Part shown: positions 1-64,000 of the stretch, piece by piece
Position numbering within the stretch: position 1 is the first letter of the stretch
Layout of the letters: the number at the start of each line of letters is the position of its first letter
Assembly (NCBI RefSeq): GCF_008757455.1
Contig: NZ_VCMV01000021.1
Span: forward strand, 1 to 64,000
DNA: 64,000 nt
Reading direction: 5' to 3'
From: Microvirga brassicacearum
GTDB lineage: Bacteria > Pseudomonadota > Alphaproteobacteria > Rhizobiales > Beijerinckiaceae
Made by a program: the position numbers and the translations under genes
Notes under the pieces: model-generated
What the model was told of the DNA's origin: nothing
Seen by the model: the letters and a program-made list of their open reading frames with translations, nothing else
Databases searched by the model: none

Positions 1-3000
1 CCCTCCTGCAGGTCCCATTCCCGGCCGCTCACCCGCCCACCCGGCTCGTACACGGTCCTGAGATGGTGCGTCTGCGTGCCGTTGGCGCCCTTGGTTTCGT
101 AGGTGCTCCGCACCTGGCGACCATTGCCGTCATAGCCATAAGAGATCGTCGCCGCCGCGTTCGCCAGGCTGATCAGGCGTCCCCCGTCGGGGCCGCTTCC
201 GGGCGCCCCGTAGGTGCTCGTCGTCACCTCCGGACGCGGCATGTTGGCCCGCACGGTCTTGGTCTTGAGGCGGCCAAGATCGTCATAGGCAAAGGCGGTC
301 TTCTCGCCGCGGGCGTCGGTCTGTTCCACCAGCTCCCCGGCCAGGTTGTAGCGGTAGTGCCACAGGCCCCGGTCGGGATCGTTCACCTGCATGCGCCGCC
401 CCAAGGTGTCGTAGGTGTAGGACCAGGCGCTGCCGCGGGGATCGCGAACGCCAGTCATCCGGCCGAGCCCGTCATAGGTCATGGTGGTGGTCAGGAAGGC
501 GCCGCCGACATACGGGCGATCCGCCTGGATCGTGCGGCCATAGGCATCCCGGTGGGCGCGCGCGACACGGGACAGCTCGTCCCGCGTCTCGATCAGGTCG
601 AAGCCGACCGGGCTTGCCTTGTAGGCGCTCGTCACCATGGTCTGGTCCGGACGCGTCATCTTCACGACCCGGTCGAGACCGTCATAGGCAAAGCGCGTCA
701 GCTCGCGCGGCCCGCCCGCATAAAACGGCAAGGTGCGGCTTTCCGGCTGCCCGCGCCGATTGTAGTCCACATCGACCTGGATGGCGTTGCCGGGCGCGCT
801 GCGAAGCGTGCTCCGCACCCGCCCGTGCCCGTCCCGGTAGACGGAGGCGCTCAGCGTGCCGCCGCCCAGCGGCGTGACGGTCTCGATGCGCTGCCGGTAC
901 GGGTCGCCGATGTTGTGATAGTTCCAGGCGGTGGTCTCGCCGCCCGGCTTGACGACGGATTTAGGGCGGCAATGTTCGTCGTAGCCGTAGGTGGTGGCCT
1001 GGCCGGTGAGATCCTTGGTGCTGGCGGACTTGCCGCACCGGAAATCCCACTCTGCCGATCGAACCGTGACGCCGGCGGTGGTCACATTGGTGGGAAAGAG
1101 GTGGTAGGTCGGATCGAACGTGGTCACCGTCTGGCGGTTGATCTCATCCGTCACCGTGATCCGATTGCCGTAGGGATCATAGGTGGCAGCGCGGTCCGCA
1201 TAGGTCCCCGCCTCTTTGAGCCAGCGACGGGTCAGGGTCAGATCGCCCTTTGCCGGAGGCATGGTTCCGCCCTGGCCGTCGTAATGGAACAGGGTTTGGG
1301 CAATTTCGCGATTCGAATCGACGGCGGTGCCCTCATAGACGCGCTCATTGGCGGGCCGTTTCACGATGTAGGCGGTCGTGTTCGGGTAGAACTTCCAGGC
1401 GGTGACGCGCTCGTCGCCGGAAATGTCGAGACGGCCATGCTCCTTGAGCTGAATCAGGTTGCCGTGGACCTTGTCGAACTCGCGCTCGACCTTGCGGGTA
1501 CGTGATCCATCCACCAGCATGTCCGTCGTGGTGGTGGCGGTGTTGTGGGCCCAGTAGGGCGCGCTGCCGATGTTGACGGTCCAGGTCTCGTCGACCACGC
1601 GCAGCACCGGCGCGCTCGCACCCGCGCCGGCCCTGACGGTGAGCTTCTCGATCTTGCCGGCCGCAGCCACGTTCTGCAGAAACTGGTATTCGCGCACCGG
1701 GCACTGGGTCTCGCCCGTGATGCACGGCAGCTTCATGGTGACCGTCTTGAAGCCGTAGAAACGGCGCTGGCCATGGCTGTAAAACCCTCCCGAATAAGCA
1801 AACCCGGTCTTGGTGCGGCCGCCGCGACCGTCGTCGCGTTCGATGGAGGACACGCGCTGCAGCACGAACGGCATGCGATCGTTCGGCGTGGTCGAGGAGG
1901 GCTCGTAGGCGATGGTGGCGGTGCCGCCCCAGATGTTGGCGACGCCAGTGAGGAGGTCCTGCGGCACCCCGGTGGAAGTCCAGACCTTGTTGGTGAAGAC
2001 ATCGGTCTTGCCGTCGCCGTTGAAATCCCCCGCGCGTAGCGCGATCGGAAGCGGGGAGACGTTGGTGACATCCGGCAGGCTCCGGCGCACGAAGGCGGAG
2101 CCCTTGTAGCGCAGGATCGTGCCGCCGGCGGCATTAGGGGCTGAGGGGACGTAGACGTCCGAACGTCCATCCCCGTCGAAATCTCCCACCAGGGCGCCGG
2201 GGGCGGCGCTCGACAGGGCGGTCATCGGACCCTTGATCAGGATCTTGCCGTTCGACAGCATCACGCGGGCGGTCTTGTGATCCTTGTTCAGAAGGGTGAC
2301 GTCGCTCTTGCCGTCGCCGTTGAGATCCCCGACCACGAGCTCCGCGACGGGCTCAAGGCCACCGGCGATGAGCACCTTCTCCTGCGCCTTGAATCTCTTG
2401 CCGGCCTTGTCCCACAACAGGATCGCCGCATGGGTACCCCAGACCAAGTCAGGCTCATGGCAAATGAGATCAGTGCGTCCGTCGCCGTCGAAATCGCCGG
2501 TCTGGACGAGGTAGTTACGCAGGGTATTGCAGAGCGGAAGTGCGCCCACAATGTAGCGCGGGCTGGGGGTGGATAAGAGCGTGCTGTCGAAGAAGATCTT
2601 GCTGGTTCCGCTACCCTCGAAATCGCCGGCGATGGCGCGGCCTGCGAGACCGCCATGGGGCAGGGAGAACCAATCAGTGGCGGTGAGTTGCGTTTTCCCG
2701 GCGATCGTATCGAGGCGGTAGAGCACGGCCTTCGTGCCGGTGACCGTGGTGCATTCATTCGTGTTCGTATTGCAGGTCTCGTCTGCCCAGGAGACGATCC
2801 GCATCACCTGCTGCCGGCCCAGGCCGAGGAAGTCGCCGGAAAGCCAGCGGTCGCCGCCCGTCACGGTATGACCGTAGGCGATGTTGGCAAGCCAAGCCGA
2901 CGCATAGGCGCCTTGGGCCGGGTTGGTCGAATAGACGAAGGTGCATTTGTCAGCCGTGGACGCACATGTGTAGCCGAACACGTCGCTGCGCTGGTCGCCG

Positions 3001-4319
3001 TTAAGGTCGAGGACCAGGCGTTCGTGGCCGGCAGCGATGGTCGCGCCGGAAGCCCGGAAGCCGAGGGCGCTGGACGAATAAGCGAAGGTCGTCGCTGGCA
3101 GCCGCGCGCCGTCGGTAACCGTGCCGGTGGCGTCGATGACAACGTTGTTGCCGAATTCCTGCACGCTCGTTAGCCGGGCGGAGCCGGTGAGGGCCGAAAT
3201 GTCGTGGACGAGCTTGTAGGCCCGCACCTTCTGGCCGCCGGTACGCACCAGGATGGTCTTCAGGCGGCCGGAAACCCGCCCGATGCTTCCGCCGCCATTG
3301 GCGATCGACATGGCGGGCGTTGACAGCTTGTGCCGGTAGAGGACGATCTCGGTGCCGTTATAGGTGATCCTGGTCGGATAGCAGACGGAGCCGGACGCAC
3401 AGTGATAGCTGTACTTGACCACGTTTCCGTGCCGGTCCGTGGCCGAAGTGAGGACGAAAAGATATTTGTCCTTGAGGTTGGGGTCCCCGGAAAGGGTCGG
3501 GTTCACGAGCCCCGAAGCCTGATAGATATAGACGGTCCCATCCCGCGCCGTGATTCTCCAGCGCTTGGCACTGCCCGAATAGGCGAAGCGTCGATAGCTC
3601 TCCACCTTGGACATGCGGTTGCCCCCACTCGCGCAGCTCGGAGCCTTCGATGGCTTCGGGCAGGGCACGATCTCTTCCCCGTCGAGCAGGAAGACGTCCG
3701 TGTCGTCGAAGCGCGGCGTGCCGCGGCCCTTCGAGACGCGCACGATGCTCGAGATCCCATCCAACGACCATCCGGTGCCGAAAAAGCCGGCGAGCGGTCC
3801 GCCGGCTCTGAGGCCGCGGCCTGAATCGTAGACCAAGCGCAGCTTCGGCTCGAGGCCCCGAAAGCTCGGGACCGCGATGGGGATCGAAGTGGTGTAGCTG
3901 CCGCTATAGGACGCGTCCGGCAGGAGCGCCGATGTGTCGTCCACCGCCCCGGCGGCCGGCTCCGGGGTGGTGCTGGCGTTGGTGGTCATGGTGCTGGATT
4001 TCGCGGCACCAGACGTCGTGACGCTGGGAGCCTCGCCACCGGACGATGCCGATTCGGCATGGGCGGGCTCAGGAGCCGTGTCCTCGGGGGAAAGCCCACC
4101 CGTGGGATTCATCGGCACCGGCGGACCCGTCCGGCCCTCCGTATCCAAGGTCCCGCTGGCCGCCTCCGCCGGGTCCGCGTCGTCAGAGATCACGACATCC
4201 TCGGAAGGCGCGGTCTGCGCCGGCGTCTGCGCCCGGAGCGGAACCGTCTGGAAGAGACTTATGGAACCGGCGAGGCAAAACAGAAGGACGACAGGAGGAA
4301 AGAGGCGGAAGGCGGGCAC
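1..4319 (-). CDS. Secreted SpvB / FG-GAP / RHS-repeat giant protein (3' end beyond window)
   Basis: About 1,439 codons are visible and the frame is still open at base 1, so the C-terminus is missing. The GTG at 4319 is preferred because it gives a Sec-type signal peptide (hydrophobic PVVLLFCLAGS, then an Ala-rich linker); an in-frame TAA lies about 80 nt further upstream. Residues about 125-350 resemble the SpvB/TcaC N-terminal domain (GTGWSLDGISS, DDTDVFLLDGEE). Residues about 430-770 carry five or six FG-GAP/VCBS-like blocks (GDFDGDGRTD, GDLNGDGKSD, GDFNGDGKTD). From about residue 1040 RHS/YD repeats begin (TYGYDEHCRP, TMTYDGLGRM, YRYNLAGEL). The family makes RHS-cocoon proteins that often enclose a C-terminal toxin. 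Whether this one ends in a toxin cannot be seen. It is divergent from gspD. Confidence 0.88.
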   Translation of the reverse strand, partial: MPAFRLFPPVVLLFCLAGSISLFQTVPLRAQTPAQTAPSEDVVISDDADPAEAASGTLDTEGRTGPPVPMNPTGGLSPEDTAPEPAHAESASSGGEAPSVTTSGAAKSSTMTTNASTTPEPAAGAVDDTSALLPDASYSGSYTTSIPIAVPSFRGLEPKLRLVYDSGRGLRAGGPLAGFFGTGWSLDGISSIVRVSKGRGTPRFDDTDVFLLDGEEIVPCPKPSKAPSCASGGNRMSKVESYRRFAYSGSAKRWRITARDGTVYIYQASGLVNPTLSGDPNLKDKYLFVLTSATDRHGNVVKYSYHCASGSVCYPTRITYNGTEIVLYRHKLSTPAMSIANGGGSIGRVSGRLKTILVRTGGQKVRAYKLVHDISALTGSARLTSVQEFGNNVVIDATGTVTDGARLPATTFAYSSSALGFRASGATIAAGHERLVLDLNGDQRSDVFGYTCASTADKCTFVYSTNPAQGAYASAWLANIAYGHTVTGGDRWLSGDFLGLGRQQVMRIVSWADETCNTNTNECTTVTGTKAVLYRLDTIAGKTQLTATDWFSLPHGGLAGRAIAGDFEGSGTSKIFFDSTLLSTPSPRYIVGALPLCNTLRNYLVQTGDFDGDGRTDLICHEPDLVWGTHAAILLWDKAGKRFKAQEKVLIAGGLEPVAELVVGDLNGDGKSDVTLLNKDHKTARVMLSNGKILIKGPMTALSSAAPGALVGDFDGDGRSDVYVPSAPNAAGGTILRYKGSAFVRRSLPDVTNVSPLPIALRAGDFNGDGKTDVFTNKVWTSTGVPQDLLTGVANIWGGTATIAYEPSSTTPNDRMPFVLQRVSSIERDDGRGGRTKTGFAYSGGFYSHGQRRFYGFKTVTMKLPCITGETQCPVREYQFLQNVAAAGKIEKLTVRAGAGASAPVLRVVDETWTVNIGSAPYWAHNTATTTTDMLVDGSRTRKVEREFDKVHGNLIQLKEHGRLDISGDERVTAWKFYPNTTAYIVKRPANERVYEGTAVDSNREIAQTLFHYDGQGGTMPPAKGDLTLTRRWLKEAGTYADRAATYDPYGNRITVTDEINRQTVTTFDPTYHLFPTNVTTAGVTVRSAEWDFRCGKSASTKDLTGQATTYGYDEHCRPKSVVKPGGETTAWNYHNIGDPYRQRIETVTPLGGGTLSASVYRDGHGRVRSTLRSAPGNAIQVDVDYNRRGQPESRTLPFYAGGPRELTRFAYDGLDRVVKMTRPDQTMVTSAYKASPVGFDLIETRDELSRVARAHRDAYGRTIQADRPYVGGAFLTTTMTYDGLGRMTGVRDPRGSAWSYTYDTLGRRMQVNDPDRGLWHYRYNLAGELVEQTDARGEKTAFAYDDLGRLKTKTVRANMPRPEVTTSTYGAPGSGPDGGRLISLANAAATISYGYDGNGRQVRSTYETKGANGTQTHHLRTVYEPGGRVSGREWDLQE

Positions 4320-4533
4320 AGGAAGTACACTTTGTGGTTGTGGGGCGGTCGAGGTCGATAATCCTAGACTGACACCGGCCAGCCGCTTTAGGTATCTTTA
4401 CTGATATATCGTTGCTTTTATCCACAAGCTTCTGGCAACTCCGGATGGAAAACCACAAGCTACTCGGGGATGAGATAATCAGCCTACCGCCGGAAACGCG
4501 GGGCGCAGATTAGAATCGTCTCGAGGTACTTCA

Positions 4534-6564
4534 ATGAAAGGCGCCATCGGCATTGCTGCCATCGCCGGGACGATCGCATTGGCGGGGTGCGCATCCCAAT
4601 CTTCGTCACCCGACGGCGACGGCCGTTACAGTCTCCTGGGGCCGAATGCGCGATACCTAACCTCGGGGCGCCCGGAATTGGGGAGCGACGGGCCGATTCC
4701 CGCGAGCGGACCCAATCGGCGAGCCGGCTACACGGATCTCGGCAGCGAGGCGGCCGGAACCGGCGGCCAAACAAGCGAGCCGATCCTCATCACGGAGAAC
4801 GGTACGAAAGTCACGGTGAACTTCGTAAACGCGGATCTGCAGGATTTCGTGCGCGTGGTTTTCGACGACGTGCTGAAGGAAAACGTCATCGTCGACCCTG
4901 CCCTGACCGGTCGGGTGACGCTCCGCACCACCGAGCCGGTGACGCGACAGGCGGCTTTGTCTTTAGTTCGCAACGTTCTCCAGCTTCACGGAGCAGCCCT
5001 GGTCAAGGCCGATGGTGTTTTTCGGGTCGCCAGTCGCGGCAATGGCTCGGAACAGGGACCGGTCGGCGAGAACATTCGCATCGTCCCGATTCGATTCCTG
5101 AAGGCGGAGCAAGCGCGTGCGGCCTTGCAGCCCTTCGCAACCGCCGGCACTCAGATCGTCGCCAGCACCGAAGGACGCTATCTTATTCTGGCCGGGTCCC
5201 CGGCCGACCTCGACCCGATGGCCCAACTCCTCGACACGCTCGATGTCGACCAGATGCTGGGTATGTTCTTTGCTCTCGTCCCGCTCAAGGATGCGAGCGC
5301 CGCAACCGTCGCCACGGAAGCAGCCCAGATGTTCGGAGGGGAAAATGAGGGCGCTTTCCGGGTGCTCCCGATTCAGAGAATGAACGCGGTCCTGCTGATG
5401 ACCAGATCGACGGCAGCGCTCAAGCGCGCCAAGGATTGGGTCGAACGTCTCGACCAGACCGGCAACGACAGTCGGCAGATGAGGGTGTTTCAGATTCAGA
5501 ACCGCCGCGCCGCCGACCTCGCCAAGATTCTTAGCGGAATGCTGGCCGGACAAGGCGGTCCCGCCGGCGAGGCTCCGTCCGGCAACGCAGGCGCCCTCGG
5601 CGCAAACGGCGCGGCAAAGATCGAGCCGGCAGCACTCAGCGCGGCTCACGAGCCCGCGAGCCCGGAGACGGGCCACCCCCTGCAGGGCGTCCAGGTCCGC
5701 GCCGATACCGCAACCAATTCGCTTGTCGTCATGGCGCGCCCTGAAACCTACGGGCTGATCGAGTCGGCGATCCGCCGGCTCGATGTCCTGCCGACGCAGG
5801 TCCTAATCGAGGCCACTATCGCCGAGGTCGGATTGAACGATGCCCTACGCTACGGCGTGCGCTGGTATTTTCAGCAGGGGGCCCATGGCGTTTCTCTCAA
5901 TGACGGAAGCCCGAACCCCGGCGCGAACCTGCCGGGCTTCAACTACGTGTTCAACGTCCCGCAAGGGCGTCTTGTGGTCAACGCTCTCGAGAAGATCACC
6001 AACCTCGAGGTCATCTCCTCCCCAGCCCTCACCGTCCTCGATAACGAGACCGCGACTCTCAAGGTCGGCGATCAGGTTCCGATTGCGACGCGGTCCGCCC
6101 GCAGCGTCACGAACCCGGAGGCGCCCGTCGTCAACGAGATTGAACTGAAGGATACGGGCATCATCCTGACCGTCACGCCGCGCGTGAACGCGAGCGGTCT
6201 CGTCATGCTCGATATTTCGCAGGAGGTCAGCGATGTGGTTCCCACATCCACTTCCGCCATCGACTCGCCGACGATCCGGCAGCGCAAGATCAACAGCTCG
6301 GTCGCCGTGCAAAGCGGCGCTGAAATCGTTCTTGGCGGTCTCATCTCGTCGAACCGTCAGGCCGGCAAGGAGGGCATTCCGGGCTTGAAGGACATTCCGA
6401 TCCTCGGTGCCGTTTTCACCAGCAATGCCGTCAACGATCGCCGCAAGAGCGAACTTTTGGTCATCATCAGGCCGACCGTGATCGCAAACCGCGTCGATCT
6501 GTTTCGTATCACCGAAGAGATCAAGGCAGGCATGACGGGAATTGCAAACATCAAGAGCCGCTAA
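4534..6564 (+). CDS. gspD: Type II secretion system secretin (GspD family), lipoprotein
   Basis: 676 aa, a usual length for GspD. An N-terminal lipobox (IALAGC) predicts a lipidated outer-membrane protein. Residues about 90-165 form the N0 domain (VNFVNADLQDFVRVVFDDVL), about 175-430 the N1-N3 ring repeats, with a Gly/Ala/Pro-rich insertion in the last, and about 440-660 the secretin beta-barrel core (VPIATRS, GIILTVTPRV, IVLGGLISS, GIPGLKDIPILG). The protein would form the multimeric outer-membrane channel for folded exoproteins. No other gsp gene (C, E-M) is present in the 64 kb, so it is an orphan secretin here. It is probably cotranscribed with the RTX gene 61 nt downstream. A secretin from a related pilus or Tad-like machine is less likely, because the N0 and N1-N3 organisation fits GspD. 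Confidence 0.88.
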   Translation: MKGAIGIAAIAGTIALAGCASQSSSPDGDGRYSLLGPNARYLTSGRPELGSDGPIPASGPNRRAGYTDLGSEAAGTGGQTSEPILITENGTKVTVNFVNADLQDFVRVVFDDVLKENVIVDPALTGRVTLRTTEPVTRQAALSLVRNVLQLHGAALVKADGVFRVASRGNGSEQGPVGENIRIVPIRFLKAEQARAALQPFATAGTQIVASTEGRYLILAGSPADLDPMAQLLDTLDVDQMLGMFFALVPLKDASAATVATEAAQMFGGENEGAFRVLPIQRMNAVLLMTRSTAALKRAKDWVERLDQTGNDSRQMRVFQIQNRRAADLAKILSGMLAGQGGPAGEAPSGNAGALGANGAAKIEPAALSAAHEPASPETGHPLQGVQVRADTATNSLVVMARPETYGLIESAIRRLDVLPTQVLIEATIAEVGLNDALRYGVRWYFQQGAHGVSLNDGSPNPGANLPGFNYVFNVPQGRLVVNALEKITNLEVISSPALTVLDNETATLKVGDQVPIATRSARSVTNPEAPVVNEIELKDTGIILTVTPRVNASGLVMLDISQEVSDVVPTSTSAIDSPTIRQRKINSSVAVQSGAEIVLGGLISSNRQAGKEGIPGLKDIPILGAVFTSNAVNDRRKSELLVIIRPTVIANRVDLFRITEEIKAGMTGIANIKSR

Positions 6565-6625
6565 GGCTCTTCCACAGGACGCATCAGCAGCACCCGCACT
6601 GTCAGCAGCATCAGAGGACCGACAA

Positions 6626-8410
6626 ATGGCGACGATCACGTTTAACGCGAATGTGGACCCTAACAACGCGTTCCTGAGTATTCCGACCGAGATCGATTCT
6701 GTCGCGGCGACAAGCTCTACGGTCTTCGAGGTCGGAGACCAGCGGTTCACCCTCCTGCGGCTTGAGGGAACCGGCTTTACCTATTCGGCCCCGGGTGTGC
6801 CGAGCGCCGGTACGCTCACGGGCTTTTCTCTTTTGCAAGGAGGCATGACGACCGTCACCGTAACCGGATTGCCGTCTCTTCTGGCATTGCCCCAAGCCGA
6901 GGCTCTGCGCCTCGCAGGCGCTCCAGGCGCTTTGCTGAGATATCTTCTAGCCGGCAACGATGTCGCCGTTGGCGGAGTTGGCGACCAGGTCATCATTTCC
7001 GAAGGCGGCAATGACACGCTCGATGGAGGCGTTGGTGCGGATTATATCATCGCCGGCGATGGAGACGATCTCGTGATCAGCGGTCTGGGGCAAGGCCCAA
7101 GGGGCGGAGCGGCCGAGCGTTTGATCGGCGGCGATGGGACCGACCGGCTGGTCATCGATCGATCCGACCAGGCGCTCGCTTTCATGTTCGACATCATGGT
7201 CGATGACGTCACGGCGATGCTCGATGGCACGCGCCTGAGCGGGTTCGAACAAATGGAGTTTCGCTCCGGCCCCGGCAGCGATCAACTCGCCGGGGGACGT
7301 CTCGCCGATTTCATCAGCGCGGGTGACGGAAGCGATCGCGTCAGCGGCCGGGACGGCAACGATACATTGTCGGGAGGCAGCGGCGCAGACAACATCGACG
7401 GCGGAGCGGGCGATGATGCGATAACCGGCGATGAGGGCGTCGACGCTCTGGATGGCGGCGGGGGCAGCGACACCATCGACGGAGGCGCGCAAGCGGATAA
7501 TTTGTCTGGAGGCGACGGCGACGATGCTTTGAGCGGCGGTGTCGACGCCGACAATGTCGACGGCGGATCCGGCAACGACCTCCTTTACGGCGGCGCAGGC
7601 GCGGACAACGTCAACGGAGGATCGGAAAACGATCTGGTCACCGGTGACGACGGAATTGATATTCTGGATGGGGGCGGCGGGAACGACACCATCGATGGGG
7701 GCATGCAGTCTGACAACATCTTCGGCGGCGACGGCGACGACATACTGATCGGCGGATTGGGTACGGATTATATTGAAGGCGGTTTCGGAAACGATGTTCT
7801 CGACGGTGGTGCTGGACCGGACGTATTGTCCGGGGGGCTAGGGAATGATCGCTACTGGGTCAATAGCGCGGGCGATACTCTGTCCGAGGCGACCCGCGAG
7901 GGATACGATTCCGTCTATACCTTTACGCACTACAGCCTCACCCCCACAGCCGCAATCGAGCTCTTGTGCACGGCAGATCCAAAAGGAAAAGCAGCCATTC
8001 AACTGAAGGGCAACAACTTCGCGAACTTCATTCAGGGCAATGCGGGCGCCAACATCATCAACGGACTTGGTGGAGCCGACAAGTTGAAGGGCGGACGCGG
8101 CCGGGACGTCTTTGTATTCGACACGAATTTGTCGAAACGTGCTGTCGACAAGATCATCGACTTCAAAGTGAAGGACGATTCCTTTCGTCTCGACCGAGAT
8201 ATTTTCAAGAAGCTCGAAGGTGATAAATTTTTAGACAAAAATATTTTCTATATAGGCCCAAGTGCAGTCGGCGCTGATGATCGGATTATTTACAATCCCA
8301 AAACCGGGGGACTGTATTACGACGAAGATGGAACCGGCAGCATGAGGGCCATTTTATTCGCAAAGCTTAAGAAAAACCTGAAGCTGACAGAGGCGGATTT
8401 CTATATCTGA
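6626..8410 (+). CDS. RTX-type calcium-binding secreted protein
   Basis: 594 aa from the ATG at 6626, chosen over an upstream in-frame ATG at 6542 because that one overlaps the gspD stop and 6626 has AGAGGA upstream. There is no Sec signal peptide. Residues about 125-150 and 217-410 carry RTX nonapeptides (GGxGxDxLx, e.g. GGSGADNID, GGDGDDALS), which bind calcium and fold outside the cell. The last 100 residues (GGADKLKGG, DVFVFDTNL, DKIIDFKVKDD) match the tail typical of type I secretion substrates. No catalytic domain is recognisable, so the role may be adhesive or S-layer-like. Export by a TolC-type T1SS is expected from the family, but no T1SS genes are in the window and the neighbour is a T2SS secretin. 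The 3' part is AT-richer than the rest. Confidence 0.85.
   Translation: MATITFNANVDPNNAFLSIPTEIDSVAATSSTVFEVGDQRFTLLRLEGTGFTYSAPGVPSAGTLTGFSLLQGGMTTVTVTGLPSLLALPQAEALRLAGAPGALLRYLLAGNDVAVGGVGDQVIISEGGNDTLDGGVGADYIIAGDGDDLVISGLGQGPRGGAAERLIGGDGTDRLVIDRSDQALAFMFDIMVDDVTAMLDGTRLSGFEQMEFRSGPGSDQLAGGRLADFISAGDGSDRVSGRDGNDTLSGGSGADNIDGGAGDDAITGDEGVDALDGGGGSDTIDGGAQADNLSGGDGDDALSGGVDADNVDGGSGNDLLYGGAGADNVNGGSENDLVTGDDGIDILDGGGGNDTIDGGMQSDNIFGGDGDDILIGGLGTDYIEGGFGNDVLDGGAGPDVLSGGLGNDRYWVNSAGDTLSEATREGYDSVYTFTHYSLTPTAAIELLCTADPKGKAAIQLKGNNFANFIQGNAGANIINGLGGADKLKGGRGRDVFVFDTNLSKRAVDKIIDFKVKDDSFRLDRDIFKKLEGDKFLDKNIFYIGPSAVGADDRIIYNPKTGGLYYDEDGTGSMRAILFAKLKKNLKLTEADFYI
7276..7854 (+). repeat. Tandem RTX nonapeptide-coding repeats
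   Basis: Degenerate 27-nt units inside the RTX gene, each coding for a GGxGxDxxx-like nonapeptide, with about twenty imperfect copies. Units are diverged enough that they are not identical at the DNA level. Confidence 0.75.
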
Positions 8411-8489
8411 GAAGATCTCTGAGAGAAGTGTCGACGCCTGAATTTGATCCCTGTGAGTGAGCCTAGATCCCCATGCGGTCCTCCTCAGA

Positions 8490-9272
8490 TCATCCGGCTG
8501 GGCGGCTCGAATCTGCATCCTGCCTCGCCTGCTTTGCCAAGCTCACGAGCATCGGGCGCAGTTCCTCCCCGCTGGCGAGGGGGCGCGGGAAATTGAGCCG
8601 CAGGACCGTGTCACCCGAAATGAGTTGCGCGCCTTCCGGATCGATTGCCGTCAGCTTCCAGCGCCCGGGGGCGCCGCCGCAGAGTCGCGTCGCGTAGAGA
8701 GCCACCGCATCGGCGTGCTCAGTGTTCATGTGCTCGAGGGCATCCGCCTCCATGGCGGCGAGGTCAGCGAGACCTTCCATCGGCGTCAGCACGTCGGTGG
8801 CCGCCATGCGATAGGCGCGTCCGAAGCCGGCATTCAGGCTCGCGCCCTCAATTGCCAGCCGCCAGAATGCGAAATCGGGAAAATCGACGTACAACTCAGC
8901 CTTGGGATGATGCGCCAGATATCGCTGCCGTGCGCGCGCAGTCTCCGGTCCGTCGCGGTCGAGTTTGCGTGCCGTCGCTAGGAGGGTGAGACGGGGATGC
9001 GCCAGCGGATCGCCCTTGCCGCTTGCCGCAACGAGCAGGGAGCAGGCCGCGTCGGCTTCGAGCAATTGCGTATGCGTCGACAATTGAGACGTGAGAATGA
9101 TCGGCGTCCCGTCCATTTCCGTGGCGACTGCAACGAGGCTGGCGAAAGGCATTCCGCTGATGCCGTCGTTCGTCGCCAAGGCGCCGGACCGGGCGGTGCG
9201 TAGCAGACGCTTCGCGAGAAGGCGCGCGTCGTCATCGACAGGCAAGGTCGGGTCTTTGGACGAAGGCATCAT
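8490..9272 (-). CDS. HugZ-like / pyridoxamine-phosphate-oxidase-fold protein with DUF2470 domain
   Basis: 260 aa from the first of two tandem ATGs, with GGGAG upstream; the longer ORF has no recognisable extra domain. Residues about 15-150 are a split-barrel flavin- or haem-binding domain (RSGALATND, PFASLVAVATE, LTSQLSTHTQ, HPRLTLLA). Residues about 170-255 are a DUF2470 domain (HMNTEHADAVALYA). This order is that of HugZ/HutZ haem-utilisation proteins and of related alphaproteobacterial proteins of unknown substrate. It is cytoplasmic. No haem transporter is nearby, so a haem-degrading role is not proved. It is divergent from the amidase gene and convergent with the RTX gene. Confidence 0.8.
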   Translation of the reverse strand: MMPSSKDPTLPVDDDARLLAKRLLRTARSGALATNDGISGMPFASLVAVATEMDGTPIILTSQLSTHTQLLEADAACSLLVAASGKGDPLAHPRLTLLATARKLDRDGPETARARQRYLAHHPKAELYVDFPDFAFWRLAIEGASLNAGFGRAYRMAATDVLTPMEGLADLAAMEADALEHMNTEHADAVALYATRLCGGAPGRWKLTAIDPEGAQLISGDTVLRLNFPRPLASGEELRPMLVSLAKQARQDADSSRPAG

Positions 9273-9387
9273 CGAAGTCTCCCTCGGGGGTTCTCGACTA
9301 GCATGCGCCGACGTGGGATGACCAGCGAGCACCGCGGTGTCACAATTGCCGTCCTGCTTGCCCTCACCATCGCCTGATCTAACCGGG

Positions 9388-10689
9388 ATGATCATGAACA
9401 ACGTCCGAGACAGACTTGAGACCACGTTGGCTCGCCTCGATGCGCGCGCCCGCGACGAGCGCGTTTTCGTGCGCCTTTATCGACAAGAAGCACGAGACGC
9501 CGCGGATGCGGCCGATGCCAGATTGCGGGCCGGCAGCAGTCTTGGACCGTTGGACGGCGCCGTCGTGTCACTGAAGGACCTTCTCGACGTCAAGGGCGAG
9601 CCGACGACGGCTGGTTCGATGGTATTGCGGGACGCCGATCCGGCACCCGAGGACGCAACCGTCGTGACGCGGCTTCGCGAGGCGGGCGCCGTCATTCTCG
9701 GCAAAACCAACATGGTAGAATTTGCGTATTCGGGGCTCGGCATCAACCCGCATTTCGGCACGCCGGGCAACGCGACGGATGCGAGCCGGGTCCCCGGTGG
9801 CTCCTCCTCCGGCGCCGGCGTGACGGTCGCAGAAGGAACCAGCGACATCTCCATCGGCAGCGACACGGGCGGATCGATCCGCATCCCGGCAGCGCTCAAC
9901 GGCGTGGTTGGCTTCAAGCCGACGGCACATCGCGTGCCGCTCAAGGGCGCTTTTCCGCTTTCCTACACTCTCGATTCCCTCGGCCCGCTCGCCCGCTCGG
10001 TTGCCGAATGCGCTGCCGCCGACGCGATCATGGCGGGAGATGCGCCGCTCGCCCTTCGCCCCTACCCGCTCGCGAATCTGCAGATCGGGATCCCCCACGG
10101 ACGATTGTTCGAAGGCGTCGAGCCGATGGTGGCGAGTGCTTTCGCGAAGGTCATGACGGCTTTGTCCAAGGGCGGCTCGCGGATCGTCGATTTCTCGATC
10201 GAACCGTTGCTGCAAGACATGCGCGAGGCGACCGCTGCCGCATCGATCGCGTCGATCGAGGCATCCGCCGTTCATGCGGACTGGATCGACACGCGAGCGG
10301 ACGATATCGATCCGCTGGTGCGAAAATCGATCGTTCGAAGCAGCAGCATTCCCGCACCGACCTATATCAGGATGATCCGGCGCAGAAACGAGCTCGTCGC
10401 CGCGATGAACGAACGCCTCGCCCACATCGATGTGTTGATGCTGCCGACAACCCCGGTGACAGCGCCTGAAATCGCGCCGCTGCTTGAGGATGTCGAACTC
10501 TATCACCGGACAGATTGGCTTCTCCTGCGCAATCCGATGGTGGCCAACTTGTTCGACCTCACCAGCATCACGCTGCCGATCCCCGGCACGGAGCGGCCTG
10601 TCGGCCTGATGCTGATGGCGCGACACGGCGGGGACCGCCGGCTGCTGGAGATTGCCGCGGCTGTCGAGAAACTCCTCGCATCGACGTAG
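9388..10689 (+). CDS. Amidase-signature family amidase
   Basis: 433 aa if the ATG at 9388 is used; 9394 is equally possible and neither has a strong Shine-Dalgarno sequence. The longest ORF (from 9337) adds 17 residues that look like untranslated leader. The Ser-cisSer-Lys catalytic triad is complete: Lys63 in SLKDLLDVKG, the cis-Ser near 139 in PGGSSSGAG, and the nucleophile Ser163 in GSDTGGSIRIPA. It hydrolyses a carboxamide to acid plus ammonia. It is not GatA by context, because gatB and gatC are absent, and it is shorter than most GatA. The physiological amide cannot be told from sequence. It appears monocistronic. Confidence 0.85.
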   Translation: MIMNNVRDRLETTLARLDARARDERVFVRLYRQEARDAADAADARLRAGSSLGPLDGAVVSLKDLLDVKGEPTTAGSMVLRDADPAPEDATVVTRLREAGAVILGKTNMVEFAYSGLGINPHFGTPGNATDASRVPGGSSSGAGVTVAEGTSDISIGSDTGGSIRIPAALNGVVGFKPTAHRVPLKGAFPLSYTLDSLGPLARSVAECAAADAIMAGDAPLALRPYPLANLQIGIPHGRLFEGVEPMVASAFAKVMTALSKGGSRIVDFSIEPLLQDMREATAAASIASIEASAVHADWIDTRADDIDPLVRKSIVRSSSIPAPTYIRMIRRRNELVAAMNERLAHIDVLMLPTTPVTAPEIAPLLEDVELYHRTDWLLLRNPMVANLFDLTSITLPIPGTERPVGLMLMARHGGDRRLLEIAAAVEKLLAST

Positions 10690-10863
10690 CAGAGTTACGA
10701 AGCCGCCGCTTGGACGTTTATCCACCGGCAAGGATTCACATCGGGCGCCGACACCGGTAGAGTGAATCAGGTCACCGTGGAGGTGAGGTCGAGGTGGTCG
10801 TGCCGCAGGCATCCGAACCACCGTCTGCCAGAAAGAGGATGTGTCAGCTCAGGAGAGTTAGCG

Positions 10864-11196
10864 ATGCCGCTTATGACCGAAGCCTTGGACGAAGCCATCG
10901 AGGCGATCGAGGTGATTCTTGGGCAGCTCGAGCGAACACCTGATAGCGAAACGGGTCTCGGAAATCTGCGGGCGCAGATTCTCAGCATCCTGTGGCTGGT
11001 CGAACGGGATCCGGGAATTGAGGCGGCGGCAGACGATCTCTTCAATGCGTCCGCGGCTGTCGTTCGGGTCGTCGACGATGGCGATTCGGGCGTTCGGCAC
11101 AAGCGCATCATGAACGAAGCCAACATGCGTTTCCGCGAGAGGTTGCGCTCGGCAATCCCGAGCCAGCAGGCGCTGAAACTCGGGCTGACGCGATAA
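10864..11196 (+). CDS. Small helical hypothetical protein
   Basis: 110 aa from the ATG at 10864, which has GGAG nine bases upstream; a longer reading from 10762 lacks this support. I do not recognise the family. It is acidic in the N-terminal half (MTEALDEAIEAIEVILGQLE) and looks all-helical, with no signal peptide, membrane segment or cysteine. The basic C-terminus (RFRERLRSAIP) could contact nucleic acid or a partner. It lies between an amidase (same strand, 174 nt upstream) and a universal stress protein (convergent). The codon use matches its neighbours, so it is probably a real gene. Confidence 0.65.
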   Translation: MPLMTEALDEAIEAIEVILGQLERTPDSETGLGNLRAQILSILWLVERDPGIEAAADDLFNASAAVVRVVDDGDSGVRHKRIMNEANMRFRERLRSAIPSQQALKLGLTR

Positions 11197-11263
11197 CGGT
11201 GAATTTAGCCGGCGACCGAGGGGAATAGCCGGCGCGGGGGATGCCGGCCAGCCGAGTCCGAGT

Positions 11264-12082
11264 CTAATGCGCCATCATCACCGGGAGCGTCATGGAATGC
11301 AGCACATTATGGGTCGTGCCGCCGAGGATGATTTCGCGCAGCCGCGAATGCCCATAGGCTCCCATCACCAGGAGGTCGGCATCCACATCTGCGGCGTAGG
11401 ACAGCAGCGTACTGGCGATATCCATGTCGCTCGCGATGTGTTTCGCTTCGGCCCCGATTGCGTGACGTTTCAAGTGCTGCACCAGCTTCTCGCTTGAGCG
11501 ACGCCTGAATTCAGTTTCGTTCCTGTCCACTGTCAGGACCTCGACGGTCCCCGCGAGCGCAAGAAGCGGCAAGGCATCTCCGGCCGCGCGCGCAACTGTC
11601 GGCCCGGCATCCCACGCAATGAGAACCGTGTTGAGCTGCGGACGCACGGCAATATACGGCACGATCAGCACAGGCCGACCTGACTCGAACAGGACCGATT
11701 CGATCGTCGAGGATGTATCAACGCCGTCAGGGTCCGGCTGCCGCAGAATCGTGAGGTCGTAGTACCGCGCCAGTCGCCCGGCGTCCCGATCCGCGTCTCC
11801 TGTGGACGTCTTCCAAGCCAGCGTTTCGACGGACAGGCCCCGAAACTTGGCGGTTTCCGCAACACCCTGAAGCACGCTCGCCGCTTCCTGAGAGGCTTCA
11901 TCCCGGATGCGGTCGAGCCAGGTTTGGGGCAATTCCAGCGAAACGTGCAGTGGCACGTCAGGCTCGATCACGAGGGCAGATGCGGTCAACGTGGCGCCGC
12001 AAGTCTCCGCGAGCCAAAAGGCATAGGGTGCGCTCGCTTCCGTGCCTCGACCGACGATGTTCAGCAAGTCCTTGATGGCCAT
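11264..12082 (-). CDS. Tandem-domain universal stress protein
   Basis: 272 aa, two UspA domains (about 1-140 and 150-272). The second has the ATP-binding motif G-x2-G-x9-G-(S/T) in GAYGHSRLREIILGGTT, and the first is degenerate, as in UspE-like tandem proteins. AGGAG sits seven bases before the ATG. Members bind ATP and support survival under starvation or stress; the exact partner is unknown. It is monocistronic and convergent with the small hypothetical gene. Confidence 0.87.
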   Translation of the reverse strand: MAIKDLLNIVGRGTEASAPYAFWLAETCGATLTASALVIEPDVPLHVSLELPQTWLDRIRDEASQEAASVLQGVAETAKFRGLSVETLAWKTSTGDADRDAGRLARYYDLTILRQPDPDGVDTSSTIESVLFESGRPVLIVPYIAVRPQLNTVLIAWDAGPTVARAAGDALPLLALAGTVEVLTVDRNETEFRRRSSEKLVQHLKRHAIGAEAKHIASDMDIASTLLSYAADVDADLLVMGAYGHSRLREIILGGTTHNVLHSMTLPVMMAH

Positions 12083-12336
12083 GACGATCTCCTGTCAGGC
12101 TCGACGCGTCCTCTGTTCCGTCGCCGCGCCGATTCGGCTCATCGGTGACACAAAATTCGGTCTTTGTAGTGGTGGCGCCGTTCCGGCCGCCCCGAAATCA
12201 GGCTCCCCTCCCGACAATTGTCGGTTTCTCATGGCGGGTGTAGCATTCACCGGTGATCCAGCAGCCGCGCGTCCCGACGGCCGCCTGTCAAGCGCCGTCC
12301 TTCCCGCGCAGGTTTAGGCGCGCCAGGAGGTTCACC

Positions 12337-12807
12337 ATGGCCATCGCACCCAGACTACAACGATTTCTAGCCGACCAAGGCGTCCAGTATGACGTGGTCG
12401 CGCACGAGCCGACGATGTCGTCCCTCGGCACCGCGCACGCGGGGCATATACCCGAAGATCGCCTGGCAAAGGGCGTCGTTCTCAGCGATGGCGATCGTTA
12501 TATGATGGCAGTGTTGCCCGCATCCCACCACCTGAGGCTGTCTGACCTGCGGGTGGAACTCGGGCAGGAGGTCCATTTGGCGAGCGAGGCGGAAGTGGAA
12601 GAGATTTTCACCGACTGCGTCCGTGGCGCAATCCCGCCCGTGGGTGAATGCTATGGGCTCGACGTGATCATCGACAACAGCCTGAACGAACACTCGGACT
12701 TCTATATCGAAGGCGGTGATCACACGACGCTTGTCCACATGACAGGGTCGGAATTTGCCCGGTTGAACCCGCAGGCGCAGCACGGCTCGTTCAGCGCGCG
12801 CCAATGA
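12337..12807 (+). CDS. YbaK/ProX-domain aminoacyl-tRNA deacylase-like protein
   Basis: 156 aa from the ATG at 12337, preceded by a perfect AGGAGG; the ORF extends upstream to a GTG without support. The YbaK fold shows in the N-terminal VVAHEP..., the central KGVVLSDGDRYMMAVLPASH segment (the lysine is the conserved substrate-contacting residue of the family) and in GAIPPVGECYGLDVIIDNSL. Family members hydrolyse mischarged Cys/Ala-tRNA in trans. The C-terminal HMTGSEFARLNP is typical of the alphaproteobacterial subgroup whose substrate is not established. Confidence 0.82.
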   Translation: MAIAPRLQRFLADQGVQYDVVAHEPTMSSLGTAHAGHIPEDRLAKGVVLSDGDRYMMAVLPASHHLRLSDLRVELGQEVHLASEAEVEEIFTDCVRGAIPPVGECYGLDVIIDNSLNEHSDFYIEGGDHTTLVHMTGSEFARLNPQAQHGSFSARQ

Positions 12808-13040
12808 GGCGGACGTAGGCGGCGGTAGGCGAGGTAGACGGAGTTCGGCGGCCTCACGCTCCGGCTTGGCCGAGTCCCCGCGTGACAAGCGCGCGAGCCG
12901 CTACCGCGTTCGTCGAGCCGGATCGCGACGATCCTCAGCGCACGAAGTGCTGCGGTCCCCCAGGCAATTACAGCAGAGAGCGTCCGGCAGACCGTCGGAC
13001 TGCCGGCGGCGGGAAGCGCCGATCGGGCAGAGGCGCGCAA

Positions 13041-13070
13041 TCTCAAGCCGCCCCGAGGGGCGGCTTGAGA
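13041..13070. terminator. Perfect 14-bp inverted repeat between convergent genes
   Basis: TCTCAAGCCGCCCC and its exact complement flank a 2-nt centre (GA). It sits between the convergent ybaK-like gene and cspA, so it could end transcription from both sides. There is no clear T-run on either strand, so it may instead be an RNA-stabilising hairpin. Confidence 0.55.
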
Positions 13071-13104
13071 GCGAGGCGCCAGGGTGCTGGCGCCCGCAGA
13101 TTAA

Positions 13105-13314
13105 TCAGGCTGATTGCAAATTGGTGGCGGATTCTTTGCCGGACCGGCGGTCCTGCTCGACCTCATAGGAGATCTTCTGTCCCTCGACCAAACCGCGCAT
13201 GCCGGCGCGTTCCAGAGCGCTGACGTGCACGAACACGTCCTTGCCGCCTGTGTCGGGCTGGATAAATCCGTAACCCTTTTGGTCGTTATACCACTTCACC
13301 GTACCAGTAGCCAT
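13105..13314 (-). CDS. Cold-shock protein (CspA family)
   Basis: 69 aa single cold-shock domain. The RNA-binding motifs RNP1 (KGYGFIQ) and RNP2 (DVFVHVS) and the N-terminal GTVKWYN are all present. It binds single-stranded RNA or DNA as a chaperone. The C-terminus (DRRSGKESATNLQ) is standard for alphaproteobacterial CspA. The upstream gap of 607 nt leaves room for the long structured leader known from cold-shock genes. Confidence 0.95.
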   Translation of the reverse strand: MATGTVKWYNDQKGYGFIQPDTGGKDVFVHVSALERAGMRGLVEGQKISYEVEQDRRSGKESATNLQSA

Positions 13315-13921
13315 TTGATGTCTCTAAGCCCTTATTTATGCGTGACGCGCTATACCGTGCAGTGTTTGGCATTCAGGTCAAGAGTAGAACACTCCGATTG
13401 GCGTCATTCTCGCGTGTTCCGGGCGGCTGGCATGTGCGAGGGGACGCCAGCTGGTCGAACCCCTCGCCTGAAGCGAACCATGGTGGTTTTGGCGCCGTCG
13501 TGCGGAATCGGCCGGGTTGCTGGCGCCCGGGAGCATGGAATTCCCGCGGGTCGCCCTGTGCAGGTGGGCCTCCCGCCCCCTCTCCCTCGCTCCCTTCCGG
13601 AAAGCCACAGCCGGCAACTCGTGGGAACACCAGTTGGGAAAGAACGGGGAGTGTCGTTGAAGTCATTTTTTCTCTCATGGACTGTTATTTCAATGAGGAT
13701 CTTGTTGGGTTGATGCCCGGCAAGCGGTATTGCTTCTTGTCCCGCAGCCCCTTCGTTCGTTTCCCCAAGAAAAGGTGAAGATGGCCAAGCCGGAACGGCA
13801 GGCGTGTTTCTCCGAGGTTTAATTCCGGCTTTAATTGAAAAGACAGCTGAACAACGGCTTGACCGCATGCGATGATTGGAAGATGTAGAATTCTTGGCCC
13901 GAAGATGAACTTGGAAATACG
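13315..13921. other. 607-nt divergent intergenic region between cspA and mucR
   Basis: Open frames exist on both strands here, but they lack ribosome sites and recognisable domains and overlap each other, so I call no gene. The region probably holds the cspA promoter and long leader on the left and the mucR promoter on the right. The AT-rich segment at about 13800-13920 is the likelier mucR promoter. No convincing -35/-10 pair could be fixed by eye. Confidence 0.5.
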
Positions 13922-14425
13922 ATGAACGTACTCGAACCGCAGATGCCCGACCTCACGGAACTGACCGCCGACATTGTTTCAGCCTACGTGGCAAACAATT
14001 CTGTGGCGCGCGGCGATCTCGCCGAAGTCATCCTGTCCGTCTACGGGGCCCTTCATAATCTTACGGCGCCGGCACAGCCCGCTCCGCCCAAGCAAGAGCC
14101 GGCTGTCGCCATCCGCAAATCAGTGACCCCCGACTTCATCTTCAGCCTTGAGGATGGCAAACCTTACAAGACCCTGAAGCGTCATCTTGGGATCCTCGGA
14201 ATGACCCCCGCGCAGTACCGCGAGAAATGGGGCCTCCACTCCGATTATCCGATGGTCGCGGCAAACTATGCCAAACGCCGGTCGGATCTCGCAAAGAGCC
14301 TCGGTCTCGGACAAATCCGCAAGAAGGCCGCCGCCCCCAAAGCCTCCACGCCGGACAGCGTGAGCAGCCCTGCCGCAAAGGCCAAGGGCCGCCCTGCCGC
14401 CAAGAAGGCGAAAGCCAAGGCGTAA
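13922..14425 (+). CDS. mucR: Ros/MucR-family transcriptional regulator lacking zinc ligands
   Basis: 167 aa. The N-terminal helical region (LTADIVSAYVANNSV, EVILSVYGAL) is the MucR oligomerisation part. The DNA-binding domain (LEDGKPYKTLKRHLGILGMTPAQYREKWGL, split here only for naming) is followed by DYPMVAANYAKRRSDLAKSLGLG. In Ros the zinc is held by Cys, Asp, His, His. Here the Cys position is Ser (FSLEDG), the Asp and the KRHL His remain, and the second His is gone (KRHLGILG). That resembles the zinc-free Ros homologues described from Mesorhizobium. The tail is Lys/Ala/Pro-rich with a GRP motif (KAKGRPAAKKAK), like a histone H1 or AT-hook tail. MucR proteins bind AT-rich DNA as H-NS-like global regulators. 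Confidence 0.88.
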   Translation: MNVLEPQMPDLTELTADIVSAYVANNSVARGDLAEVILSVYGALHNLTAPAQPAPPKQEPAVAIRKSVTPDFIFSLEDGKPYKTLKRHLGILGMTPAQYREKWGLHSDYPMVAANYAKRRSDLAKSLGLGQIRKKAAAPKASTPDSVSSPAAKAKGRPAAKKAKAKA

Positions 14426-14490
14426 CGGCGAGGATGACCCGGGGCACGATCCTCCTGGGTCGCCTCTCCGTGAGCGGTCGCGAATTCTTG

Positions 14491-14526
14491 AAAACCCGGT
14501 TCGTCCAATAGGCCGAGCCGGGTTTT
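14491..14526. terminator. Bidirectional terminator between mucR and the ecfG-type gene
   Basis: AAAACCCGG (14491-14499) pairs with CCGGGTTTT (14518-14526), and the stem can extend inward through TTCG/CGAG with one G-U. The A/T ends give a U-tract on both strands, which suits the convergent gene pair. Confidence 0.8.
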
Positions 14527-14565
14527 CTTATGTTGGGCGGCCGGAACTTGAGTCGACGGCGGATC

Positions 14566-15444
14566 CTACGCGCTTGCCTCCGACGGCCCAGACGCTCCGT
14601 CCTCGACCAGGCCCATCAGAACCGCGAGCCGGGTGCGCGCCCGGTTGACCCGGCTCTTCACGGTCCCCACGGCGCAATCGAGAGCCTCGGCCGCCTCCTC
14701 GTAGGTCAGCCCGTCCGCACCCACCAGCATGATGGCTGCGCGCTGCTCCGATGAAAGTTGTGCGAGGGCGGATTCGAGATCCTTGATTGCCAGCCTGTCG
14801 TCCTGATCCGGAATGGTGACCAGGGTGGCGGCATGGTAGCCGTCGGCATCCTCCACCTCGCGGCCTTTCGATCGGTGAGAGGTGAAAAAACTGTTCCGGA
14901 GGATCGTGAAGAGCCACGCCTGCATATTGGTGCCTTCTTCGAACCCTTCTCGGCGGCTGAGCGCTCTCAGGACCGTGTCCTGAACCAGATCTTCCGCCCG
15001 ATCGGCGTTTCGTGTCAGCGAGATCGCAAACGCTCGCAGCGACGGGATGCTGGTCATGATGCCGTCGATAAAGACCTGGCTGACCGGCTCCTGATGGGCG
15101 CGAATGATCTGACTTGTTCTGGCGATCAGTTGAGCAAGGTGTCGTGGCACGCGCTGGTCCGACGGGTCGCCGTAAACGGCGCGCAGCGCCTCGCCGAGGT
15201 GGTCCTGCACATACCGACTTAAGGAACCAAGCCTTATGGCGGGAAAGTCCGTGTCGCTCGTCATGATCGTGGATCCGAGTTCTCTACAAAGGTTCTTCGC
15301 CGTGATCGCCGCGCCGCGACAGCTGCCGTCCTTGGCTCGGGTCAGCCCCCGCAACCCTGACAGTAATTTAGGTTTATGTGACCACGTTGAAAAGATTCCA
15401 ATGAGTTTCTCACTTAAAGTCTCGAGCCCGTTGGTCGTCTGCAT
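14566..15444 (-). CDS. NepR-like anti-sigma domain fused in frame to an EcfG-type ECF sigma factor
   Basis: 292 aa from the ATG at 15444, which has GGGAG four bases upstream; an ATG at 15264 (233 aa) would start at the conserved part. The region about 15235-15110 reads like NepR (LGEALRAVYGD, then QRVPRHLAQLI; the family pattern is IGxxLRAxYDDVxxQxVPDRFxDLL). The region from about 15057 is an EcfG sigma factor: sigma2 (IPSLRAFAISL, RAEDLVQDTVLRAL), the hallmark REVEDADG linker, and sigma4 (LSSEQRAAIMLVGADGLTYEEAAE, AVGTVKSRVNRAR). In other Alphaproteobacteria NepR and EcfG are separate, often overlapping genes of the PhyR-NepR-EcfG partner switch. Here no stop separates them. Internal initiation at 15057 is possible, but the ribosome site there is weak. 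No PhyR gene is visible. Confidence 0.8.
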   Translation of the reverse strand: MQTTNGLETLSEKLIGIFSTWSHKPKLLSGLRGLTRAKDGSCRGAAITAKNLCRELGSTIMTSDTDFPAIRLGSLSRYVQDHLGEALRAVYGDPSDQRVPRHLAQLIARTSQIIRAHQEPVSQVFIDGIMTSIPSLRAFAISLTRNADRAEDLVQDTVLRALSRREGFEEGTNMQAWLFTILRNSFFTSHRSKGREVEDADGYHAATLVTIPDQDDRLAIKDLESALAQLSSEQRAAIMLVGADGLTYEEAAEALDCAVGTVKSRVNRARTRLAVLMGLVEDGASGPSEASA

Positions 15445-15656
15445 GCTGCTCCCGCGGTCCCTCTCGTGAGGCATTCACGGCGAGCGCAATTCGTAGAGTA
15501 TCGATGATGCGGGCTGATCCATCGATTAATAGTATGTTCATGTGCTGTTAATGTAATCGGGTTCTGATTCCGCTAAGGAAGCAAAGCTGATCTGAACCTT
15601 TTGGGAGCCACGTTGTTCTGTCTCTCGGAATATGTCTGTTCCGCTAGGAGACGAAC

Positions 15657-16064
15657 ATGTCGAAGAAACTTCTCATGGCTGTTACGGTTGCTTGCGTTGC
15701 CTCAACGGGTGCTTTTGCGCAATCGGGTGGCGGCGTCGCCGCAGGTGCAACGACCGGCGCGGTCGGCGGAGCGGTCATTGGCGGACCGATAGGCGCTGCA
15801 GTCGGCGGCGTCGCCGGTGCGATCGTCGGCGGGATCGCCGATCAGCAGCAGCCGCAGTTCCGTCAATACGTGGTGACGCAGAGGCCCGCGTCCTATGCCT
15901 ATACCAACGAGGTGAGCGTCGGTACGGTGCTGCCTGCGGATGGCGTGACCTATTACGAGGTTCCGGCCGAATACAACGTGCAGGGCTACCGCTACACCGT
16001 CGTGAACGACACACCGGTTCTCGTCGAACCGGGGACGCGCCGGATCGTTCAGATCATTCCATAA
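15657..16064 (+). CDS. DUF1236 exported protein with glycine-zipper
   Basis: 135 aa. A Sec signal peptide (MSKKLLMAVTVACVASTGAFA) is followed by a Gly/Ala-rich glycine zipper at about 25-62 (GAVGGAVIGGPIGAAVGG) and a C-terminal DUF1236 domain (YRYTVVNDTPVLVEPGTRRIV). AGGAG lies six bases before the ATG. The product is periplasmic or outer-membrane-associated; the zipper could insert into membrane. DUF1236 has no assigned function and is common in Rhizobiales, often in stress-induced genes. It is divergent from the NepR-EcfG gene. Confidence 0.85.
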   Translation: MSKKLLMAVTVACVASTGAFAQSGGGVAAGATTGAVGGAVIGGPIGAAVGGVAGAIVGGIADQQQPQFRQYVVTQRPASYAYTNEVSVGTVLPADGVTYYEVPAEYNVQGYRYTVVNDTPVLVEPGTRRIVQIIP

Positions 16065-16074
16065 TCAGAAGCCT

Positions 16075-16111
16075 CATCGTGTCCGCCGCGTCGGCGGAGG
16101 CGGACACGATG
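16075..16111 (+). terminator. Hairpin terminator after the DUF1236 gene
   Basis: A 13-bp perfect stem (CATCGTGTCCGCC and complement) with an 11-nt loop begins 11 nt after the stop codon. No long T-run follows, so termination efficiency is uncertain. Confidence 0.6.
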
Positions 16112-16194
16112 ACATCCTATCCGATCACCTTGCGGCCGACGCTTCTTGTGGGGAGTCTTATGCTCGTGATACTCCCGGGGTCATCGCCCGCCGG

Positions 16195-17265
16195 ATGCAG
16201 TCCTCGATCATGACCACCACCCCGCACACAATTTTCATCACCTCCTTTCTCGAGAACGAGCATGTCGAGCGCATTCGAGCCGTGGCGCCTGACCGCGTCG
16301 AGGTGATTTTCGAGCCCGATCTTCTTCCGCCGGCGCGCTATCTCGGAGATCACGAGGGAGATGAGAGCTTCCGACGCACGAGCGAGCAGGAAAGCCGTTG
16401 GCGTGACCGGCTTTCAAGGGCCACCATCCTGTGGGATTTTCCGGCAGGCTCCGAGACCGAGCGCGGCCTGGCACTCGCGCCGAATGTCGGATGGGTGCAG
16501 ACCACAAGTTCGGGGGTCGGACAGCGCGTTCATGCACTCGGACTTGCCGACAGCGATCTGATCGTCACGACCGCCCGTGGCGTTCATGCGGATGCGCTTA
16601 CCGAATTCGTCTTCCTCATTCTCCTGGGCCACACGAAGAATCTGCCGCGGCTGCTGCGCGACCAGACACAAAAGCGTTGGGATCGTTATTGCGGCGGAGA
16701 GCTATCCGGCAAGACGATTACGGTTGTTGGGGCCGGTCAGATCGGCGCGCGCATCGGCGCGATCGCGCGCGCGTTCCAAATGAAAGTGATTGCCGTCGTC
16801 AATCGACCATCACCGGACCGTCGGGGCGAATTGTTCGCCGATGACGTGGTGGGTCAATCGGACCTGCAAGGCGCTGTGGCGCAGGCTGACTACGTCGTGC
16901 TCTCGACACCCCACACCCCCCTGACCGATCGGATGATCGACCGGGATGTGATCTCGGCCATGAAACGCGGGGTCGTTCTGGTCAACATCGCCCGGGGCCG
17001 GGTCGTGGATGAAAAGGCGATGATCGACGCCCTGAAAGACGGACGGATCGGATTTGCCGGCCTCGACGTCACCACCGTTGAACCGTTGCCACCGGATTCA
17101 CCCCTCTGGACCCTTCCGAACGTCCTGATCAGCCCCCATTCCGCCAGCACAGCGCCGAGCGAGAACCGGAAGATCACCGACATTTTCTGCAGGAATATCG
17201 CACATTATGTGGATGGCGACCTCGAGCGGATGATCAACCTGCTCGACAAGCCGCGCATGTATTGA
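16195..17265 (+). CDS. D-2-hydroxyacid dehydrogenase (NAD-dependent)
   Basis: 356 aa; an ATG at 16210 is an equally good start, as neither has a clear ribosome site. The Rossmann motif VVGAGQIGARIG follows about 165 residues of split substrate domain. The catalytic Arg is in VNIARGRVV, the Glu in TTVEPLPPDSPLW and the His in LISPHSAS, all in the spacing of the formate/glycerate/phosphoglycerate dehydrogenase family. It reduces a 2-keto acid to the D-hydroxy acid or the reverse. The GhrA/GhrB-like organisation suggests glyoxylate or hydroxypyruvate as possible substrates, but specificity cannot be read. It is cytoplasmic and seems monocistronic. Confidence 0.87.
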   Translation: MQSSIMTTTPHTIFITSFLENEHVERIRAVAPDRVEVIFEPDLLPPARYLGDHEGDESFRRTSEQESRWRDRLSRATILWDFPAGSETERGLALAPNVGWVQTTSSGVGQRVHALGLADSDLIVTTARGVHADALTEFVFLILLGHTKNLPRLLRDQTQKRWDRYCGGELSGKTITVVGAGQIGARIGAIARAFQMKVIAVVNRPSPDRRGELFADDVVGQSDLQGAVAQADYVVLSTPHTPLTDRMIDRDVISAMKRGVVLVNIARGRVVDEKAMIDALKDGRIGFAGLDVTTVEPLPPDSPLWTLPNVLISPHSASTAPSENRKITDIFCRNIAHYVDGDLERMINLLDKPRMY

Positions 17266-17424
17266 AGGCTAGGCGAACACTCAAAAACGCGTATTCGCGT
17301 ATCGTCCGGACTTTCGCCGGTTCTGTGCTGCGAAGCCGACGGACGAGCACAGTGGCGAAAAAAGGGGCAGCGGTGCTGTCCTTCTCATCTTGCAAAAGCA
17401 TTGCCCGAAAACTACCTATTGGCC

Positions 17425-17514
17425 TGCAGCACGGCGATTGGCGTCGCGGTGCTGTTGCCCTTCTTGGGCGTTTCCTCCCTAAACTTCGGGCCGCTCGCAA
17501 GGGCGGCCTTTTTT
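17425..17514 (+). ncRNA. Candidate alpha-r8 (MmgR/suhB-type) trans-acting small RNA
   Basis: No ORF explains this conserved-looking block. It has a hairpin (CAGCAC 17427-17432 with GTGCTG 17449-17454, inner GCGA/TCGC), a small GCCC/GGGC hairpin, the unpaired core TTTCCTCCCT at 17471-17480, then a G/C-rich terminator with six T. From memory, the alpha-r8 family of Rhizobiales (MmgR in Sinorhizobium, Rfam suhB) has exactly a UUUCCUCCCU core, an anti-Shine-Dalgarno sequence, ahead of a Rho-independent terminator. The true 5' end is not known; I placed it at the first hairpin. Confidence 0.65.
17489..17514 (+). terminator. Rho-independent terminator of the sRNA
   Basis: GGCCGC (17489-17494) pairs with GCGGCC (17503-17508) around an 8-nt loop and is followed directly by TTTTTT. 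This is the clearest intrinsic terminator in the window. Confidence 0.8.
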
Positions 17515-17572
17515 CTGGCGGGGCTGCGCCGTCCGAAAATGAGGCGGCAAGGCCAAGGCACCTTATCCAAGT

Positions 17573-19096
17573 CTAGGTTGCGTATTTGGCCCGCAGGTAT
17601 TCGAGATATGGTGCAGGGTCGAGACTGCGGCCGGTTTCCCGTCGGAGCAGTTCGTCCCGCGTGAAACGTCGCCCGTGCCGCCAGATCCTTGTCCTCAGGG
17701 AATCCGCTAGTCCGGTGTAGTCCCCTGCGGCGACTTCAGCATCGAGCGAGGATTGATCCCGGCGCAACGCTTCCATCATTTGTGCCGCCATCACGTTGCC
17801 GATCGTATAGGTCGGGAACGAGCCGATATAGCCCGTCGACCAATGGACGTCCTGGAGCACGCCCCTGGAATCATCGGGAACGTCGAGGCCGAGATCGCGC
17901 TTGATCGCAGCATTCCACGCGGCGGGCAGATCAGTCACGGTCAGTGAACCGTCCATCAATGCGCATTCAAGCTCCACACGCAGCATGATGTGGAAATCAT
18001 AAGTGAGTTCGTCGGCCTCGACGCGGATGAAGCCTGGCTCGACCCGTGTGACGGCGCAATAGAACTCTTCCGCGCTTACATCTCCGAGTTGATCGGAGAA
18101 ACGGCGTTGCAATTCCGGAAAATGCAGGCGCCAGAAAGTGCGGCTCCGCACGACGTGGTTTTCCCATAGGCGCGATTGCGATTCATGCGCCCCAAAGCTC
18201 GTGCCGCCAACCGCGTAGAGCCCGATAAGATCGGTCGCGAACGTGGTGCGGGTATAGGCCGGATCAACTCCTTGTTCATAGAGGGCGTGACCCGTCTCGT
18301 GCGCGGTACCGAACAGCGAGGCCGGCAGGTAATTTCTGCTGTAGCGGGTCGTGATCCGCACGTCGTCCCGCGTGAATGAGACCTCGAAGGGATGCACCGC
18401 GGTGTCCAGCCGCCCCCGCGTGAGATCATAGCCGAGCTTTCCGGCCATGCTCAGGCCAAATGCACGCTGCTCGGCTTCCGGGAAATCGCGACACAAGAAG
18501 TCTGATCGGGGCGCAGGCCGCGACCGGGCAGTCTCAAGGATTGGTTGCATGCCGGCTCGAAGAACATCAAAGAGCCTTCCAAGGCTGGCTGCAGTTTCAC
18601 CTGGCTCGTAGATCGACACCATGGCGTCGTAGGGGTGCTCCCTCCAGCCGATGCAATCGGCATAGGCGCGCGCCAACGCTACCGTTTTCTCAAGATGTGG
18701 CGCGAAAATGGAGAAATCGCTTTTGGCGCGAGCTTCGATCCAGGCCGATTGCGCCATCGTTCGAAGGGCCGCGCGCTCCTGTATCAGGGAGGCTGGCACA
18801 CGGCGGTGATGTTCGAAGGCCTGCCTAGTCTGCGCGACCATCCGGCGCTCGGCCGCGTCCGGCGCCGATGACTCGACCGACCTTTCCGCGGCGGCGAGCG
18901 CGTCCGCCGTCTCGGCAGAAAGCAGAAGGTCGCGGGCGACGCGAGTCAACGTGGCGATCTGGTGTCCACGGTTTTCGGCGCCACCGGCCGGCATCATCGT
19001 GCGTGAATCCCATGTCAGCACCGATGTGGAATTCAACACATCGTTGACGGCCGCGACACGCTCATTCAGCGCGGCGAGAGGAGTTTGCTGTATCAT
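17573..19096 (-). CDS. Metallocarboxypeptidase, M32 (Taq) family
   Basis: 507 aa, the usual M32 length. The zinc site HETGH is at residues 266-270 (GTAHETGHALYEQG), with the third ligand Glu305 in GAHESQSRLWEN. The family signatures YEPGET and RIEADE-like (RVEADELTYDFH) are present. It removes C-terminal residues from peptides in the cytoplasm. It follows the peptide ABC transporter ATPase by 18 nt on the same strand, so it is probably the last gene of that operon and trims imported peptides. Confidence 0.92.
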   Translation of the reverse strand: MIQQTPLAALNERVAAVNDVLNSTSVLTWDSRTMMPAGGAENRGHQIATLTRVARDLLLSAETADALAAAERSVESSAPDAAERRMVAQTRQAFEHHRRVPASLIQERAALRTMAQSAWIEARAKSDFSIFAPHLEKTVALARAYADCIGWREHPYDAMVSIYEPGETAASLGRLFDVLRAGMQPILETARSRPAPRSDFLCRDFPEAEQRAFGLSMAGKLGYDLTRGRLDTAVHPFEVSFTRDDVRITTRYSRNYLPASLFGTAHETGHALYEQGVDPAYTRTTFATDLIGLYAVGGTSFGAHESQSRLWENHVVRSRTFWRLHFPELQRRFSDQLGDVSAEEFYCAVTRVEPGFIRVEADELTYDFHIMLRVELECALMDGSLTVTDLPAAWNAAIKRDLGLDVPDDSRGVLQDVHWSTGYIGSFPTYTIGNVMAAQMMEALRRDQSSLDAEVAAGDYTGLADSLRTRIWRHGRRFTRDELLRRETGRSLDPAPYLEYLRAKYAT

Positions 19097-19114
19097 GATT
19101 GCCGATCCAGGAAG

Positions 19115-20119
19115 TCAGCCGGTTCCGCCGGTATTGAGGTGACATGCCGAAAGGCGACCTTCACCGACCGGCAGCAAGGCGGGAACCTCGTGTCTGCAGC
19201 GCGGCCCTGCGAAGGGGCAGCGCGGATGAAAATGGCAACCGGCGGGCGGGTGCAGCGGCGAAGGAATTTCTCCGGCGATCGGCCGGAAATTCTTTCGGCC
19301 GACACCGACCCGCGGCACGCTCTCGAACAAGGCCCGCGTGTAGGGGTGGTTTGGCGCCGCATAAAGTTCAGGCGTCGGCGCGAGTTCGACGATGCGACCG
19401 AGATACATGATCGCGACACGGTCGGAGACGTGCCGCACAACCCCCAGATCATGGCTGATGAAGATGGCCGTGAGGTCGAGATCGCGCCGCAGGTCCATGA
19501 ACAGGTTCAGCACCTGCGCCTGAATCGAGACATCGAGCGAAGCTACCGGCTCGTCCAGCACCAGGAGATCCGGCTTCATGGCGAGGGCACGCGCAATCGC
19601 GATGCGTTGACGCTGTCCACCCGAGAACTGGTGCGGAAAACGGCGACGATAGCTTGGGTCTAGTCCCACGCGTTCAAGCGTGTTCGCCACATAGGCGTCG
19701 GCGTCGCGCGCTCTTACGATGCGATGGGCGACGGGTCCTTCACCGACCGTATCGCCGATGCGCATGCGAGGGTTGAGGCTCGAGAACGGGTCCTGATGCA
19801 CCATCTGGATGCGCGTGGTGAGCTTGTCCGTACGCCGGCCCTTCTCGCGCGCCACCGGTCCCTTGTCGAACAGCACTTTGCCGTCGCTCGGTGTGTAGAT
19901 CCCGGCAACAATCCGTCCCAGCGTGGACTTGCCGCAACCGGATTCGCCGACCAGACCGACCACCTCGCCCTTGCGGACAGTCAGGCTGACATCGCTGACC
20001 GCGCGGACGATTTCAGTCGTGCGCCCGGCCCCGAGCAGACCCGCGATGCGCTCGCCGATGCTCGGACGCTTTATGAAGCGTTTTGATACGTGGTCGATGT
20101 CGAGGAGAGCGGCTGACAT
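19115..20119 (-). CDS. dppF: Peptide ABC transporter ATPase (DppF/OppF type)
   Basis: 334 aa. Walker [10 protein letters not shown], signature [14 protein letters not shown] and Walker [13 protein letters not shown] are intact. The C-terminal oligopeptide-transport tail ([11 protein letters not shown]) carries the Cys residues typical of DppD/F and OppD/F, which can bind an iron-sulfur cluster. The start at 20119 overlaps the upstream dppD-like gene by 49 nt, implying translational coupling. It powers import together with the next gene upstream. Confidence 0.93.
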
Positions 20120-21090
20120 GAATCGGGCTCAATCGGATAATGGCAGAGGGCGGTGCGTCCGTCTTCGAAATGCTGGACAGGCGGTGTGGTGTTGCAGGCC
20201 GGCCCCGCTTTGAAACAGCGAGGCGCGAAAGCACAACCCGGCGGCAGATTGGCAAGCGACGGCGCCGAGCCGGGAACTTGCGGCAATCGCTCGCCCGGTT
20301 CGTGCTCGGCCGGCACGGATGCGAGAAGACCCGCGGTGTAGGGATGCCGCGGCGACGCGATGACGTCCGCTGCCGCACCCGTCTCGACCACGCGGCCCGC
20401 ATACATGACGCAGATATCATCGGCGAGGCTTGATACGACCGCGAGATCGTGCGTGACCCACACGAAGGCGGTGCCGGTCTCGTCTGCAAGGCGGCGCACT
20501 TCGGCGAGAATCTGCCCTTGAATCGAAACGTCGAGGGCTGTGGTCGGCTCGTCCGCGATAATCACGGCCGGCTTGTGCAACAGCGCAATCGCAATCGCCA
20601 CGCGCTGGCGCATGCCACCGGAGAGCTGGTGCGGATAGGCGTCGAGGCGTTCCTCGGGACTAGGGATGCCAACCGTCGCAAGCGCATCGCGGGCGCGGCT
20701 CCGCGCAACTTTGCGCGAAACATTATCGTGGGCGCGGACCGCCGCGATCATTTGCGTCGACACCTTGAGCACCGGGTTCAAGGTCATCATCGGGTCCTGG
20801 AAGACCATCGCGATCTGCGCGCCCCGGACGCGGCGTATCTGCTCGCCTTTGAGCTTTGTCAGATCGACGCCGTTGAGCAGCACTTCGCCGCCCGCGATTC
20901 GCCCCGGCAGCTCGATGAGGCCGAGAATGGAATAGCCGGTGACGCTTTTGCCCGAACCCGATTCGCCAACGAGGCCGAGGATGCGGCCACGGCCAACCTC
21001 GAAGGTCACGCCGTCGACGGCCTTGACGATGCCGGCGCGGACTGCGAACTCGGTTCGCAGGTCCTTGACGCGAAGAACTGGCTCACTCAT
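20071..21090 (-). CDS. dppD: Peptide ABC transporter ATPase (DppD/OppD type)
   Basis: 339 aa. Walker [12 protein letters not shown], signature [15 protein letters not shown] and Walker [13 protein letters not shown] are present, followed by the oligopeptide tail ([14 protein letters not shown]). The N-terminus overlaps the permease stop in an ATGA. It forms the heterodimeric motor with the DppF-type protein. Confidence 0.93.
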
Positions 21091-21980
21091 CGGCTGCGCC
21101 TAGGGTTGAGGACGTAGCGAACCTGATCGCCCACGAGATTGATGGCCACCACCGTGAGCATCAGGGCGATGCCCGGGTAGATCGAGATCCAGTACCGGCC
21201 CGAAAGCAGAAACTGAAAGCCGTTGGAAATCAGCGACCCTAGCGACGGCTGGGTCAATGGCAGCCCCAGCCCCAGAAACGACAACGTGGCCTCCAGCGCG
21301 ATGGAGTTCGCAACCTGCACCGTCGCCACCACGATCAGGGGCGGCAGCGCATTGGGCAACAGATGGCGAAACAGCACCTGTCGCGCAGGCAACGGCGTCG
21401 AGAGCGCGGCCTCGATATAATCCTTGCTGCGTTCGGCGCTGGCCGCCCCGTGCGTGGTACGCGCAAAGTAGGCGTATTGCGCCAACGTCAATGCCGTCAC
21501 GAGTTGCGGCAACCCCTGTCCCAGCATGGCAACGAGCACCAGGGCGAGCAGGATCGCCGGTAGAGAAAGCTGGAGATCGATGATGCGCATGATCACCGCC
21601 TCGATCCGTCCACCGTAATAGGCGGCCATCAGGCCGACCACGCCGCCGAGCAGCAACGCGAACGTGCCCGCAAGGACGCCGACAATGAGGCTCGTGCGCA
21701 GGCCAAAGAGAATGGCCGAGAAGACATCCCGTCCCGCAGCGTCCGTGCCGAGCCAGTGAACATAGCCGCCCGACCCGGTTTCGCCCGGCGTCAACCGCGC
21801 ATCGAACAGATCGAGCGTTTCCTGGTTGTAGGGATCCTGTGGCGCGATCAGCGGCGCGAAAATCGCCATCAGCACGACCGACACGATGATGATGAGCGCC
21901 GCCAACGCGACGGGGCTCTGCTTGTAATCCTGCCAGAAGTTGAAAAGCCTGCTCCAGCGGGTTTCGGGGGCGAGGCTCAT
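21087..21980 (-). CDS. dppC: Peptide ABC transporter permease (DppC/OppC type)
   Basis: 297 aa with an N-terminal membrane segment, a periplasmic loop (HWLGTDAAGRDVFSAILFG is the DppC/OppC hallmark) and about five further membrane helices. The EAA-like coupling loop (EAALSTPLPARQVLFRHLLPNA) contacts the ATPases. The ATGA overlaps on both sides show one tight operon. Confidence 0.92.
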   Translation of the reverse strand: MSLAPETRWSRLFNFWQDYKQSPVALAALIIIVSVVLMAIFAPLIAPQDPYNQETLDLFDARLTPGETGSGGYVHWLGTDAAGRDVFSAILFGLRTSLIVGVLAGTFALLLGGVVGLMAAYYGGRIEAVIMRIIDLQLSLPAILLALVLVAMLGQGLPQLVTALTLAQYAYFARTTHGAASAERSKDYIEAALSTPLPARQVLFRHLLPNALPPLIVVATVQVANSIALEATLSFLGLGLPLTQPSLGSLISNGFQFLLSGRYWISIYPGIALMLTVVAINLVGDQVRYVLNPRRSR

Positions 21981-22951
21981 GATGCGGCCCTCACGCGGAT
22001 GCGGGGATCCAGTTGGCCGTAGATCAGGTCGACGACGAGGTTGATCAACACGAACAGAAATACCACGAGAATGAGATAGGCGACCATCACCGGACGATCG
22101 AGGACGGTGATGGAATCGATGATGAGCTTGCCCATGCCGGGCCAGTTGAACACGGTCTCGGTCACGACCGCGAAGGCGAGCGTCGAACCAAGTTCAAGCC
22201 CAAAGACGGTGACGATCGGAATCGAAATGTTTTTCAGGACGTGAAGTCCGACGACCTTGCGCTCGGAAAGGCCCTGAGCGCGCGCGAACCGCACATAATC
22301 GGAACTCATCACCTCCACCGTGCCAGAACGCGTCAGGCGAATCAGAAGTCCGAGCTTGAACAGCGCGAGATTGAATGCCGGCAGGATGATGTAGCTCAAA
22401 CCCTCCATCGACCCGATGGAAAGCTTCATCCCGAGGAAATCGGTGACCGGCCCGCGCCCGCCCGATGGCAGCCAACCCAATTCGACCGCGAAGGCCATGA
22501 TGAGCAGCAGGCCGACCCAGAAGGTCGGCACGCTGAAGCCGAGAACCGACAGGCCCATGATGAATTTCGACGAGATCGCATCGGGCTTGTAGCCGGCCCA
22601 AAGGCCGAGAGGAATGCCGAGCAATGTGGCGATCAGCATCGCGCTGACGGCCAGTTCGAGGGTCGCCGGCATGCGCGAGAAGATCAGTCCTATCACCGGC
22701 AGCCGGTAGATGAAGGATTCGCCGAGATCTCCTCTGAGCATATTGCCCATGAAGATGAAATATTGCTCGATTAGCGGCCTGTCGAAGCCGTAGCGCTGAA
22801 TGAGTGCCTCACGCAACGCTTGGTCGGACGCGGGATCGATCATCACGTCGATCGGATTGCCGATGGCGTAGACGCCAACGAACACGATCACCGACATCGC
22901 GATGATCACCAGAAGCGCCTGCAGGATGCGCTGAATAAAGAAGCCGATCAT
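21977..22951 (-). CDS. dppB: Peptide ABC transporter permease (DppB/OppB type)
   Basis: 324 aa. About six membrane helices start with FIQRILQALLVIIAMSVIVF, the typical DppB N-terminus. The C-terminal ETVFNWPGMGKLIIDSI is the conserved OppB/DppB coupling segment. It follows the binding-protein gene by 77 nt. Confidence 0.92.
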   Translation of the reverse strand: MIGFFIQRILQALLVIIAMSVIVFVGVYAIGNPIDVMIDPASDQALREALIQRYGFDRPLIEQYFIFMGNMLRGDLGESFIYRLPVIGLIFSRMPATLELAVSAMLIATLLGIPLGLWAGYKPDAISSKFIMGLSVLGFSVPTFWVGLLLIMAFAVELGWLPSGGRGPVTDFLGMKLSIGSMEGLSYIILPAFNLALFKLGLLIRLTRSGTVEVMSSDYVRFARAQGLSERKVVGLHVLKNISIPIVTVFGLELGSTLAFAVVTETVFNWPGMGKLIIDSITVLDRPVMVAYLILVVFLFVLINLVVDLIYGQLDPRIRVRAAS

Positions 22952-23028
22952 ACTTGCCCATGCGGGGTTGAAGACACGTCAGTCAAGGAACGACCGGCCG
23001 TTTGCCAGGGCCGGCCGCAGGGTGGCGA

Positions 23029-24609
23029 TCAGCTCTTGGGCTTGATCTCGTAGGCGAGCGTCTCCTGATCGACCCGCGCCGGGATTGTCATCGTGCCCTT
23101 CTTGGCAGCCCAGACGGTCTGGAGCTGCACTGTCGGGATCAGCGCCCGGTCCGTCATGGAAACGTCGGTTACCTTCTCGAACAAGGCGCGACGCTTGGCG
23201 TCGTCCATGGTGCGGCTGCCGTCCTCGAGAAGCTTGTCCACTTCCGGATTCGAGTAGCCCTGCTTGTTGAACGCGCCGAGGCCGGTGGACGGATCGGCCG
23301 TGTGAACCAGCGAACCATAGGTGTAGCTTGCCTCACCCGTCAGCGTACCCCAGCCGCTCATCCAGAGGCTGAACTCACCCTTCTGCTGGGCGGGGAAAAA
23401 CACTGTGCCGTTGAGGGCATTGGCGTTCACCTTCAGGCCAGCGCGCGCCCACATCTGCGAGAGCGCTTCACAAACCGCCGAGTCGCCGGGCAGGCGATTG
23501 TTGGTGCAGTGAAAGTCGATCTCGAAACCCTTCGGATATCCGGCATCGGCCAGAAGCTGCTTTGCCTTGGCGACGTCGTAAGGGCGCTCCGGCAGGCTCT
23601 TGCTGCCACCGAAGAAGCTTGTCGGCATCAACTGGTTCGCCGGACGCCCGAGGCCTTCAAGCACGACACGCACGAGCGTCTTGCGATCGATGGCAAGGTC
23701 CATCGCCTCGCGAACCTTGGGGTCACGGAGCGGGTTGGCGGTGATTTCCTTGCCGTCCACCTTCACCGGTTTCGGCAACGTTTCCTTCACGTTCGGCGTG
23801 ATGTTCAGAAAGTAGACGGAATCGGCCACAAAGGTGTCGACGCTCTTGTCCTTTTGCATCGACGCGTAGTCGGTCGCCGGCACATAGTTGACAAGATCGA
23901 CCTGGCCGGACTTCAGCGCCGCCATGCGGGCCGGATCGTTCGGGATCTCCTTGCGGACGACCTTTTGCCAGGGCTGCTTGTCGCCCCAATAGCCATCGAA
24001 GCGCTCGACGACCAGATCACCCTTCGGCTCCCACGAGAGGAACTTGTACGGGCCTGTGCCGATGGCGGCCTTGCCGGAATTGAACTGTTCGTTGCGCGCA
24101 TCCATGCCGATCGATTTCGACACGACAAACAGGCGGATGAAGTCGTTCGGCAGTGTCGGCGCGGCAACCTTCGTCTTCACATGCAGGGTGTACTTGTCTT
24201 TGACTTCCGTCTCTTTCACCTGCTTGGTGTAGATGGTCATGCTCATCGGGCCGGTGACCACCGGAATGCGGTCGATGGAGAATTTCACGTCCTCTGCGGT
24301 CAGCTCCGAACCGTCGTGAAACTTCACACCTTCGCGAATTTTGAACTCCCACGTCGTTTCATCGACGGGCTTCCACGAGACCGCAAGACCGGGCTTCATC
24401 TGCAGGTTTTCGTCGGCCATCACCAGCGTGTCGAACACGTGGCGAAGGGCTTCGGCCTGACTGCCTAGGGTCGACCAATGCGGGTCGATCGAGTCCGGGC
24501 CGGCGCGAACGCCCATGGTCAGCGTCTGAGCCGAAACCGTGCCGCCGAGCATGGTCCCGAGAAGAAGAGCAGCGGCGAGCGCCCCGCCAAGCTTGAACGT
24601 TTGTTTCAT
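23029..24609 (-). CDS. dppA: Peptide-type ABC substrate-binding protein (SBP family 5)
   Basis: 526 aa from the ATG at 24609; a TTG one codon earlier is also open. AGGGG lies eight bases upstream. A Sec signal peptide ends near TVSAQT. The family 5 signature region (TMGVRAGPDSIDPHW, WEFKIREGVKFHDG, YDVAKAKQLLADAGYP) is clear. It is periplasmic and sets substrate specificity; family 5 binds di- and oligopeptides but also nickel, opines and glutathione. It is the first gene of the leftward operon, divergent from the GntR regulator. Confidence 0.92.
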   Translation of the reverse strand: MKQTFKLGGALAAALLLGTMLGGTVSAQTLTMGVRAGPDSIDPHWSTLGSQAEALRHVFDTLVMADENLQMKPGLAVSWKPVDETTWEFKIREGVKFHDGSELTAEDVKFSIDRIPVVTGPMSMTIYTKQVKETEVKDKYTLHVKTKVAAPTLPNDFIRLFVVSKSIGMDARNEQFNSGKAAIGTGPYKFLSWEPKGDLVVERFDGYWGDKQPWQKVVRKEIPNDPARMAALKSGQVDLVNYVPATDYASMQKDKSVDTFVADSVYFLNITPNVKETLPKPVKVDGKEITANPLRDPKVREAMDLAIDRKTLVRVVLEGLGRPANQLMPTSFFGGSKSLPERPYDVAKAKQLLADAGYPKGFEIDFHCTNNRLPGDSAVCEALSQMWARAGLKVNANALNGTVFFPAQQKGEFSLWMSGWGTLTGEASYTYGSLVHTADPSTGLGAFNKQGYSNPEVDKLLEDGSRTMDDAKRRALFEKVTDVSMTDRALIPTVQLQTVWAAKKGTMTIPARVDQETLAYEIKPKS

Positions 24610-24626
24610 CAAATATCCCCTCTTGC

Positions 24627-24659
24627 TAAGAACCGGTCTTTTCGTCCAATGTGTTCTTA
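24627..24659. promoter_or_regulatory. Candidate operator: TAAGAAC-N19-GTTCTTA
   Basis: A perfect 7-bp inverted repeat (24627-24633 and 24653-24659) lies in the 102-nt gap between the divergent dppA-like and GntR genes. The AT-rich stretch to its right could hold both promoters. It is a plausible site for the GntR protein, by position only. Confidence 0.45.
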
Positions 24660-24711
24660 TCGATTATGACGGTAGGTCGCCAAACCCGCAAAAGTCAACA
24701 GCAACGTATAG

Positions 24712-25779
24712 ATGACACATAATAACTCTACTGTTGCAAATGCCGACTGTGACAGCCCGATAGAACGGTCCAACGGCGAGACGATTCTTGTCGGGCTTGC
24801 CGGATCGCTTGATCGCACGCTCCCCGTTCCGTTGGGCGTGCAGCTCCGCGGTTTGATCGAGTTCGGCATCGCGCTCGGCGAATTGCCGTCGGGCGTGCGC
24901 CTGCCGTCGGTACGCGAACTCGCCGAACGAGCCGGCATCGCGCCGATGACCGTTGCGACGGTTTATCGCGAATTGCGCGAATCCGGACTGATCGAATCGA
25001 AGCCCGGTGCCGGCACCTATGTGGGCGACGGTCATAGCAGCGACGGCCTGCGCTCCTCCGCGATGCGCAAGCTGCAGCGCCGCATCGATGGGTTGTTCAA
25101 TGAGGCTGAACAACTCGGCCTCGCGCCGTCCCTGGTCGCCTCCTTGGTGAATGCCCGCGCGGCGCGGGGCCGCTCATCCCTGCGTCCGTTGCGCATCGTC
25201 ATGGTGGGGAACTTCATCGACACGACGCAGCAATATGTCGATTGCATCCGCGGGCACCTCGGCGGCGGCGATACCATTGTGGCCACCACGGTCAGCGCAA
25301 TCGAAAAGGCCGTATCCGAACCCCTTCCCTATGATTTGTGCGTGACGCTGGCCCATCGTCGCGGTGAGGTCGAAAACCTGCTGCCCGCCGGCATACCAGT
25401 GGTGGGCCTGAGTTTCATTCCCGCGGAGGAGACTCGCGCACTCCTCGCCGTCATCGATCCGATGGCTCGCATCGGCATCGTGTCGATTTTTCCAGAATTC
25501 ATGGCGCTTATGAAACCGGGCGTCTTGCGTTTTACGCCGCACGTCTCGGATGCCGAAGTCCGACTTGTCACCGCTCCGGACCTCAAGGAATTTCTGCTAG
25601 GCTTGGATGTGCTGGTCTATGCCAGTGGCGCCGAACCCATTTTGAAGGACCTGCCGTCCGGCCGGCAGGCCATCGAGTTCCGATACGTGCCCGACCCGCA
25701 CGCTATTCGGCAAACCCTGATCCCGGCGCTGGAGCGTCTGCGCACCGAAGCCGTCACCAAAGAGGAAAAGCCTTCATGA
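24712..25779 (+). CDS. GntR-family transcriptional regulator with ligand-binding domain
   Basis: 355 aa. A winged helix-turn-helix of the GntR type spans about 35-105 (LPSVRELAERAGIAPMTVATVYRELRESGLI, quoted here in part: SVRELAERAGIAPMTVATVY). The C-terminal part (IVMVGNFIDTTQQYVDCI, VVGLSFIPAEETRALL, GIVSIFPEFMALM) looks like a periplasmic-binding or LacI-type sensor fold rather than the FCD, UTRA or aminotransferase domains. It is the first gene of the rightward operon and overlaps the creatininase gene by ATGA, so it is likely autoregulated with its target genes on both sides. Confidence 0.82.
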   Translation: MTHNNSTVANADCDSPIERSNGETILVGLAGSLDRTLPVPLGVQLRGLIEFGIALGELPSGVRLPSVRELAERAGIAPMTVATVYRELRESGLIESKPGAGTYVGDGHSSDGLRSSAMRKLQRRIDGLFNEAEQLGLAPSLVASLVNARAARGRSSLRPLRIVMVGNFIDTTQQYVDCIRGHLGGGDTIVATTVSAIEKAVSEPLPYDLCVTLAHRRGEVENLLPAGIPVVGLSFIPAEETRALLAVIDPMARIGIVSIFPEFMALMKPGVLRFTPHVSDAEVRLVTAPDLKEFLLGLDVLVYASGAEPILKDLPSGRQAIEFRYVPDPHAIRQTLIPALERLRTEAVTKEEKPS

Positions 25780-26471
25780 AGATCAGCGACATGAACTGGC
25801 TTCAGGTTGAACAATACCTGAAGTCGGACGACCGCGCGGTGGTGCCGCTCGGCTGCACCGAACAGCATGCCTTCCTGAGCCTCTCGGTCGACAGCATCCT
25901 GGCTGAGCGCGTCGCCGTCGAGGCCGCGGAACCTTTGGGCGTTCCAGTGTTTCCAGTCGTTGCCTATGGCATCACGCCATCTTTCATGGCCTATCCCGGC
26001 ACGGTTTCGCTGAAGGCTGAAACATACCTGCGTATCCTCACCGATATGCTTGACAGCCTGCGCAGCACCGGCTTTCGCCGCATTCTTTTCGTCAACGGTC
26101 ATGGCGGCAATTCGCCTGGTCAAAGCGCGGCGCTCGAATGGATGGGCAGGAACACCGATTGCCGCGTCCGCTTCCACAATTGGTGGAACGCGCCCCGCAC
26201 CTTCGAGAAGGTGAAGGAGATCGATCCCGTCGCGTCTCACGCCTCCTGGATGGAAAATTTCCCGTGGACGCGGCTGGCCGGCATCGAACAGCCGGACCAT
26301 CAAAAGCCGATGGTGGATCTCGAGCGCATGCGGAGTTTCGGACCCGAAGGCGTCCGCGAGATGCTCGGTGATGGCAATTTCGGCGGCCGCTACCAGCGCC
26401 CGGACGAAGACATGAACGCTATCTGGTCGGTGGCACTGGAGGAAACCCGCGCGCTGATCGAGACCTGGTGA
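25776..26471 (+). CDS. Creatininase-family metal-dependent amidohydrolase
   Basis: 231 aa. Metal ligands of the creatininase fold can be placed: Glu29 and His31 (GCTEQHAF), Asp39 (LSVDS) and His109 (FVNGHGGN). The usual EQHGPHLP is altered to EQHAFLSL. Family members hydrolyse cyclic amides (creatinine), formamides or peptide-like bonds (MftE). The substrate here is unknown. It is the first enzyme of the operon after the regulator. Confidence 0.85.
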   Translation: MKISDMNWLQVEQYLKSDDRAVVPLGCTEQHAFLSLSVDSILAERVAVEAAEPLGVPVFPVVAYGITPSFMAYPGTVSLKAETYLRILTDMLDSLRSTGFRRILFVNGHGGNSPGQSAALEWMGRNTDCRVRFHNWWNAPRTFEKVKEIDPVASHASWMENFPWTRLAGIEQPDHQKPMVDLERMRSFGPEGVREMLGDGNFGGRYQRPDEDMNAIWSVALEETRALIETW

Positions 26472-27502
26472 TGCAGGACTCCGTCACAAATCAAAACACC
26501 ATTCTGATCTGGGGTGCTGGCGCCATCGGCGGCACGCTCGGCGCCTATCTGGCGCGCGCGGGCGAGGACGTGTTGCTCGTCGACATCGTCGAGCAACACG
26601 TCGAGGCCATGAACCGCGACGGACTCGTCATCGATGGGCCCGTCGAAGCTTTCACCCAAAGGGTCCGCGCCACGACGCCTGAAGGCGTGCGGGGCCAGTT
26701 CAAGCGCATCATCCTCGCCGTCAAGGCGCACCACACTCGGGACGCAGTGCGCGCGCTCAAGCCGCACCTGGCGAAAGATGGCTCAGTGCTCTCTGCGCAG
26801 AACGGTCTGAACGAGATCGTCATCGCCGAAGAAATTGGCCAGGAACGCACGGTTGGCTGCTTTGTGAATTTCGGCGCGGATTGGCTGGAGCCAGGCCGTA
26901 TTCTCTTCGGTAATCGCGCAACCGTGGCGGTCGGCGAAATCAGCGACAGCGAACCGCGTGCGGCCCGGGATTATCACCGGCTGCTGTCGATCTTTGAACC
27001 CGATGCGGTGCTCACCGACAACATCTGGGGCTATCTCTGGGGCAAGCTTGGTTACGGCGCCATCCTGTTTGCAACTGCGCTGACGAACGAGTCAATGTCG
27101 GACAACCTTGCGTCGCAGCGGCACTTTCAGGTCTTCAACCGCCTCGGCCGCGAAGTGATGGCCGTGGCCCTCGCGCGCCATGTCACACCTCTGGGTTTCA
27201 ACGGCTTCGATCCCGCCGCGTTCATGCCCGACGCTGATGAGAACGCGGCGCGCCGCTCGGTCGCCGACATGGAGGAGTTCAACCGGCATACTGCCAAAAC
27301 CCATTCGGGCATCTGGCGCGATCTTGCGGTCCGTAAGCGGAAAACGGAAGTGGATGCGCAAATTGCCATCATCGCAACACTGGGCGCGGAGGCCCGCGTC
27401 AAGACGCCCACGATCGACAGGTTGGTCGAGCTGATCCACGACATCGAGGACGGCCGGCGCGAGCAATCCTGGGTCACGCTGGATTTGATGCTGCAGCCAT
27501 GA
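26471..27502 (+). CDS. Ketopantoate-reductase-family dehydrogenase
   Basis: 343 aa from the ATG that overlaps the upstream TGA (tgATG); a GTG one codon earlier is possible. The NAD(P) motif is IWGAGAIGGTLGAYLARAG. The C-terminal helical domain has the catalytic-type Lys region (GYLWGKLGYGAILFATAL). At 343 aa it is longer than PanE (about 300). The context (no pan genes, amide hydrolases around) suggests that it oxidises or reduces a catabolic intermediate rather than ketopantoate. Confidence 0.85.
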   Translation: MQDSVTNQNTILIWGAGAIGGTLGAYLARAGEDVLLVDIVEQHVEAMNRDGLVIDGPVEAFTQRVRATTPEGVRGQFKRIILAVKAHHTRDAVRALKPHLAKDGSVLSAQNGLNEIVIAEEIGQERTVGCFVNFGADWLEPGRILFGNRATVAVGEISDSEPRAARDYHRLLSIFEPDAVLTDNIWGYLWGKLGYGAILFATALTNESMSDNLASQRHFQVFNRLGREVMAVALARHVTPLGFNGFDPAAFMPDADENAARRSVADMEEFNRHTAKTHSGIWRDLAVRKRKTEVDAQIAIIATLGAEARVKTPTIDRLVELIHDIEDGRREQSWVTLDLMLQP

Positions 27503-28254
27503 AAATTGACCTCTCCCACCGTCGTGCCATCGTCACCGGGGCGGCACAAGGCATCGGTCGCAGCATCGTGAAGACGCTTGCCGCCGATGGAGTCCGCGTC
27601 GCAGCCTTCGATCTCGACGAGGCCGGCTTGCGCCACGCCGCAGAGGCGGGCGCAACAATCACGCACACTCTGGACCTCTCCGACCGCGATGCTGTCGGCG
27701 AGGCGGTGCGGGGTACGGCCGAAAAGCTCGGCGGCATCGACATTCTGATCAACTGTGCTGGCGGCGTCCGCGGGCAGGTCGGTCGGCCAATCGAAGAGGT
27801 CAGCGAACAGGATTGGCTGGTGCTGTTCGAGGCCAATGTGCACGGCGCGTTCTGGTGCTCGCAAGCCGCGGCTCCGCACATGAAGGCCGGGGGCTTTGGC
27901 CGGATCGTCAACATTGCGTCGGGCGCCGGATTGCGCCCGAGCCTCACGGGCATCCAGGCCTACACCGCGTCGAAGCATGCGCTGGTGGGCCTGACCAAGC
28001 AGTTGAGTTTCGAACTCGGCCCCTTCGGCATTACCGTCAACAGCATCGCGCCGGGATTCGTGCTCTCGAACCCCGCCACCCAACGTCAGTGGGAAAGCTA
28101 TGGCGCCGAGGGACAGCAACGTCTGCTCGAGAGCATTCACACCCGGCGCCTCGGCCGACCGCAGGATATCGCCGACACGGTGATGTTTTTCGCATCCGAT
28201 GCTGCCGGCTGGATCTCTGGTCAGATCCTCTCGGTGGATGGCGGGCGATCGTAG
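27499..28254 (+). CDS. Short-chain dehydrogenase/reductase (SDR)
   Basis: 251 aa. The cofactor motif TGAAQGIG follows residue 13; NCAGG, the catalytic Ser (NIASGAG) and YTASK are all present, and the end (GQILSVDGG) is classical. Asp at DLDEAG after beta-2 favours NAD(H). The ATGA overlap with the upstream gene shows translational coupling. The substrate is unknown. Confidence 0.92.
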   Translation: MKIDLSHRRAIVTGAAQGIGRSIVKTLAADGVRVAAFDLDEAGLRHAAEAGATITHTLDLSDRDAVGEAVRGTAEKLGGIDILINCAGGVRGQVGRPIEEVSEQDWLVLFEANVHGAFWCSQAAAPHMKAGGFGRIVNIASGAGLRPSLTGIQAYTASKHALVGLTKQLSFELGPFGITVNSIAPGFVLSNPATQRQWESYGAEGQQRLLESIHTRRLGRPQDIADTVMFFASDAAGWISGQILSVDGGRS

Positions 28255-28313
28255 ATTGAGTTTCGAGGTCGCGGTGGCCTCCACCAACGGAAATTTCTAA
28301 GGGAGCAAGCGGT

Positions 28314-29213
28314 TTGGACGAGATGCAGCAGGAACCTTGGGCCTGGCAGGACGATGTCTGGCGCGACAAGGTCAATCACGTGCGTGCCGGACGATCGATG
28401 AAGCCTGCACGGTGGAAGAACGGTGCGCGTTGTGCAGTCGCCTTCTCGTTCGATTCTGACCACGAAACCAATGAATTGCGTGACGGCGGACAATCGATCG
28501 GGCGCATGTCCCAGGGCCAATATGGCAACCGAAAAGGGGTTCCGCGAATTCTCGACGCGCTGGAAAAGCACGACGTCAGGGCAACATTCTTCGTGCCGGC
28601 GGTGACCGCCCTGCTCTATGAAGATGAGCAGCGGCGGGTTGCTGCGGCCGGTCATGAACTCGGAATTCACGGGTGGATTCACGAACTCAACAGTCAGCTT
28701 CCCTATGAGACCGAGCGCGATCTCATGTTCCGGGCAGCCGACACGCTCGAACGCGTCAGTGGAACACGACCCGTCGGCATGCGCACGCCGTCGTGGGATT
28801 TCAGCCCCGATACGCTGCGGATCGAGCGTGAACTCGGCCTGCTCTACGATTCCTCGCTCATGGCCGACGATGATCCCTACGAACTCGTGGAAAAGGGTGA
28901 GGCGACCGGCATCGTGGAATTGCCGGTGGAATGGATTCGCGACGACGCGGTCTATTTCAATATGCACCGGTTCAACGGATTGCGCCCGCATACCGCTCCA
29001 GCGGATGTCTATGATATCTTTTTCCGCGAGTTCGAGAGAGCCTACGAGGAAGGCGGCCTCTTTCTGCTGACCATGCATCCGCACGTCACCGGGTACCGCT
29101 CGCGCATTTGGATTCTCGAGAAACTGCTGGCGGAGATCACGCGGCGCGCCGACGTGTGGATCGCAACACATGCCGAGATCGCCGCATACGTGAAGGCGGA
29201 GTGCCCCGCATGA
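28314..29213 (+). CDS. Polysaccharide-deacetylase/PuuE-type hydrolase, possible cyclic imidase
   Basis: 299 aa. The TTG at 28314 is chosen because GGGAG is eight bases upstream; the ATG at 28323 is too far from it. NodB-fold metal motifs are visible: Asp in SFDSDHE, the HxxxH in LGIHGWIHE, and a late His (LLTMHPHV). The sequence resembles HpPgdA and bacterial cyclic-imide hydrolases and PuuE allantoinase more than chitooligosaccharide deacetylases, and there is no signal peptide, so it is cytoplasmic. Opening a cyclic imide or hydantoin-like ring is my inference from family and neighbours. Confidence 0.8.
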   Translation: MDEMQQEPWAWQDDVWRDKVNHVRAGRSMKPARWKNGARCAVAFSFDSDHETNELRDGGQSIGRMSQGQYGNRKGVPRILDALEKHDVRATFFVPAVTALLYEDEQRRVAAAGHELGIHGWIHELNSQLPYETERDLMFRAADTLERVSGTRPVGMRTPSWDFSPDTLRIERELGLLYDSSLMADDDPYELVEKGEATGIVELPVEWIRDDAVYFNMHRFNGLRPHTAPADVYDIFFREFERAYEEGGLFLLTMHPHVTGYRSRIWILEKLLAEITRRADVWIATHAEIAAYVKAECPA

Positions 29214-30274
29214 CGTCGCTTTTTCGTGCACGCGATGCGGGACTCGCCTGCGGTCGTACGGAGACGGGCGTCCGCAACAGCATCACGGATGTGCCGGGCG
29301 TTCGCGTCGGTCACCGGACTCTCAATCACGGCGGCATTCGCACGGGTGTGACCGCGATCGTTCCCCCAGCGTCAAATGCCTATCGCGAGAAGCCTGTCGC
29401 GGCGGTCCATGTCCTCAACGGCTTCGGCAAGAGCGCCGGGTTGGTTCAAATCGAGGAACTCGGAACGATCGAGACACCTTTGCTCCTCACCAATACGCTC
29501 GCGGTCGGCACCTGCTGCACCGCCCTCGTCCGTCATGCCATCGGCGCCAACCCGGACATTGGACGGGAGACGGCGACCGTGAATCCGGTGGTGCTCGAAT
29601 GCAATGACGGCTTTCTCAACGACATTCAGGCACTTGCCGTGACCGAAGCGGACGCCACCGCGGCACTGGACGCCGCATCGGCGGATTTCGTATCCGGCGC
29701 GGTCGGGGCCGGTTGCGGGATGAGTGCGTTCGGGTTCAAGGGCGGCATCGGCACATCCTCCCGCCGGATCGCCCTCGACGACGAGAGTTTTCATCTGGGC
29801 GTTCTGGTGCTCGCCAATTTCGGGCGCGCCGGAGATCTTCGTCTTCCCGATGGAACGCTTGTGCGGCCGCCGTCGGCGGTCGACGGCGAGACCACGGAGA
29901 AGGGTTCAGTCATTATCGTTATGGCGACCGATATTCCGCTGGGCGACCGCCAGCTCAAGCGCGTCATTCGCCGCGCCGGCGCCGGCTTGGCGCGCCTTGG
30001 CTCATTCTGGGGGCATGGAAGCGGCGATATTGCACTTGGATTCACGACGGCGAACACGGTGCTTCACGACGAGCGCGCCGCGCTCATCGACCAACGCGTA
30101 CTCAACGAGGACCGCATCGATCTTCTTTTCGAGGCAATGGCCGACGCGACGCAGGAGGCGGTACTGGATGCTCTCGTCGCCGCCGGTCCCATGACCGGTC
30201 GCAACGGCCATCACCGGCCCGGCCTCGCAGACACTTTGATCCAGCTTCGTTCAACGGGAACACCACGCTCATGA
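29210..30274 (+). CDS. P1-family (DmpA/BapA) aminopeptidase-type hydrolase
   Basis: 354 aa from the ATG at 29210, overlapping the upstream stop (ATGA); the longer frame from 29108 runs inside the previous gene. Family signatures are NSITDVPGVRVGH near the N-terminus and GFKGGIGTSSR. P1 enzymes are self-cleaving Ntn-type hydrolases; DmpA takes L- and D-amino acid amides, BapA takes beta-peptides. DmpA cleaves itself before Ser250. The corresponding stretch here reads GAGCGMS, so the likely nucleophile is Cys169. Confidence 0.88.
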   Translation: MTSLFRARDAGLACGRTETGVRNSITDVPGVRVGHRTLNHGGIRTGVTAIVPPASNAYREKPVAAVHVLNGFGKSAGLVQIEELGTIETPLLLTNTLAVGTCCTALVRHAIGANPDIGRETATVNPVVLECNDGFLNDIQALAVTEADATAALDAASADFVSGAVGAGCGMSAFGFKGGIGTSSRRIALDDESFHLGVLVLANFGRAGDLRLPDGTLVRPPSAVDGETTEKGSVIIVMATDIPLGDRQLKRVIRRAGAGLARLGSFWGHGSGDIALGFTTANTVLHDERAALIDQRVLNEDRIDLLFEAMADATQEAVLDALVAAGPMTGRNGHHRPGLADTLIQLRSTGTPRS

Positions 30275-31239
30275 CAAGCGCCTTGTCGTCCAAAACCGAT
30301 TTCACCCTCGCCGTTCATGGCGGCGCCGGTACGATTCTGCGTACGAAGATGACGCCTGAACGCGAAGCAGCCTATCATGCCGGGCTACGCCGGGCGCTCG
30401 AAGCAGGGCGCGTCGTGCTGGCGGATGGCGGAACGGCCATCGACGCGGTGACCGCGGCCGTGATGACGCTGGAGGACGAGCCGCTGTTCAACGCAGGGCG
30501 CGGCGCGGTCTACACATCGGCGGGCCTGCAGGAAATGGACGCCGCCATCATGGATGGTCGTGATCGCGCGGCCGGGGCCATCGCCGGCATCTGCGGTCCA
30601 CGCAATCCGATCCTTGCAGCCCGCGCCGTGATGGAGAAATCCGACCACGTGTTTCTGATCGGCGACAACGCCCTGAACTTCTGCCGCCAGAACGGCATCG
30701 CGTTTGAGGACGCGTCCTATTTCTTCACCGATCAACGCTGGGACGCGTTGCAGGAAACACTGGCGATGCGACGGAGCGGCGGGGAGGATCACGACGAATC
30801 CCGCAAGCACGGCACGGTCGGCGCCGTGGCGCGCGACCGCAATGGCCATCTGGCGGCTGCGACTTCGACCGGGGGCATGACGGCGAAGGCTCCCGGCCGT
30901 GTTGGCGACAGCCCCGTGATCGGCGCGGGCACATGGGCCGATGACGAGACCTGCGCCGTCTCCGGCACCGGCCACGGCGAAATTTTCATCCGCTACGCTG
31001 CCGGTCACGAAATCGCGTCTCGCCTCCGCTATGCGGGGCAAAATCTCCAACAAGCCGTGCACGGTGTCGTCGTCGACGTTCTGGCGCCAGTTGGAGGTTC
31101 AGGCGGAGTCATCGCGGTCGATAGAAGCGGCGCGTTCTCGTTGACCTTCAATTGCTCCGGAATGTATCGCGGTGTCGTCACCGGTGACGGAGTTTTGCGT
31201 ACCGCGATCTACGACGAACCTCTCGTCGACTTTCGCTAA
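30271..31239 (+). CDS. iaaA: Isoaspartyl peptidase / type III L-asparaginase
   Basis: 322 aa from the ATG at 30271 (overlap ATGA with the P1 gene). The plant-type asparaginase fold is clear: AVHGGAGTI at the N-terminus, LFNAGRGAV, the autocleavage site before Thr182 (RKHGTVGAV), and GDSPVIGAGTWAD. It matures to an alpha/beta heterotetramer and hydrolyses beta-aspartyl dipeptides and asparagine. It is the last gene of the rightward operon. Beta-aspartyl products would fit hydrolysis of aminosuccinimide or isoaspartyl peptides by its neighbours. Confidence 0.92.
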   Translation: MTSALSSKTDFTLAVHGGAGTILRTKMTPEREAAYHAGLRRALEAGRVVLADGGTAIDAVTAAVMTLEDEPLFNAGRGAVYTSAGLQEMDAAIMDGRDRAAGAIAGICGPRNPILAARAVMEKSDHVFLIGDNALNFCRQNGIAFEDASYFFTDQRWDALQETLAMRRSGGEDHDESRKHGTVGAVARDRNGHLAAATSTGGMTAKAPGRVGDSPVIGAGTWADDETCAVSGTGHGEIFIRYAAGHEIASRLRYAGQNLQQAVHGVVVDVLAPVGGSGGVIAVDRSGAFSLTFNCSGMYRGVVTGDGVLRTAIYDEPLVDFR

Positions 31240-31247
31240 ACGGTCGC

Positions 31248-32138
31248 TCAATAAGCCCAGCGTTGTGCCTTCGCGACGAGAAAGTCCCGGAAGATCTGCA
31301 CTCTTGCGACCGAGCGCATTTCTTCCGGATAGACGAGGTAACTGTCGAGCGTCGGCATCTCGACCTCCCGCAGGACTCGCTTCACGTTCGGGTTGCCGCC
31401 CATCGCATAATCCGGTGCCATGCCGATTCCGGTGCCGGTCTCGATCGCTCGCCGGAGAGCGAGGCTGTCATTGACCATGAGGCGATTGGGGCGCGGATCC
31501 TTTGGGTTGCGTCCCAGGCTGGTCAATCGGTGCAGGTTCAGGATGAACGCAGGCTGATCACCCCCCAGAGAGACAATGCGGTGGCGATCAAGATCCGCCA
31601 CGCTCTCCGGCTCACCGAAGCGATCCACGTACGCGAGAGACGCGTAGGCATGATAGTGAATGGTGAACAGGCGCCGCTGGATCAGATCCGGCTGAGCCGG
31701 GCGTCGCAGCCGGATCGCCACGTCCGCTTCCCGCATAGCGAGGTCGAGTTCGTCGTTTGTAAGAATCAGCTGAATGTTCACTTCGGGATAAGCATCGAGG
31801 AATTCGGTGATGCGCTGGGCAAGCCAAATTCCGCCAATCCCGACAGTCGCAGTGATCTTGAGATCGCCAGCGGGTCGGTCGCTGGTTTCCGTGAGACGCT
31901 GGCGCGTCGCCTCAAGTCGCAGATGCACGTCGCGGGCTGCTCTGTGGAGCACGTCACCATGTTCGGTCAGGATGAGGCCGCGGGCGTGGCGATGGAAGAG
32001 GGGAACTTTTAAATCGCGCTCGAGCGCGCTGATCTGACGGCTCACCGAGGATTGGTTCAGTCCGAGCTTCTCACTCGCCCGGGTGAAATTCCCGGCTTCC
32101 GCAACCTCGTAGAAAAGTCGGATCTTGTCCCAATCCAA
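31248..32138 (-). CDS. LysR-family transcriptional regulator
   Basis: 296 aa with a TTG start; GAGGG lies seven bases upstream, and family members start at this residue (MDWDKIRLF). HTH at about 17-36 (FTRASEKLGLNQSSVSRQIS), then a type 2 periplasmic-binding effector domain. It is convergent with iaaA, so a role in the peptide locus is uncertain. Similar MDWDKLR-type LysR proteins are common orphan regulators in Rhizobiales. Confidence 0.88.
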   Translation of the reverse strand: MDWDKIRLFYEVAEAGNFTRASEKLGLNQSSVSRQISALERDLKVPLFHRHARGLILTEHGDVLHRAARDVHLRLEATRQRLTETSDRPAGDLKITATVGIGGIWLAQRITEFLDAYPEVNIQLILTNDELDLAMREADVAIRLRRPAQPDLIQRRLFTIHYHAYASLAYVDRFGEPESVADLDRHRIVSLGGDQPAFILNLHRLTSLGRNPKDPRPNRLMVNDSLALRRAIETGTGIGMAPDYAMGGNPNVKRVLREVEMPTLDSYLVYPEEMRSVARVQIFRDFLVAKAQRWAY

Positions 32139-32431
32139 GGCGGACCCTCATTGTGCCGATTTGCAACCTTTTGGTGCACGGGCGGAGAACGCGAGACGTT
32201 CCGCAGCAATTCAGCCCCTACTCCCGATGCAGCCGTGTGACAACGGCTTTATCCTAAAGCATGACGAGGCAAAGTGGAGCGCCGTTTTTGTGAACCTCGT
32301 GCTCGACAGACGGAAAAATCGGTCACGTTCTTGAGTTTGGACCGATTCGGTTCACGTGTTGGTGATCCAAGTTATAGAACACGGCGGCATGCTCAACTAG
32401 GAGCTCGCCGCCGCGCGTGTCGTTCCGCTCG

Positions 32432-33229
32432 CTAGATGAACCTGCCGAGGAAGGCCCGGGTGCGAGGGTGCGCGGGATTGACCAGCACATCCTCGGGCTT
32501 TCCCTGCTCGACGATGTGTCCCCCATCCATAAAGACGACGCGGTCGGCGGCTTCTTTGGCGAAACCGATTTCATGCGTGACGACGATCATGGTGAGGCCC
32601 TGATCGGCAAGATCGCGCATCGCGGCGAGGACTTCACCAACCAGCTCCGGATCCAGCGCTGAGGTGGGCTCATCGAAGAGCATGAGCTTCGGCTTGATCG
32701 CCAGCGCGCGAGCAATCGCAACGCGCTGCTGCTGTCCGCCCGACAATTGCCGCGGATAGGCGTCGGCCTTCTCGGTGAGACCCACGCGCTGCAGCAAGGC
32801 AAGCGCGTAGGCTTCTGCCTCTCGTCTGCTTTCACCGTGAATGCCGATGGGCGCTTCGATGATGTTCTGCAGCACGGTGAGATGCGGATAGAGATTGAAC
32901 TGCTGAAACACCATGCCGATCTGCTGGCGCTGGCGAGCGATGGCGCGCGATGACAGTTTCTGCAGGCGTCGTCCGCGCAGCTGGTAGCCCATCTGCTCGC
33001 CACCGACCATGATCGAGCCGCGATCCATCGCCTCGAGATGGTTGATGCATCGCAGAAACGTGGATTTTCCGGAGCCGGACGGGCCGAGGACGACGACGGT
33101 CTCGCCGGGCCAGACATCGAGATCGATGCCCTTGAGAACCTCGTTGTCGCCAAACGACTTATGCACGTTGCGGGCGACCACCAGAGGTCTGGCTGCGGTG
33201 ATGGCTTTTGTAGGGATCGGTGCGGTCAT
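32432..33229 (-). CDS. Polar amino acid-type ABC transporter ATPase
   Basis: 265 aa. Walker [13 protein letters not shown], signature [15 protein letters not shown], Walker [16 protein letters not shown]-loop VTHEIGFA; the GlnQ/HisP type. ATGA overlap with the permease gene. It is the last gene of the leftward operon that starts at 36906. Confidence 0.93.
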
Positions 33230-34188
33230 CGCGCATCTCCCATGTGGATCGCATCACTGATGACGTCGTCATCCGTTGCGCGACGCGCTTTCGTGGATGA
33301 GCCCTTCTCGCCGCGCGCGTAGTAGCGCTCGATGAAGGATTGGCCGACATTCAGGATGGAGGTGATGAGGAGATACCACAGGACTGCGACCATCAGCAGA
33401 GGGATGACCTCGAAAGTGCGGTTATAGACCGCCTGCACCGAATACAGCAGATCGCCCATGGCAATGACGCTGACCAGCGAGGTCGCCTTGATCATGCTGA
33501 TGAGCTGGTTTCCGGTGGGCGGGATAATGGAACGCATCGCTTGCGGAATGATGATGCGGCGCAAAGCGCGTCCCCGCGTCATCCCAAAGGCCTGCGTCGT
33601 CTCAACTTGCCCGGGATCCACCGACAACAGGCCGCCGCGGATGATCTCCGCCATGTAGGCGGCCTCGTTCAAAGCCAATCCGGCAATCGCCGCCGTCAGT
33701 GGGGTAATAAGATCGTTGGTGTTCCAGCGCGCCAGTTCCGGGCCGAAAGGAACACCGATCGAGATGACCGGAAACAGGGTGGAGAGATTGTACCAGAAGA
33801 TCAGCTGCACCAGCAGCGGCGTGCCGCGAAAGAACCAGATGTAGATGCTGGATAGGGCGACCAGCAGTTTCGTCTCGGAGAGGCGCGCGATGGCGAGGAA
33901 GAGACCGATCACAACGCCGATGAGCATCGCCACCACGGTGAGGCCGAGGGTGACCGACAGGCCACGCATGATCGACTCAGCGGTGAACCATTGTGCAACG
34001 ACCGACCATTCGAAGTTCTTGTTGTGGGCGATGACCCAAAGAAAATCGACCGTGATGAGGATCGTCACGACCCAAAGGATCCAGCCGCCATAGTTGATGG
34101 GCCGGTGGGCATGAGCGACGTCGCGAAGCCTGAGCTCCGCGACGTCATCACCGGGGAGTGCCCCGGGTGTAAGCGCGCGATCCGTCAC
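33226..34188 (-). CDS. Polar amino acid-type ABC transporter permease
   Basis: 320 aa, HisM/GlnP family. The N-terminal 45 residues are an extra hydrophilic extension. The conserved coupling motif ([20 protein letters not shown]) and [14 protein letters not shown] are present. Only one permease gene is in the operon, so it probably works as a homodimer. Confidence 0.92.
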
Positions 34189-35078
34189 TGCGGTCGCTTT
34201 CCTGCAAGGTTGATGCCTGGCGCCTTGAGCATGTTATTGTCGAGGCCCCACTTCTTCATGATGGTCGCGTAGGTGCCATTGTCGAACAGCTTCTTGTAGC
34301 CTTCGAGGATCACCGGTCCGAGGGGAGAATCCTTCGGCACCACCGTGCCCTGAAACAGGTCGTCGAAACCGTTCGATTGCCCGACCGCCGCAAGTTCAAG
34401 CTGCCCGTTCGATTGCTGGACAAAGTAGGTCAGGGGCGCCTGGGACGAGAAGAAACCGTCCGAGCGCTTCGAGCGGACCGCAAGAATCGACGTGGGTTGG
34501 TCGGGGAAAGATTGAACCTCGACGGCAGGTTTGCCCTCTTCGGTGCACTTAGTGGCCTGCTGCTTGATCACGCGTTCGGCGGAGCCGCCGGATTGCACGG
34601 CGATCTTGAGGCCGCAGGTATCGGCGAGCGACTTGATGCCTTTGGGATTGCCGATCTGCACTGCGAACACGACGTATTCCTGCACCCAATCGACAAAATC
34701 GTTGGCGGCCTGGCGCTCGGGGAAGTCGCCGACCGGACCGATCGCAAACTGATAGCGGCCGGATTTGATGCCGCTCAGCAGGCTCGACAATCCGCTGACG
34801 GATTCGTGCTTGACCTTGACGCCAAGAACCTCGCCCAGAGCATGCGCCAGGTCCGCGCTCGCGCCGCTCATGCTGCGCGTATCGCTGACGATTTCATAAG
34901 GAGGAAACGAGCCGCTGTTCACGGTGATCATCTCGCCGGCGTCCCGGATTTCCTTAGGCAACTTCGCGTGCAAGGTGGCATCGGCCGTCTGCACCGGAAT
35001 TTTGGCGTCCTGGGCCAACGACGGGCTGGAGAAAAGCGCCGCAGCGAGCAAGGCGGGGGCAAGAACTTTTGAATTCAT
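34185..35078 (-). CDS. Polar amino acid-type ABC substrate-binding protein
   Basis: 297 aa, Sec signal peptide ending at SLAQD. SBP family 3 features: FPPYEIVSD, DLAHALGEVLGVKV, RYQFAIGPVGDFPERQ. It would deliver an amino acid or an amide/aromatic derivative to the permease. Its stop overlaps the permease start. Confidence 0.9.
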   Translation of the reverse strand: MNSKVLAPALLAAALFSSPSLAQDAKIPVQTADATLHAKLPKEIRDAGEMITVNSGSFPPYEIVSDTRSMSGASADLAHALGEVLGVKVKHESVSGLSSLLSGIKSGRYQFAIGPVGDFPERQAANDFVDWVQEYVVFAVQIGNPKGIKSLADTCGLKIAVQSGGSAERVIKQQATKCTEEGKPAVEVQSFPDQPTSILAVRSKRSDGFFSSQAPLTYFVQQSNGQLELAAVGQSNGFDDLFQGTVVPKDSPLGPVILEGYKKLFDNGTYATIMKKWGLDNNMLKAPGINLAGKRPQ

Positions 35079-35110
35079 AGCGACATTCCCTTTGTTGGTG
35101 GCGAGCCTGT

Positions 35111-35938
35111 TCAGGCGATTGTTTGGTTGAGTTCAGGCTTGGCAAAGCGACGGTTTGCGAGAACCGGCAGGACGTTGCGCGCATAGGCAATGCGCGCGGC
35201 GTCGACCTCGGCGAACACCAGGGCGGGCGCTTCCGCTGCCCGCGCGATTGCGACGCCGAGCGGATCGACCACCATGCTGTTGCCGATATTGCGTTCCCCG
35301 CATTCACCCACGGCCACCACGTAGGCGGTATTCTCGAGCGCGCGTGCCGTGACGAGCACTTCCCAATGCGCCTCCTTGAGCGGTCCCTTGACCCAGGCGG
35401 AGGGGAGCACGAGGAGATCGGCCCCATCGAGCACGAGCCGTCGCGCCAATTCGGGAAAGCGTACGTCGTAGCAGGTCATCAGACCCACCTTGAACCCAGC
35501 CACGTCCACCAGCGCGGGCACGTCCCCGCCAGGCGTGACGTTGGTGGATTCCTTGGCCGAGAAGGCGTCGTAAAGGTGGAGCTTGCGGTACTCGGCGAGG
35601 ATTTCGCCGTTGCGGATGGCAATCAGCACATTCCAGACCCGGCCGTCGCCCGCCGGCGTATGAACGCTGGTCATTGTCGTCAGATTGTTGCCACGACTGG
35701 CCGCGAGCAACTGCGTCACGAAAGGGCCGTCGAGCTCTTGGGCTGCCTTAAGCACGAGGTTGGGATCGGCGATATCGCGCGCCAGAATGCCCTCGGGCAG
35801 GACCAGCAGATCCGCACCGCCCACCTGCGCCTCGCTCATCAGGCGCAGACATGTGTCGGCATTTTCCTGCCACTCGCGACTTACCGCGAATTGTCCAAGT
35901 GCTACTTTCATCGTCGGTGTTCCTGGCTGCGGTTTCAT
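35111..35938 (-). CDS. Carbon-nitrogen hydrolase (nitrilase superfamily) amidase
   Basis: 275 aa from an ATG overlapping the upstream stop; an ATG nine codons in (35911, MKVALGQF) is a possible true start. The Glu-Lys-Cys triad is complete: Glu49 (VLPEGIL), Lys119 (EYRKLHLYD), Cys156 (LMTCYDVRFPE). The HLYD and CYDVRFPE context is that of omega-amidase and aliphatic amidases, not of nitrilases acting on nitriles. It would hydrolyse an imported amide in the cytoplasm. Confidence 0.9.
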   Translation of the reverse strand: MKPQPGTPTMKVALGQFAVSREWQENADTCLRLMSEAQVGGADLLVLPEGILARDIADPNLVLKAAQELDGPFVTQLLAASRGNNLTTMTSVHTPAGDGRVWNVLIAIRNGEILAEYRKLHLYDAFSAKESTNVTPGGDVPALVDVAGFKVGLMTCYDVRFPELARRLVLDGADLLVLPSAWVKGPLKEAHWEVLVTARALENTAYVVAVGECGERNIGNSMVVDPLGVAIARAAEAPALVFAEVDAARIAYARNVLPVLANRRFAKPELNQTIA

Positions 35939-36906
35939 GACTGACCTAAGGCGCTTGCGGCGTCGGGAAAGAGATCGTGCGGCGTGAGAAGCTTATCGGT
36001 GAGTTTCTGGGCGTGCAGTTCGATGCCGAAATCGGCAATCATGCGCTCGTTGGCCTCAAGGCCGTTGCGGTTCCACGAGGCAGGCAGATCCTGCGCCACC
36101 TGTCGGATCTCGTCGATGATCCAAGGTGTGGTGTCGGCATATTTCGCCCGCTTCTCGAGCCAGACGCGGGCGGATTCATCGAGAATGTCGCTCAAGGCGC
36201 CGGGTAACCAGGGATGCGCGGCGACGATCTCGGGCTTGATCCCCAGCAGATGAATTCCCGGCACGTAGCCCACATCGTTGAAATAGGCGCGCTCGGCTTG
36301 TCGAAAGTCCGGCACCAATTGACGAAACGCGGAATCGGCGTCGAAAAAGCCGGGTGGCATGAAGGGCGTGAAGACCGCGTCAAGCCAACCCTCCCGCAGC
36401 AATTCCATCATCGGCCGCTCCCCCGGAACGGCCTCGATGCGCCCGGGGCGACCATAGCCCCCGAGGCGGTCGACGATAGGGTGGGATTTCGTAAGCCGGC
36501 CCACGAACCAGCTTGCTTCCTCTATGCCGACACCTTCGCGCCTCAACAGAGCGCGCGTCCAGGTATTGCCGGAATCCTGCCAGCCGGTGAGGCCGATACG
36601 TTTCCCCGCGAGCTCATCGAGCCGGGTGACGCCGCTGTTCTTGGAGGTGATGATGCAGCGATGCCGAAAGGCCCGCATCAGGAAATGAGGCACGCCGACA
36701 ATGGACGTCTCGCCCTTTGCACGTGCAAGCGAGTAGCGGCTGAACGACACCTCTCCGGCATCGTAAAGCGGATCGCTCGCGAGATCTTCCGGAAGCGTCT
36801 CGACGCGATGAACTTCGAGGTTGAAGTCCTTGGCGCGAAGGTCGCCCACCGCGAGAGGAACAATGTAATCCCAATCCCGCACCGCCAATCGAATCGTAAT
36901 GGTCAA
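35935..36906 (-). CDS. 4,5-dihydroxyphthalate decarboxylase-like (Pht5) protein
   Basis: 323 aa with a type 2 periplasmic-binding-protein fold but no signal peptide, so it is cytoplasmic. It resembles Pht5-type 4,5-dihydroxyphthalate decarboxylases (YDAGEVSFSRYSLA, RHRCIITSKNSGV, DELAGKRIGLTGWQDSGNTW, KPEIVAAHPWL). It is the first gene of the operon, divergent from the MocR regulator. A decarboxylase of an aromatic or heterocyclic acid is possible; a cytoplasmic sensor-like binding protein is the alternative. Confidence 0.75.
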   Translation of the reverse strand: MTITIRLAVRDWDYIVPLAVGDLRAKDFNLEVHRVETLPEDLASDPLYDAGEVSFSRYSLARAKGETSIVGVPHFLMRAFRHRCIITSKNSGVTRLDELAGKRIGLTGWQDSGNTWTRALLRREGVGIEEASWFVGRLTKSHPIVDRLGGYGRPGRIEAVPGERPMMELLREGWLDAVFTPFMPPGFFDADSAFRQLVPDFRQAERAYFNDVGYVPGIHLLGIKPEIVAAHPWLPGALSDILDESARVWLEKRAKYADTTPWIIDEIRQVAQDLPASWNRNGLEANERMIADFGIELHAQKLTDKLLTPHDLFPDAASALGQS

Positions 36907-36947
36907 GGCTGCTCCCTCGGCATGTTTGTCGTCGGTTAGCCAAATAT

Positions 36948-36995
36948 TAATTGTTTAATAGTGGCTGTACAATTATAGTTTTGTTACTGAACAAA
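36948..36995. promoter_or_regulatory. Candidate divergent operators upstream of the MocR gene
   Basis: Two inverted repeats sit in an AT-rich 99-nt gap: TAATTGT-N14-ACAATTA (36948-36975) and TTTGTT-N4-AACAAA (36980-36995). MocR regulators usually bind direct or inverted repeats in the gap to their divergent target. Which one is used cannot be decided by eye. Confidence 0.45.
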
Positions 36996-37005
36996 GAAAA
37001 CGAAC

Positions 37006-38373
37006 ATGTCAGCATTTTTCTCGACTGCGTGGCTGAAGGATCGGCTCACCGAACGGACGATGCGCGGCATCGCCCTTGAAACGAGCGCGCTTATTCGCTC
37101 GGGCGCGATTCCGGTCGGCACGCAATTACCGCCGGTCAGGGAGATCGCGCGGGCTCTAGGGGTCAGTCCGGCGACGATTTCCTCCGCCTGGAGCGAGTTG
37201 CGCCGGCACAACGTGATCAGCGGTCGCGGACGTAACGGGGTCTGGGTCTGCGGTGATAAGATCGCGCCAAGGCCGTCACGCTTCGAGAACATCGGGAATT
37301 TCGGCGAGCACGTCATCGACCTGACGGTGGCGGTCCCCGACCCGGCATTGTTGCCGCCCCTTGGCGACGCGCTGCTGCACGGCGCAGAGGTTGCGATGCT
37401 GAACAGCTACCTGCGGGTTCCGATCCTCGATTCGCTCCAGGCTGTCATGCGGCCACGCTGGCCTTATGCCGCAGAGGCGTTCCTCGCCACCAACGGCGGA
37501 TACGATGCGGTCAACGTGACCCTGCAGGCGCTGGTCATGCCAGGGTCCGTCGTGGCCATCGAAAATCCGACGGCGATGAGATTGCTCGATATCTTGGACA
37601 ATCTCCGGGCCCATATCATCCCCGTGAACTGCGACGAGCATGGTCCGTGCCCGAAATCTCTTGCCGAGGCGCTTCAAAAGAAGCCATCCGCCTTCCTCTA
37701 CCAGCCCCGTACGCATGCAATTACCGGACACCAGGTTTCATCCGAGCGGCTCAAGGAGTTGGCGCGCGTTCTGAAGGATAGCGATCTCGTCATCGTTGAG
37801 GACGACGGCATCGGCGACCTTTCCAGCCTTCCGCCGGCGAGCCTCGGTGCTCATTATCCGGAGCGCACCGTTCACATTCTTTCACTGTCAAAAGCGTTCG
37901 GTCCGGATCTGCGGCTTGCTGTCCTGTCGAGCTCGGCCAGCATCGTCGACCAGATCCAGGCCTACCGTAGTTTTGGCGCCGGATGGACGAGCCGCATTCT
38001 TCAGGCCGCCGGTGCCTGGCTGATCGCCGACCTCGCGAGCAATGCTGCGGTGGACCACGCGAAGACGGTCTATGGAACACGCCGCCGCGCATTGATCGAT
38101 CGAATGAAGGACCGTGGCCTGCACATTCCCGACAGGGACGGATTGTGCCTGTGGCTTCCGGTTCGCTCCGAGCAGTTTGCGCTGGTCACTCTAGCGGCGC
38201 GAGGCATCGCTGTCTTGCCCGGGAAGAAATGCTCCATCACGGACACGCAGCATATCCGCGTCGCGACCAGCCTGCTGACTGACCAGGTCGATGCCGTCGC
38301 CGATGCGCTGGCGCTCGTCCATCCAACGGGCGCCTCTGATCAGCGAGAGGGGTTCGGAAGATATTCGGTGTGA
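37006..38373 (+). CDS. MocR-type GntR/aminotransferase-fold regulator
   Basis: 455 aa. GntR winged helix at about 15-85 (LPPVREIARALGVSPATISS), then a fold-type I aminotransferase domain with the PLP lysine at 296 (LSLSKAFGPD) and the Asp of IVEDDGIGD. MocR proteins use PLP plus an amino compound as effector. Divergence from the transporter/amidase/decarboxylase operon makes that operon its likely target, with an amine or amino acid intermediate as the probable signal. Confidence 0.9.
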   Translation: MSAFFSTAWLKDRLTERTMRGIALETSALIRSGAIPVGTQLPPVREIARALGVSPATISSAWSELRRHNVISGRGRNGVWVCGDKIAPRPSRFENIGNFGEHVIDLTVAVPDPALLPPLGDALLHGAEVAMLNSYLRVPILDSLQAVMRPRWPYAAEAFLATNGGYDAVNVTLQALVMPGSVVAIENPTAMRLLDILDNLRAHIIPVNCDEHGPCPKSLAEALQKKPSAFLYQPRTHAITGHQVSSERLKELARVLKDSDLVIVEDDGIGDLSSLPPASLGAHYPERTVHILSLSKAFGPDLRLAVLSSSASIVDQIQAYRSFGAGWTSRILQAAGAWLIADLASNAAVDHAKTVYGTRRRALIDRMKDRGLHIPDRDGLCLWLPVRSEQFALVTLAARGIAVLPGKKCSITDTQHIRVATSLLTDQVDAVADALALVHPTGASDQREGFGRYSV

Positions 38374-38505
38374 CGGCCCCCCGGCGCATCGGATCGGTTC
38401 TCGCAAGCTAGCAGCTGGCTATCAGGGGTGATACGCTCGCCACGCGCATCGGGAGGTGAATCGTGGACTGCCGGCGCACCGCGTTTCAGGAACTTGTGCC
38501 CGCTC

Positions 38506-40197
38506 ATGCCTGACGACTCGCCCATTCTGCCATCTCCCGACGACACGGCCGGTGACGATCTTGATGGCTCCCGCAGTTTCAGCGCCTCACCTCTGGCCCC
38601 ACTTAGACACGGCATTTTCCGCGCCGTATGGTTCGCCAGTCTCGCTTCCAATTTCGGCGGGCTGATTCAATCCGTCGGCGCGTCGTGGATGATGACCTCG
38701 ATTGCCGACTCGGCCGACATGGTCGCTCTCGTGCAGGCGTCGACGACATTGCCGATCATGCTGTTCTCGCTTGCTGCCGGCGCGATCGCCGATAACTACG
38801 ACCGCCGTCGGATCATGCTGGTGGCGCAGATCTTTCTCGTTGTGATCTCGATCGGGCTTGCGGCCTCGGCGTTCCTCGGGCTCGTCACCCCATGGTCCCT
38901 GCTGACGTTCACGTTTCTCATCGGCTGCGGCACCGCCTTGAATGGCCCCGCCTGGCAATCGTCGGTTGGCGAGATGGTTCCGCGACCAGATCTGCCGGCG
39001 GCCGTCGCCCTCAACAGCATGGGATTCAACATCGCGCGGAGTTTCGGGCCCGCCATCGGTGGGCTGATCGTGGCTGCCGCCGGGGTCGCCGCGGCCTTTG
39101 CGGTCAATACCGTCAGCTATCTGGCCCTGATCATCGTGCTCTTTCGCTGGCGGCCGGTCCGTGTTCCGCGGGCATTGCCCCCCGAAGCTCTTGGCGACGC
39201 CATGGGAGCGGGCATTCGCTACGTGGCAATGTCGCCCGCCATCAGGGCGGTGCTTCTGCGAAGTTTCACGTTCGGGCTCGCATCAATCGCGGTACCGGCG
39301 CTGACGCCTCTCGTCGCCCGCGATCTCGTGCACGGTGGACCGCTCACTTACGGATTGTTGCTTGGTGCGTTCGGAATCGGCGCCGTCGCGGGGGCGTTGC
39401 TCAGCGCCCGCCTGCGTCGCCTTCTGCACGTCGAATGGCTCGTCCGGTGGTCGTTCGCGGGCTACGGGGTAAGCGCGATCGCAACCGCCATGAGTTCGAC
39501 GACATCGTTGACCGCGCTTGCAATGGGCCTGGGCGGCGCCTGCTGGGTGCTCGCTCTTTCGACGTTCAATGTGACGGTGCAATTATCCGCGCCGCGATGG
39601 GTCGTGGGTCGCGCGCTTGCCCTTTATCAAATGGCGACCTTCGGAGGCATGGCGCTCGGCAGCGCGGTTTGGGGCGTGCTCGCCGAGCAGGTTGGGACGG
39701 GCTCCGCATTGCAGATCTCAGCCGCCGTTCACCTTATCGGCATTGCGATTGGATTCTATCTCACGCTGCCTGATCACACGCTCTCGAATCTTGATCCGCT
39801 CAGCCGGTGGACCGTGCCGAAGATCGCCCTCGACATCAAGCCGCGGAGCGGGCCGGTGGTGATCACCATCGAATACATCATCCGGCAGGAGGATGTGATG
39901 GCGTTCCTGACCGCCATGGCGGAGCGCCGACGTGTTCGCCGCCGCGATGGCGCCCGCCATTGGACGCTGCTTCGCGATTTGTCGGACCCGGAGCTTTGGA
40001 TGGAACGCTACCACACCCCGACCTGGCTCGATTACGTGCGCCACAACCAGCGCATCACGCAAGCCGATGCGGTGATCGGTGAGCGTCTTCGATCTCTGCA
40101 TCGCGGACCGAACCCTCCGCACGTCCATCGCATGATCGAACGTCAGACCGGCTCATTGCCGACGGCTTTCGCCTCGCCGGCACGCGATGCGAAATGA
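38506..40197 (+). CDS. MFS exporter of the EntS/MFS_3 type with C-terminal ABM-like domain
   Basis: 563 aa from the ATG at 38506; a GTG at 38428 would add 26 residues of low-complexity leader. Twelve membrane helices span about 35-435, with the loop-2 motif GAIADNYDRRR. The last 110 residues (VVITIEYIIRQEDVMAFL, DGARHWTLLRDLSDPELWMERY) form a dimeric alpha/beta-barrel-like soluble domain that is common in this MFS_3 group. The cargo is unknown; EntS exports enterobactin. It is convergent with the cyclase gene. Confidence 0.85.
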   Translation: MPDDSPILPSPDDTAGDDLDGSRSFSASPLAPLRHGIFRAVWFASLASNFGGLIQSVGASWMMTSIADSADMVALVQASTTLPIMLFSLAAGAIADNYDRRRIMLVAQIFLVVISIGLAASAFLGLVTPWSLLTFTFLIGCGTALNGPAWQSSVGEMVPRPDLPAAVALNSMGFNIARSFGPAIGGLIVAAAGVAAAFAVNTVSYLALIIVLFRWRPVRVPRALPPEALGDAMGAGIRYVAMSPAIRAVLLRSFTFGLASIAVPALTPLVARDLVHGGPLTYGLLLGAFGIGAVAGALLSARLRRLLHVEWLVRWSFAGYGVSAIATAMSSTTSLTALAMGLGGACWVLALSTFNVTVQLSAPRWVVGRALALYQMATFGGMALGSAVWGVLAEQVGTGSALQISAAVHLIGIAIGFYLTLPDHTLSNLDPLSRWTVPKIALDIKPRSGPVVITIEYIIRQEDVMAFLTAMAERRRVRRRDGARHWTLLRDLSDPELWMERYHTPTWLDYVRHNQRITQADAVIGERLRSLHRGPNPPHVHRMIERQTGSLPTAFASPARDAK

Positions 40198-40231
40198 TGC
40201 CGAGGCGATCGTTAGTTGCTGATCGCATTGC

Positions 40232-41920
40232 TCATTCGCCGAGGGTGACTTCGCTCGCATGATTGACAATCCACGCATCAATCGGAGCGGCCCGACCTCT
40301 TACCGTCACGGTCCGCCGCTCGTAACGAGACAGGTCGAGACGAGCCCTTCGGGCCAACTCGTCAGAGATGACGAGTTCGACGCCAAGCTCCTTCGCCAGG
40401 TTCTCGAGCCTGCTCGCGGAATTGATGGTATCACCGACTGCGGTTAGTCCACGGGCCTGGCCATATCCCATCTCTCCCACCACCGCGGGTCCTGCGTGAA
40501 GGCCTATGACGACCTGCAGCGGATGCTCCAATTCGCTTGCGAACGAAACGTTCAGGCCCTCGACCCCTTTGACGATGCGGAGAGCGGCATCGAAAGCTCT
40601 GTTGGCTGCCTGCTCGGGCGTGGTCGTGAGTCCGAATAGCGCAAGAGCCCCATCTCCGATGAACTTGTCGAGATGCCCGCCGGTATCCTCCACCGCCTTG
40701 CCGACGATCTCGAAATACCGGTTCAGAATGAAGACAGTGTCGAAGGGAAGACGATGCTCCGTCAGCCGCGTGAACCCGCGCAGGTCGCAGAACAAGACCG
40801 CAAGTTCGTGCTCGGTTCCGCGGGCCACATGACTGTCGCCGATGCGATCCATCTGCTTCGCGCGCGCCGCAGATAGAACCGGTACGACTGAAAGGCCATG
40901 GACCGGCCTGAGCTGACATGCGAGCCGGATATCAGGTCCCGCCTTGATTCTCGCGAGCGTTGTGAGTTCCTGCGCGGTTGGCGTGGGCTGAACATCGAGA
41001 CCTGCGATGACGCGGACACGACAGGTCGAGCAACGACCGCGTCCGCCGCAGGCGGATTGATGCGGAATCCCGGCAATCCGACTTCCCTCGAGCACGCTGA
41101 AGCCGCGGGGAATTGTCACCACCTGGTGACCCGGATATATCACGCGAACGCGCGTCGAGAGGTTTCGATAGGCACGCATCCCCCGTGCAGCAAGGACAGC
41201 GCCGATCAGACACGCAAAGGCCAGATAGAGGCCCACATTGATCTCGGCCAGGAGGTCAGCGACGGATGTGGATGACAGAGCAAAGCGCGCGGGATCCGAT
41301 GTAAACTGCTTCCCGGCTTCAGCGAATCCCAGCAGCGCCAGCACTGGAACCAAAAGAGCGCCTGTGTAGAGCAGCATGGCGTAGCGGGGGAACCAGTCCT
41401 TTGCGCGAACCCAGAAGTAGACGCCAAGGCAGCCATGAAGCCATGCGATCAGGAGAGCAAGAGCTTGGCGCACGCCGTTCTCTGGATTCTGAATCCAGAG
41501 ACTGCGGATGACGTCCGGATAACCCAGATCACGGGCTGTCAACGAGTAGTCGATCCGCGTTGCGACCACGTGCGGGATCAGCAGGAACGGAAGTGAAAGT
41601 CCCAGGACCAGCTGGGCTGCTTCTTTCACTGGCATGCGCAGAGTGCGCCGTTTGAACAGCGCCTCGAGGGCGAGCGCGAAGTGAAGGAACAACGATCCAT
41701 AAAGCAGAGCCGAGCCAACCGGATTTCGCCAGAGGAGGTTAAAGACGCGTCGTCCACTCTCCATGGCGTCGATCGAAAAAAGACCCAACGCATGATTGCT
41801 GAAATGGGTAAGGAGGAACGCCCCGAGCACCAGACCGGAAACCAGCCGGACATCCCGCAACGAGATGGTTCGGTCGACGTGGCTCGGACCCGGATATGCT
41901 TTCGGTCGGCGGCGGCTCAT
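40232..41920 (-). CDS. Membrane haem-b-like / [2Fe-2S] / class III nucleotide cyclase fusion
   Basis: 562 aa from the ATG at 41920 (AAGGGAA upstream); the ORF runs further to 42013 without support. Six membrane helices at about 24-246 carry in-membrane His residues (THFSNHALG, LFLHFALAL, LIPHVVATR, AWLHGCLG), like the diheme cytochrome b of succinate dehydrogenase/fumarate reductase. Residues about 257-350 are a plant-type [2Fe-2S] ferredoxin domain with Cys291, 297, 300 and 335 (SACGGRGRCSTC, LACQL). Residues about 370-550 are a class III cyclase (LFCDLRGFT, DKFIGDGALALFG, VGDTINSASRLE). The order suggests that membrane redox state gates cAMP (or cGMP) synthesis. Confidence 0.88.
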   Translation of the reverse strand: MSRRRPKAYPGPSHVDRTISLRDVRLVSGLVLGAFLLTHFSNHALGLFSIDAMESGRRVFNLLWRNPVGSALLYGSLFLHFALALEALFKRRTLRMPVKEAAQLVLGLSLPFLLIPHVVATRIDYSLTARDLGYPDVIRSLWIQNPENGVRQALALLIAWLHGCLGVYFWVRAKDWFPRYAMLLYTGALLVPVLALLGFAEAGKQFTSDPARFALSSTSVADLLAEINVGLYLAFACLIGAVLAARGMRAYRNLSTRVRVIYPGHQVVTIPRGFSVLEGSRIAGIPHQSACGGRGRCSTCRVRVIAGLDVQPTPTAQELTTLARIKAGPDIRLACQLRPVHGLSVVPVLSAARAKQMDRIGDSHVARGTEHELAVLFCDLRGFTRLTEHRLPFDTVFILNRYFEIVGKAVEDTGGHLDKFIGDGALALFGLTTTPEQAANRAFDAALRIVKGVEGLNVSFASELEHPLQVVIGLHAGPAVVGEMGYGQARGLTAVGDTINSASRLENLAKELGVELVISDELARRARLDLSRYERRTVTVRGRAAPIDAWIVNHASEVTLGE

Positions 41921-42100
41921 GAGTTGCCGGTTCCCTTGAAGCGCCTGAACATGTGTCTTTCCTGGTCTATGATTGTTACGGCCGACTTTGCGCCCAACCG
42001 GGAGCGACCGCAAAGATGGACATTACCATTACCACGGAGACCCGCCGGCGTTTGGAAGTCGCTCTGTGGCTGGCCGCACAGCAGGACCACCGCTCATATG

Positions 42101-42799
42101 TCACTTCGGTGCACGTTGTCGGTACGGTTCGGCCACCGCAACGAGACCGGCGAGCGAAAAGCGCACCAGGTGATCCACGAGCGATTCGGTGTTTCCTGGC
42201 CCCCCGCCCAAGATAGGAAACAGTTGCGTGAGGAGGTGGCGGTCGGCCACCAGAAGCATCGCGCATGGCATCACGACACTGAAGCAACCGCTGGCGACGG
42301 CAGGATGATCTGCCGGGAGATCCATGATTTCCCCGACGATTGCGCTGATGAGAAGCTTCTTGGGCTGAAGCTCCCGCATCCTGAGAGCCTCGATGAACGG
42401 GGACGGTGACAGAATTTCACGGCTCAAAACGCGAAAAGCCCATGATGACGACGCGGGACCAGTGAGCGTCGTCACGACCAACTCGATAAAGCTGCGCAGC
42501 TTTTCTTCCGCGGTGCCTTCTCGGGTAGCGATGGTTGTGAGAGCCTCGTAGCTGACGAAGCGCCGATGGGCTTCGACCAGAACCTCCTCGTAGAGCCCAG
42601 CTACTCCGCCGAAGTAATAATTGACGGCGGCCGAATTGGTCCCAGCGCGGTCGGCAATTTCCTTTCCGGTGGTCCGATCAAGGCCCTTCTCAGCAAAGAC
42701 TTCGCCGGCAGCCTGCAAAATCTGAGCCCTCGTGTTTGCTCCATCGTCACGCCGACCTCTGGCATTCGAAATTTTTCGGATGGAACGGGCAGCTTTCAT
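42101..42799 (-). CDS. cecR: TetR-family regulator, CecR-like
   Basis: 232 aa. TetR HTH at about 28-72 (ILQAAGEVFAEKGLDRTT, GTNSAAVNYYFGG). The C-terminal domain (FRVLSREILSPSPFIEALR) matches the DUF1956 part of CecR/YbiH. It is divergent from a YbhGFSR-like efflux operon, the same arrangement as cecR-ybhGFSR in enterobacteria. It is probably a repressor of that operon and of itself. Confidence 0.88.
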   Translation of the reverse strand: MKAARSIRKISNARGRRDDGANTRAQILQAAGEVFAEKGLDRTTGKEIADRAGTNSAAVNYYFGGVAGLYEEVLVEAHRRFVSYEALTTIATREGTAEEKLRSFIELVVTTLTGPASSSWAFRVLSREILSPSPFIEALRMRELQPKKLLISAIVGEIMDLPADHPAVASGCFSVVMPCAMLLVADRHLLTQLFPILGGGPGNTESLVDHLVRFSLAGLVAVAEPYRQRAPK

Positions 42800-42830
42800 G
42801 CCAGCTTATCTAACAGACGCGGCCCGAAGA

Positions 42831-42859
42831 TCAAATTCAAACTTTAAATTCGAATTTGA
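42831..42859. promoter_or_regulatory. Candidate TetR operator TCAAATTC-N13-GAATTTGA
   Basis: A perfect 8-bp inverted repeat with an AT-rich centre lies in the 92-nt gap between the divergent TetR gene and efflux operon. The position and symmetry suit a TetR dimer. Confidence 0.6.
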
Positions 42860-42891
42860 CAATAGCGGAGGGCGTGCCTAGCTATGAGCCC

Positions 42892-43929
42892 ATGAGAAAA
42901 TTGACCGCAATCCGCGTCGTCCTCGTGATCCTGCTTGCCGCCGCGACCGGGGGCGCCGCGTGGTGGTACCTTCATCGACGTCCCGCGTCCGATGATCTCA
43001 TCCTGTTCGGCAATGTGGAGCTACGGCAGGTGACGCTTGCGTTCAACGGCAGCGAGCGGATCGCGGAGGTGCTCGTCGAGGAAGGAAGTCTTGTCCACAA
43101 GGGCCAAGTTCTCGCCCGTCTCGACACCAGCCGCCTTGCGCCGCAGGTAGCTCAGGCGGAAGCACAGCTCGCGAGCCAGCAGGCGGTTGTCAACCGCTTG
43201 CGCAATGGGAGCCGCCCTGAGGAGATTGCGCAGGCTCGGGCTCAACTCGAAGCGGCCCAAGCCGAGGCTTTGAACGCCCGGCGGCAACGGGACCGCCGTG
43301 AAGCGCTCGCCGCAAGATCCATCGCGAGCGAACAGGAAACCGACATCGCGAAAGCTGCGGCCGACATCGCCGACGCGAAGGTGGTCGTAAACCAACGCGC
43401 CCTCGAACTCGCGATTGCAGGGCCGCGCGCCGAGGACATCGCGCAGGCGGAGGCGCAATTGCGCATGAGCCAGGCGCAGCTTGCGCTTCTGCGCCAGCAG
43501 CTTGCGGATGCAGAGCTGAAATCTCCCGTTGATGCGGTAGTCCGCTCGCGCCTGATGGAGCCCGGCGAAATGGCATCCACCACGCGGCCGGCCTTCTCGT
43601 TGGCAACGAAGGATCCGAAATGGATTCGCGCCTACGTCTCGGAAACCCAACTCGGCCATGTCCGCCCCGGCATGAAGGCGACGGTAACGGTGGACAGCTT
43701 CCCAGGGCAGCCGTTCGAGGGGTGGGTTGGGTTTATCTCGCCCGTGGCGGAGTTCACGCCCAAGAACATCCAGACCGAGGACCTGCGCACCAGCCTCGTC
43801 TACGAGGTGCGGGTGTTCGTGACCGATCCGGACAACCAGTTGCGCCTTGGCATGCCGACGACCGTCAAGCTGTTGGTTGGCAATGGCGAGAATGCCCCGG
43901 TCGCCCACCAAACGGGCCAGCGACAGTGA
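42892..43929 (+). CDS. ybhG: Membrane fusion protein (HlyD/YbhG family)
   Basis: 345 aa from the ATG at 42892; the frame extends to a TTG at 42856, inside the operator, which is less likely. One N-terminal membrane anchor is followed by a biotinyl-lipoyl half (GNVELRQVTLAFNGSERI), a long coiled-coil hairpin rich in Ala/Gln/Glu (about 70-215) and the second half-motif (LKSPVDAVVRSRLMEPGEM). It bridges inner membrane ABC and outer membrane channel. Confidence 0.9.
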   Translation: MRKLTAIRVVLVILLAAATGGAAWWYLHRRPASDDLILFGNVELRQVTLAFNGSERIAEVLVEEGSLVHKGQVLARLDTSRLAPQVAQAEAQLASQQAVVNRLRNGSRPEEIAQARAQLEAAQAEALNARRQRDRREALAARSIASEQETDIAKAAADIADAKVVVNQRALELAIAGPRAEDIAQAEAQLRMSQAQLALLRQQLADAELKSPVDAVVRSRLMEPGEMASTTRPAFSLATKDPKWIRAYVSETQLGHVRPGMKATVTVDSFPGQPFEGWVGFISPVAEFTPKNIQTEDLRTSLVYEVRVFVTDPDNQLRLGMPTTVKLLVGNGENAPVAHQTGQRQ

Positions 43930-45704
43930 CGACCGTCGAGCCACCGGTTGCGGTCGCGGCGGCAAACCTTCGAAAGGTGTTTCGTCGAGCGACCGGTGAA
44001 ACAGTCGTTGCTCTCGACGGCATCTCTTTCAGCGCCCGACAAGGGACTTTAACGGCGATCGTCGGACCGGACGGCGCCGGCAAAACCACACTGATGCGCC
44101 TCGTGTGCGGGCTGATGACTGCGGATTCAGGAGACCTCGACGTCATCGGCATCAACGTCGCCGCAAACCCTCAGGAGGTTCAGGATCGCATCGGCTACAT
44201 GCCGCAGAAGTTCGGGCTCTATGAAGACTTGAGCGTTCAGGAGAACCTCGATCTTTACGCGGAGCTCCATGGCGTCACGCCGGAGCAGCGAAAGGCGATC
44301 TATCCCAGGCTGATGGAAATGACCCAGTTGGGAAGTTTCACGGGTCGGCTTGCAGGCAAGTTGTCAGGCGGTATGAAGCAGAAGCTCGGGCTCGCCTGCA
44401 CCCTCGTCCGCTCTCCGCAATTGCTTCTCCTCGACGAACCGACTGTTGGCGTCGACCCGCTCTCGCGCCGCGAGCTTTGGGAGATCGTGCTTAAGCTGGT
44501 GAGGGACGAGGGCCTGACGGTCATCGTCACGACCTCCTATCTCGACGAAGCCGAGCGCTGCGACCACGCTGTCGTCATGCATGCCGGGCAGGTGCTCGCG
44601 CAAGGGATGCCGGGCGAGATTACCGCGAAGGCTGAGGGATGCACGTTCATGGCGACGCCTCCGGATGGGATGCCGGCGCGTTCGCTTCAGGCCCGCTTGT
44701 TTCAATTGCCGCAGGTGATCGATGCCGTGCCCGAGGCTGGCAAAGTGCGCATTGTGCGTGCCTTCGCCGAGGAACGGAATCCTCTGGCGCTCAACGGAGC
44801 ACCCATTCCGCTGGAAGCGGTTCCTGCCCGCTTTGAGGACGGCTTCATGATGCTCTTTCATGCAGTCGCCGGAGGCGGACTTCGCAATGTCATGACGCTC
44901 GATCATCCGCCGACGGGTGACGGCGATACCATCGCGGTCGAAGTGCACGACCTCACGCGCACCTTCGGCGATTTCACGGCGGTCAACCACGTGAGCTTCG
45001 AGGTTCGAAAGGGCGAGATCTATGGCCTGCTCGGACCAAACGGAGCGGGAAAGAGCACGACTTTCCGCATGCTGTGCGGTCTCTTGCCCGCGACCAGCGG
45101 AACTTTGCGGGTTGCAGGCGCGGACCTTCGCACCTCGCGCGCCGAGGCCCGTCAACGGCTAGGCTATGTGGCGCAGAAATTCTCGCTCTACGGGCAACTG
45201 AGCGTCGACGAAAACCTCGACTTTTTTGCCAGCGCCTATGGCCTGCGCGGCACCCGAAAGCGCGACCGCATTGCCTGGGCCAAGCAGCAATTCGAACTCG
45301 ATCGATTTTCCGATCTTCCGAGCGGTCAGCTTCCGGGCGGTTTCAAGCAACGCCTCGCGATGGCCGCATCCCTTCTCCACGAGCCCGAGATTCTCTTTCT
45401 CGACGAGGCCACGAGCGGCGCCGATCCGATGGCGCGGCGCGAGTTCTGGGGCCGCATCACATCGCTATCCGAACAAGGCGTGACGGTGATCGTCACGACG
45501 CATTTCATGGATGAAGCGGAGTACTGTGATCGCGTCGTCATCCTTGATGCGGGGCGGACGCTGGCCGAAGGCACGCCGGCCGAAATCCGCGCGCATGCCC
45601 ACCCGACCGAGGGTCGCGAACCGACGATGGAGGACGCCTTCATCGCCATCGTTGAGGAATCGCGGCGCGAGCAGGATTCTCCAATCGCAAGGAGCGCCGC
45701 GTGA
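43926..45704 (+). CDS. ybhF: Double-NBD ABC efflux ATPase (YbhF type)
   Basis: 592 aa from a GTG overlapping the upstream stop (GTGA); the longer frame from 43620 lies inside the upstream gene. NBD1: GPDGAGKTT, LSGGMKQKLGLA, LLLLDEPTVGVDP. NBD2: GPNGAGKST, LPGGFKQRLAMA, ILFLDEATSGADP. The second signature is LPGG instead of LSGG, a change seen in some paired NBDs. It drives drug or lipid export with the two ABC-2 permeases downstream. Confidence 0.93.
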   Translation: MTTVEPPVAVAAANLRKVFRRATGETVVALDGISFSARQGTLTAIVGPDGAGKTTLMRLVCGLMTADSGDLDVIGINVAANPQEVQDRIGYMPQKFGLYEDLSVQENLDLYAELHGVTPEQRKAIYPRLMEMTQLGSFTGRLAGKLSGGMKQKLGLACTLVRSPQLLLLDEPTVGVDPLSRRELWEIVLKLVRDEGLTVIVTTSYLDEAERCDHAVVMHAGQVLAQGMPGEITAKAEGCTFMATPPDGMPARSLQARLFQLPQVIDAVPEAGKVRIVRAFAEERNPLALNGAPIPLEAVPARFEDGFMMLFHAVAGGGLRNVMTLDHPPTGDGDTIAVEVHDLTRTFGDFTAVNHVSFEVRKGEIYGLLGPNGAGKSTTFRMLCGLLPATSGTLRVAGADLRTSRAEARQRLGYVAQKFSLYGQLSVDENLDFFASAYGLRGTRKRDRIAWAKQQFELDRFSDLPSGQLPGGFKQRLAMAASLLHEPEILFLDEATSGADPMARREFWGRITSLSEQGVTVIVTTHFMDEAEYCDRVVILDAGRTLAEGTPAEIRAHAHPTEGREPTMEDAFIAIVEESRREQDSPIARSAA

Positions 45705-46840
45705 CAAACATCCCGACCAGGCGTTCGGGAGGTCTGCGGCGGATTTTCGCGCTGGTCCGCAAGGAGACCCTGCAGGTCTTTCGGGACCCGAGCAGCATCG
45801 CGGTCGGCATCGTGATGCCGATGCTGCTGCTCGTCCTCTTCGGCTACGGCCTCTCGTTCGACGTCAAGAACGTGCCGGTGGCGCTCGTCATGGAGGATTC
45901 GTCCGCCGACGCCCGAGGAGCCGTATCCGGTTTCGAGCTGTCTGACTATTTTGATGCCGTCCCAGTCAAGACAATGGCGGAAGCCCAAAGGCTCTTGCTC
46001 GACAAGACCGTGAACGCCATCGTACGCATCCCGCCCGATTTTGCGCGCCGGATCGAACTCGGCAATGCCGAAATCCAGGTCCTGGTGCACGGAACCGATG
46101 CCAATACCGCGCGCATCTCGCTCGGTTACGCCCAGGGCGCAATCGCCACGTGGCTGGCGCGCGAGGCTGCGAGGGGGCGCATGCTCGCAGGCGCTCCGAT
46201 CAGCGTCGACAGCCGGCTTTGGTTCAATGAGGCCAACGAGAGCACCTACTTCCTCGTACCGGGGCTTATCGTCCTCGTCATGACGCTGATCGGCGCCCTT
46301 CTCACTTCGCTCGTGATGGCGCGCGAATGGGAGCGCGGAACATTCGAAGCGCTGTTCGTGACGCCGGTCCGATCGAGCGAGGTGCTGCTCGGCAAAATCG
46401 TTCCGTATTTCGTGCTGGGGATGATCGGGCTTGCTCTTTCCGTCGTCGGCAGCAAGCTCCTGTTTGGCGTTCCGCTCCGCGGCTCGCTTGCCATCCTCAT
46501 TGTCGTGTCGATGCTCTATCTCCTGGTGGCGCTTGGGATCGGGTTGGTGATCTCGTCGGTGACGAAGAGCCAGTTCGTGGCGAGTCAGATCACCCTGGTG
46601 GCGACCTTCCTGCCGGCGATGATGCTGTCGGGTTTCATGTTCGACCTGCGCAGCATGCCGTGGGCGATCCAGGTCATCACCTACATCTTCCCGGCGCGTT
46701 ACTTCGTGAGCCTTCTCCAGACATTGTTTCTTGCCGGCGACATCTGGGCCGTCATCCTGCCCAACGCTGCCGTTCTGGCGACGATGGCGACCGTGCTCAT
46801 GGGCCTGTCGGTCGTCTTCACGCGCAAGCGGATCGGTTGA
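45701..46840 (+). CDS. ybhS: ABC-2 permease (YbhS type)
   Basis: 379 aa from a GTG overlapping the ATPase stop. N-terminal amphipathic and membrane segment (KETLQVFRDPSSIAVGIVMP), a large periplasmic domain at about 50-175, then five membrane helices (LIVLVMTLIGALLTSLVM, EWERGTFEALFVTPV coupling helix). Confidence 0.92.
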   Translation: MTNIPTRRSGGLRRIFALVRKETLQVFRDPSSIAVGIVMPMLLLVLFGYGLSFDVKNVPVALVMEDSSADARGAVSGFELSDYFDAVPVKTMAEAQRLLLDKTVNAIVRIPPDFARRIELGNAEIQVLVHGTDANTARISLGYAQGAIATWLAREAARGRMLAGAPISVDSRLWFNEANESTYFLVPGLIVLVMTLIGALLTSLVMAREWERGTFEALFVTPVRSSEVLLGKIVPYFVLGMIGLALSVVGSKLLFGVPLRGSLAILIVVSMLYLLVALGIGLVISSVTKSQFVASQITLVATFLPAMMLSGFMFDLRSMPWAIQVITYIFPARYFVSLLQTLFLAGDIWAVILPNAAVLATMATVLMGLSVVFTRKRIG

Positions 46841-46843
46841 GAG

Positions 46844-47962
46844 ATGATCGAGTCCCTGTTCAGGATCCTCGCTTTGATGCGCAAGGAAATGCTGGCAATG
46901 TTCAAGGATCCGAAAAGCCGCGTGAGCCTGATCCTGCCGCCGATCCTCCAGTGCCTCATCTTCGGCTATGCGGCCACATATGATCTGAACAATGTGCCGT
47001 ACGCCCTCGTGGATCAGGATCGCAGCGCCGCCTCGCAGGCGCTTGTCGCAAAGCTCGACGGCTCACGCATCTTTACGCGGGTCGCGACGCTCGACCAGGC
47101 CGCGCAGGCGGCGCCCTTCATCGACAACCAGCAGGCCGTGCTGGTCATTGTCATCGACCGTGATTTCCAGAAGAATCTCTCCGCCGGGCGCCAGACGCCG
47201 GTGCAGGTCATCGCCGACGGGCGCAATTCCAACACGGCCGGCACGGCCCAGGGTTATGTCGGCACGATTCTCGCCGCTTTTGGTCAGGAATGGCGCGCGT
47301 CGCAGGGCCTCCCCGGCGCCGCCGTGCAGGTGACGACGCGGGCCTGGTACAATCCGGGGCTGGAGACGCGCTGGAACATGATCCCGTCATTGATCGGCAC
47401 CATCACCATGATGATGACGATGATGCTGACGGCGATGTCGGTGGCGCGTGAGCGTGAGGAGGGAACGTTCGATCAGCTTCTCGTGACGCCGTTCCGGCCC
47501 TCGGAGATCATGATCGGCAAGGCCGTGCCGTCGATGATGGTCGGCGTGACCCAATCGACCCTGATCCTTCTGGTGGCAAAGTTCTGGTTCCAGATCCCGT
47601 TCGCCGGCTCCTATGTCATTCTCTATCTGGGCCTGGTCCTCTTCCTCGCGGCGGCGGTCGGCATCGGGCTGTTTCTGTCCTCGATCGTCGGCAACATGCA
47701 GCAGGCGATGATCCTGACGTTCGTGGTGCTGATGCCCTTCATGCTCCTGTCGGGCCTGACCGCCCCGATCAGCAACATGCCTGCCGCCCTCCAGTACTTC
47801 ACGCTGATCAACCCTTTGCGTTATGCCATCAGCATCACCCATCAGGTCTATCTGGAGGGGGCGGGCCTTGCCCAGCTCGCGCCTGAAATGCTCGCGCTGG
47901 TCGCCATCGCGGCGGTCACGTTGCCCTTCGCCGCATGGATGTTCCGCAACCGGCTGACGTAG
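46844..47962 (+). CDS. ybhR: ABC-2 permease (YbhR type)
   Basis: 372 aa, starting three bases after the ybhS stop. Same architecture as YbhS (KEMLAMFKDPKSRVSLILPP at the N-terminus, REREEGTFDQLLVTPF coupling helix). The two permeases form the transmembrane heterodimer. Confidence 0.92.
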   Translation: MIESLFRILALMRKEMLAMFKDPKSRVSLILPPILQCLIFGYAATYDLNNVPYALVDQDRSAASQALVAKLDGSRIFTRVATLDQAAQAAPFIDNQQAVLVIVIDRDFQKNLSAGRQTPVQVIADGRNSNTAGTAQGYVGTILAAFGQEWRASQGLPGAAVQVTTRAWYNPGLETRWNMIPSLIGTITMMMTMMLTAMSVAREREEGTFDQLLVTPFRPSEIMIGKAVPSMMVGVTQSTLILLVAKFWFQIPFAGSYVILYLGLVLFLAAAVGIGLFLSSIVGNMQQAMILTFVVLMPFMLLSGLTAPISNMPAALQYFTLINPLRYAISITHQVYLEGAGLAQLAPEMLALVAIAAVTLPFAAWMFRNRLT

Positions 47963-48013
47963 TTTTTTCAGCGGCGCGGTCTTGCGCCGATCGCCAAACC
48001 GCCGGCGCCCTCG

Positions 48014-48769
48014 CTAGAGCGACTCGCTTCCCCTACCGCCGAGTCGCGCGCTGGCGGAACGCTCGATGCGCGTCAGGACGCCGTGGATCAGGATGGCCAG
48101 CAGCGCCACCACCAATCCGCCTTGCAGCACAAAGGCGAGATTGTTCGATTGCAGCCCGGCGATGATCACTTCGCCGAGGCCTTTGGCGGCGACCGTCGAC
48201 CCAATGGTCGCCGTGCCGAGATTGATGATGATCGAAAGCCGGATTCCGGCGAGAATCACCGGCAGCGCGAGCGGCAACTCGACTCCGAAAAGACGCCCGC
48301 GCGGGCTCATCCCCATGCCTTTGGCGGCCTCGAGCGTCAGCGGCGACACCTGCGTGATCCCGCTCAGCGTGTTCTCGAAAATGGGCAAAAGCCCGTAGAG
48401 AAAAAGCGCGATGAATGTCGGTGTCTCGCCGAATCCCACCAGCGGCACCGCTACGGCCAAAACGGCGATGGGCGGAAAGGTCTGGCCGATATTGACCAGA
48501 CTTCGCGACAGCGGCAGGAATTCCACCCCGCTGGGGCGCGTGACAAAAATCCCCAGCGAGACTGCGATGATGGTGCTGGCAAAGGCTGCGCCGAAAACGA
48601 TGAGGAGATGCGAAAGCGTCAGCGAGAGCAGGCTGCCCTGATTGTAGATTGGCGGAGCATTGTGCTCGGTCAACGGCGCAAACACGAACGTAAAAAGGTC
48701 AGGCGCGGTAATGAACGCGAGAAGCAGCGCCAAGGCCAAAAACCAAGCGATGTTTCCCCAGCGCATCAT
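48014..48769 (-). CDS. Quaternary-amine (OpuB/YehY type) ABC permease
   Basis: 251 aa with about six membrane helices and the OpuBB/YehW-type core (GFGETPTFIALFLYGLLPIFENT, AAKGMGMSPRGRLFGVELPLALP). It is the second permease of the operon and overlaps the ATPase gene by ATGA. Confidence 0.9.
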   Translation of the reverse strand: MMRWGNIAWFLALALLLAFITAPDLFTFVFAPLTEHNAPPIYNQGSLLSLTLSHLLIVFGAAFASTIIAVSLGIFVTRPSGVEFLPLSRSLVNIGQTFPPIAVLAVAVPLVGFGETPTFIALFLYGLLPIFENTLSGITQVSPLTLEAAKGMGMSPRGRLFGVELPLALPVILAGIRLSIIINLGTATIGSTVAAKGLGEVIIAGLQSNNLAFVLQGGLVVALLAILIHGVLTRIERSASARLGGRGSESL

Positions 48770-49704
48770 GCGGGTTGCCGGGCGTGCGCGAGAATGCCCT
48801 CGACAGTAATCCGGCCCAAGAGCGCCCCCCCTTCATCCGAGACAGGGAGCGTGTCCCGCCCACACCACATCAGGTGCGAGAGGGCGTCCCGCAGATTGGT
48901 CGCAGCGTCGAGCGGTTGGCCAGCGGACGTCCCCGGTTCGACCACGTCCTTGACCTTTGTCAGGGACAGCAGGCGGAACGGCCGTTCGGTAGTCCCGACC
49001 AAACGTTCGACGAATTCTCCCGCAGGGCGTGTCAGCAATTCGGCTGGCGTGCCGTATTGGAGAAGGCGCGCATCGTCCATCACGGCAATCCGGTCCCCGA
49101 GACGAAACGCCTCTTCCATGTCATGCGTGACAAGCACGATGGTGGTGCCAAAGCGCCGTTGAATCGAAAGCAAATCTTCCTGCGCCTTGTTGCGGATAAC
49201 GGGATCGAGAGCGCCGAACGGCTCATCCATGAGAAGGAGCGCGGGTTCAGCCGCAAGCGCTCTGGCTACACCCACGCGCTGCTGCTGCCCTCCCGACAAC
49301 TCGTGGGGATACTTCTTCGCGAATTCCGCCGGATCAAGCTGAAACAGCGTCATCAGGTCATCGACACGTCGAGCAATCCGCTTGGCGTCCCACCCCAGAA
49401 GTCTCGGCACCGTCGCGATGTTGCCGGCAACCGTTCTATGCGGGAAGAGCCCGTTCCCCTGAATCACGTAGCCGAGGCGGTGACGCAACACGTCCTCGGG
49501 AATCGACATCGTGTCCTGGCCGTCGATGAGCACGCGACCGGAGGTCGGGGCGATCAGGCGATTGATCATGCGCAGGAGGGTCGATTTTCCGGCCCCTGAC
49601 GTGCCGACGACAACCGCGATCGTGCCCGCCTCCACGACCATCGACACGTCGTCGACGATCAACGTGTCGCCGAGGCGCTTGGTGAGACGGTCGATCTCGA
49701 TCAT
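48766..49704 (-). CDS. Quaternary-amine ABC ATPase with C-terminal CBS-like segment
   Basis: 312 aa from the ATG at 49704, overlapping the upstream permease stop; the long frame to 50658 is a shadow. [28 protein letters not shown] and LLLMDEPFGALDP are intact. The last 60 residues (DAATNLRDALSHLMWCGRDTLPVSDEGGALLGRITVEGIL) are a single CBS-type motif, which in OpuA-like ATPases senses ionic strength or nucleotides; here only one copy is present. Confidence 0.9.
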   Translation of the reverse strand: MIEIDRLTKRLGDTLIVDDVSMVVEAGTIAVVVGTSGAGKSTLLRMINRLIAPTSGRVLIDGQDTMSIPEDVLRHRLGYVIQGNGLFPHRTVAGNIATVPRLLGWDAKRIARRVDDLMTLFQLDPAEFAKKYPHELSGGQQQRVGVARALAAEPALLLMDEPFGALDPVIRNKAQEDLLSIQRRFGTTIVLVTHDMEEAFRLGDRIAVMDDARLLQYGTPAELLTRPAGEFVERLVGTTERPFRLLSLTKVKDVVEPGTSAGQPLDAATNLRDALSHLMWCGRDTLPVSDEGGALLGRITVEGILAHARQPA

Positions 49705-50900
49705 GCGCGTGCTCCGCTCGTGAGATCGATGACGGCATCGAGGATCACGGCGGCGGCGAACGCCATGACGACGATTGGAATTGCTCCCAGCAGCACGAGA
49801 TCCATCGCGGTCTGGCCGATGCCCTGAAAGATGAACGTGCCCAGGCCCCCGCCCCCGATCAGGGCCGCCACCGTGGCGAGACCCAGATTCTGCACCAGAA
49901 CGATACGGATCCCCGTCAGGATGATGGGAAATGACAACGGCAATTTGACCTGCGTGAGTTGCTGTCGGCGGGACAGGCCCATGCCGCGCGCCGCATCGAC
50001 AACGAGGGCCGGCACCTGATCGAGCCCCACCACGGTGTTCGCCACGACAGGCAGGAGCGAATAGAGAAACAGCGCCACCAGAGCCGGCGCGGCGCCGATG
50101 CCGCGAATGCCGATAGCAAAGGCCAACGGCACCGTGGCGGCGAGATAGCCCAGCGGTACCATCAGGATGCCGAACAGCGCGATGCTGGGAATAGTCTGCA
50201 CGATATTCAGGATCTGCAACGTCGCACTTTTCAGCACCGGGATGCGGTGACAGAGAATGCCGAGCGGCAGCCCGACCAGCACGGCGGCCGTGAGGGAGCC
50301 GAGCGCCAGAAACAGGTGCTGCTCCGCCTCGCGCCAGAAACTCTCGGCGCGAGCGGTATACTCCTTCACGAGCGAAACGTCGTCCCAGGCTCCGGACATC
50401 AGCAGAATTGCTAGCAGGGTCGTGGCGATGGCGAGCGACACCAGTCGCTCCCACGGACCGAAGCGCAGACGGGTGAGCGAATCCGCAAGAAGAAGCCCGA
50501 GTGCCAGAGCAAGGAGCCAGAAGCCGAGGGCCGGCGAAACGCGCGCAAAGGTGTTGGTCGCGGGCGAGACGAAACGTGCGGCCCATCCGATGGCCGGAAG
50601 CAGCAATGCCAGACCCAAACTCGCCGCGGTGAGCCGGATCAAAGGCTTTCGCAGCCACACCGCCACGAACGCGATGCCGATCATCAGGCCGAGAATACCG
50701 ATGCCCGCCAGTGCCGGTAGTGCCTCCAGCAACCCGCGCGGTTCACCTCCGGCGATCCTGTTGGGGCGATAGGTGACGAACGGCGACGCGAACAGAGCCA
50801 GCGCCATCATCAATGCCACCAGAGCGCCGAGGCGATCGAACGCCAACGCGAGAAATCCCGGGCGCTCGCGGGCCACGCGCGCTTTGGGCGAAACGTGCAT
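49701..50900 (-). CDS. Quaternary-amine ABC permease, long YehY-like form
   Basis: 399 aa from the ATG at 50900 (GGAGAGGG upstream). About 200 residues with several extra membrane helices precede the standard permease core (ILNIVQTIPSIALFGILMVP, AARGMGLSRRQQLTQVKLPLSFP). This extended form is known from YehY. The core matches a glycine-betaine/choline/carnitine importer. Confidence 0.9.
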   Translation of the reverse strand: MHVSPKARVARERPGFLALAFDRLGALVALMMALALFASPFVTYRPNRIAGGEPRGLLEALPALAGIGILGLMIGIAFVAVWLRKPLIRLTAASLGLALLLPAIGWAARFVSPATNTFARVSPALGFWLLALALGLLLADSLTRLRFGPWERLVSLAIATTLLAILLMSGAWDDVSLVKEYTARAESFWREAEQHLFLALGSLTAAVLVGLPLGILCHRIPVLKSATLQILNIVQTIPSIALFGILMVPLGYLAATVPLAFAIGIRGIGAAPALVALFLYSLLPVVANTVVGLDQVPALVVDAARGMGLSRRQQLTQVKLPLSFPIILTGIRIVLVQNLGLATVAALIGGGGLGTFIFQGIGQTAMDLVLLGAIPIVVMAFAAAVILDAVIDLTSGARA

Positions 50901-50957
50901 GGCTGGCGCGCCCTCTCCAAGGTCAGGCACAGGCGGCGGTCTCTTTCAGGCCGTGGC

Positions 50958-51869
50958 CTACTTCAAAAAGTTCTTCGACTTCAGGTAGTCGGTGGCAACC
51001 GACTTCGCTGCCTCGCCGCCGACCTGGACACGCGCATTGAGGCCTTGCAGCGTCGTGAGATCGAGCGACTGGAAAATCGGCTTCAGGATATTGGCGATGT
51101 TCGGATTCTCCCGGAGCACCGATTCGCGAATGATCGGCGCAGGCGCGTAGACCGGCTGAACGTTCTTGTCGTCCGCCAGCACCACAAGGCCCGACGGCGC
51201 GATGCCGCCATCGGTGCCATATACCATCGCGGCATTGGCGCCATTGGTCTTGTCGGCTGCAGCCTTGATGGTCGCCGCCGTGTCGCCGCCGGACAGCACG
51301 ATGAGCTGTTCGGGCTTCATCTTGAAGCCATAGGCGGCCTGGAAGGCCGGGAGCGCGGCGGCGGAATTCACGAATTCCGCCGAAGCCGCAAGCTTGATCG
51401 CGCCTCCACCGGCAATCCATTTGCCGAGATCGGACATGGTCGCGAGCTTGTTCGGTTCCGCCACGTCCTTGCGCACCGCGATCGCCCAGGTGTTGTTGGC
51501 GGGCGAAGGGTCGAGCCAGACGATCTTATTGGCATCGTAATCAAGTTTCTTTGCGGCGTCGTAGCCTTTCGCGGCATCCTTCCAGAGCGGATCGTCCGCC
51601 TTGTTGAAGAAGAATCCGGCGTTGCCCGTATATTCGGGATAGACGTCGATCTCGCCGGCCGTGATCGCCTTGCGAACGACCGAGGTGGCGCCGAGTTGCA
51701 CCCGGTCCTGAGTCTTGATGCCGTTGGCGTTGAGCGCCAGCAGGATGATGTTGCCGAGTACCGAGCCTTCCGTGTCGATCTTGGATGAGACGACCACATC
51801 AGCGTGGGCGGCCAAAGTCGAGGCACCAAGGACAAGGGCAACGGTCAGGGATTTCAAAGTCACGTTCAT
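50958..51869 (-). CDS. OsmF/OpuBC-type substrate-binding protein
   Basis: 303 aa; GAGGG lies eight bases before the ATG at 51869, and a Sec signal peptide ends at AAHADV. Features of the OpuAC-like family: SKIDTEGSVLGNIILLAL, EIDVYPEYTGNAG. It binds choline, betaine or a similar compound and is the first gene of the four-gene operon. Confidence 0.9.
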   Translation of the reverse strand: MNVTLKSLTVALVLGASTLAAHADVVVSSKIDTEGSVLGNIILLALNANGIKTQDRVQLGATSVVRKAITAGEIDVYPEYTGNAGFFFNKADDPLWKDAAKGYDAAKKLDYDANKIVWLDPSPANNTWAIAVRKDVAEPNKLATMSDLGKWIAGGGAIKLAASAEFVNSAAALPAFQAAYGFKMKPEQLIVLSGGDTAATIKAAADKTNGANAAMVYGTDGGIAPSGLVVLADDKNVQPVYAPAPIIRESVLRENPNIANILKPIFQSLDLTTLQGLNARVQVGGEAAKSVATDYLKSKNFLK

Positions 51870-52099
51870 CAAACGACCCTCTTGGACAGCCCGGTCAATC
51901 CGGTTTCCACGATCTAGGGCTATTTGGGCCGTTCGACAGAGCCAACGCCCCGCAAAACCAAGCGAGAGACTCAAGTTGTGCGGGCGCGTGCCGAAGATCG
52001 CTGCCTGCATATCATAGCCGGTCGAGGATCGCGCCTCCACCCCCGCTTGACCTTCCCATAAGCCCGGTTCGGAAAACGGAGGTGGAGCGAAAATCTGCC

Positions 52100-52309
52100 T
52101 CAGAGCGCGAGAGCGCTCAACGGCTCCTGCGCGATCGTAAACCGCACCTGCGCCTGCGGCCGATGGTCCTCGGACAGGTAGCGCCAGGTGCGCTCGGCGT
52201 CGCCCTTGCTTTCGAACGGGCCGACGAGGCGCTCGGTGCCGCGGATCAGGGTTTCGAACTCGGTGGAGGTGTATTCGCCTCCGATGACCCAGAATCGAGC
52301 TTGTTGCAT
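52100..52309 (-). CDS. DUF4170 small protein
   Basis: 69 aa. FWVIGGEYTSTEF and GPFESKGDAERTW match the alphaproteobacterial DUF4170 family of unknown function. GGAGAG lies just upstream. It follows aceA by 28 nt on the same strand and may be cotranscribed. Confidence 0.88.
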   Translation of the reverse strand: MQQARFWVIGGEYTSTEFETLIRGTERLVGPFESKGDAERTWRYLSEDHRPQAQVRFTIAQEPLSALAL

Positions 52310-52337
52310 GGTCTCTCTCCGTCAATGAAGGTTGGGT

Positions 52338-53654
52338 TCACTCTGCCGCGTGAAGCTTCGGCGAAGGGTGGAATTGCGCGGTCTCGGTCGAATCGTTCAT
52401 GGCCGTCGTCGAGGACTTGCCGGCCGTGATCGCAAGCGACACCTGATCGAAATAACCAGTGCCGACTTCCCGCTGGTGGCGAGTGGCGGTGTAGCCGAGG
52501 GCTTCCGCCTCGAATTCGGACGCTTGGAGTTCGGAATAGGCTCCCATGCCGCGGTCGCGGTAGCCGCTCGCCAGGTCGAACATGCCGTAGTTGAGCTGGT
52601 GGAAGCCCGCGAGTGTGACGAACTGGAATTTGTAGCCCATGGCACCGAGTTCGCGCTGGAAGCGGGCGATGGTGGCGTCGTCGAGCTTCTTCTTCCAGTT
52701 GAATGACGGCGAGCAGTTATAGGCGAGCAGCTTGCCGGGATGGCGCTTGTGAATGGCTTCGGCGAATTTGCGCGCATCGTCGAGATCGGGATGGGAGGTC
52801 TCCCACCAGAGCAGGTCGGCGTATTCCGCATAAGCAAGACCCCGAGCGATGCAATGGTCGAGACCGGTGCCTTCCTTCAGACGGAAGAAGCCTTCGGGCG
52901 TGCGGCTGTCGGGCTCGATGAAGGGCCGGTCGCGCTCGTCCACGTCCGAGGTGATGAGCATCGCCGATTCCGCGTCCGTGCGCGCCATGATCAGGGTCGA
53001 GGTGCCCATCACGTCGGCGGCAAGCCGCGCGGCGATCAGGTTGCGTTCGTGGGCAGAGGTCGGGATCAGGACCTTGCCGCCGAGATGGCCGCACTTTTTC
53101 TCCGATGCGAGTTGGTCCTCGAAATGAACGCCCGCGGCGCCGGCCTCGATATAGGCTTTCATGATCTCGAAGGTGTTGAGCGGCCCGCCGAAGCCGGCTT
53201 CCGCATCGGCCACGATCGGCAGGAACCAGTCCCGCTTGGCGCCGCCTTCCGCGTGCTCGATCTGGTCCGCGCGCTGAAGCGTCCGGTTGATCCGGCGGCA
53301 GAGTTCGGGACCGGAATTCGCCGGGTAGAGCGACTGGTCGGGATACATGGCGCCGGCCACGTTCGAATCCGCCGCCACCTGCCACCCGGAGAGATAGATC
53401 GCCTCAAGGCCGGCGCGGGCCATCTGCATGGCCTGATTGCCCGTCATGGCGCCGAGCGAATGGACGTAGGGCCGATCCTGAAGGAGCTGCCACAGTTTTG
53501 CGGCACCGCGCTCGGCTAGCGTCTGACGGATCGGCACCGAGCCGCGAAGGCGGAGCACGTCCCCAAGGGAATAAGGCCGGGTGATGCCATCGAACCGACC
53601 CGCCGGGGCGAGATGATGCAGATCGTCGAATGAACCTGGGGTGGCGGCGGTCAT
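52338..53654 (-). CDS. aceA: Isocitrate lyase
   Basis: 438 aa from the ATG at 53654 (AAGGA seven bases upstream). The catalytic Cys loop [10 protein letters not shown] and substrate-binding residues ([33 protein letters not shown]) are all present. It splits isocitrate to glyoxylate and succinate, the first step of the glyoxylate shunt for growth on acetate or fatty acids. Malate synthase is not in the window. It is divergent from the ScfR/RamB regulator. Confidence 0.97.
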
Positions 53655-53677
53655 GATCGTCCTTCCATTTACATTTC

Positions 53678-53706
53678 TTGACAAAATCAACCGAGAACTC
53701 ACAATT
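53678..53706 (+). promoter_or_regulatory. Candidate promoter for the ScfR/RamB-type gene
   Basis: TTGACA (53678-53683), a 17-nt spacer and ACAATT (53701-53706) match a vegetative promoter pointing to the regulator gene. It overlaps the leader of divergent aceA, so binding by one factor could affect both. Confidence 0.4.
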
Positions 53707-53814
53707 GCTCGCGTCTCCCGGCGTCTGTCATGAATGTTGACTGCTGCTCTCCGCGTTGCAATGCCTGAGGACGAGAAGAAAAGTTGTGTTGTCACGTCAA
53801 GACACGACGTATTT

Positions 53815-53838
53815 TGTAAGGCTGTAAAGAAAATTACA
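53815..53838. promoter_or_regulatory. TGTAA repeats upstream of the regulator start
   Basis: Two TGTAA copies (53815-53819, 53823-53827), the second making an inverted repeat with TTACA (53834-53838) directly before the ATG. Possible autoregulatory site; no evidence beyond symmetry and position. Confidence 0.35.
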
Positions 53839-55269
53839 ATGGATGATGCCCGCAAACTTTTCGTTGGCCCGCGCCTCAAGCGCCTGAGGCGGGAAAAGAA
53901 CCTGACCCAGGCCGGCATGGCGGAGGAACTCGGGCTTTCGCCGAGCTATCTGAACCTGATGGAGCGCAATCAGCGCCCGATCACCGCCCAGGTGCTGATC
54001 CGTCTGTCGCATGCCTATTCGTTGGACCCGCGGGAATTCGCGACGGACGATCACGAGCGCACGCTCACCGAGCTCGACGAGGTCTTCGCCGACCCGCTCT
54101 TTCGCAACACACCGGTGCCGCGGCTCGAACTGCGCGAGACGGTGGAGAGCGCCCCCGGCCTCGTGGACGCCGTCACCCGTCTCTATCGCGCCTACGCGGC
54201 GATGCGTGGCGCGCGCGAGATGCGCACTCCCGATCTCAACGATCGCGATCGCGCCGAAGGCGCTGCGGACAATCCGGTCGATCGGGTGCGGGATCACATT
54301 CAAGAAGCCAAGAATTACTTTCCCGATCTCGATGAAGCCGCCGAGGCCTTGGCGAGCGAGCTCCAGGAGCCGGGCCACGATCTCTTTCTCGCGATCTGCG
54401 AGCGGCTGCGGGCAAAGCACGGGATCCGCGTCCGCGTCATGCCCATCGATGTCATGTCGGACAGCCTGCGGCGCTACGACCACCATCGTCGCCAATTGCT
54501 CATCTCGGAGATCGTCGACCCATCCGGCCGCACCTTTCAGGCCGCCTATCAACTCGCCTTCACCGAGATGAGGCCGGTCATCGACGGGTTGGCGGCGCGG
54601 CTTGAACCGGAAGACGGCCCGGCGCGCCGGCTGCTGCGGATTTCCTTGGGTAATTATTTCGCCGGCGCAGTCATGATGCCCTACGGAAAATTCCACGCCG
54701 CGGCCGAAGCCCTGCGCTACGACGTGGACGTGCTGGGCGCCCGGTTTGGCGCGAGCTTCGAGCAGGTCGCCCACCGTCTCACCACTCTGGCGCGCCCCGG
54801 GGCCCGCGGCGTGCCGTTCTTTCTCGTCCGCGTCGATTCAGCCGGCAACGTCTCGAAGCGCTTTTCGTCCGGCCGCTTTCCATTCTCGCAATATGGCGGC
54901 ACCTGCCCGCTCTGGAACGTGCATGCGACTTTCCGCACGCCCGCGCAGGTGGTGACGCAGATCGTCGAATTGCCGGACAATTCGCGCTGGTTCTCGATCG
55001 CCCGTGCGGTCAAGCGGGCCTCGAATCCGTGGGGCATGCCCGATCCGCAATTCGTCGTCGGTCTGGGCTGCGAGCTGAAATACGCCGCTCGCCTTGTCTA
55101 CGCGCGCGGGTTCGACCTCACGGCTCCCGACCCGACACCGATCGGCATCAATTGTCGCCTCTGCGAAAGAGTGGCGTGCCCGCAACGCGCCGCGCCCCCG
55201 CTCATGCACCCATTGATCGTCGACGAGATGAAGCGTGGTGTGTCACCATTCGAGTTCGACGCGACCTGA
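53839..55269 (+). CDS. ScfR/RamB-type short-chain fatty acid metabolism regulator
   Basis: 476 aa from the ATG at 53839; the frame extends 35 codons upstream without a ribosome site. An XRE helix-turn-helix at about 13-65 ([31 protein letters not shown]) is followed by an IrrE-like domain whose metallopeptidase HExxH is not present, and by the C-terminal Cys-rich ScfR domain ([19 protein letters not shown]). RamB in actinobacteria represses aceA/aceB; the divergent aceA here supports the same role. Confidence 0.92.
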
Positions 55270-55271
55270 GG

Positions 55272-56012
55272 TCAGGCGATTGCCTGCTGTTTTGCAGGCG
55301 TTCCGGCGAGCCAGGAATCGAGGAACAGGTCGAGCCAGCGCGCCACATGCGGATCGTAGAGGAACCGCCCTTCGATCTGTCGCGTGCGATCTTGCGCGCC
55401 CAGCATCGCAAGGCGTTCGGCCGCCACAACCGTCCAACGGCAAATCATGGCGTGGGTGACTTCCGGATGGAACTGTAGGCCGAACGCCGCCGTTCCGACG
55501 CGAATGGCCTGGGTCGGAAAATCGTCTCCGGTCGCCAGCGTATCGGCGCCGGAGGGGCAATCGAAACCCTCCCGATGCCAATGGTAGACGTGGCTCGGCC
55601 AGCATGTCCCCCAGGTCTCGCTCAAGGCTTCGCCGGCCGCGGTCGGCAGCAAGGGGTAATAGCCGATTTCCGCGCGGCCCTCCGGGTGCGCCCACACGGA
55701 GGCGCCGAGATGCTTTGCGAGCATCTGCGCCCCCAGGCAGAGGCCAAGATAGGGCTTGCCTTCCCGCAAGGGCACATCCAGCCAATCGATCTCCGCTTTG
55801 ATGAAGTCCTCGGGATCGTTGGCGCTCATGGGACCGCCGAAAATGATGGCGCCCGCGTGGTGCTCCAGGGTGTTCGGCAGCCGATCGCCAAACCGCGGAC
55901 GCCTCACGTCGAGGCGATGACCCCGCTCCTGCAGCAAGCGGCCGACCCGGCCGGGCGTCGAATGCTCCTGATGAAGGATGATCAGGATCGGCGCTTTCTC
56001 GCCTCTAGCCAT
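55272..56012 (-). CDS. Class I glutamine amidotransferase
   Basis: 246 aa from the ATG at 56012, overlapping the upstream TerB-like gene by 8 nt. The nucleophile Cys is in YLGLCLGAQML and the His-Glu pair in GLQFHPEVTH. GMP-synthase-like amidotransferase domain without a synthase half; the acceptor partner is unknown. It is convergent with the ScfR gene, two bases apart. Confidence 0.9.
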   Translation of the reverse strand: MARGEKAPILIILHQEHSTPGRVGRLLQERGHRLDVRRPRFGDRLPNTLEHHAGAIIFGGPMSANDPEDFIKAEIDWLDVPLREGKPYLGLCLGAQMLAKHLGASVWAHPEGRAEIGYYPLLPTAAGEALSETWGTCWPSHVYHWHREGFDCPSGADTLATGDDFPTQAIRVGTAAFGLQFHPEVTHAMICRWTVVAAERLAMLGAQDRTRQIEGRFLYDPHVARWLDLFLDSWLAGTPAKQQAIA

Positions 56013-56520
56013 TGGCTCGGTCCGCCACGAGGTTCTTGATCGCATCCGCCTTGATGGCGGCGAGATCATCGTCGGAGAAGCCAAGATATCGCCCCGTGCG
56101 CCAGATCAGATCGTCCTCGAATTCGTGGACCGTGCCATCGATCGCCGCGAGCCTGTAGGCAAGCGCCAGCAGGGGAGCGCGGTCGTCGGAGGGCACATCG
56201 CTGACGATACGGTCGATCAGGCGCGTCGCAGGATCGGTCTGAGCCTCGATCTCCACCGCCTCTTGCAGAATTCGCGCCGCGTCCTCAGCCGACAACCCGA
56301 ATCGCGAGCCGAGGAGGACCTTCAACCCCTTCGATTCCACCGGCAGAACCCGTCCATCCGCGTGCGCCACCAGGATCAGGAGCGCCGCAACGGTGAGGTG
56401 TTGTTCGTGCTGGGGAGAAGGTCCATCGGCAGCAGGACGGAGGATATTCCGGAGGGCAGAAATCACTGACATGCGCCAATTATTCAAGAAACCGGTCGCT
56501 TTTCGCAAGGGCGGTCGCAT
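56005..56520 (-). CDS. TerB-like tellurite-resistance-family protein
   Basis: 171 aa from the ATG at 56520 (GGAGG four bases upstream); the ATG at 56472 is a possible start. Helical TerB/DjlA-like domain (LTVAALLILVAHADGRV, FGLSAEDAARILQ, YRLAAIDGTVHEFEDDLIW). Metal-related envelope stress function is known only from Ter operons; no other ter genes are here. Confidence 0.85.
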   Translation of the reverse strand: MRPPLRKATGFLNNWRMSVISALRNILRPAADGPSPQHEQHLTVAALLILVAHADGRVLPVESKGLKVLLGSRFGLSAEDAARILQEAVEIEAQTDPATRLIDRIVSDVPSDDRAPLLALAYRLAAIDGTVHEFEDDLIWRTGRYLGFSDDDLAAIKADAIKNLVADRANG

Positions 56521-56846
56521 GAAACCTCCGTGAATGGAGCCTAAGATTGCGTCTCTTCCAATGACCGCAAAGGCGAAACGTCGCAGCGTGACTGCCCGAC
56601 GGGCAGCTTTCTGGCCTATCTTGAAGGGATTTCACACGCTTGCATCCCGACTTGAGGGCTAATCACGTTTCTCCGAGGCGACAAGCGTGCCCGCCACGGG
56701 CCGCGCTTTGCCGGCAATCCTTTTGCGCTTCGCCGCGAGAATGCTAGAACCTGTCGATTCTTCATGACATCAAAGCGTTGCGGAGACATATTTCCTGCAA
56801 GCAGGTCCGCCGGGGCCTGCAAATCCAACTTCTCCGAGGTGAACCT
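56521..56846. other. 326-nt divergent intergenic region between the TerB-like gene and the receiver gene
   Basis: No gene is called. A CTGCCC-GAC-GGGCAG hairpin (56592-56606) followed by CTTTCT could be a terminator or leader structure. Open frames here are antisense to the receiver gene or lack ribosome sites. Confidence 0.45.
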
Positions 56847-57233
56847 GTGAGCGAAATCATGGCAAGCGGCGGCGACCTCACTGGCCTTCGTGTCCTTGTC
56901 GTCGAGGACGAGGCAGCGATCTCGCTTCTTTTGGAGGACATGCTGCTCGATTTTGGTTGTCAGGTCATTGGACCGGCGGCCCGGCTTGCTGCTGCGTTGG
57001 AAACCCTGGCTCGCGAGAAGGTCGATCTCGCGATTCTGGATGTGAACGTGGCCGGCGAGCCGATCTATCCGGTGGCCGAGGCGCTGGCGCAGCGCGCCAT
57101 CCCGTTCGTGTTCTCGACAGGCTATGGCAGCGCCGGCATTCGCGACGCCTACCGGGATCGGCCTGTCCTGCAAAAACCCTTTGCGCAGAACGATCTCAAG
57201 CAAAAGCTGCTCCTGGCGCGAGCCGTACCCTAG
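56847..57233 (+). CDS. Single-domain response regulator, FAT GUY type
   Basis: 128 aa from a GTG with GAGGTGA upstream (an ATG at 56859 is possible). Receiver residues: Glu20/Asp21 (VVEDEAA), phosphoacceptor Asp65 (AILDVNV), Ser90/Thr91, Lys110 (LQKPF). The IPFVFSTGYG motif is of the FAT GUY family, which includes SdrG of the Sphingomonas general stress response. No histidine kinase is nearby. It could therefore connect to the NepR-EcfG system, but this is inference. Confidence 0.88.
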   Translation: MSEIMASGGDLTGLRVLVVEDEAAISLLLEDMLLDFGCQVIGPAARLAAALETLAREKVDLAILDVNVAGEPIYPVAEALAQRAIPFVFSTGYGSAGIRDAYRDRPVLQKPFAQNDLKQKLLLARAVP

Positions 57234-57370
57234 GCTTCCGCCGCCTCGCTCCTTTACGATGTGCGGTGAAACACCGCAGTTGGGAGCTGAATCCTCTTTG
57301 AAGTCACACTATCCTTGAGTAAGCTTCGCCGCCTCAAAGATATGTTGTAACCTTCAATGATCGACACCCA

Positions 57371-60300
57371 ATGGTCCTCCGCACTCTTCGGCCTCTGACA
57401 GTGATCGGCGCGCTGGTCCTGACGCTCGGTGCTGCGCGCGCGCAGTCGCCTGTGCCCCGCACCACATGGGCCGCGGGCTCGATTGTGGCGGCAAAGGGCG
57501 GCGAGGAACTGCGCTTCGTCCGGGAAAGCAACTGGCGCGCCGTCGAAGTCCGGCAGGACGTCGTCGGTGGTGACGTGCTTCGCACCAACGCTCTCGGCAA
57601 TCTGGCGATTCTGTTTGCCGACCGGACCCAGATCCGGGTCGGACGCAATTCAACTCTCACCGTCAACCAGGTTGCAAGCAACGATGCGGGCACGACCGAC
57701 CTGAGCCTGCAGGCCGGAACCATTTGGGCGCGCGCGGCGCGCGGCGGCAGCGGGGTCGACGTAAAGACCCCCGCGGCCGTGGCGGCCATCCGAGGGACGG
57801 ACTGGTCGTTGACGGTTGATGGCTCGGGCAAGACCGGCCTCGTCGTGCTCGAAGGCGTGGTGGAACTGACGAACGCTCAGGGCTCGGTTACCGTTCGGCA
57901 GGGTGAAGGGGCGGTCGCCTCCATCGGTCAGAAGCCGACGAAATTCGTGCTCGTGAATTCCAACGACCGCGAGCAGATGCTGTTCTACCTGACCTTGCGG
58001 GATGCTTTCACCTGGCTGCCGGCTTCTCCCCTCGATAACCGGTCGCTGCGTACGCAGCGTGTGCGACTTGAGGCCGTGCCGCCGGATGCTCGCAATGCGG
58101 AAGATTGGCTGAACCAGGCCGAGACGGCACTCGCGCTCGACGGCCGCGCGGTCGCCATCAGCGCGCTCGCGGAGGCGCGTCGCCGACCCTTGAACCATCA
58201 GCAGCGCGCCCGCGCCGATCTGATCGCCGGGCTGATTGCCGGTTCCGAGAGACGCTGGGCCGACGCGGCCGCGTTCTTCGCCAAATCAGAAAACGGGCTG
58301 GATGAACAGCGACGGGCGAGCGCCGTCTATGGCCGCTACATCGCAGCATCGCTCGCCGACCCAAAACGCGTTCAGCCCGAGCCCAAGATCGGCCGGAACT
58401 CCGCCGCGGCAGCGCTCGCGCGCGCTTACGTGCTGGGCTTCAAGCAAGATCTCAAAGCGGCAGCCGAGGCGGCGCGAGCAGCGGAAAAGCGCTTTCCCGG
58501 CGACACACGGCTTGCCGTCTTCTCCGCGCAGATGGCGCTGGCGCTGAACGAACGGGAGGCCATGCGGGCGGCGGTTGCCCGCGCCCGTGCGATTGATCCC
58601 GACGATCCGGATGTGCTGCTGGTCAGTGGCGTGGTTCGCGGCGATATCGACGGCGAAGTCGGCCGCGCCATTGCCGAATTGCGCCAGGCTGCCGCCACGG
58701 CGCCGGGGCAGTCCGATATCTGGAACATGATCGGCCTCTATGAATCGGAACGCGACGCGCCCATTGCGGCCGAACAGGCTCTCAGGCGCGCGATCGCCGA
58801 GGATCCCGAGAGCCCGGTCGCTTACGCCAATCTGGCAATCCTGCTGCTCGATCAAAGCCGCGTGGATGAAGCCGGAGTGCTGATCGACAAGGCGCTCGAA
58901 CTCGATCCTTCGTTCAGCGTCGGGTATATCGCGCGCGGTCGCTATCTGCTTCAGAAGGGCGAGACCGCCAAGGGTATCGAGGCGGCCCTTGCCGGCTCCA
59001 CGGCCAATCCCGCTTATTCGCAAGGACTGCTCGTCACGGCGATCGCCTATTATCAGGCCGGCGATGATGATCTCGCCATGCAGGCCTTGGAAAATGCCGA
59101 CAGACTCGATCCCAATGATCCGGTCGTTGCCATCGCGCGCACCGCCATCGCCCTCGACGCCTACCAGGCCGACGAGGCAGTTCGCGCGGCGCGCGAAAGC
59201 GTCAGGCGCTTCCGCTTGCGCGGCGGCGATTATGCGGGTCTCGCGGTCAACCGGCAGGCGGGCTCCTATCCGGCACAGGCCTATCGCTTTCTCGACCTCG
59301 ACGAATGGGCGCGCTTCTACGGCGACCGCGTTTTCGACCCCTTCACCGCATCGAGCTATTTTGACCAGGCGGCAGCGCGGCGCCAAAGCCTGCTTGTCAA
59401 CCGTCCGACCGCCGCAACCGCGTTCGGCGCCGAGGCCGACCTCACCGCCTACACGTTGACGATCCAGGGCCTGTTCTTCGATCCCTTGGCGGTGTCTTCC
59501 CGCGTTGGTCGCCAGGATCTTGTCCGCCGCCCGTTCATCGACACCGAGATCGGCGGAAGCCTGCTCGTCCGCAACGGGCATGCCGGCTGGGGGGGGGACG
59601 CAACCGTGCAGGGCTTCAGCAACGATCCGATGCCCACCTCCTTCTCGTTATCGGCCGGTCGGGTGCGCGCCGATGGGCGCGAGTCGCTCGACAACGAGAG
59701 CGCCTCAAACGCTTCGTTTTTTGTCGGAATGACGCCGAACGCCTCGAACCGCTTCCTGATCTTCGGCACCGCCACCAATGATGAGCCGGGACTCGCGCGC
59801 ATCAACACGCCGACGCGCTACTTCACGGGCCAGCGCGATTTCACCGCCATGCAGGCCGGCGCGGGTTGGAGCCACTCCTTCGCCGACCGCAACGTGCTGA
59901 CCGGCGCCGTCTACGCCAATCGCGGCCTCGACCGGCGATATACCAATGCGGGGAGTTCCGAGCTCGATCCGATCGTGGCTGCCAGCGAGAGCTGGGAGCG
60001 CAACCGCACCGAAGGTGTCGTTGCGGCCATCAATCACAGCATCGGCATCAACGACTTCACGCTGCGCTATGGTGTCGAAGGCCAGACCGGCAAGACCCTG
60101 GACGCTACATTCGGACAAGGAGTGTTGTTCAACCGCGTGACAGGCGAGAGCCAGATCCTCGACCTGACCAACCGCGCGAACGCCGATTTCAGCGCCAATC
60201 GCCTCTATGCAGACGCGTTCTGGCGTCCGTCCGACAAGTTCGAGGCGCAGGTGGGCGTGCAGCGCACATCCGTCGAGATCGGCGCGTTGCCATCGGACAT

Positions 60301-61009
60301 CGCGATTTCGCCGCGTCTCGGGCTCGGTATATCTCCCTTCGAGGGACATTGGCTGCGCGCGGCCTATCGCCGTGATGGCGACCTGCCCTTGAGCTTTACG
60401 CTGGCGCCGGTGACCACGGTCGGGCTCGTTCCCAACGCAATCCCGACTTCGCTCGGCGGCCGCACCGATACACTGGCACTGCGGTGGGATGCGGAATGGT
60501 CGCAGCATCTGTTCACGGCCGTCGAGTATCAGCGGCAGGATCTGCGCGCGCTCACTTTGCCCATCGCCAACACCTTCGACACCGTGTCGATTGGCAAGGC
60601 CCGCGTGGATCGACTGGCCGCGACCGCCAATCTGTGGCTCGGCCATGGCATCGGCGTCTTCGGCACGCTCGGCACGACGACGACGGAGATCCGGTCCGAG
60701 GAAGCCCTCGGACGTGACGTGCCGTTCATCGCGGATCGGTTCGCGCGCGGCGGTGTGACTTTTGTGCATCCGAGCCGGATCAAGCTCACGGTTGCGGCGA
60801 CCTATGTGGGAGAACGTACAGGCGACCTTGTCGGCATCGTGCTCGAGGATTACTGGACCGCCGACGCGGCCATCACGTGGGAAACTCCGGATCGTCGTCT
60901 CATGATGGGCGTCACCGTGCTGAATATGTTCGGTGCCGATTACGAGATCACCCCCGGCATTCCTGGCCCCACACGCGCAGTCGCGGCCACCGTCAAGGCG
61001 CGTTTCTGA
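57371..61009 (+). CDS. FecR-domain / TPR / outer-membrane beta-barrel protein
   Basis: 1,212 aa. A signal peptide ends at ARAQS. Residues about 55-165 are a FecR-type beta domain (FADRTQIRVGRNSTLTV, TPAAVAAIRGTDW). About 215-620 are TPR repeats (e.g. AYANLAILLLDQSRVDEAGV). The last 500 residues are rich in alternating aromatic and charged strands and end in F (TVKARF), the usual beta-barrel assembly signal. It is likely an outer-membrane protein with periplasmic FecR and TPR domains. It is followed by a CHASE2 cyclase two bases after its stop. Confidence 0.85.
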   Translation: MVLRTLRPLTVIGALVLTLGAARAQSPVPRTTWAAGSIVAAKGGEELRFVRESNWRAVEVRQDVVGGDVLRTNALGNLAILFADRTQIRVGRNSTLTVNQVASNDAGTTDLSLQAGTIWARAARGGSGVDVKTPAAVAAIRGTDWSLTVDGSGKTGLVVLEGVVELTNAQGSVTVRQGEGAVASIGQKPTKFVLVNSNDREQMLFYLTLRDAFTWLPASPLDNRSLRTQRVRLEAVPPDARNAEDWLNQAETALALDGRAVAISALAEARRRPLNHQQRARADLIAGLIAGSERRWADAAAFFAKSENGLDEQRRASAVYGRYIAASLADPKRVQPEPKIGRNSAAAALARAYVLGFKQDLKAAAEAARAAEKRFPGDTRLAVFSAQMALALNEREAMRAAVARARAIDPDDPDVLLVSGVVRGDIDGEVGRAIAELRQAAATAPGQSDIWNMIGLYESERDAPIAAEQALRRAIAEDPESPVAYANLAILLLDQSRVDEAGVLIDKALELDPSFSVGYIARGRYLLQKGETAKGIEAALAGSTANPAYSQGLLVTAIAYYQAGDDDLAMQALENADRLDPNDPVVAIARTAIALDAYQADEAVRAARESVRRFRLRGGDYAGLAVNRQAGSYPAQAYRFLDLDEWARFYGDRVFDPFTASSYFDQAAARRQSLLVNRPTAATAFGAEADLTAYTLTIQGLFFDPLAVSSRVGRQDLVRRPFIDTEIGGSLLVRNGHAGWGGDATVQGFSNDPMPTSFSLSAGRVRADGRESLDNESASNASFFVGMTPNASNRFLIFGTATNDEPGLARINTPTRYFTGQRDFTAMQAGAGWSHSFADRNVLTGAVYANRGLDRRYTNAGSSELDPIVAASESWERNRTEGVVAAINHSIGINDFTLRYGVEGQTGKTLDATFGQGVLFNRVTGESQILDLTNRANADFSANRLYADAFWRPSDKFEAQVGVQRTSVEIGALPSDIAISPRLGLGISPFEGHWLRAAYRRDGDLPLSFTLAPVTTVGLVPNAIPTSLGGRTDTLALRWDAEWSQHLFTAVEYQRQDLRALTLPIANTFDTVSIGKARVDRLAATANLWLGHGIGVFGTLGTTTTEIRSEEALGRDVPFIADRFARGGVTFVHPSRIKLTVAATYVGERTGDLVGIVLEDYWTADAAITWETPDRRLMMGVTVLNMFGADYEITPGIPGPTRAVAATVKARF

Positions 61010-61011
61010 CG

Positions 61012-62982
61012 GTGGTCAAGGCGGCACCACAGCACAGGGTGGCGCGAGAGGCGATCTGGCAGCATCTGGCGATCGCTGCTCTCGTGGCGGGGCTTCTGCT
61101 GCCCCTGTCGCTTGTCCCGGCTTTCCAACTCGTCGAAGCCCGGTTCTATGATATCTTCTCCACGTTCCTTCCTCTTCGCCCGGTGGAACCCGGTGCGCTG
61201 GTGGTGGCGATCGACGAGCCGTCATTCTCGGAAATCGGCCACCGCTGGCCGTGGTCGCGAGAGCTTCATGCGCGGCTTGTCGAGAGATTGCGACAAGCCG
61301 GCGCCAAAGTGATCGCCTTCGACATCATCTTCGCGGAGCCCTCCACGCCTGAGGCAGATGCGGTGTTTGCCAAAGCAATCGGGCCCGATGTCGTTCTCGC
61401 GTCCGACGAGGTGGCAACCCGTCTCGATCAGGGCCTCCAGGTCACGCGCGTCGAACCGCTCGACATCTTCCTCGATGCCGGGGCGAGCGCCGGGCTCACC
61501 TCCGTCGCACTCGACGGCGACGCCGCCCTGCGCAACATGCCGATCGCCCGCGACAGCTTTGCGGCGCAGGTCCTGCGGAAAGCCGGCGTCACGGTCGAGC
61601 CGCCGCCGGCCGGTTCGCTCATCCAATATTTCGGCCCCCCGCGATCCTACCCGACGGTTTCCTATTATCAGGCGCTCGATCCCGAGGCCTTTCTACCGCC
61701 CCACAGGTTCAAGGATCGCGTCGTGCTGGTGGGACTGAGCCTCAAGGCTTCGGCTGCGCCGGATAGCGGCTCGGTCGATGCGTTTCCGACGCCCTACACG
61801 CTGACAAGCGCGAGCCTGACGGCGGGCGTCGAAGTCCAGGCGACGATCATCGACAACCTGCTCCACGGTTTTTACGTGGTGCCGATCTCGCGACCCTGGA
61901 CTCTCGCGCTCGTGAGCACTGTCGCCCTGCTGGCCGCCTATCTCTGCCGCCGGGGGGTCAACTGGCGCTCCGGGTCGGGCGCCGTCCTGATGTTCGTCGG
62001 ATTGCTGGTCGGCAGCTGGCTGCTCTTGCGGTTCGGCCGAATCTGGGCGCCGCCGGTCCTTCCCGTGTCGGCTGCCCTACTGATCATCGGCGCCCGTTTC
62101 GGCATCGACTACGCGCGCGAACGACGTTTGCGTCGGGCCGTATCCCACGCCTTCTCACGCTATCTTTCGCCCGACCTCGTGGCCCAACTGGCTCATGATC
62201 CTTCGGCACTGAAACTCGGTGGCGAGCGGCGCAATCTCACGATTCTGTTCTGCGACGTGCGCGGATTCACCAGCCTGTCCGAGCGGCTGAAGGATGAGCC
62301 CGAACGGCTGACCGCGCTGATCAACCGCCTCCTCGATCCGCTCTCGGAGGCGATCCTCGCGGAAGGCGGCACCATCGACAAATATATGGGCGATTGCGTC
62401 ATGGCGTTCTGGAACGCGCCGCTGCCAAGTCCGGATCACGCGTCCCGGGCCGTGCGCGCGGCCGAACGCATGCTGGACGCCGTCGCCGGATTGAACCGGG
62501 TGCTGCGCAATGAAGAGGGCGATTCGGCCCCCGTCTTTGCCGTTGGGGTCGGCATCAACACGGGCGACTGCGTCGTTGGCAATGTGGGCTCGCGCTGGCG
62601 CTACGACTATTCGGTGCTGGGCGACACCGTAAACCTCGCGTCGCGGCTGGAGGGGTTGTCCAAGGAATATGGCGTATCCATCATCCTCGGGCCCGACACG
62701 GCGCAAGCAGTCCGTCCGAACCACGTGCTGATCGAGCTCGATCGGATCGCCGTGCGCGGTCGCGCGGAGGAATCTGCCATCTACACGGTCATTCCGCCTG
62801 CCGCGCAAGGGCACGATGCTGATCTTCGGGAGCTTGAAGAACTGCATCCGCGTCTGCTCGCCGCATATCGCAGCGGCGACAGCGCGCTCGCGTCGCGGCA
62901 TCTCGAACGCTGCGTCCTCCTGGCCCCGTCGCTCTCGACCTATTATCGAAAGCTCAAGGAAAAGATTGCGGCCGCAGCGTGA
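61012..62982 (+). CDS. CHASE2-domain class III nucleotide cyclase
   Basis: 656 aa from a GTG two bases after the upstream stop. One N-terminal membrane helix, a periplasmic CHASE2 domain at about 40-290 (LVVAIDEPSFSEIG, AKVIAFDIIFAEP, VVLVGLS), three membrane helices at about 295-370 and a class III cyclase domain (ILFCDVRGFTSLS, DKYMGDCVMAFWN, VLGDTVNLASRLE) with both metal Asp residues. It makes cAMP or cGMP in response to a periplasmic signal. FecR proteins and CHASE2 cyclases often occur together. Confidence 0.92.
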   Translation: MVKAAPQHRVAREAIWQHLAIAALVAGLLLPLSLVPAFQLVEARFYDIFSTFLPLRPVEPGALVVAIDEPSFSEIGHRWPWSRELHARLVERLRQAGAKVIAFDIIFAEPSTPEADAVFAKAIGPDVVLASDEVATRLDQGLQVTRVEPLDIFLDAGASAGLTSVALDGDAALRNMPIARDSFAAQVLRKAGVTVEPPPAGSLIQYFGPPRSYPTVSYYQALDPEAFLPPHRFKDRVVLVGLSLKASAAPDSGSVDAFPTPYTLTSASLTAGVEVQATIIDNLLHGFYVVPISRPWTLALVSTVALLAAYLCRRGVNWRSGSGAVLMFVGLLVGSWLLLRFGRIWAPPVLPVSAALLIIGARFGIDYARERRLRRAVSHAFSRYLSPDLVAQLAHDPSALKLGGERRNLTILFCDVRGFTSLSERLKDEPERLTALINRLLDPLSEAILAEGGTIDKYMGDCVMAFWNAPLPSPDHASRAVRAAERMLDAVAGLNRVLRNEEGDSAPVFAVGVGINTGDCVVGNVGSRWRYDYSVLGDTVNLASRLEGLSKEYGVSIILGPDTAQAVRPNHVLIELDRIAVRGRAEESAIYTVIPPAAQGHDADLRELEELHPRLLAAYRSGDSALASRHLERCVLLAPSLSTYYRKLKEKIAAAA

Positions 62983-63061
62983 GGTGCGACGCATCCTCAT
63001 CGCCGGTCAGGCACAGGCGATCTCGTGCTCCTGCGAGCGATTTGCAAAGCGACGCAATAAC

Positions 63062-63089
63062 TTGCGCTGACGTAGCGGGCGTCTATAAG
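63062..63089 (+). promoter_or_regulatory. Candidate promoter of the CDF transporter gene
   Basis: TTGCGC (63062-63067), a 16-nt spacer and TATAAG (63084-63089), 43 nt before the ATG. Plausible but only moderately similar to consensus. Confidence 0.35.
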
Positions 63090-63131
63090 GTCCACCCGAG
63101 CAACCGAACCGCCCGCTTTTATCGTGAAACG

Positions 63132-64000
63132 ATGGACAAGATCCAGAAACTTGCCATTGGCAGCATTTTCGTCGGGACGGTCGTTCTCGCGCTGAAATAC
63201 GCCGCTTACCGCATTACGGGCAGTATCGCGCTCTACTCGGACGCGCTCGAGAGCATCATCAACGTCGTCACGGCTATCGCGGCCCTGCTGGCGGTTCGTC
63301 TCAGCGCTGAACCCGCTGACAAGAACCACCCCTACGGCCATCACAAGGTCGAGTATTTTTCGGCGGTGCTGGAAGGCGTGCTGATTATCGTCGCGGCACT
63401 CGCCATCTTGCGTGAGGCTTATGCGGGCTTCCTCAATCCCAAGGTTATCGACGCACCAGCGCTCGGTCTGGCCATCAACGGGCTGGCGAGCCTGATCAAT
63501 GCCGGGTGGGCGTGGATCCTGATCCGGCAAGGGCGCAGGCTGCGATCGCCGGCTCTCACCGCGGATGGCCGCCATCTCATGACCGATGTCGTGACGTCCG
63601 CAGGCGTCATCGTGGGGCTCCTGCTCGTGCCGTTGACCGGCTGGAATTGGCTTGATCCGGTTCTGGCAGCGTTCGTTGCCATCAACATCATCTGGTCGGG
63701 CTGGATGCTGATGAAGGAGAGCATCGGCGGATTGATGGACGAAGCGTTGCCCGAAACCATGTTGAGCCGTGTCCGCGAAGTGATCGCCATCAACGCCGAG
63801 GGCGCGATCGAAGCCCACGATCTACGCACCCGGCATGCCGGTCGGCTTGTCTTTGTCGATTTCCATCTGGTGGTCGAAGGCGGCATGAGCGTGACGCAGG
63901 CGCACGACATTTGTGACCGGCTGGAGCGTGCGCTCAAGGCGGAGATCGGCGAGGCCCAGATCACCATCCATGTGGAACCCGACAACAAGGCGAAGCATGC
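63132..64000 (+). CDS. Cation diffusion facilitator (CDF) transporter, 3' end missing
   Basis: 289 codons are visible; the gene continues past base 64000. Four to six membrane helices; metal-site motifs SDALES in helix 2 and HLMTD in helix 5, and the cytoplasmic ferredoxin-like C-terminal domain (FVDFHLVVEG, HDICDRLERAL, ITIHVEP). Exports divalent metal (zinc, iron, manganese or cobalt); specificity is not readable. Confidence 0.9.
   Translation, partial: MDKIQKLAIGSIFVGTVVLALKYAAYRITGSIALYSDALESIINVVTAIAALLAVRLSAEPADKNHPYGHHKVEYFSAVLEGVLIIVAALAILREAYAGFLNPKVIDAPALGLAINGLASLINAGWAWILIRQGRRLRSPALTADGRHLMTDVVTSAGVIVGLLLVPLTGWNWLDPVLAAFVAINIIWSGWMLMKESIGGLMDEALPETMLSRVREVIAINAEGAIEAHDLRTRHAGRLVFVDFHLVVEGGMSVTQAHDICDRLERALKAEIGEAQITIHVEPDNKAKH

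Follow-up and report, generated by a model that had tools for sequence, protein, structure and literature searches.

What is the function of a locus in which a peptide-type ABC importer and a carboxypeptidase face an operon of amide hydrolases and oxidoreductases? Such a locus occupies positions 17573–31239 of the window, by which we mean the whole stretch of DNA that was analysed (64,000 nucleotides of Microvirga brassicacearum). The first-pass annotation described a divergent arm of importer and M32 genes facing an enzyme operon beside one GntR regulator, and all of the genes it named are present:

17573..19096, minus strand: M32 carboxypeptidase, final gene of the importer arm (PF02074, 575.5 bits; HETGH)
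19115..20119, minus strand: ABC importer ATPase AbcF (45% identity to the second half of E. coli GsiA; position conserved)
20071..21090, minus strand: ABC importer ATPase AbcD (46% identity to the first half of E. coli GsiA)
21087..21980, minus strand: ABC importer permease PermC (34% identity to GsiD)
21977..22951, minus strand: ABC importer permease PermB (37% identity to GsiC)
23029..24612, minus strand: SBP_bac_5 solute-binding protein (SBP5) with a signal-peptide-like start (PF00496, 301.1 bits)
24613..24711, no strand: divergent promoter region with candidate GntR operator
24712..25779, plus strand: GntR-type regulator (PF00392, 44.6 bits)
25776..26471, plus strand: Crn, creatininase-fold metal hydrolase of an unnamed subfamily (Pfam Creatininase above cut-off)
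26468..27502, plus strand: ApbA, ketopantoate-reductase-like oxidoreductase (TIGR00745; Pfam ApbA and ApbA_C above cut-offs)
27499..28254, plus strand: SDR oxidoreductase (PF13561, 188.5 bits; YTASK)
28314..29213, plus strand: PdaI, PuuE-like/polysaccharide-deacetylase-fold hydrolase (PF01522, Polysacc_deac_1, 66.4 bits)
29210..30274, plus strand: S58 (DmpA/P1-type) aminopeptidase (PF03576, 370.7 bits; start set by the ATGA overlap)
30271..31239, plus strand: isoaspartyl peptidase, IaaA type, Ntn hydrolase (PF01112, 340.6 bits)

Within 17573–31239, Pfam cut-offs are exceeded for M32, SBP_bac_5, GntR, Creatininase, ApbA with ApbA_C, SDR, Polysacc_deac_1, Peptidase_S58 and Asparaginase_2. The divergent arm reads SBP5-permease-permease-ATPase-ATPase-M32, and 99 bases separate it from the enzyme arm. 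The ATGA/TGATG-linked order that had been proposed for the latter is seen at five overlapping junctions (GntR-Crn, Crn-ApbA, ApbA-SDR, PuuE-like-S58 and S58-isoaspartyl peptidase), but the chain overlaps only in part because 59 bases lie between the SDR and PuuE-like genes. A block in the divergent promoter is common to five Microvirga and two Salinarimonas loci when the sequences are compared by eye, and we infer that it is a candidate GntR operator. The predicted structure of the regulator has a pLDDT of 88.6; fold searches gave matches mostly to its DNA-binding part, and no Pfam family matched its C-terminal part at E 0.001.

The genus of the window provides the closest view of conservation. 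A close Crn is present in 35 of 48 Microvirga genomes; M32 adjoins it in all 35, and both a DmpA-like (S58) gene and an isoaspartyl peptidase gene lie near it in 34. From other genomes we kept 80 Crn loci, the best 80 of 582 confirmed relatives, so that this sample leans toward close relatives. Exclusion of 16 loci shorter than 13 kb left 64 of at least 13 kb, and the identity thresholds for partner genes were of our own choosing. Crn, ApbA and SDR occur together in 49 of these 64 loci; 48 of the 49 core loci also hold an amide hydrolase and 42 an SBP5-type importer (SBP5 plus permease). The DmpA-like gene is nearly restricted to Microvirga: an S58 gene is found in six of the best 80 loci, five of them from that genus. 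The first-pass remark on four hydrolase folds in one transcript therefore fits Microvirga but does not extend to a general rule. The PuuE-like gene is found in 16 of the same best 80.

A widened set of 126 distinct loci, in which short contigs were kept and the duplicates L174 (= L067), L135 (= L058) and L151 (= L105) removed, comprises 87 core and 39 non-core loci. A hydrolase is present in 75 of the 87 core versus 9 of the 39 non-core loci, and SBP5 in 70 versus 10; several of the 12 core loci with none of the seven hydrolases are on short contigs. In a reverse search by ApbA, for which 20 of 25 listed places were fetched and at most five candidates per genome were scored in the first pass, Crn was present in 18 of the 20 loci (L225 among them repeats L046), and one of the two loci with ApbA and no Crn is at a contig end. 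The SBP5, isoaspartyl peptidase and ApbA genes are contiguous in seven reverse-search loci (L210, L212, L213, L214, L216, L217 and L221). The linkage of the locus genes is not chance. Sequence comparison shows that the SBP5-type importer and the enzyme genes, together with their single GntR regulator, are conserved as a unit, and the core, hydrolase and SBP5 counts together with the reverse search lead us to view Crn-ApbA-SDR and the importer as a module with interchangeable hydrolases. The first-pass annotation had placed in a single locus the uptake of a peptide-like compound, the hydrolysis of its amide bonds and oxidoreductases acting on the product, and had named genes not linked elsewhere as a finding that would tell against it; this proposal is supported, and since linkage in other genomes is strong, that refutation fails. 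Its observation is confirmed and its interpretation partly supported.

The type of importer goes with the hydrolase set. Where SBP5 is at least 45% identical to that of the window, a PuuE-like gene is found in 18 of 25 loci and an isoaspartyl peptidase gene in 19 of 25, and where SBP5 is more distant, an M20 dipeptidase gene is found in 37 of 55. In Deinococcota relatives, the gene after M20 encodes an RraA-like aldolase (three cases by Pfam, others by eye), which fits a 2-oxo-acid product. By eye, the Chloroflexi loci L058 and L094 hold sugar-type transporter, kinase or Gfo/Idh-type genes. Tree-based tests were run on 127 loci, including L174 as a duplicate of L067. On the Crn tree, the exchange of M20 and PuuE-like genes needs only three changes and that of importers five, and independent-pairs tests gave no significant association (median p of 0.375 for ApbA with hydrolase, 0.219 for ApbA with SBP5 and 1 for PuuE-like with importer type); the locus counts are therefore not independent events.

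Crn has the creatininase fold and the motifs EQH, NGHGGN and HASWME. With the creatininase family (creatininase, MftE and IolN) it has in common the fold and most aligned metal-ligand positions. The family motif is NGHYEN, however, whereas Crn combines NGHGGN with a HASWMEN-type motif and falls below the cut-offs of all three named models: creatininase (EC 3.5.2.10; TIGR04448, 71.8 versus 235 bits), MftE (TIGR03964, 62.6 versus 172 bits) and IolN (NF041098, 58.1 versus 245 bits). Glu122, a residue important in creatininase, is replaced in Crn by Gly111, which is invariant across 45 sequences. The PDB fold-match list for Crn contains E122Q mutant entries. Relatives of Crn are found on 33 plasmid records, and among 18 chosen genomes, 14 without and four with ApbA in the Crn locus, an ApbA relative (E ≤ 1e-40) is absent from 12. 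In L058 and L094, Crn accompanies SDR and none of the searched peptidases, and thus the substrate of Crn itself need not be peptidic.

ApbA is the sole protein of the window's genome above the ketopantoate reductase model cut-off (TIGR00745, 152.1 versus 141.35 bits), and in relatives the SDR gene is mostly immediately downstream of ApbA. The PuuE-like protein carries FDSD and HGWIH, and its nearest PDB sequence is 3rxz (E 6e-53); it scores far under the PuuE allantoinase model (TIGR03212, 76.4 bits versus a cut-off of 424.6). The S58 enzyme is of the DmpA/BapA type, with GSVI at 233 of the open reading frame from 29207, and its nearest PDB sequence is 2drh, an entry with the name D-aminopeptidase (E 6.6e-88). 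Enzymes of the family tolerate D- or beta-residues. The isoaspartyl peptidase has an Asparaginase_2 domain with the HGT autocleavage motif (HGTVGAV, 180–186) and scores under the cut-off of the NCBIfam beta-aspartyl-peptidase equivalog (NF007589, 301.7 versus 567 bits). The motifs given here for the window proteins (HETGH, HGTVGAV, GSVI, EQH/NGHGGN/HASWME, FDSD, HGWIH and YTASK) are catalytic signatures. GsiB is the best NCBIfam match of SBP5, under its cut-off (170.7 versus 594 bits), and SBP5 proteins also bind non-peptide ligands.

We consider it somewhat probable, from the genes and their arrangement, that the locus is an inducible island for the uptake and dismantling of a small peptide-like amide. 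The binding protein would capture the compound and the ABC importer would carry it inward. Cytoplasmic hydrolases would then cleave amide bonds, with M32 working inward from the C-terminus, the S58 enzyme from the N-terminus, the isoaspartyl peptidase on a beta-aspartyl bond and the PuuE-like enzyme on an N-acyl or ring amide. The Crn-ApbA-SDR trio could process the leftover non-standard residue, with one hydrolysis that depends on metal and two redox steps that use NAD(P), and GntR might sense an intermediate and switch both arms. A peptide-like substrate is supported; a beta-aspartyl amide as the substrate of the window's version is our most specific guess and a tentative one. Since lineages keep the core but swap the hydrolases, the compounds imported by relatives are probably different conjugates that share one recurring moiety. 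Points against the island reading are the occurrence of Crn without ApbA or the peptidases, the core loci in which none of the hydrolases was seen, the non-independence of the locus counts and the non-peptide ligands of SBP5 proteins.

The locus could instead serve general dipeptide scavenging, with an ordinary peptide importer, broad peptidases and ApbA, SDR and Crn acting on unrelated by-products. M32, M20, S58 and isoaspartyl peptidases are broad enzymes, and M20 passes the NCBIfam "dipeptidase" model, both of which count for this reading. So does the Roseivivax IaaA, which is reported to have no preference for the residue following beta-Asp (PMC10206079). What is constant in the module, however, is Crn-ApbA-SDR and no single peptidase, and ApbA is seldom seen without Crn; we regard plain scavenging as unlikely. 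Somewhat less likely still is catabolism of a cyclic imide, lactam or hydantoin, in which ring opening (e.g. of an aminosuccinimide) by Crn or the PuuE-like enzyme would precede cleavage of the beta-aspartyl bond by the isoaspartyl peptidase. The fold of Crn, the PuuE-like fold neighbour 3rxz, a dihydropyrimidinase near L138 and, by eye, genes of hydantoinase/oxoprolinase type at L042 and L062 are consistent with ring opening, but the PuuE-like gene, far below the allantoinase model, is found in 16 of the best 80 loci, Crn lies under the three creatininase-family models with Gly111 in place of Glu122, and activity of this kind cannot be inferred from sequence. Since ring opening partly falls within the reading as an uptake-and-dismantling island, the likelihoods that we attach to the two overlap.

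Neither cyanophycin-derived beta-Asp-Arg/Lys dipeptides nor glutathione-like isopeptides would need Crn, ApbA or SDR, and their scavenging appears very unlikely, even with a GsiABCD-like importer and an isoaspartyl peptidase whose second-best PDB match is 8dqm, the Roseivivax IaaA. The Roseivivax enzyme is placed in a cyanophycin cluster by PMC10206079. A search for Peptidase_S51 (cyanophycinase family) gave no match in the window's genome, with the control search positive in 10 of 14 genomes, and SBP5 is just 26% identical to E. coli GsiB. The most improbable reading is pantothenate or pantetheine breakdown, in which amidases would free beta-alanine, ApbA would run in reverse on pantoate and SDR would oxidise the 4-hydroxyl. 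The standing of ApbA as the one protein in the genome to pass the ketopantoate reductase model favours it, as do PDB relatives of S58 and M20 that include beta-peptidyl (3n2w) and beta-Ala-His (3dlj) peptidases; M32, the isoaspartyl peptidase and a peptide-type importer would be superfluous, however, and no additional gene of such a pathway was identified.

Literature searches found no description of a locus joining Crn-ApbA-SDR to an importer. Distantly related soil, marine and plant-associated bacteria share the gene set, as do plasmids, and such conservation suggests that the substrate is widespread in nature and, as far as our searches show, absent from pathway descriptions. It is quite possible, if short of probable, that the uptake-and-dismantling island represents a catabolic pathway that occurs across many phyla, has not been described before and uses a common natural amide overlooked as a nutrient. 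Crn would then be a creatininase-fold hydrolase of a new type that works with its own ApbA/SDR pair on a modified (e.g. beta-aspartyl, cyclised or hydroxylated) residue, and lineages would swap upstream amidases to suit local conjugates. Three enzyme families that usually receive the default labels "creatininase", "2-dehydropantoate 2-reductase" and "SDR" gain a shared role that can be tested, and the ligand can be sought directly through the binding protein of the importer.

Overall, the locus resembles several known systems in part. In E. coli K-12, iaaA adjoins gsiABCD, which encodes the importer of glutathione, so that the enzyme is paired with the same class of importer as in the window; IaaA is 48% and the family-5 importer parts 26–46% identical, although SBP5 lies below the GsiB cut-off. 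The E. coli stretch viewed has no Crn, ApbA, SDR, PuuE-like, S58 or M32 gene, and GsiA is one fused ATPase whereas the window has two in another arrangement. A divergent SBP5, that of relative L048, has the HEHEAA-binding protein AapF as its nearest match (7kz8, E 7.8e-75); the window SBP5 is much farther from it (E 1.3e-28). The Pip/Aap system (PipR, HEHEAA), known from plant-associated Pseudomonas, imports an ethanolamine-derived amide by an ABC transporter encoded beside peptidase genes (PMC10134790), and it is like the window in this adjacency but differs in its LuxR-type control and proline iminopeptidase. Cyanophycin utilisation loci combine an importer with an isoaspartyl dipeptidase (PMC10206079), as the window does, whereas the window has additional oxidoreductases and its genome no cyanophycinase-family match. 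Operons for uptake and hydrolysis are already known, and the locus in the window is a variant of those.

The locus at 17573-31239 of the window is a real, conserved module for uptake and dismantling of a compound, and it has apparently not been characterised so far. The first-pass annotation had read it as a divergent locus for a peptide- or imide-like compound, with four hydrolase folds in one transcript; the kind of module was correctly recognised, but the chemistry was drawn too specifically. In the host genome (5.2 Mb, 82 contigs), a 99-base region separates two gene runs that point away from each other, with gene families assigned by Pfam and NCBIfam:

16195-17265, opposite strand to the M32 gene and past it: D-2-hydroxyacid dehydrogenase
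Leftward run, in order: SBP5 (solute-binding protein of an ABC importer), two permeases, two ATPases, M32 carboxypeptidase
24613-24711: divergent promoter region
Rightward run, in order: GntR regulator, Crn (creatininase-fold), ApbA (ketopantoate-reductase-like, 26468-27502), SDR oxidoreductase, PuuE-like protein, S58 (DmpA-like aminopeptidase), isoaspartyl peptidase
31248-32138, convergent with the isoaspartyl peptidase gene and ending near it: LysR-type regulator

By eye, the SBP5 protein has a signal-peptide-like N-terminal stretch that is absent from the enzymes. The promoter region holds a block of ~40 bases common, by eye, to the window, five Microvirga loci, and two Salinarimonas loci; within it, the five Microvirga copies carry, by eye, 18 bases around a central ATCGAT that form an almost perfect palindrome, one that is weaker in the window. 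Among the best 80 loci of 582 Crn relatives, the flanking dehydrogenase finds matches of 31-33% only, the flanks past M32 being short, and the LysR-type regulator matches of 25-27% only.

The linkage of the locus genes is real and holds in other genomes. The nearest named relatives of the window's Crn, among the matches listed, are from Microvirga (83-87% identity); a separate search gave 83-85% for named isolates of Microvirga. A Crn match is present in 36 of 48 genus genomes and was not found in the other 12; in 35, the window's own included, identity is at least 83%. M32 lies within 12 kb of Crn in all 35, and S58 and isoaspartyl peptidase do so in 34, the single exception having both on a different contig. 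In the window's genome, ApbA is the only protein above the ketopantoate-reductase model cut-off. Order-wide, Crn matches at E ≤ 1e-20 occur in 30 of 297 genomes (at least 54% identity in 25 of these).

Farther afield, Crn is found at E ≤ 1e-50 in 11 of 350 genomes in Chloroflexi (the phylum of locus L058) and in 21 of 111 in the phylum of Calidithermus (L105), and 33 plasmid records carry relatives. Annotated plasmid copies from Alloyangia and Sulfitobacter show the window's arrangement minus S58, those in two Deinococcus records and Octadecabacter show a version with the dipeptidase-type hydrolase M20, and a Microvirga ossetica plasmid has M20 plus an aspartoacylase-like gene. An IncFIB plasmid of Klebsiella pneumoniae (L117) carries importer genes, GntR, and Crn, followed by IS5-family elements; neither ApbA nor SDR was found on that stretch.

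When gene content was mapped by tblastn in 80 named-genome loci (the best 80 of 582 relatives), the core Crn-ApbA-SDR was present in 49 of the 64 loci of at least 13 kb. SBP5 and permease accompany 42 of these 49, and at least one of eight amide hydrolase kinds accompanies 48, L070 being the one core locus in which tblastn found none. The hydrolase sets differ: M32 with M20 (n = 9), PuuE-like with isoaspartyl peptidase and M32 (n = 8), and M20 alone (n = 6), others besides; the window-type set of PuuE-like, S58, isoaspartyl peptidase, and M32 was found four times. The hydrolases first noted are present in the window, and the set is largely particular to the genus; S58 occurs in 6 of these best 80 of 582 loci.

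In a widened set of 126 distinct loci, one of seven hydrolases occurs in 75 of 87 core loci versus 9 of 39 non-core loci. Where SBP5 is at least 45% identical to that of the window, PuuE-like is present in 18 of 25 loci and isoaspartyl peptidase in 19; with more distant SBP5, M20 is present in 37 of 55, aspartoacylase-like in 13, and amidase in 12. Because the Crn tree requires few changes (three for hydrolase exchange, five for importer exchange) and paired tests of gene associations on it were not significant, the core/hydrolase and importer/hydrolase associations do not represent independent events.

A reverse search found ApbA in 21 of 385 genomes of the class. Crn is present in 18 of the 20 loci fetched, one of which (L225) repeats L046, and ApbA is therefore closely tied to Crn. 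Of the two loci without Crn, one ends at a contig edge, with isoaspartyl peptidase adjoining ApbA, and the other has a weaker ApbA match (46%) and an amidase. The tie is one-way, as Crn is not bound to ApbA: ApbA is absent from 12 of 18 Crn genomes that we chose.

Some Crn loci speak against an exclusively peptide-based reading. Two Chloroflexi loci (L058 and L094) have, by eye, Crn-SDR pairs in the neighbourhood of genes for sugar-type ABC transporters, kinases, and Gfo/Idh-type proteins, and the peptidases searched for were not found there; in a number of Verrucomicrobia loci, part of them on short contigs, Crn appears without its partners. A possible target of the core is thus a hydroxylated or cyclic residue found outside peptides as well. 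In five Verrucomicrobia loci (L072, L076, L079, L088, and L093), Crn is 64-66% identical to that of the window, and importer, ApbA, and SDR were not found on the stretches examined (contigs of 4.6-15 kb); a binding-protein-like gene of one cluster precedes Crn in four of the five.

Literature searches found no paper on this cluster. Elsewhere, an IaaA from a cyanophycin cluster is described as having no specificity for the second residue (PMC10206079), and another paper reports an ethanolamine derivative imported by an ABC system whose genes adjoin peptidase genes (PMC10134790).
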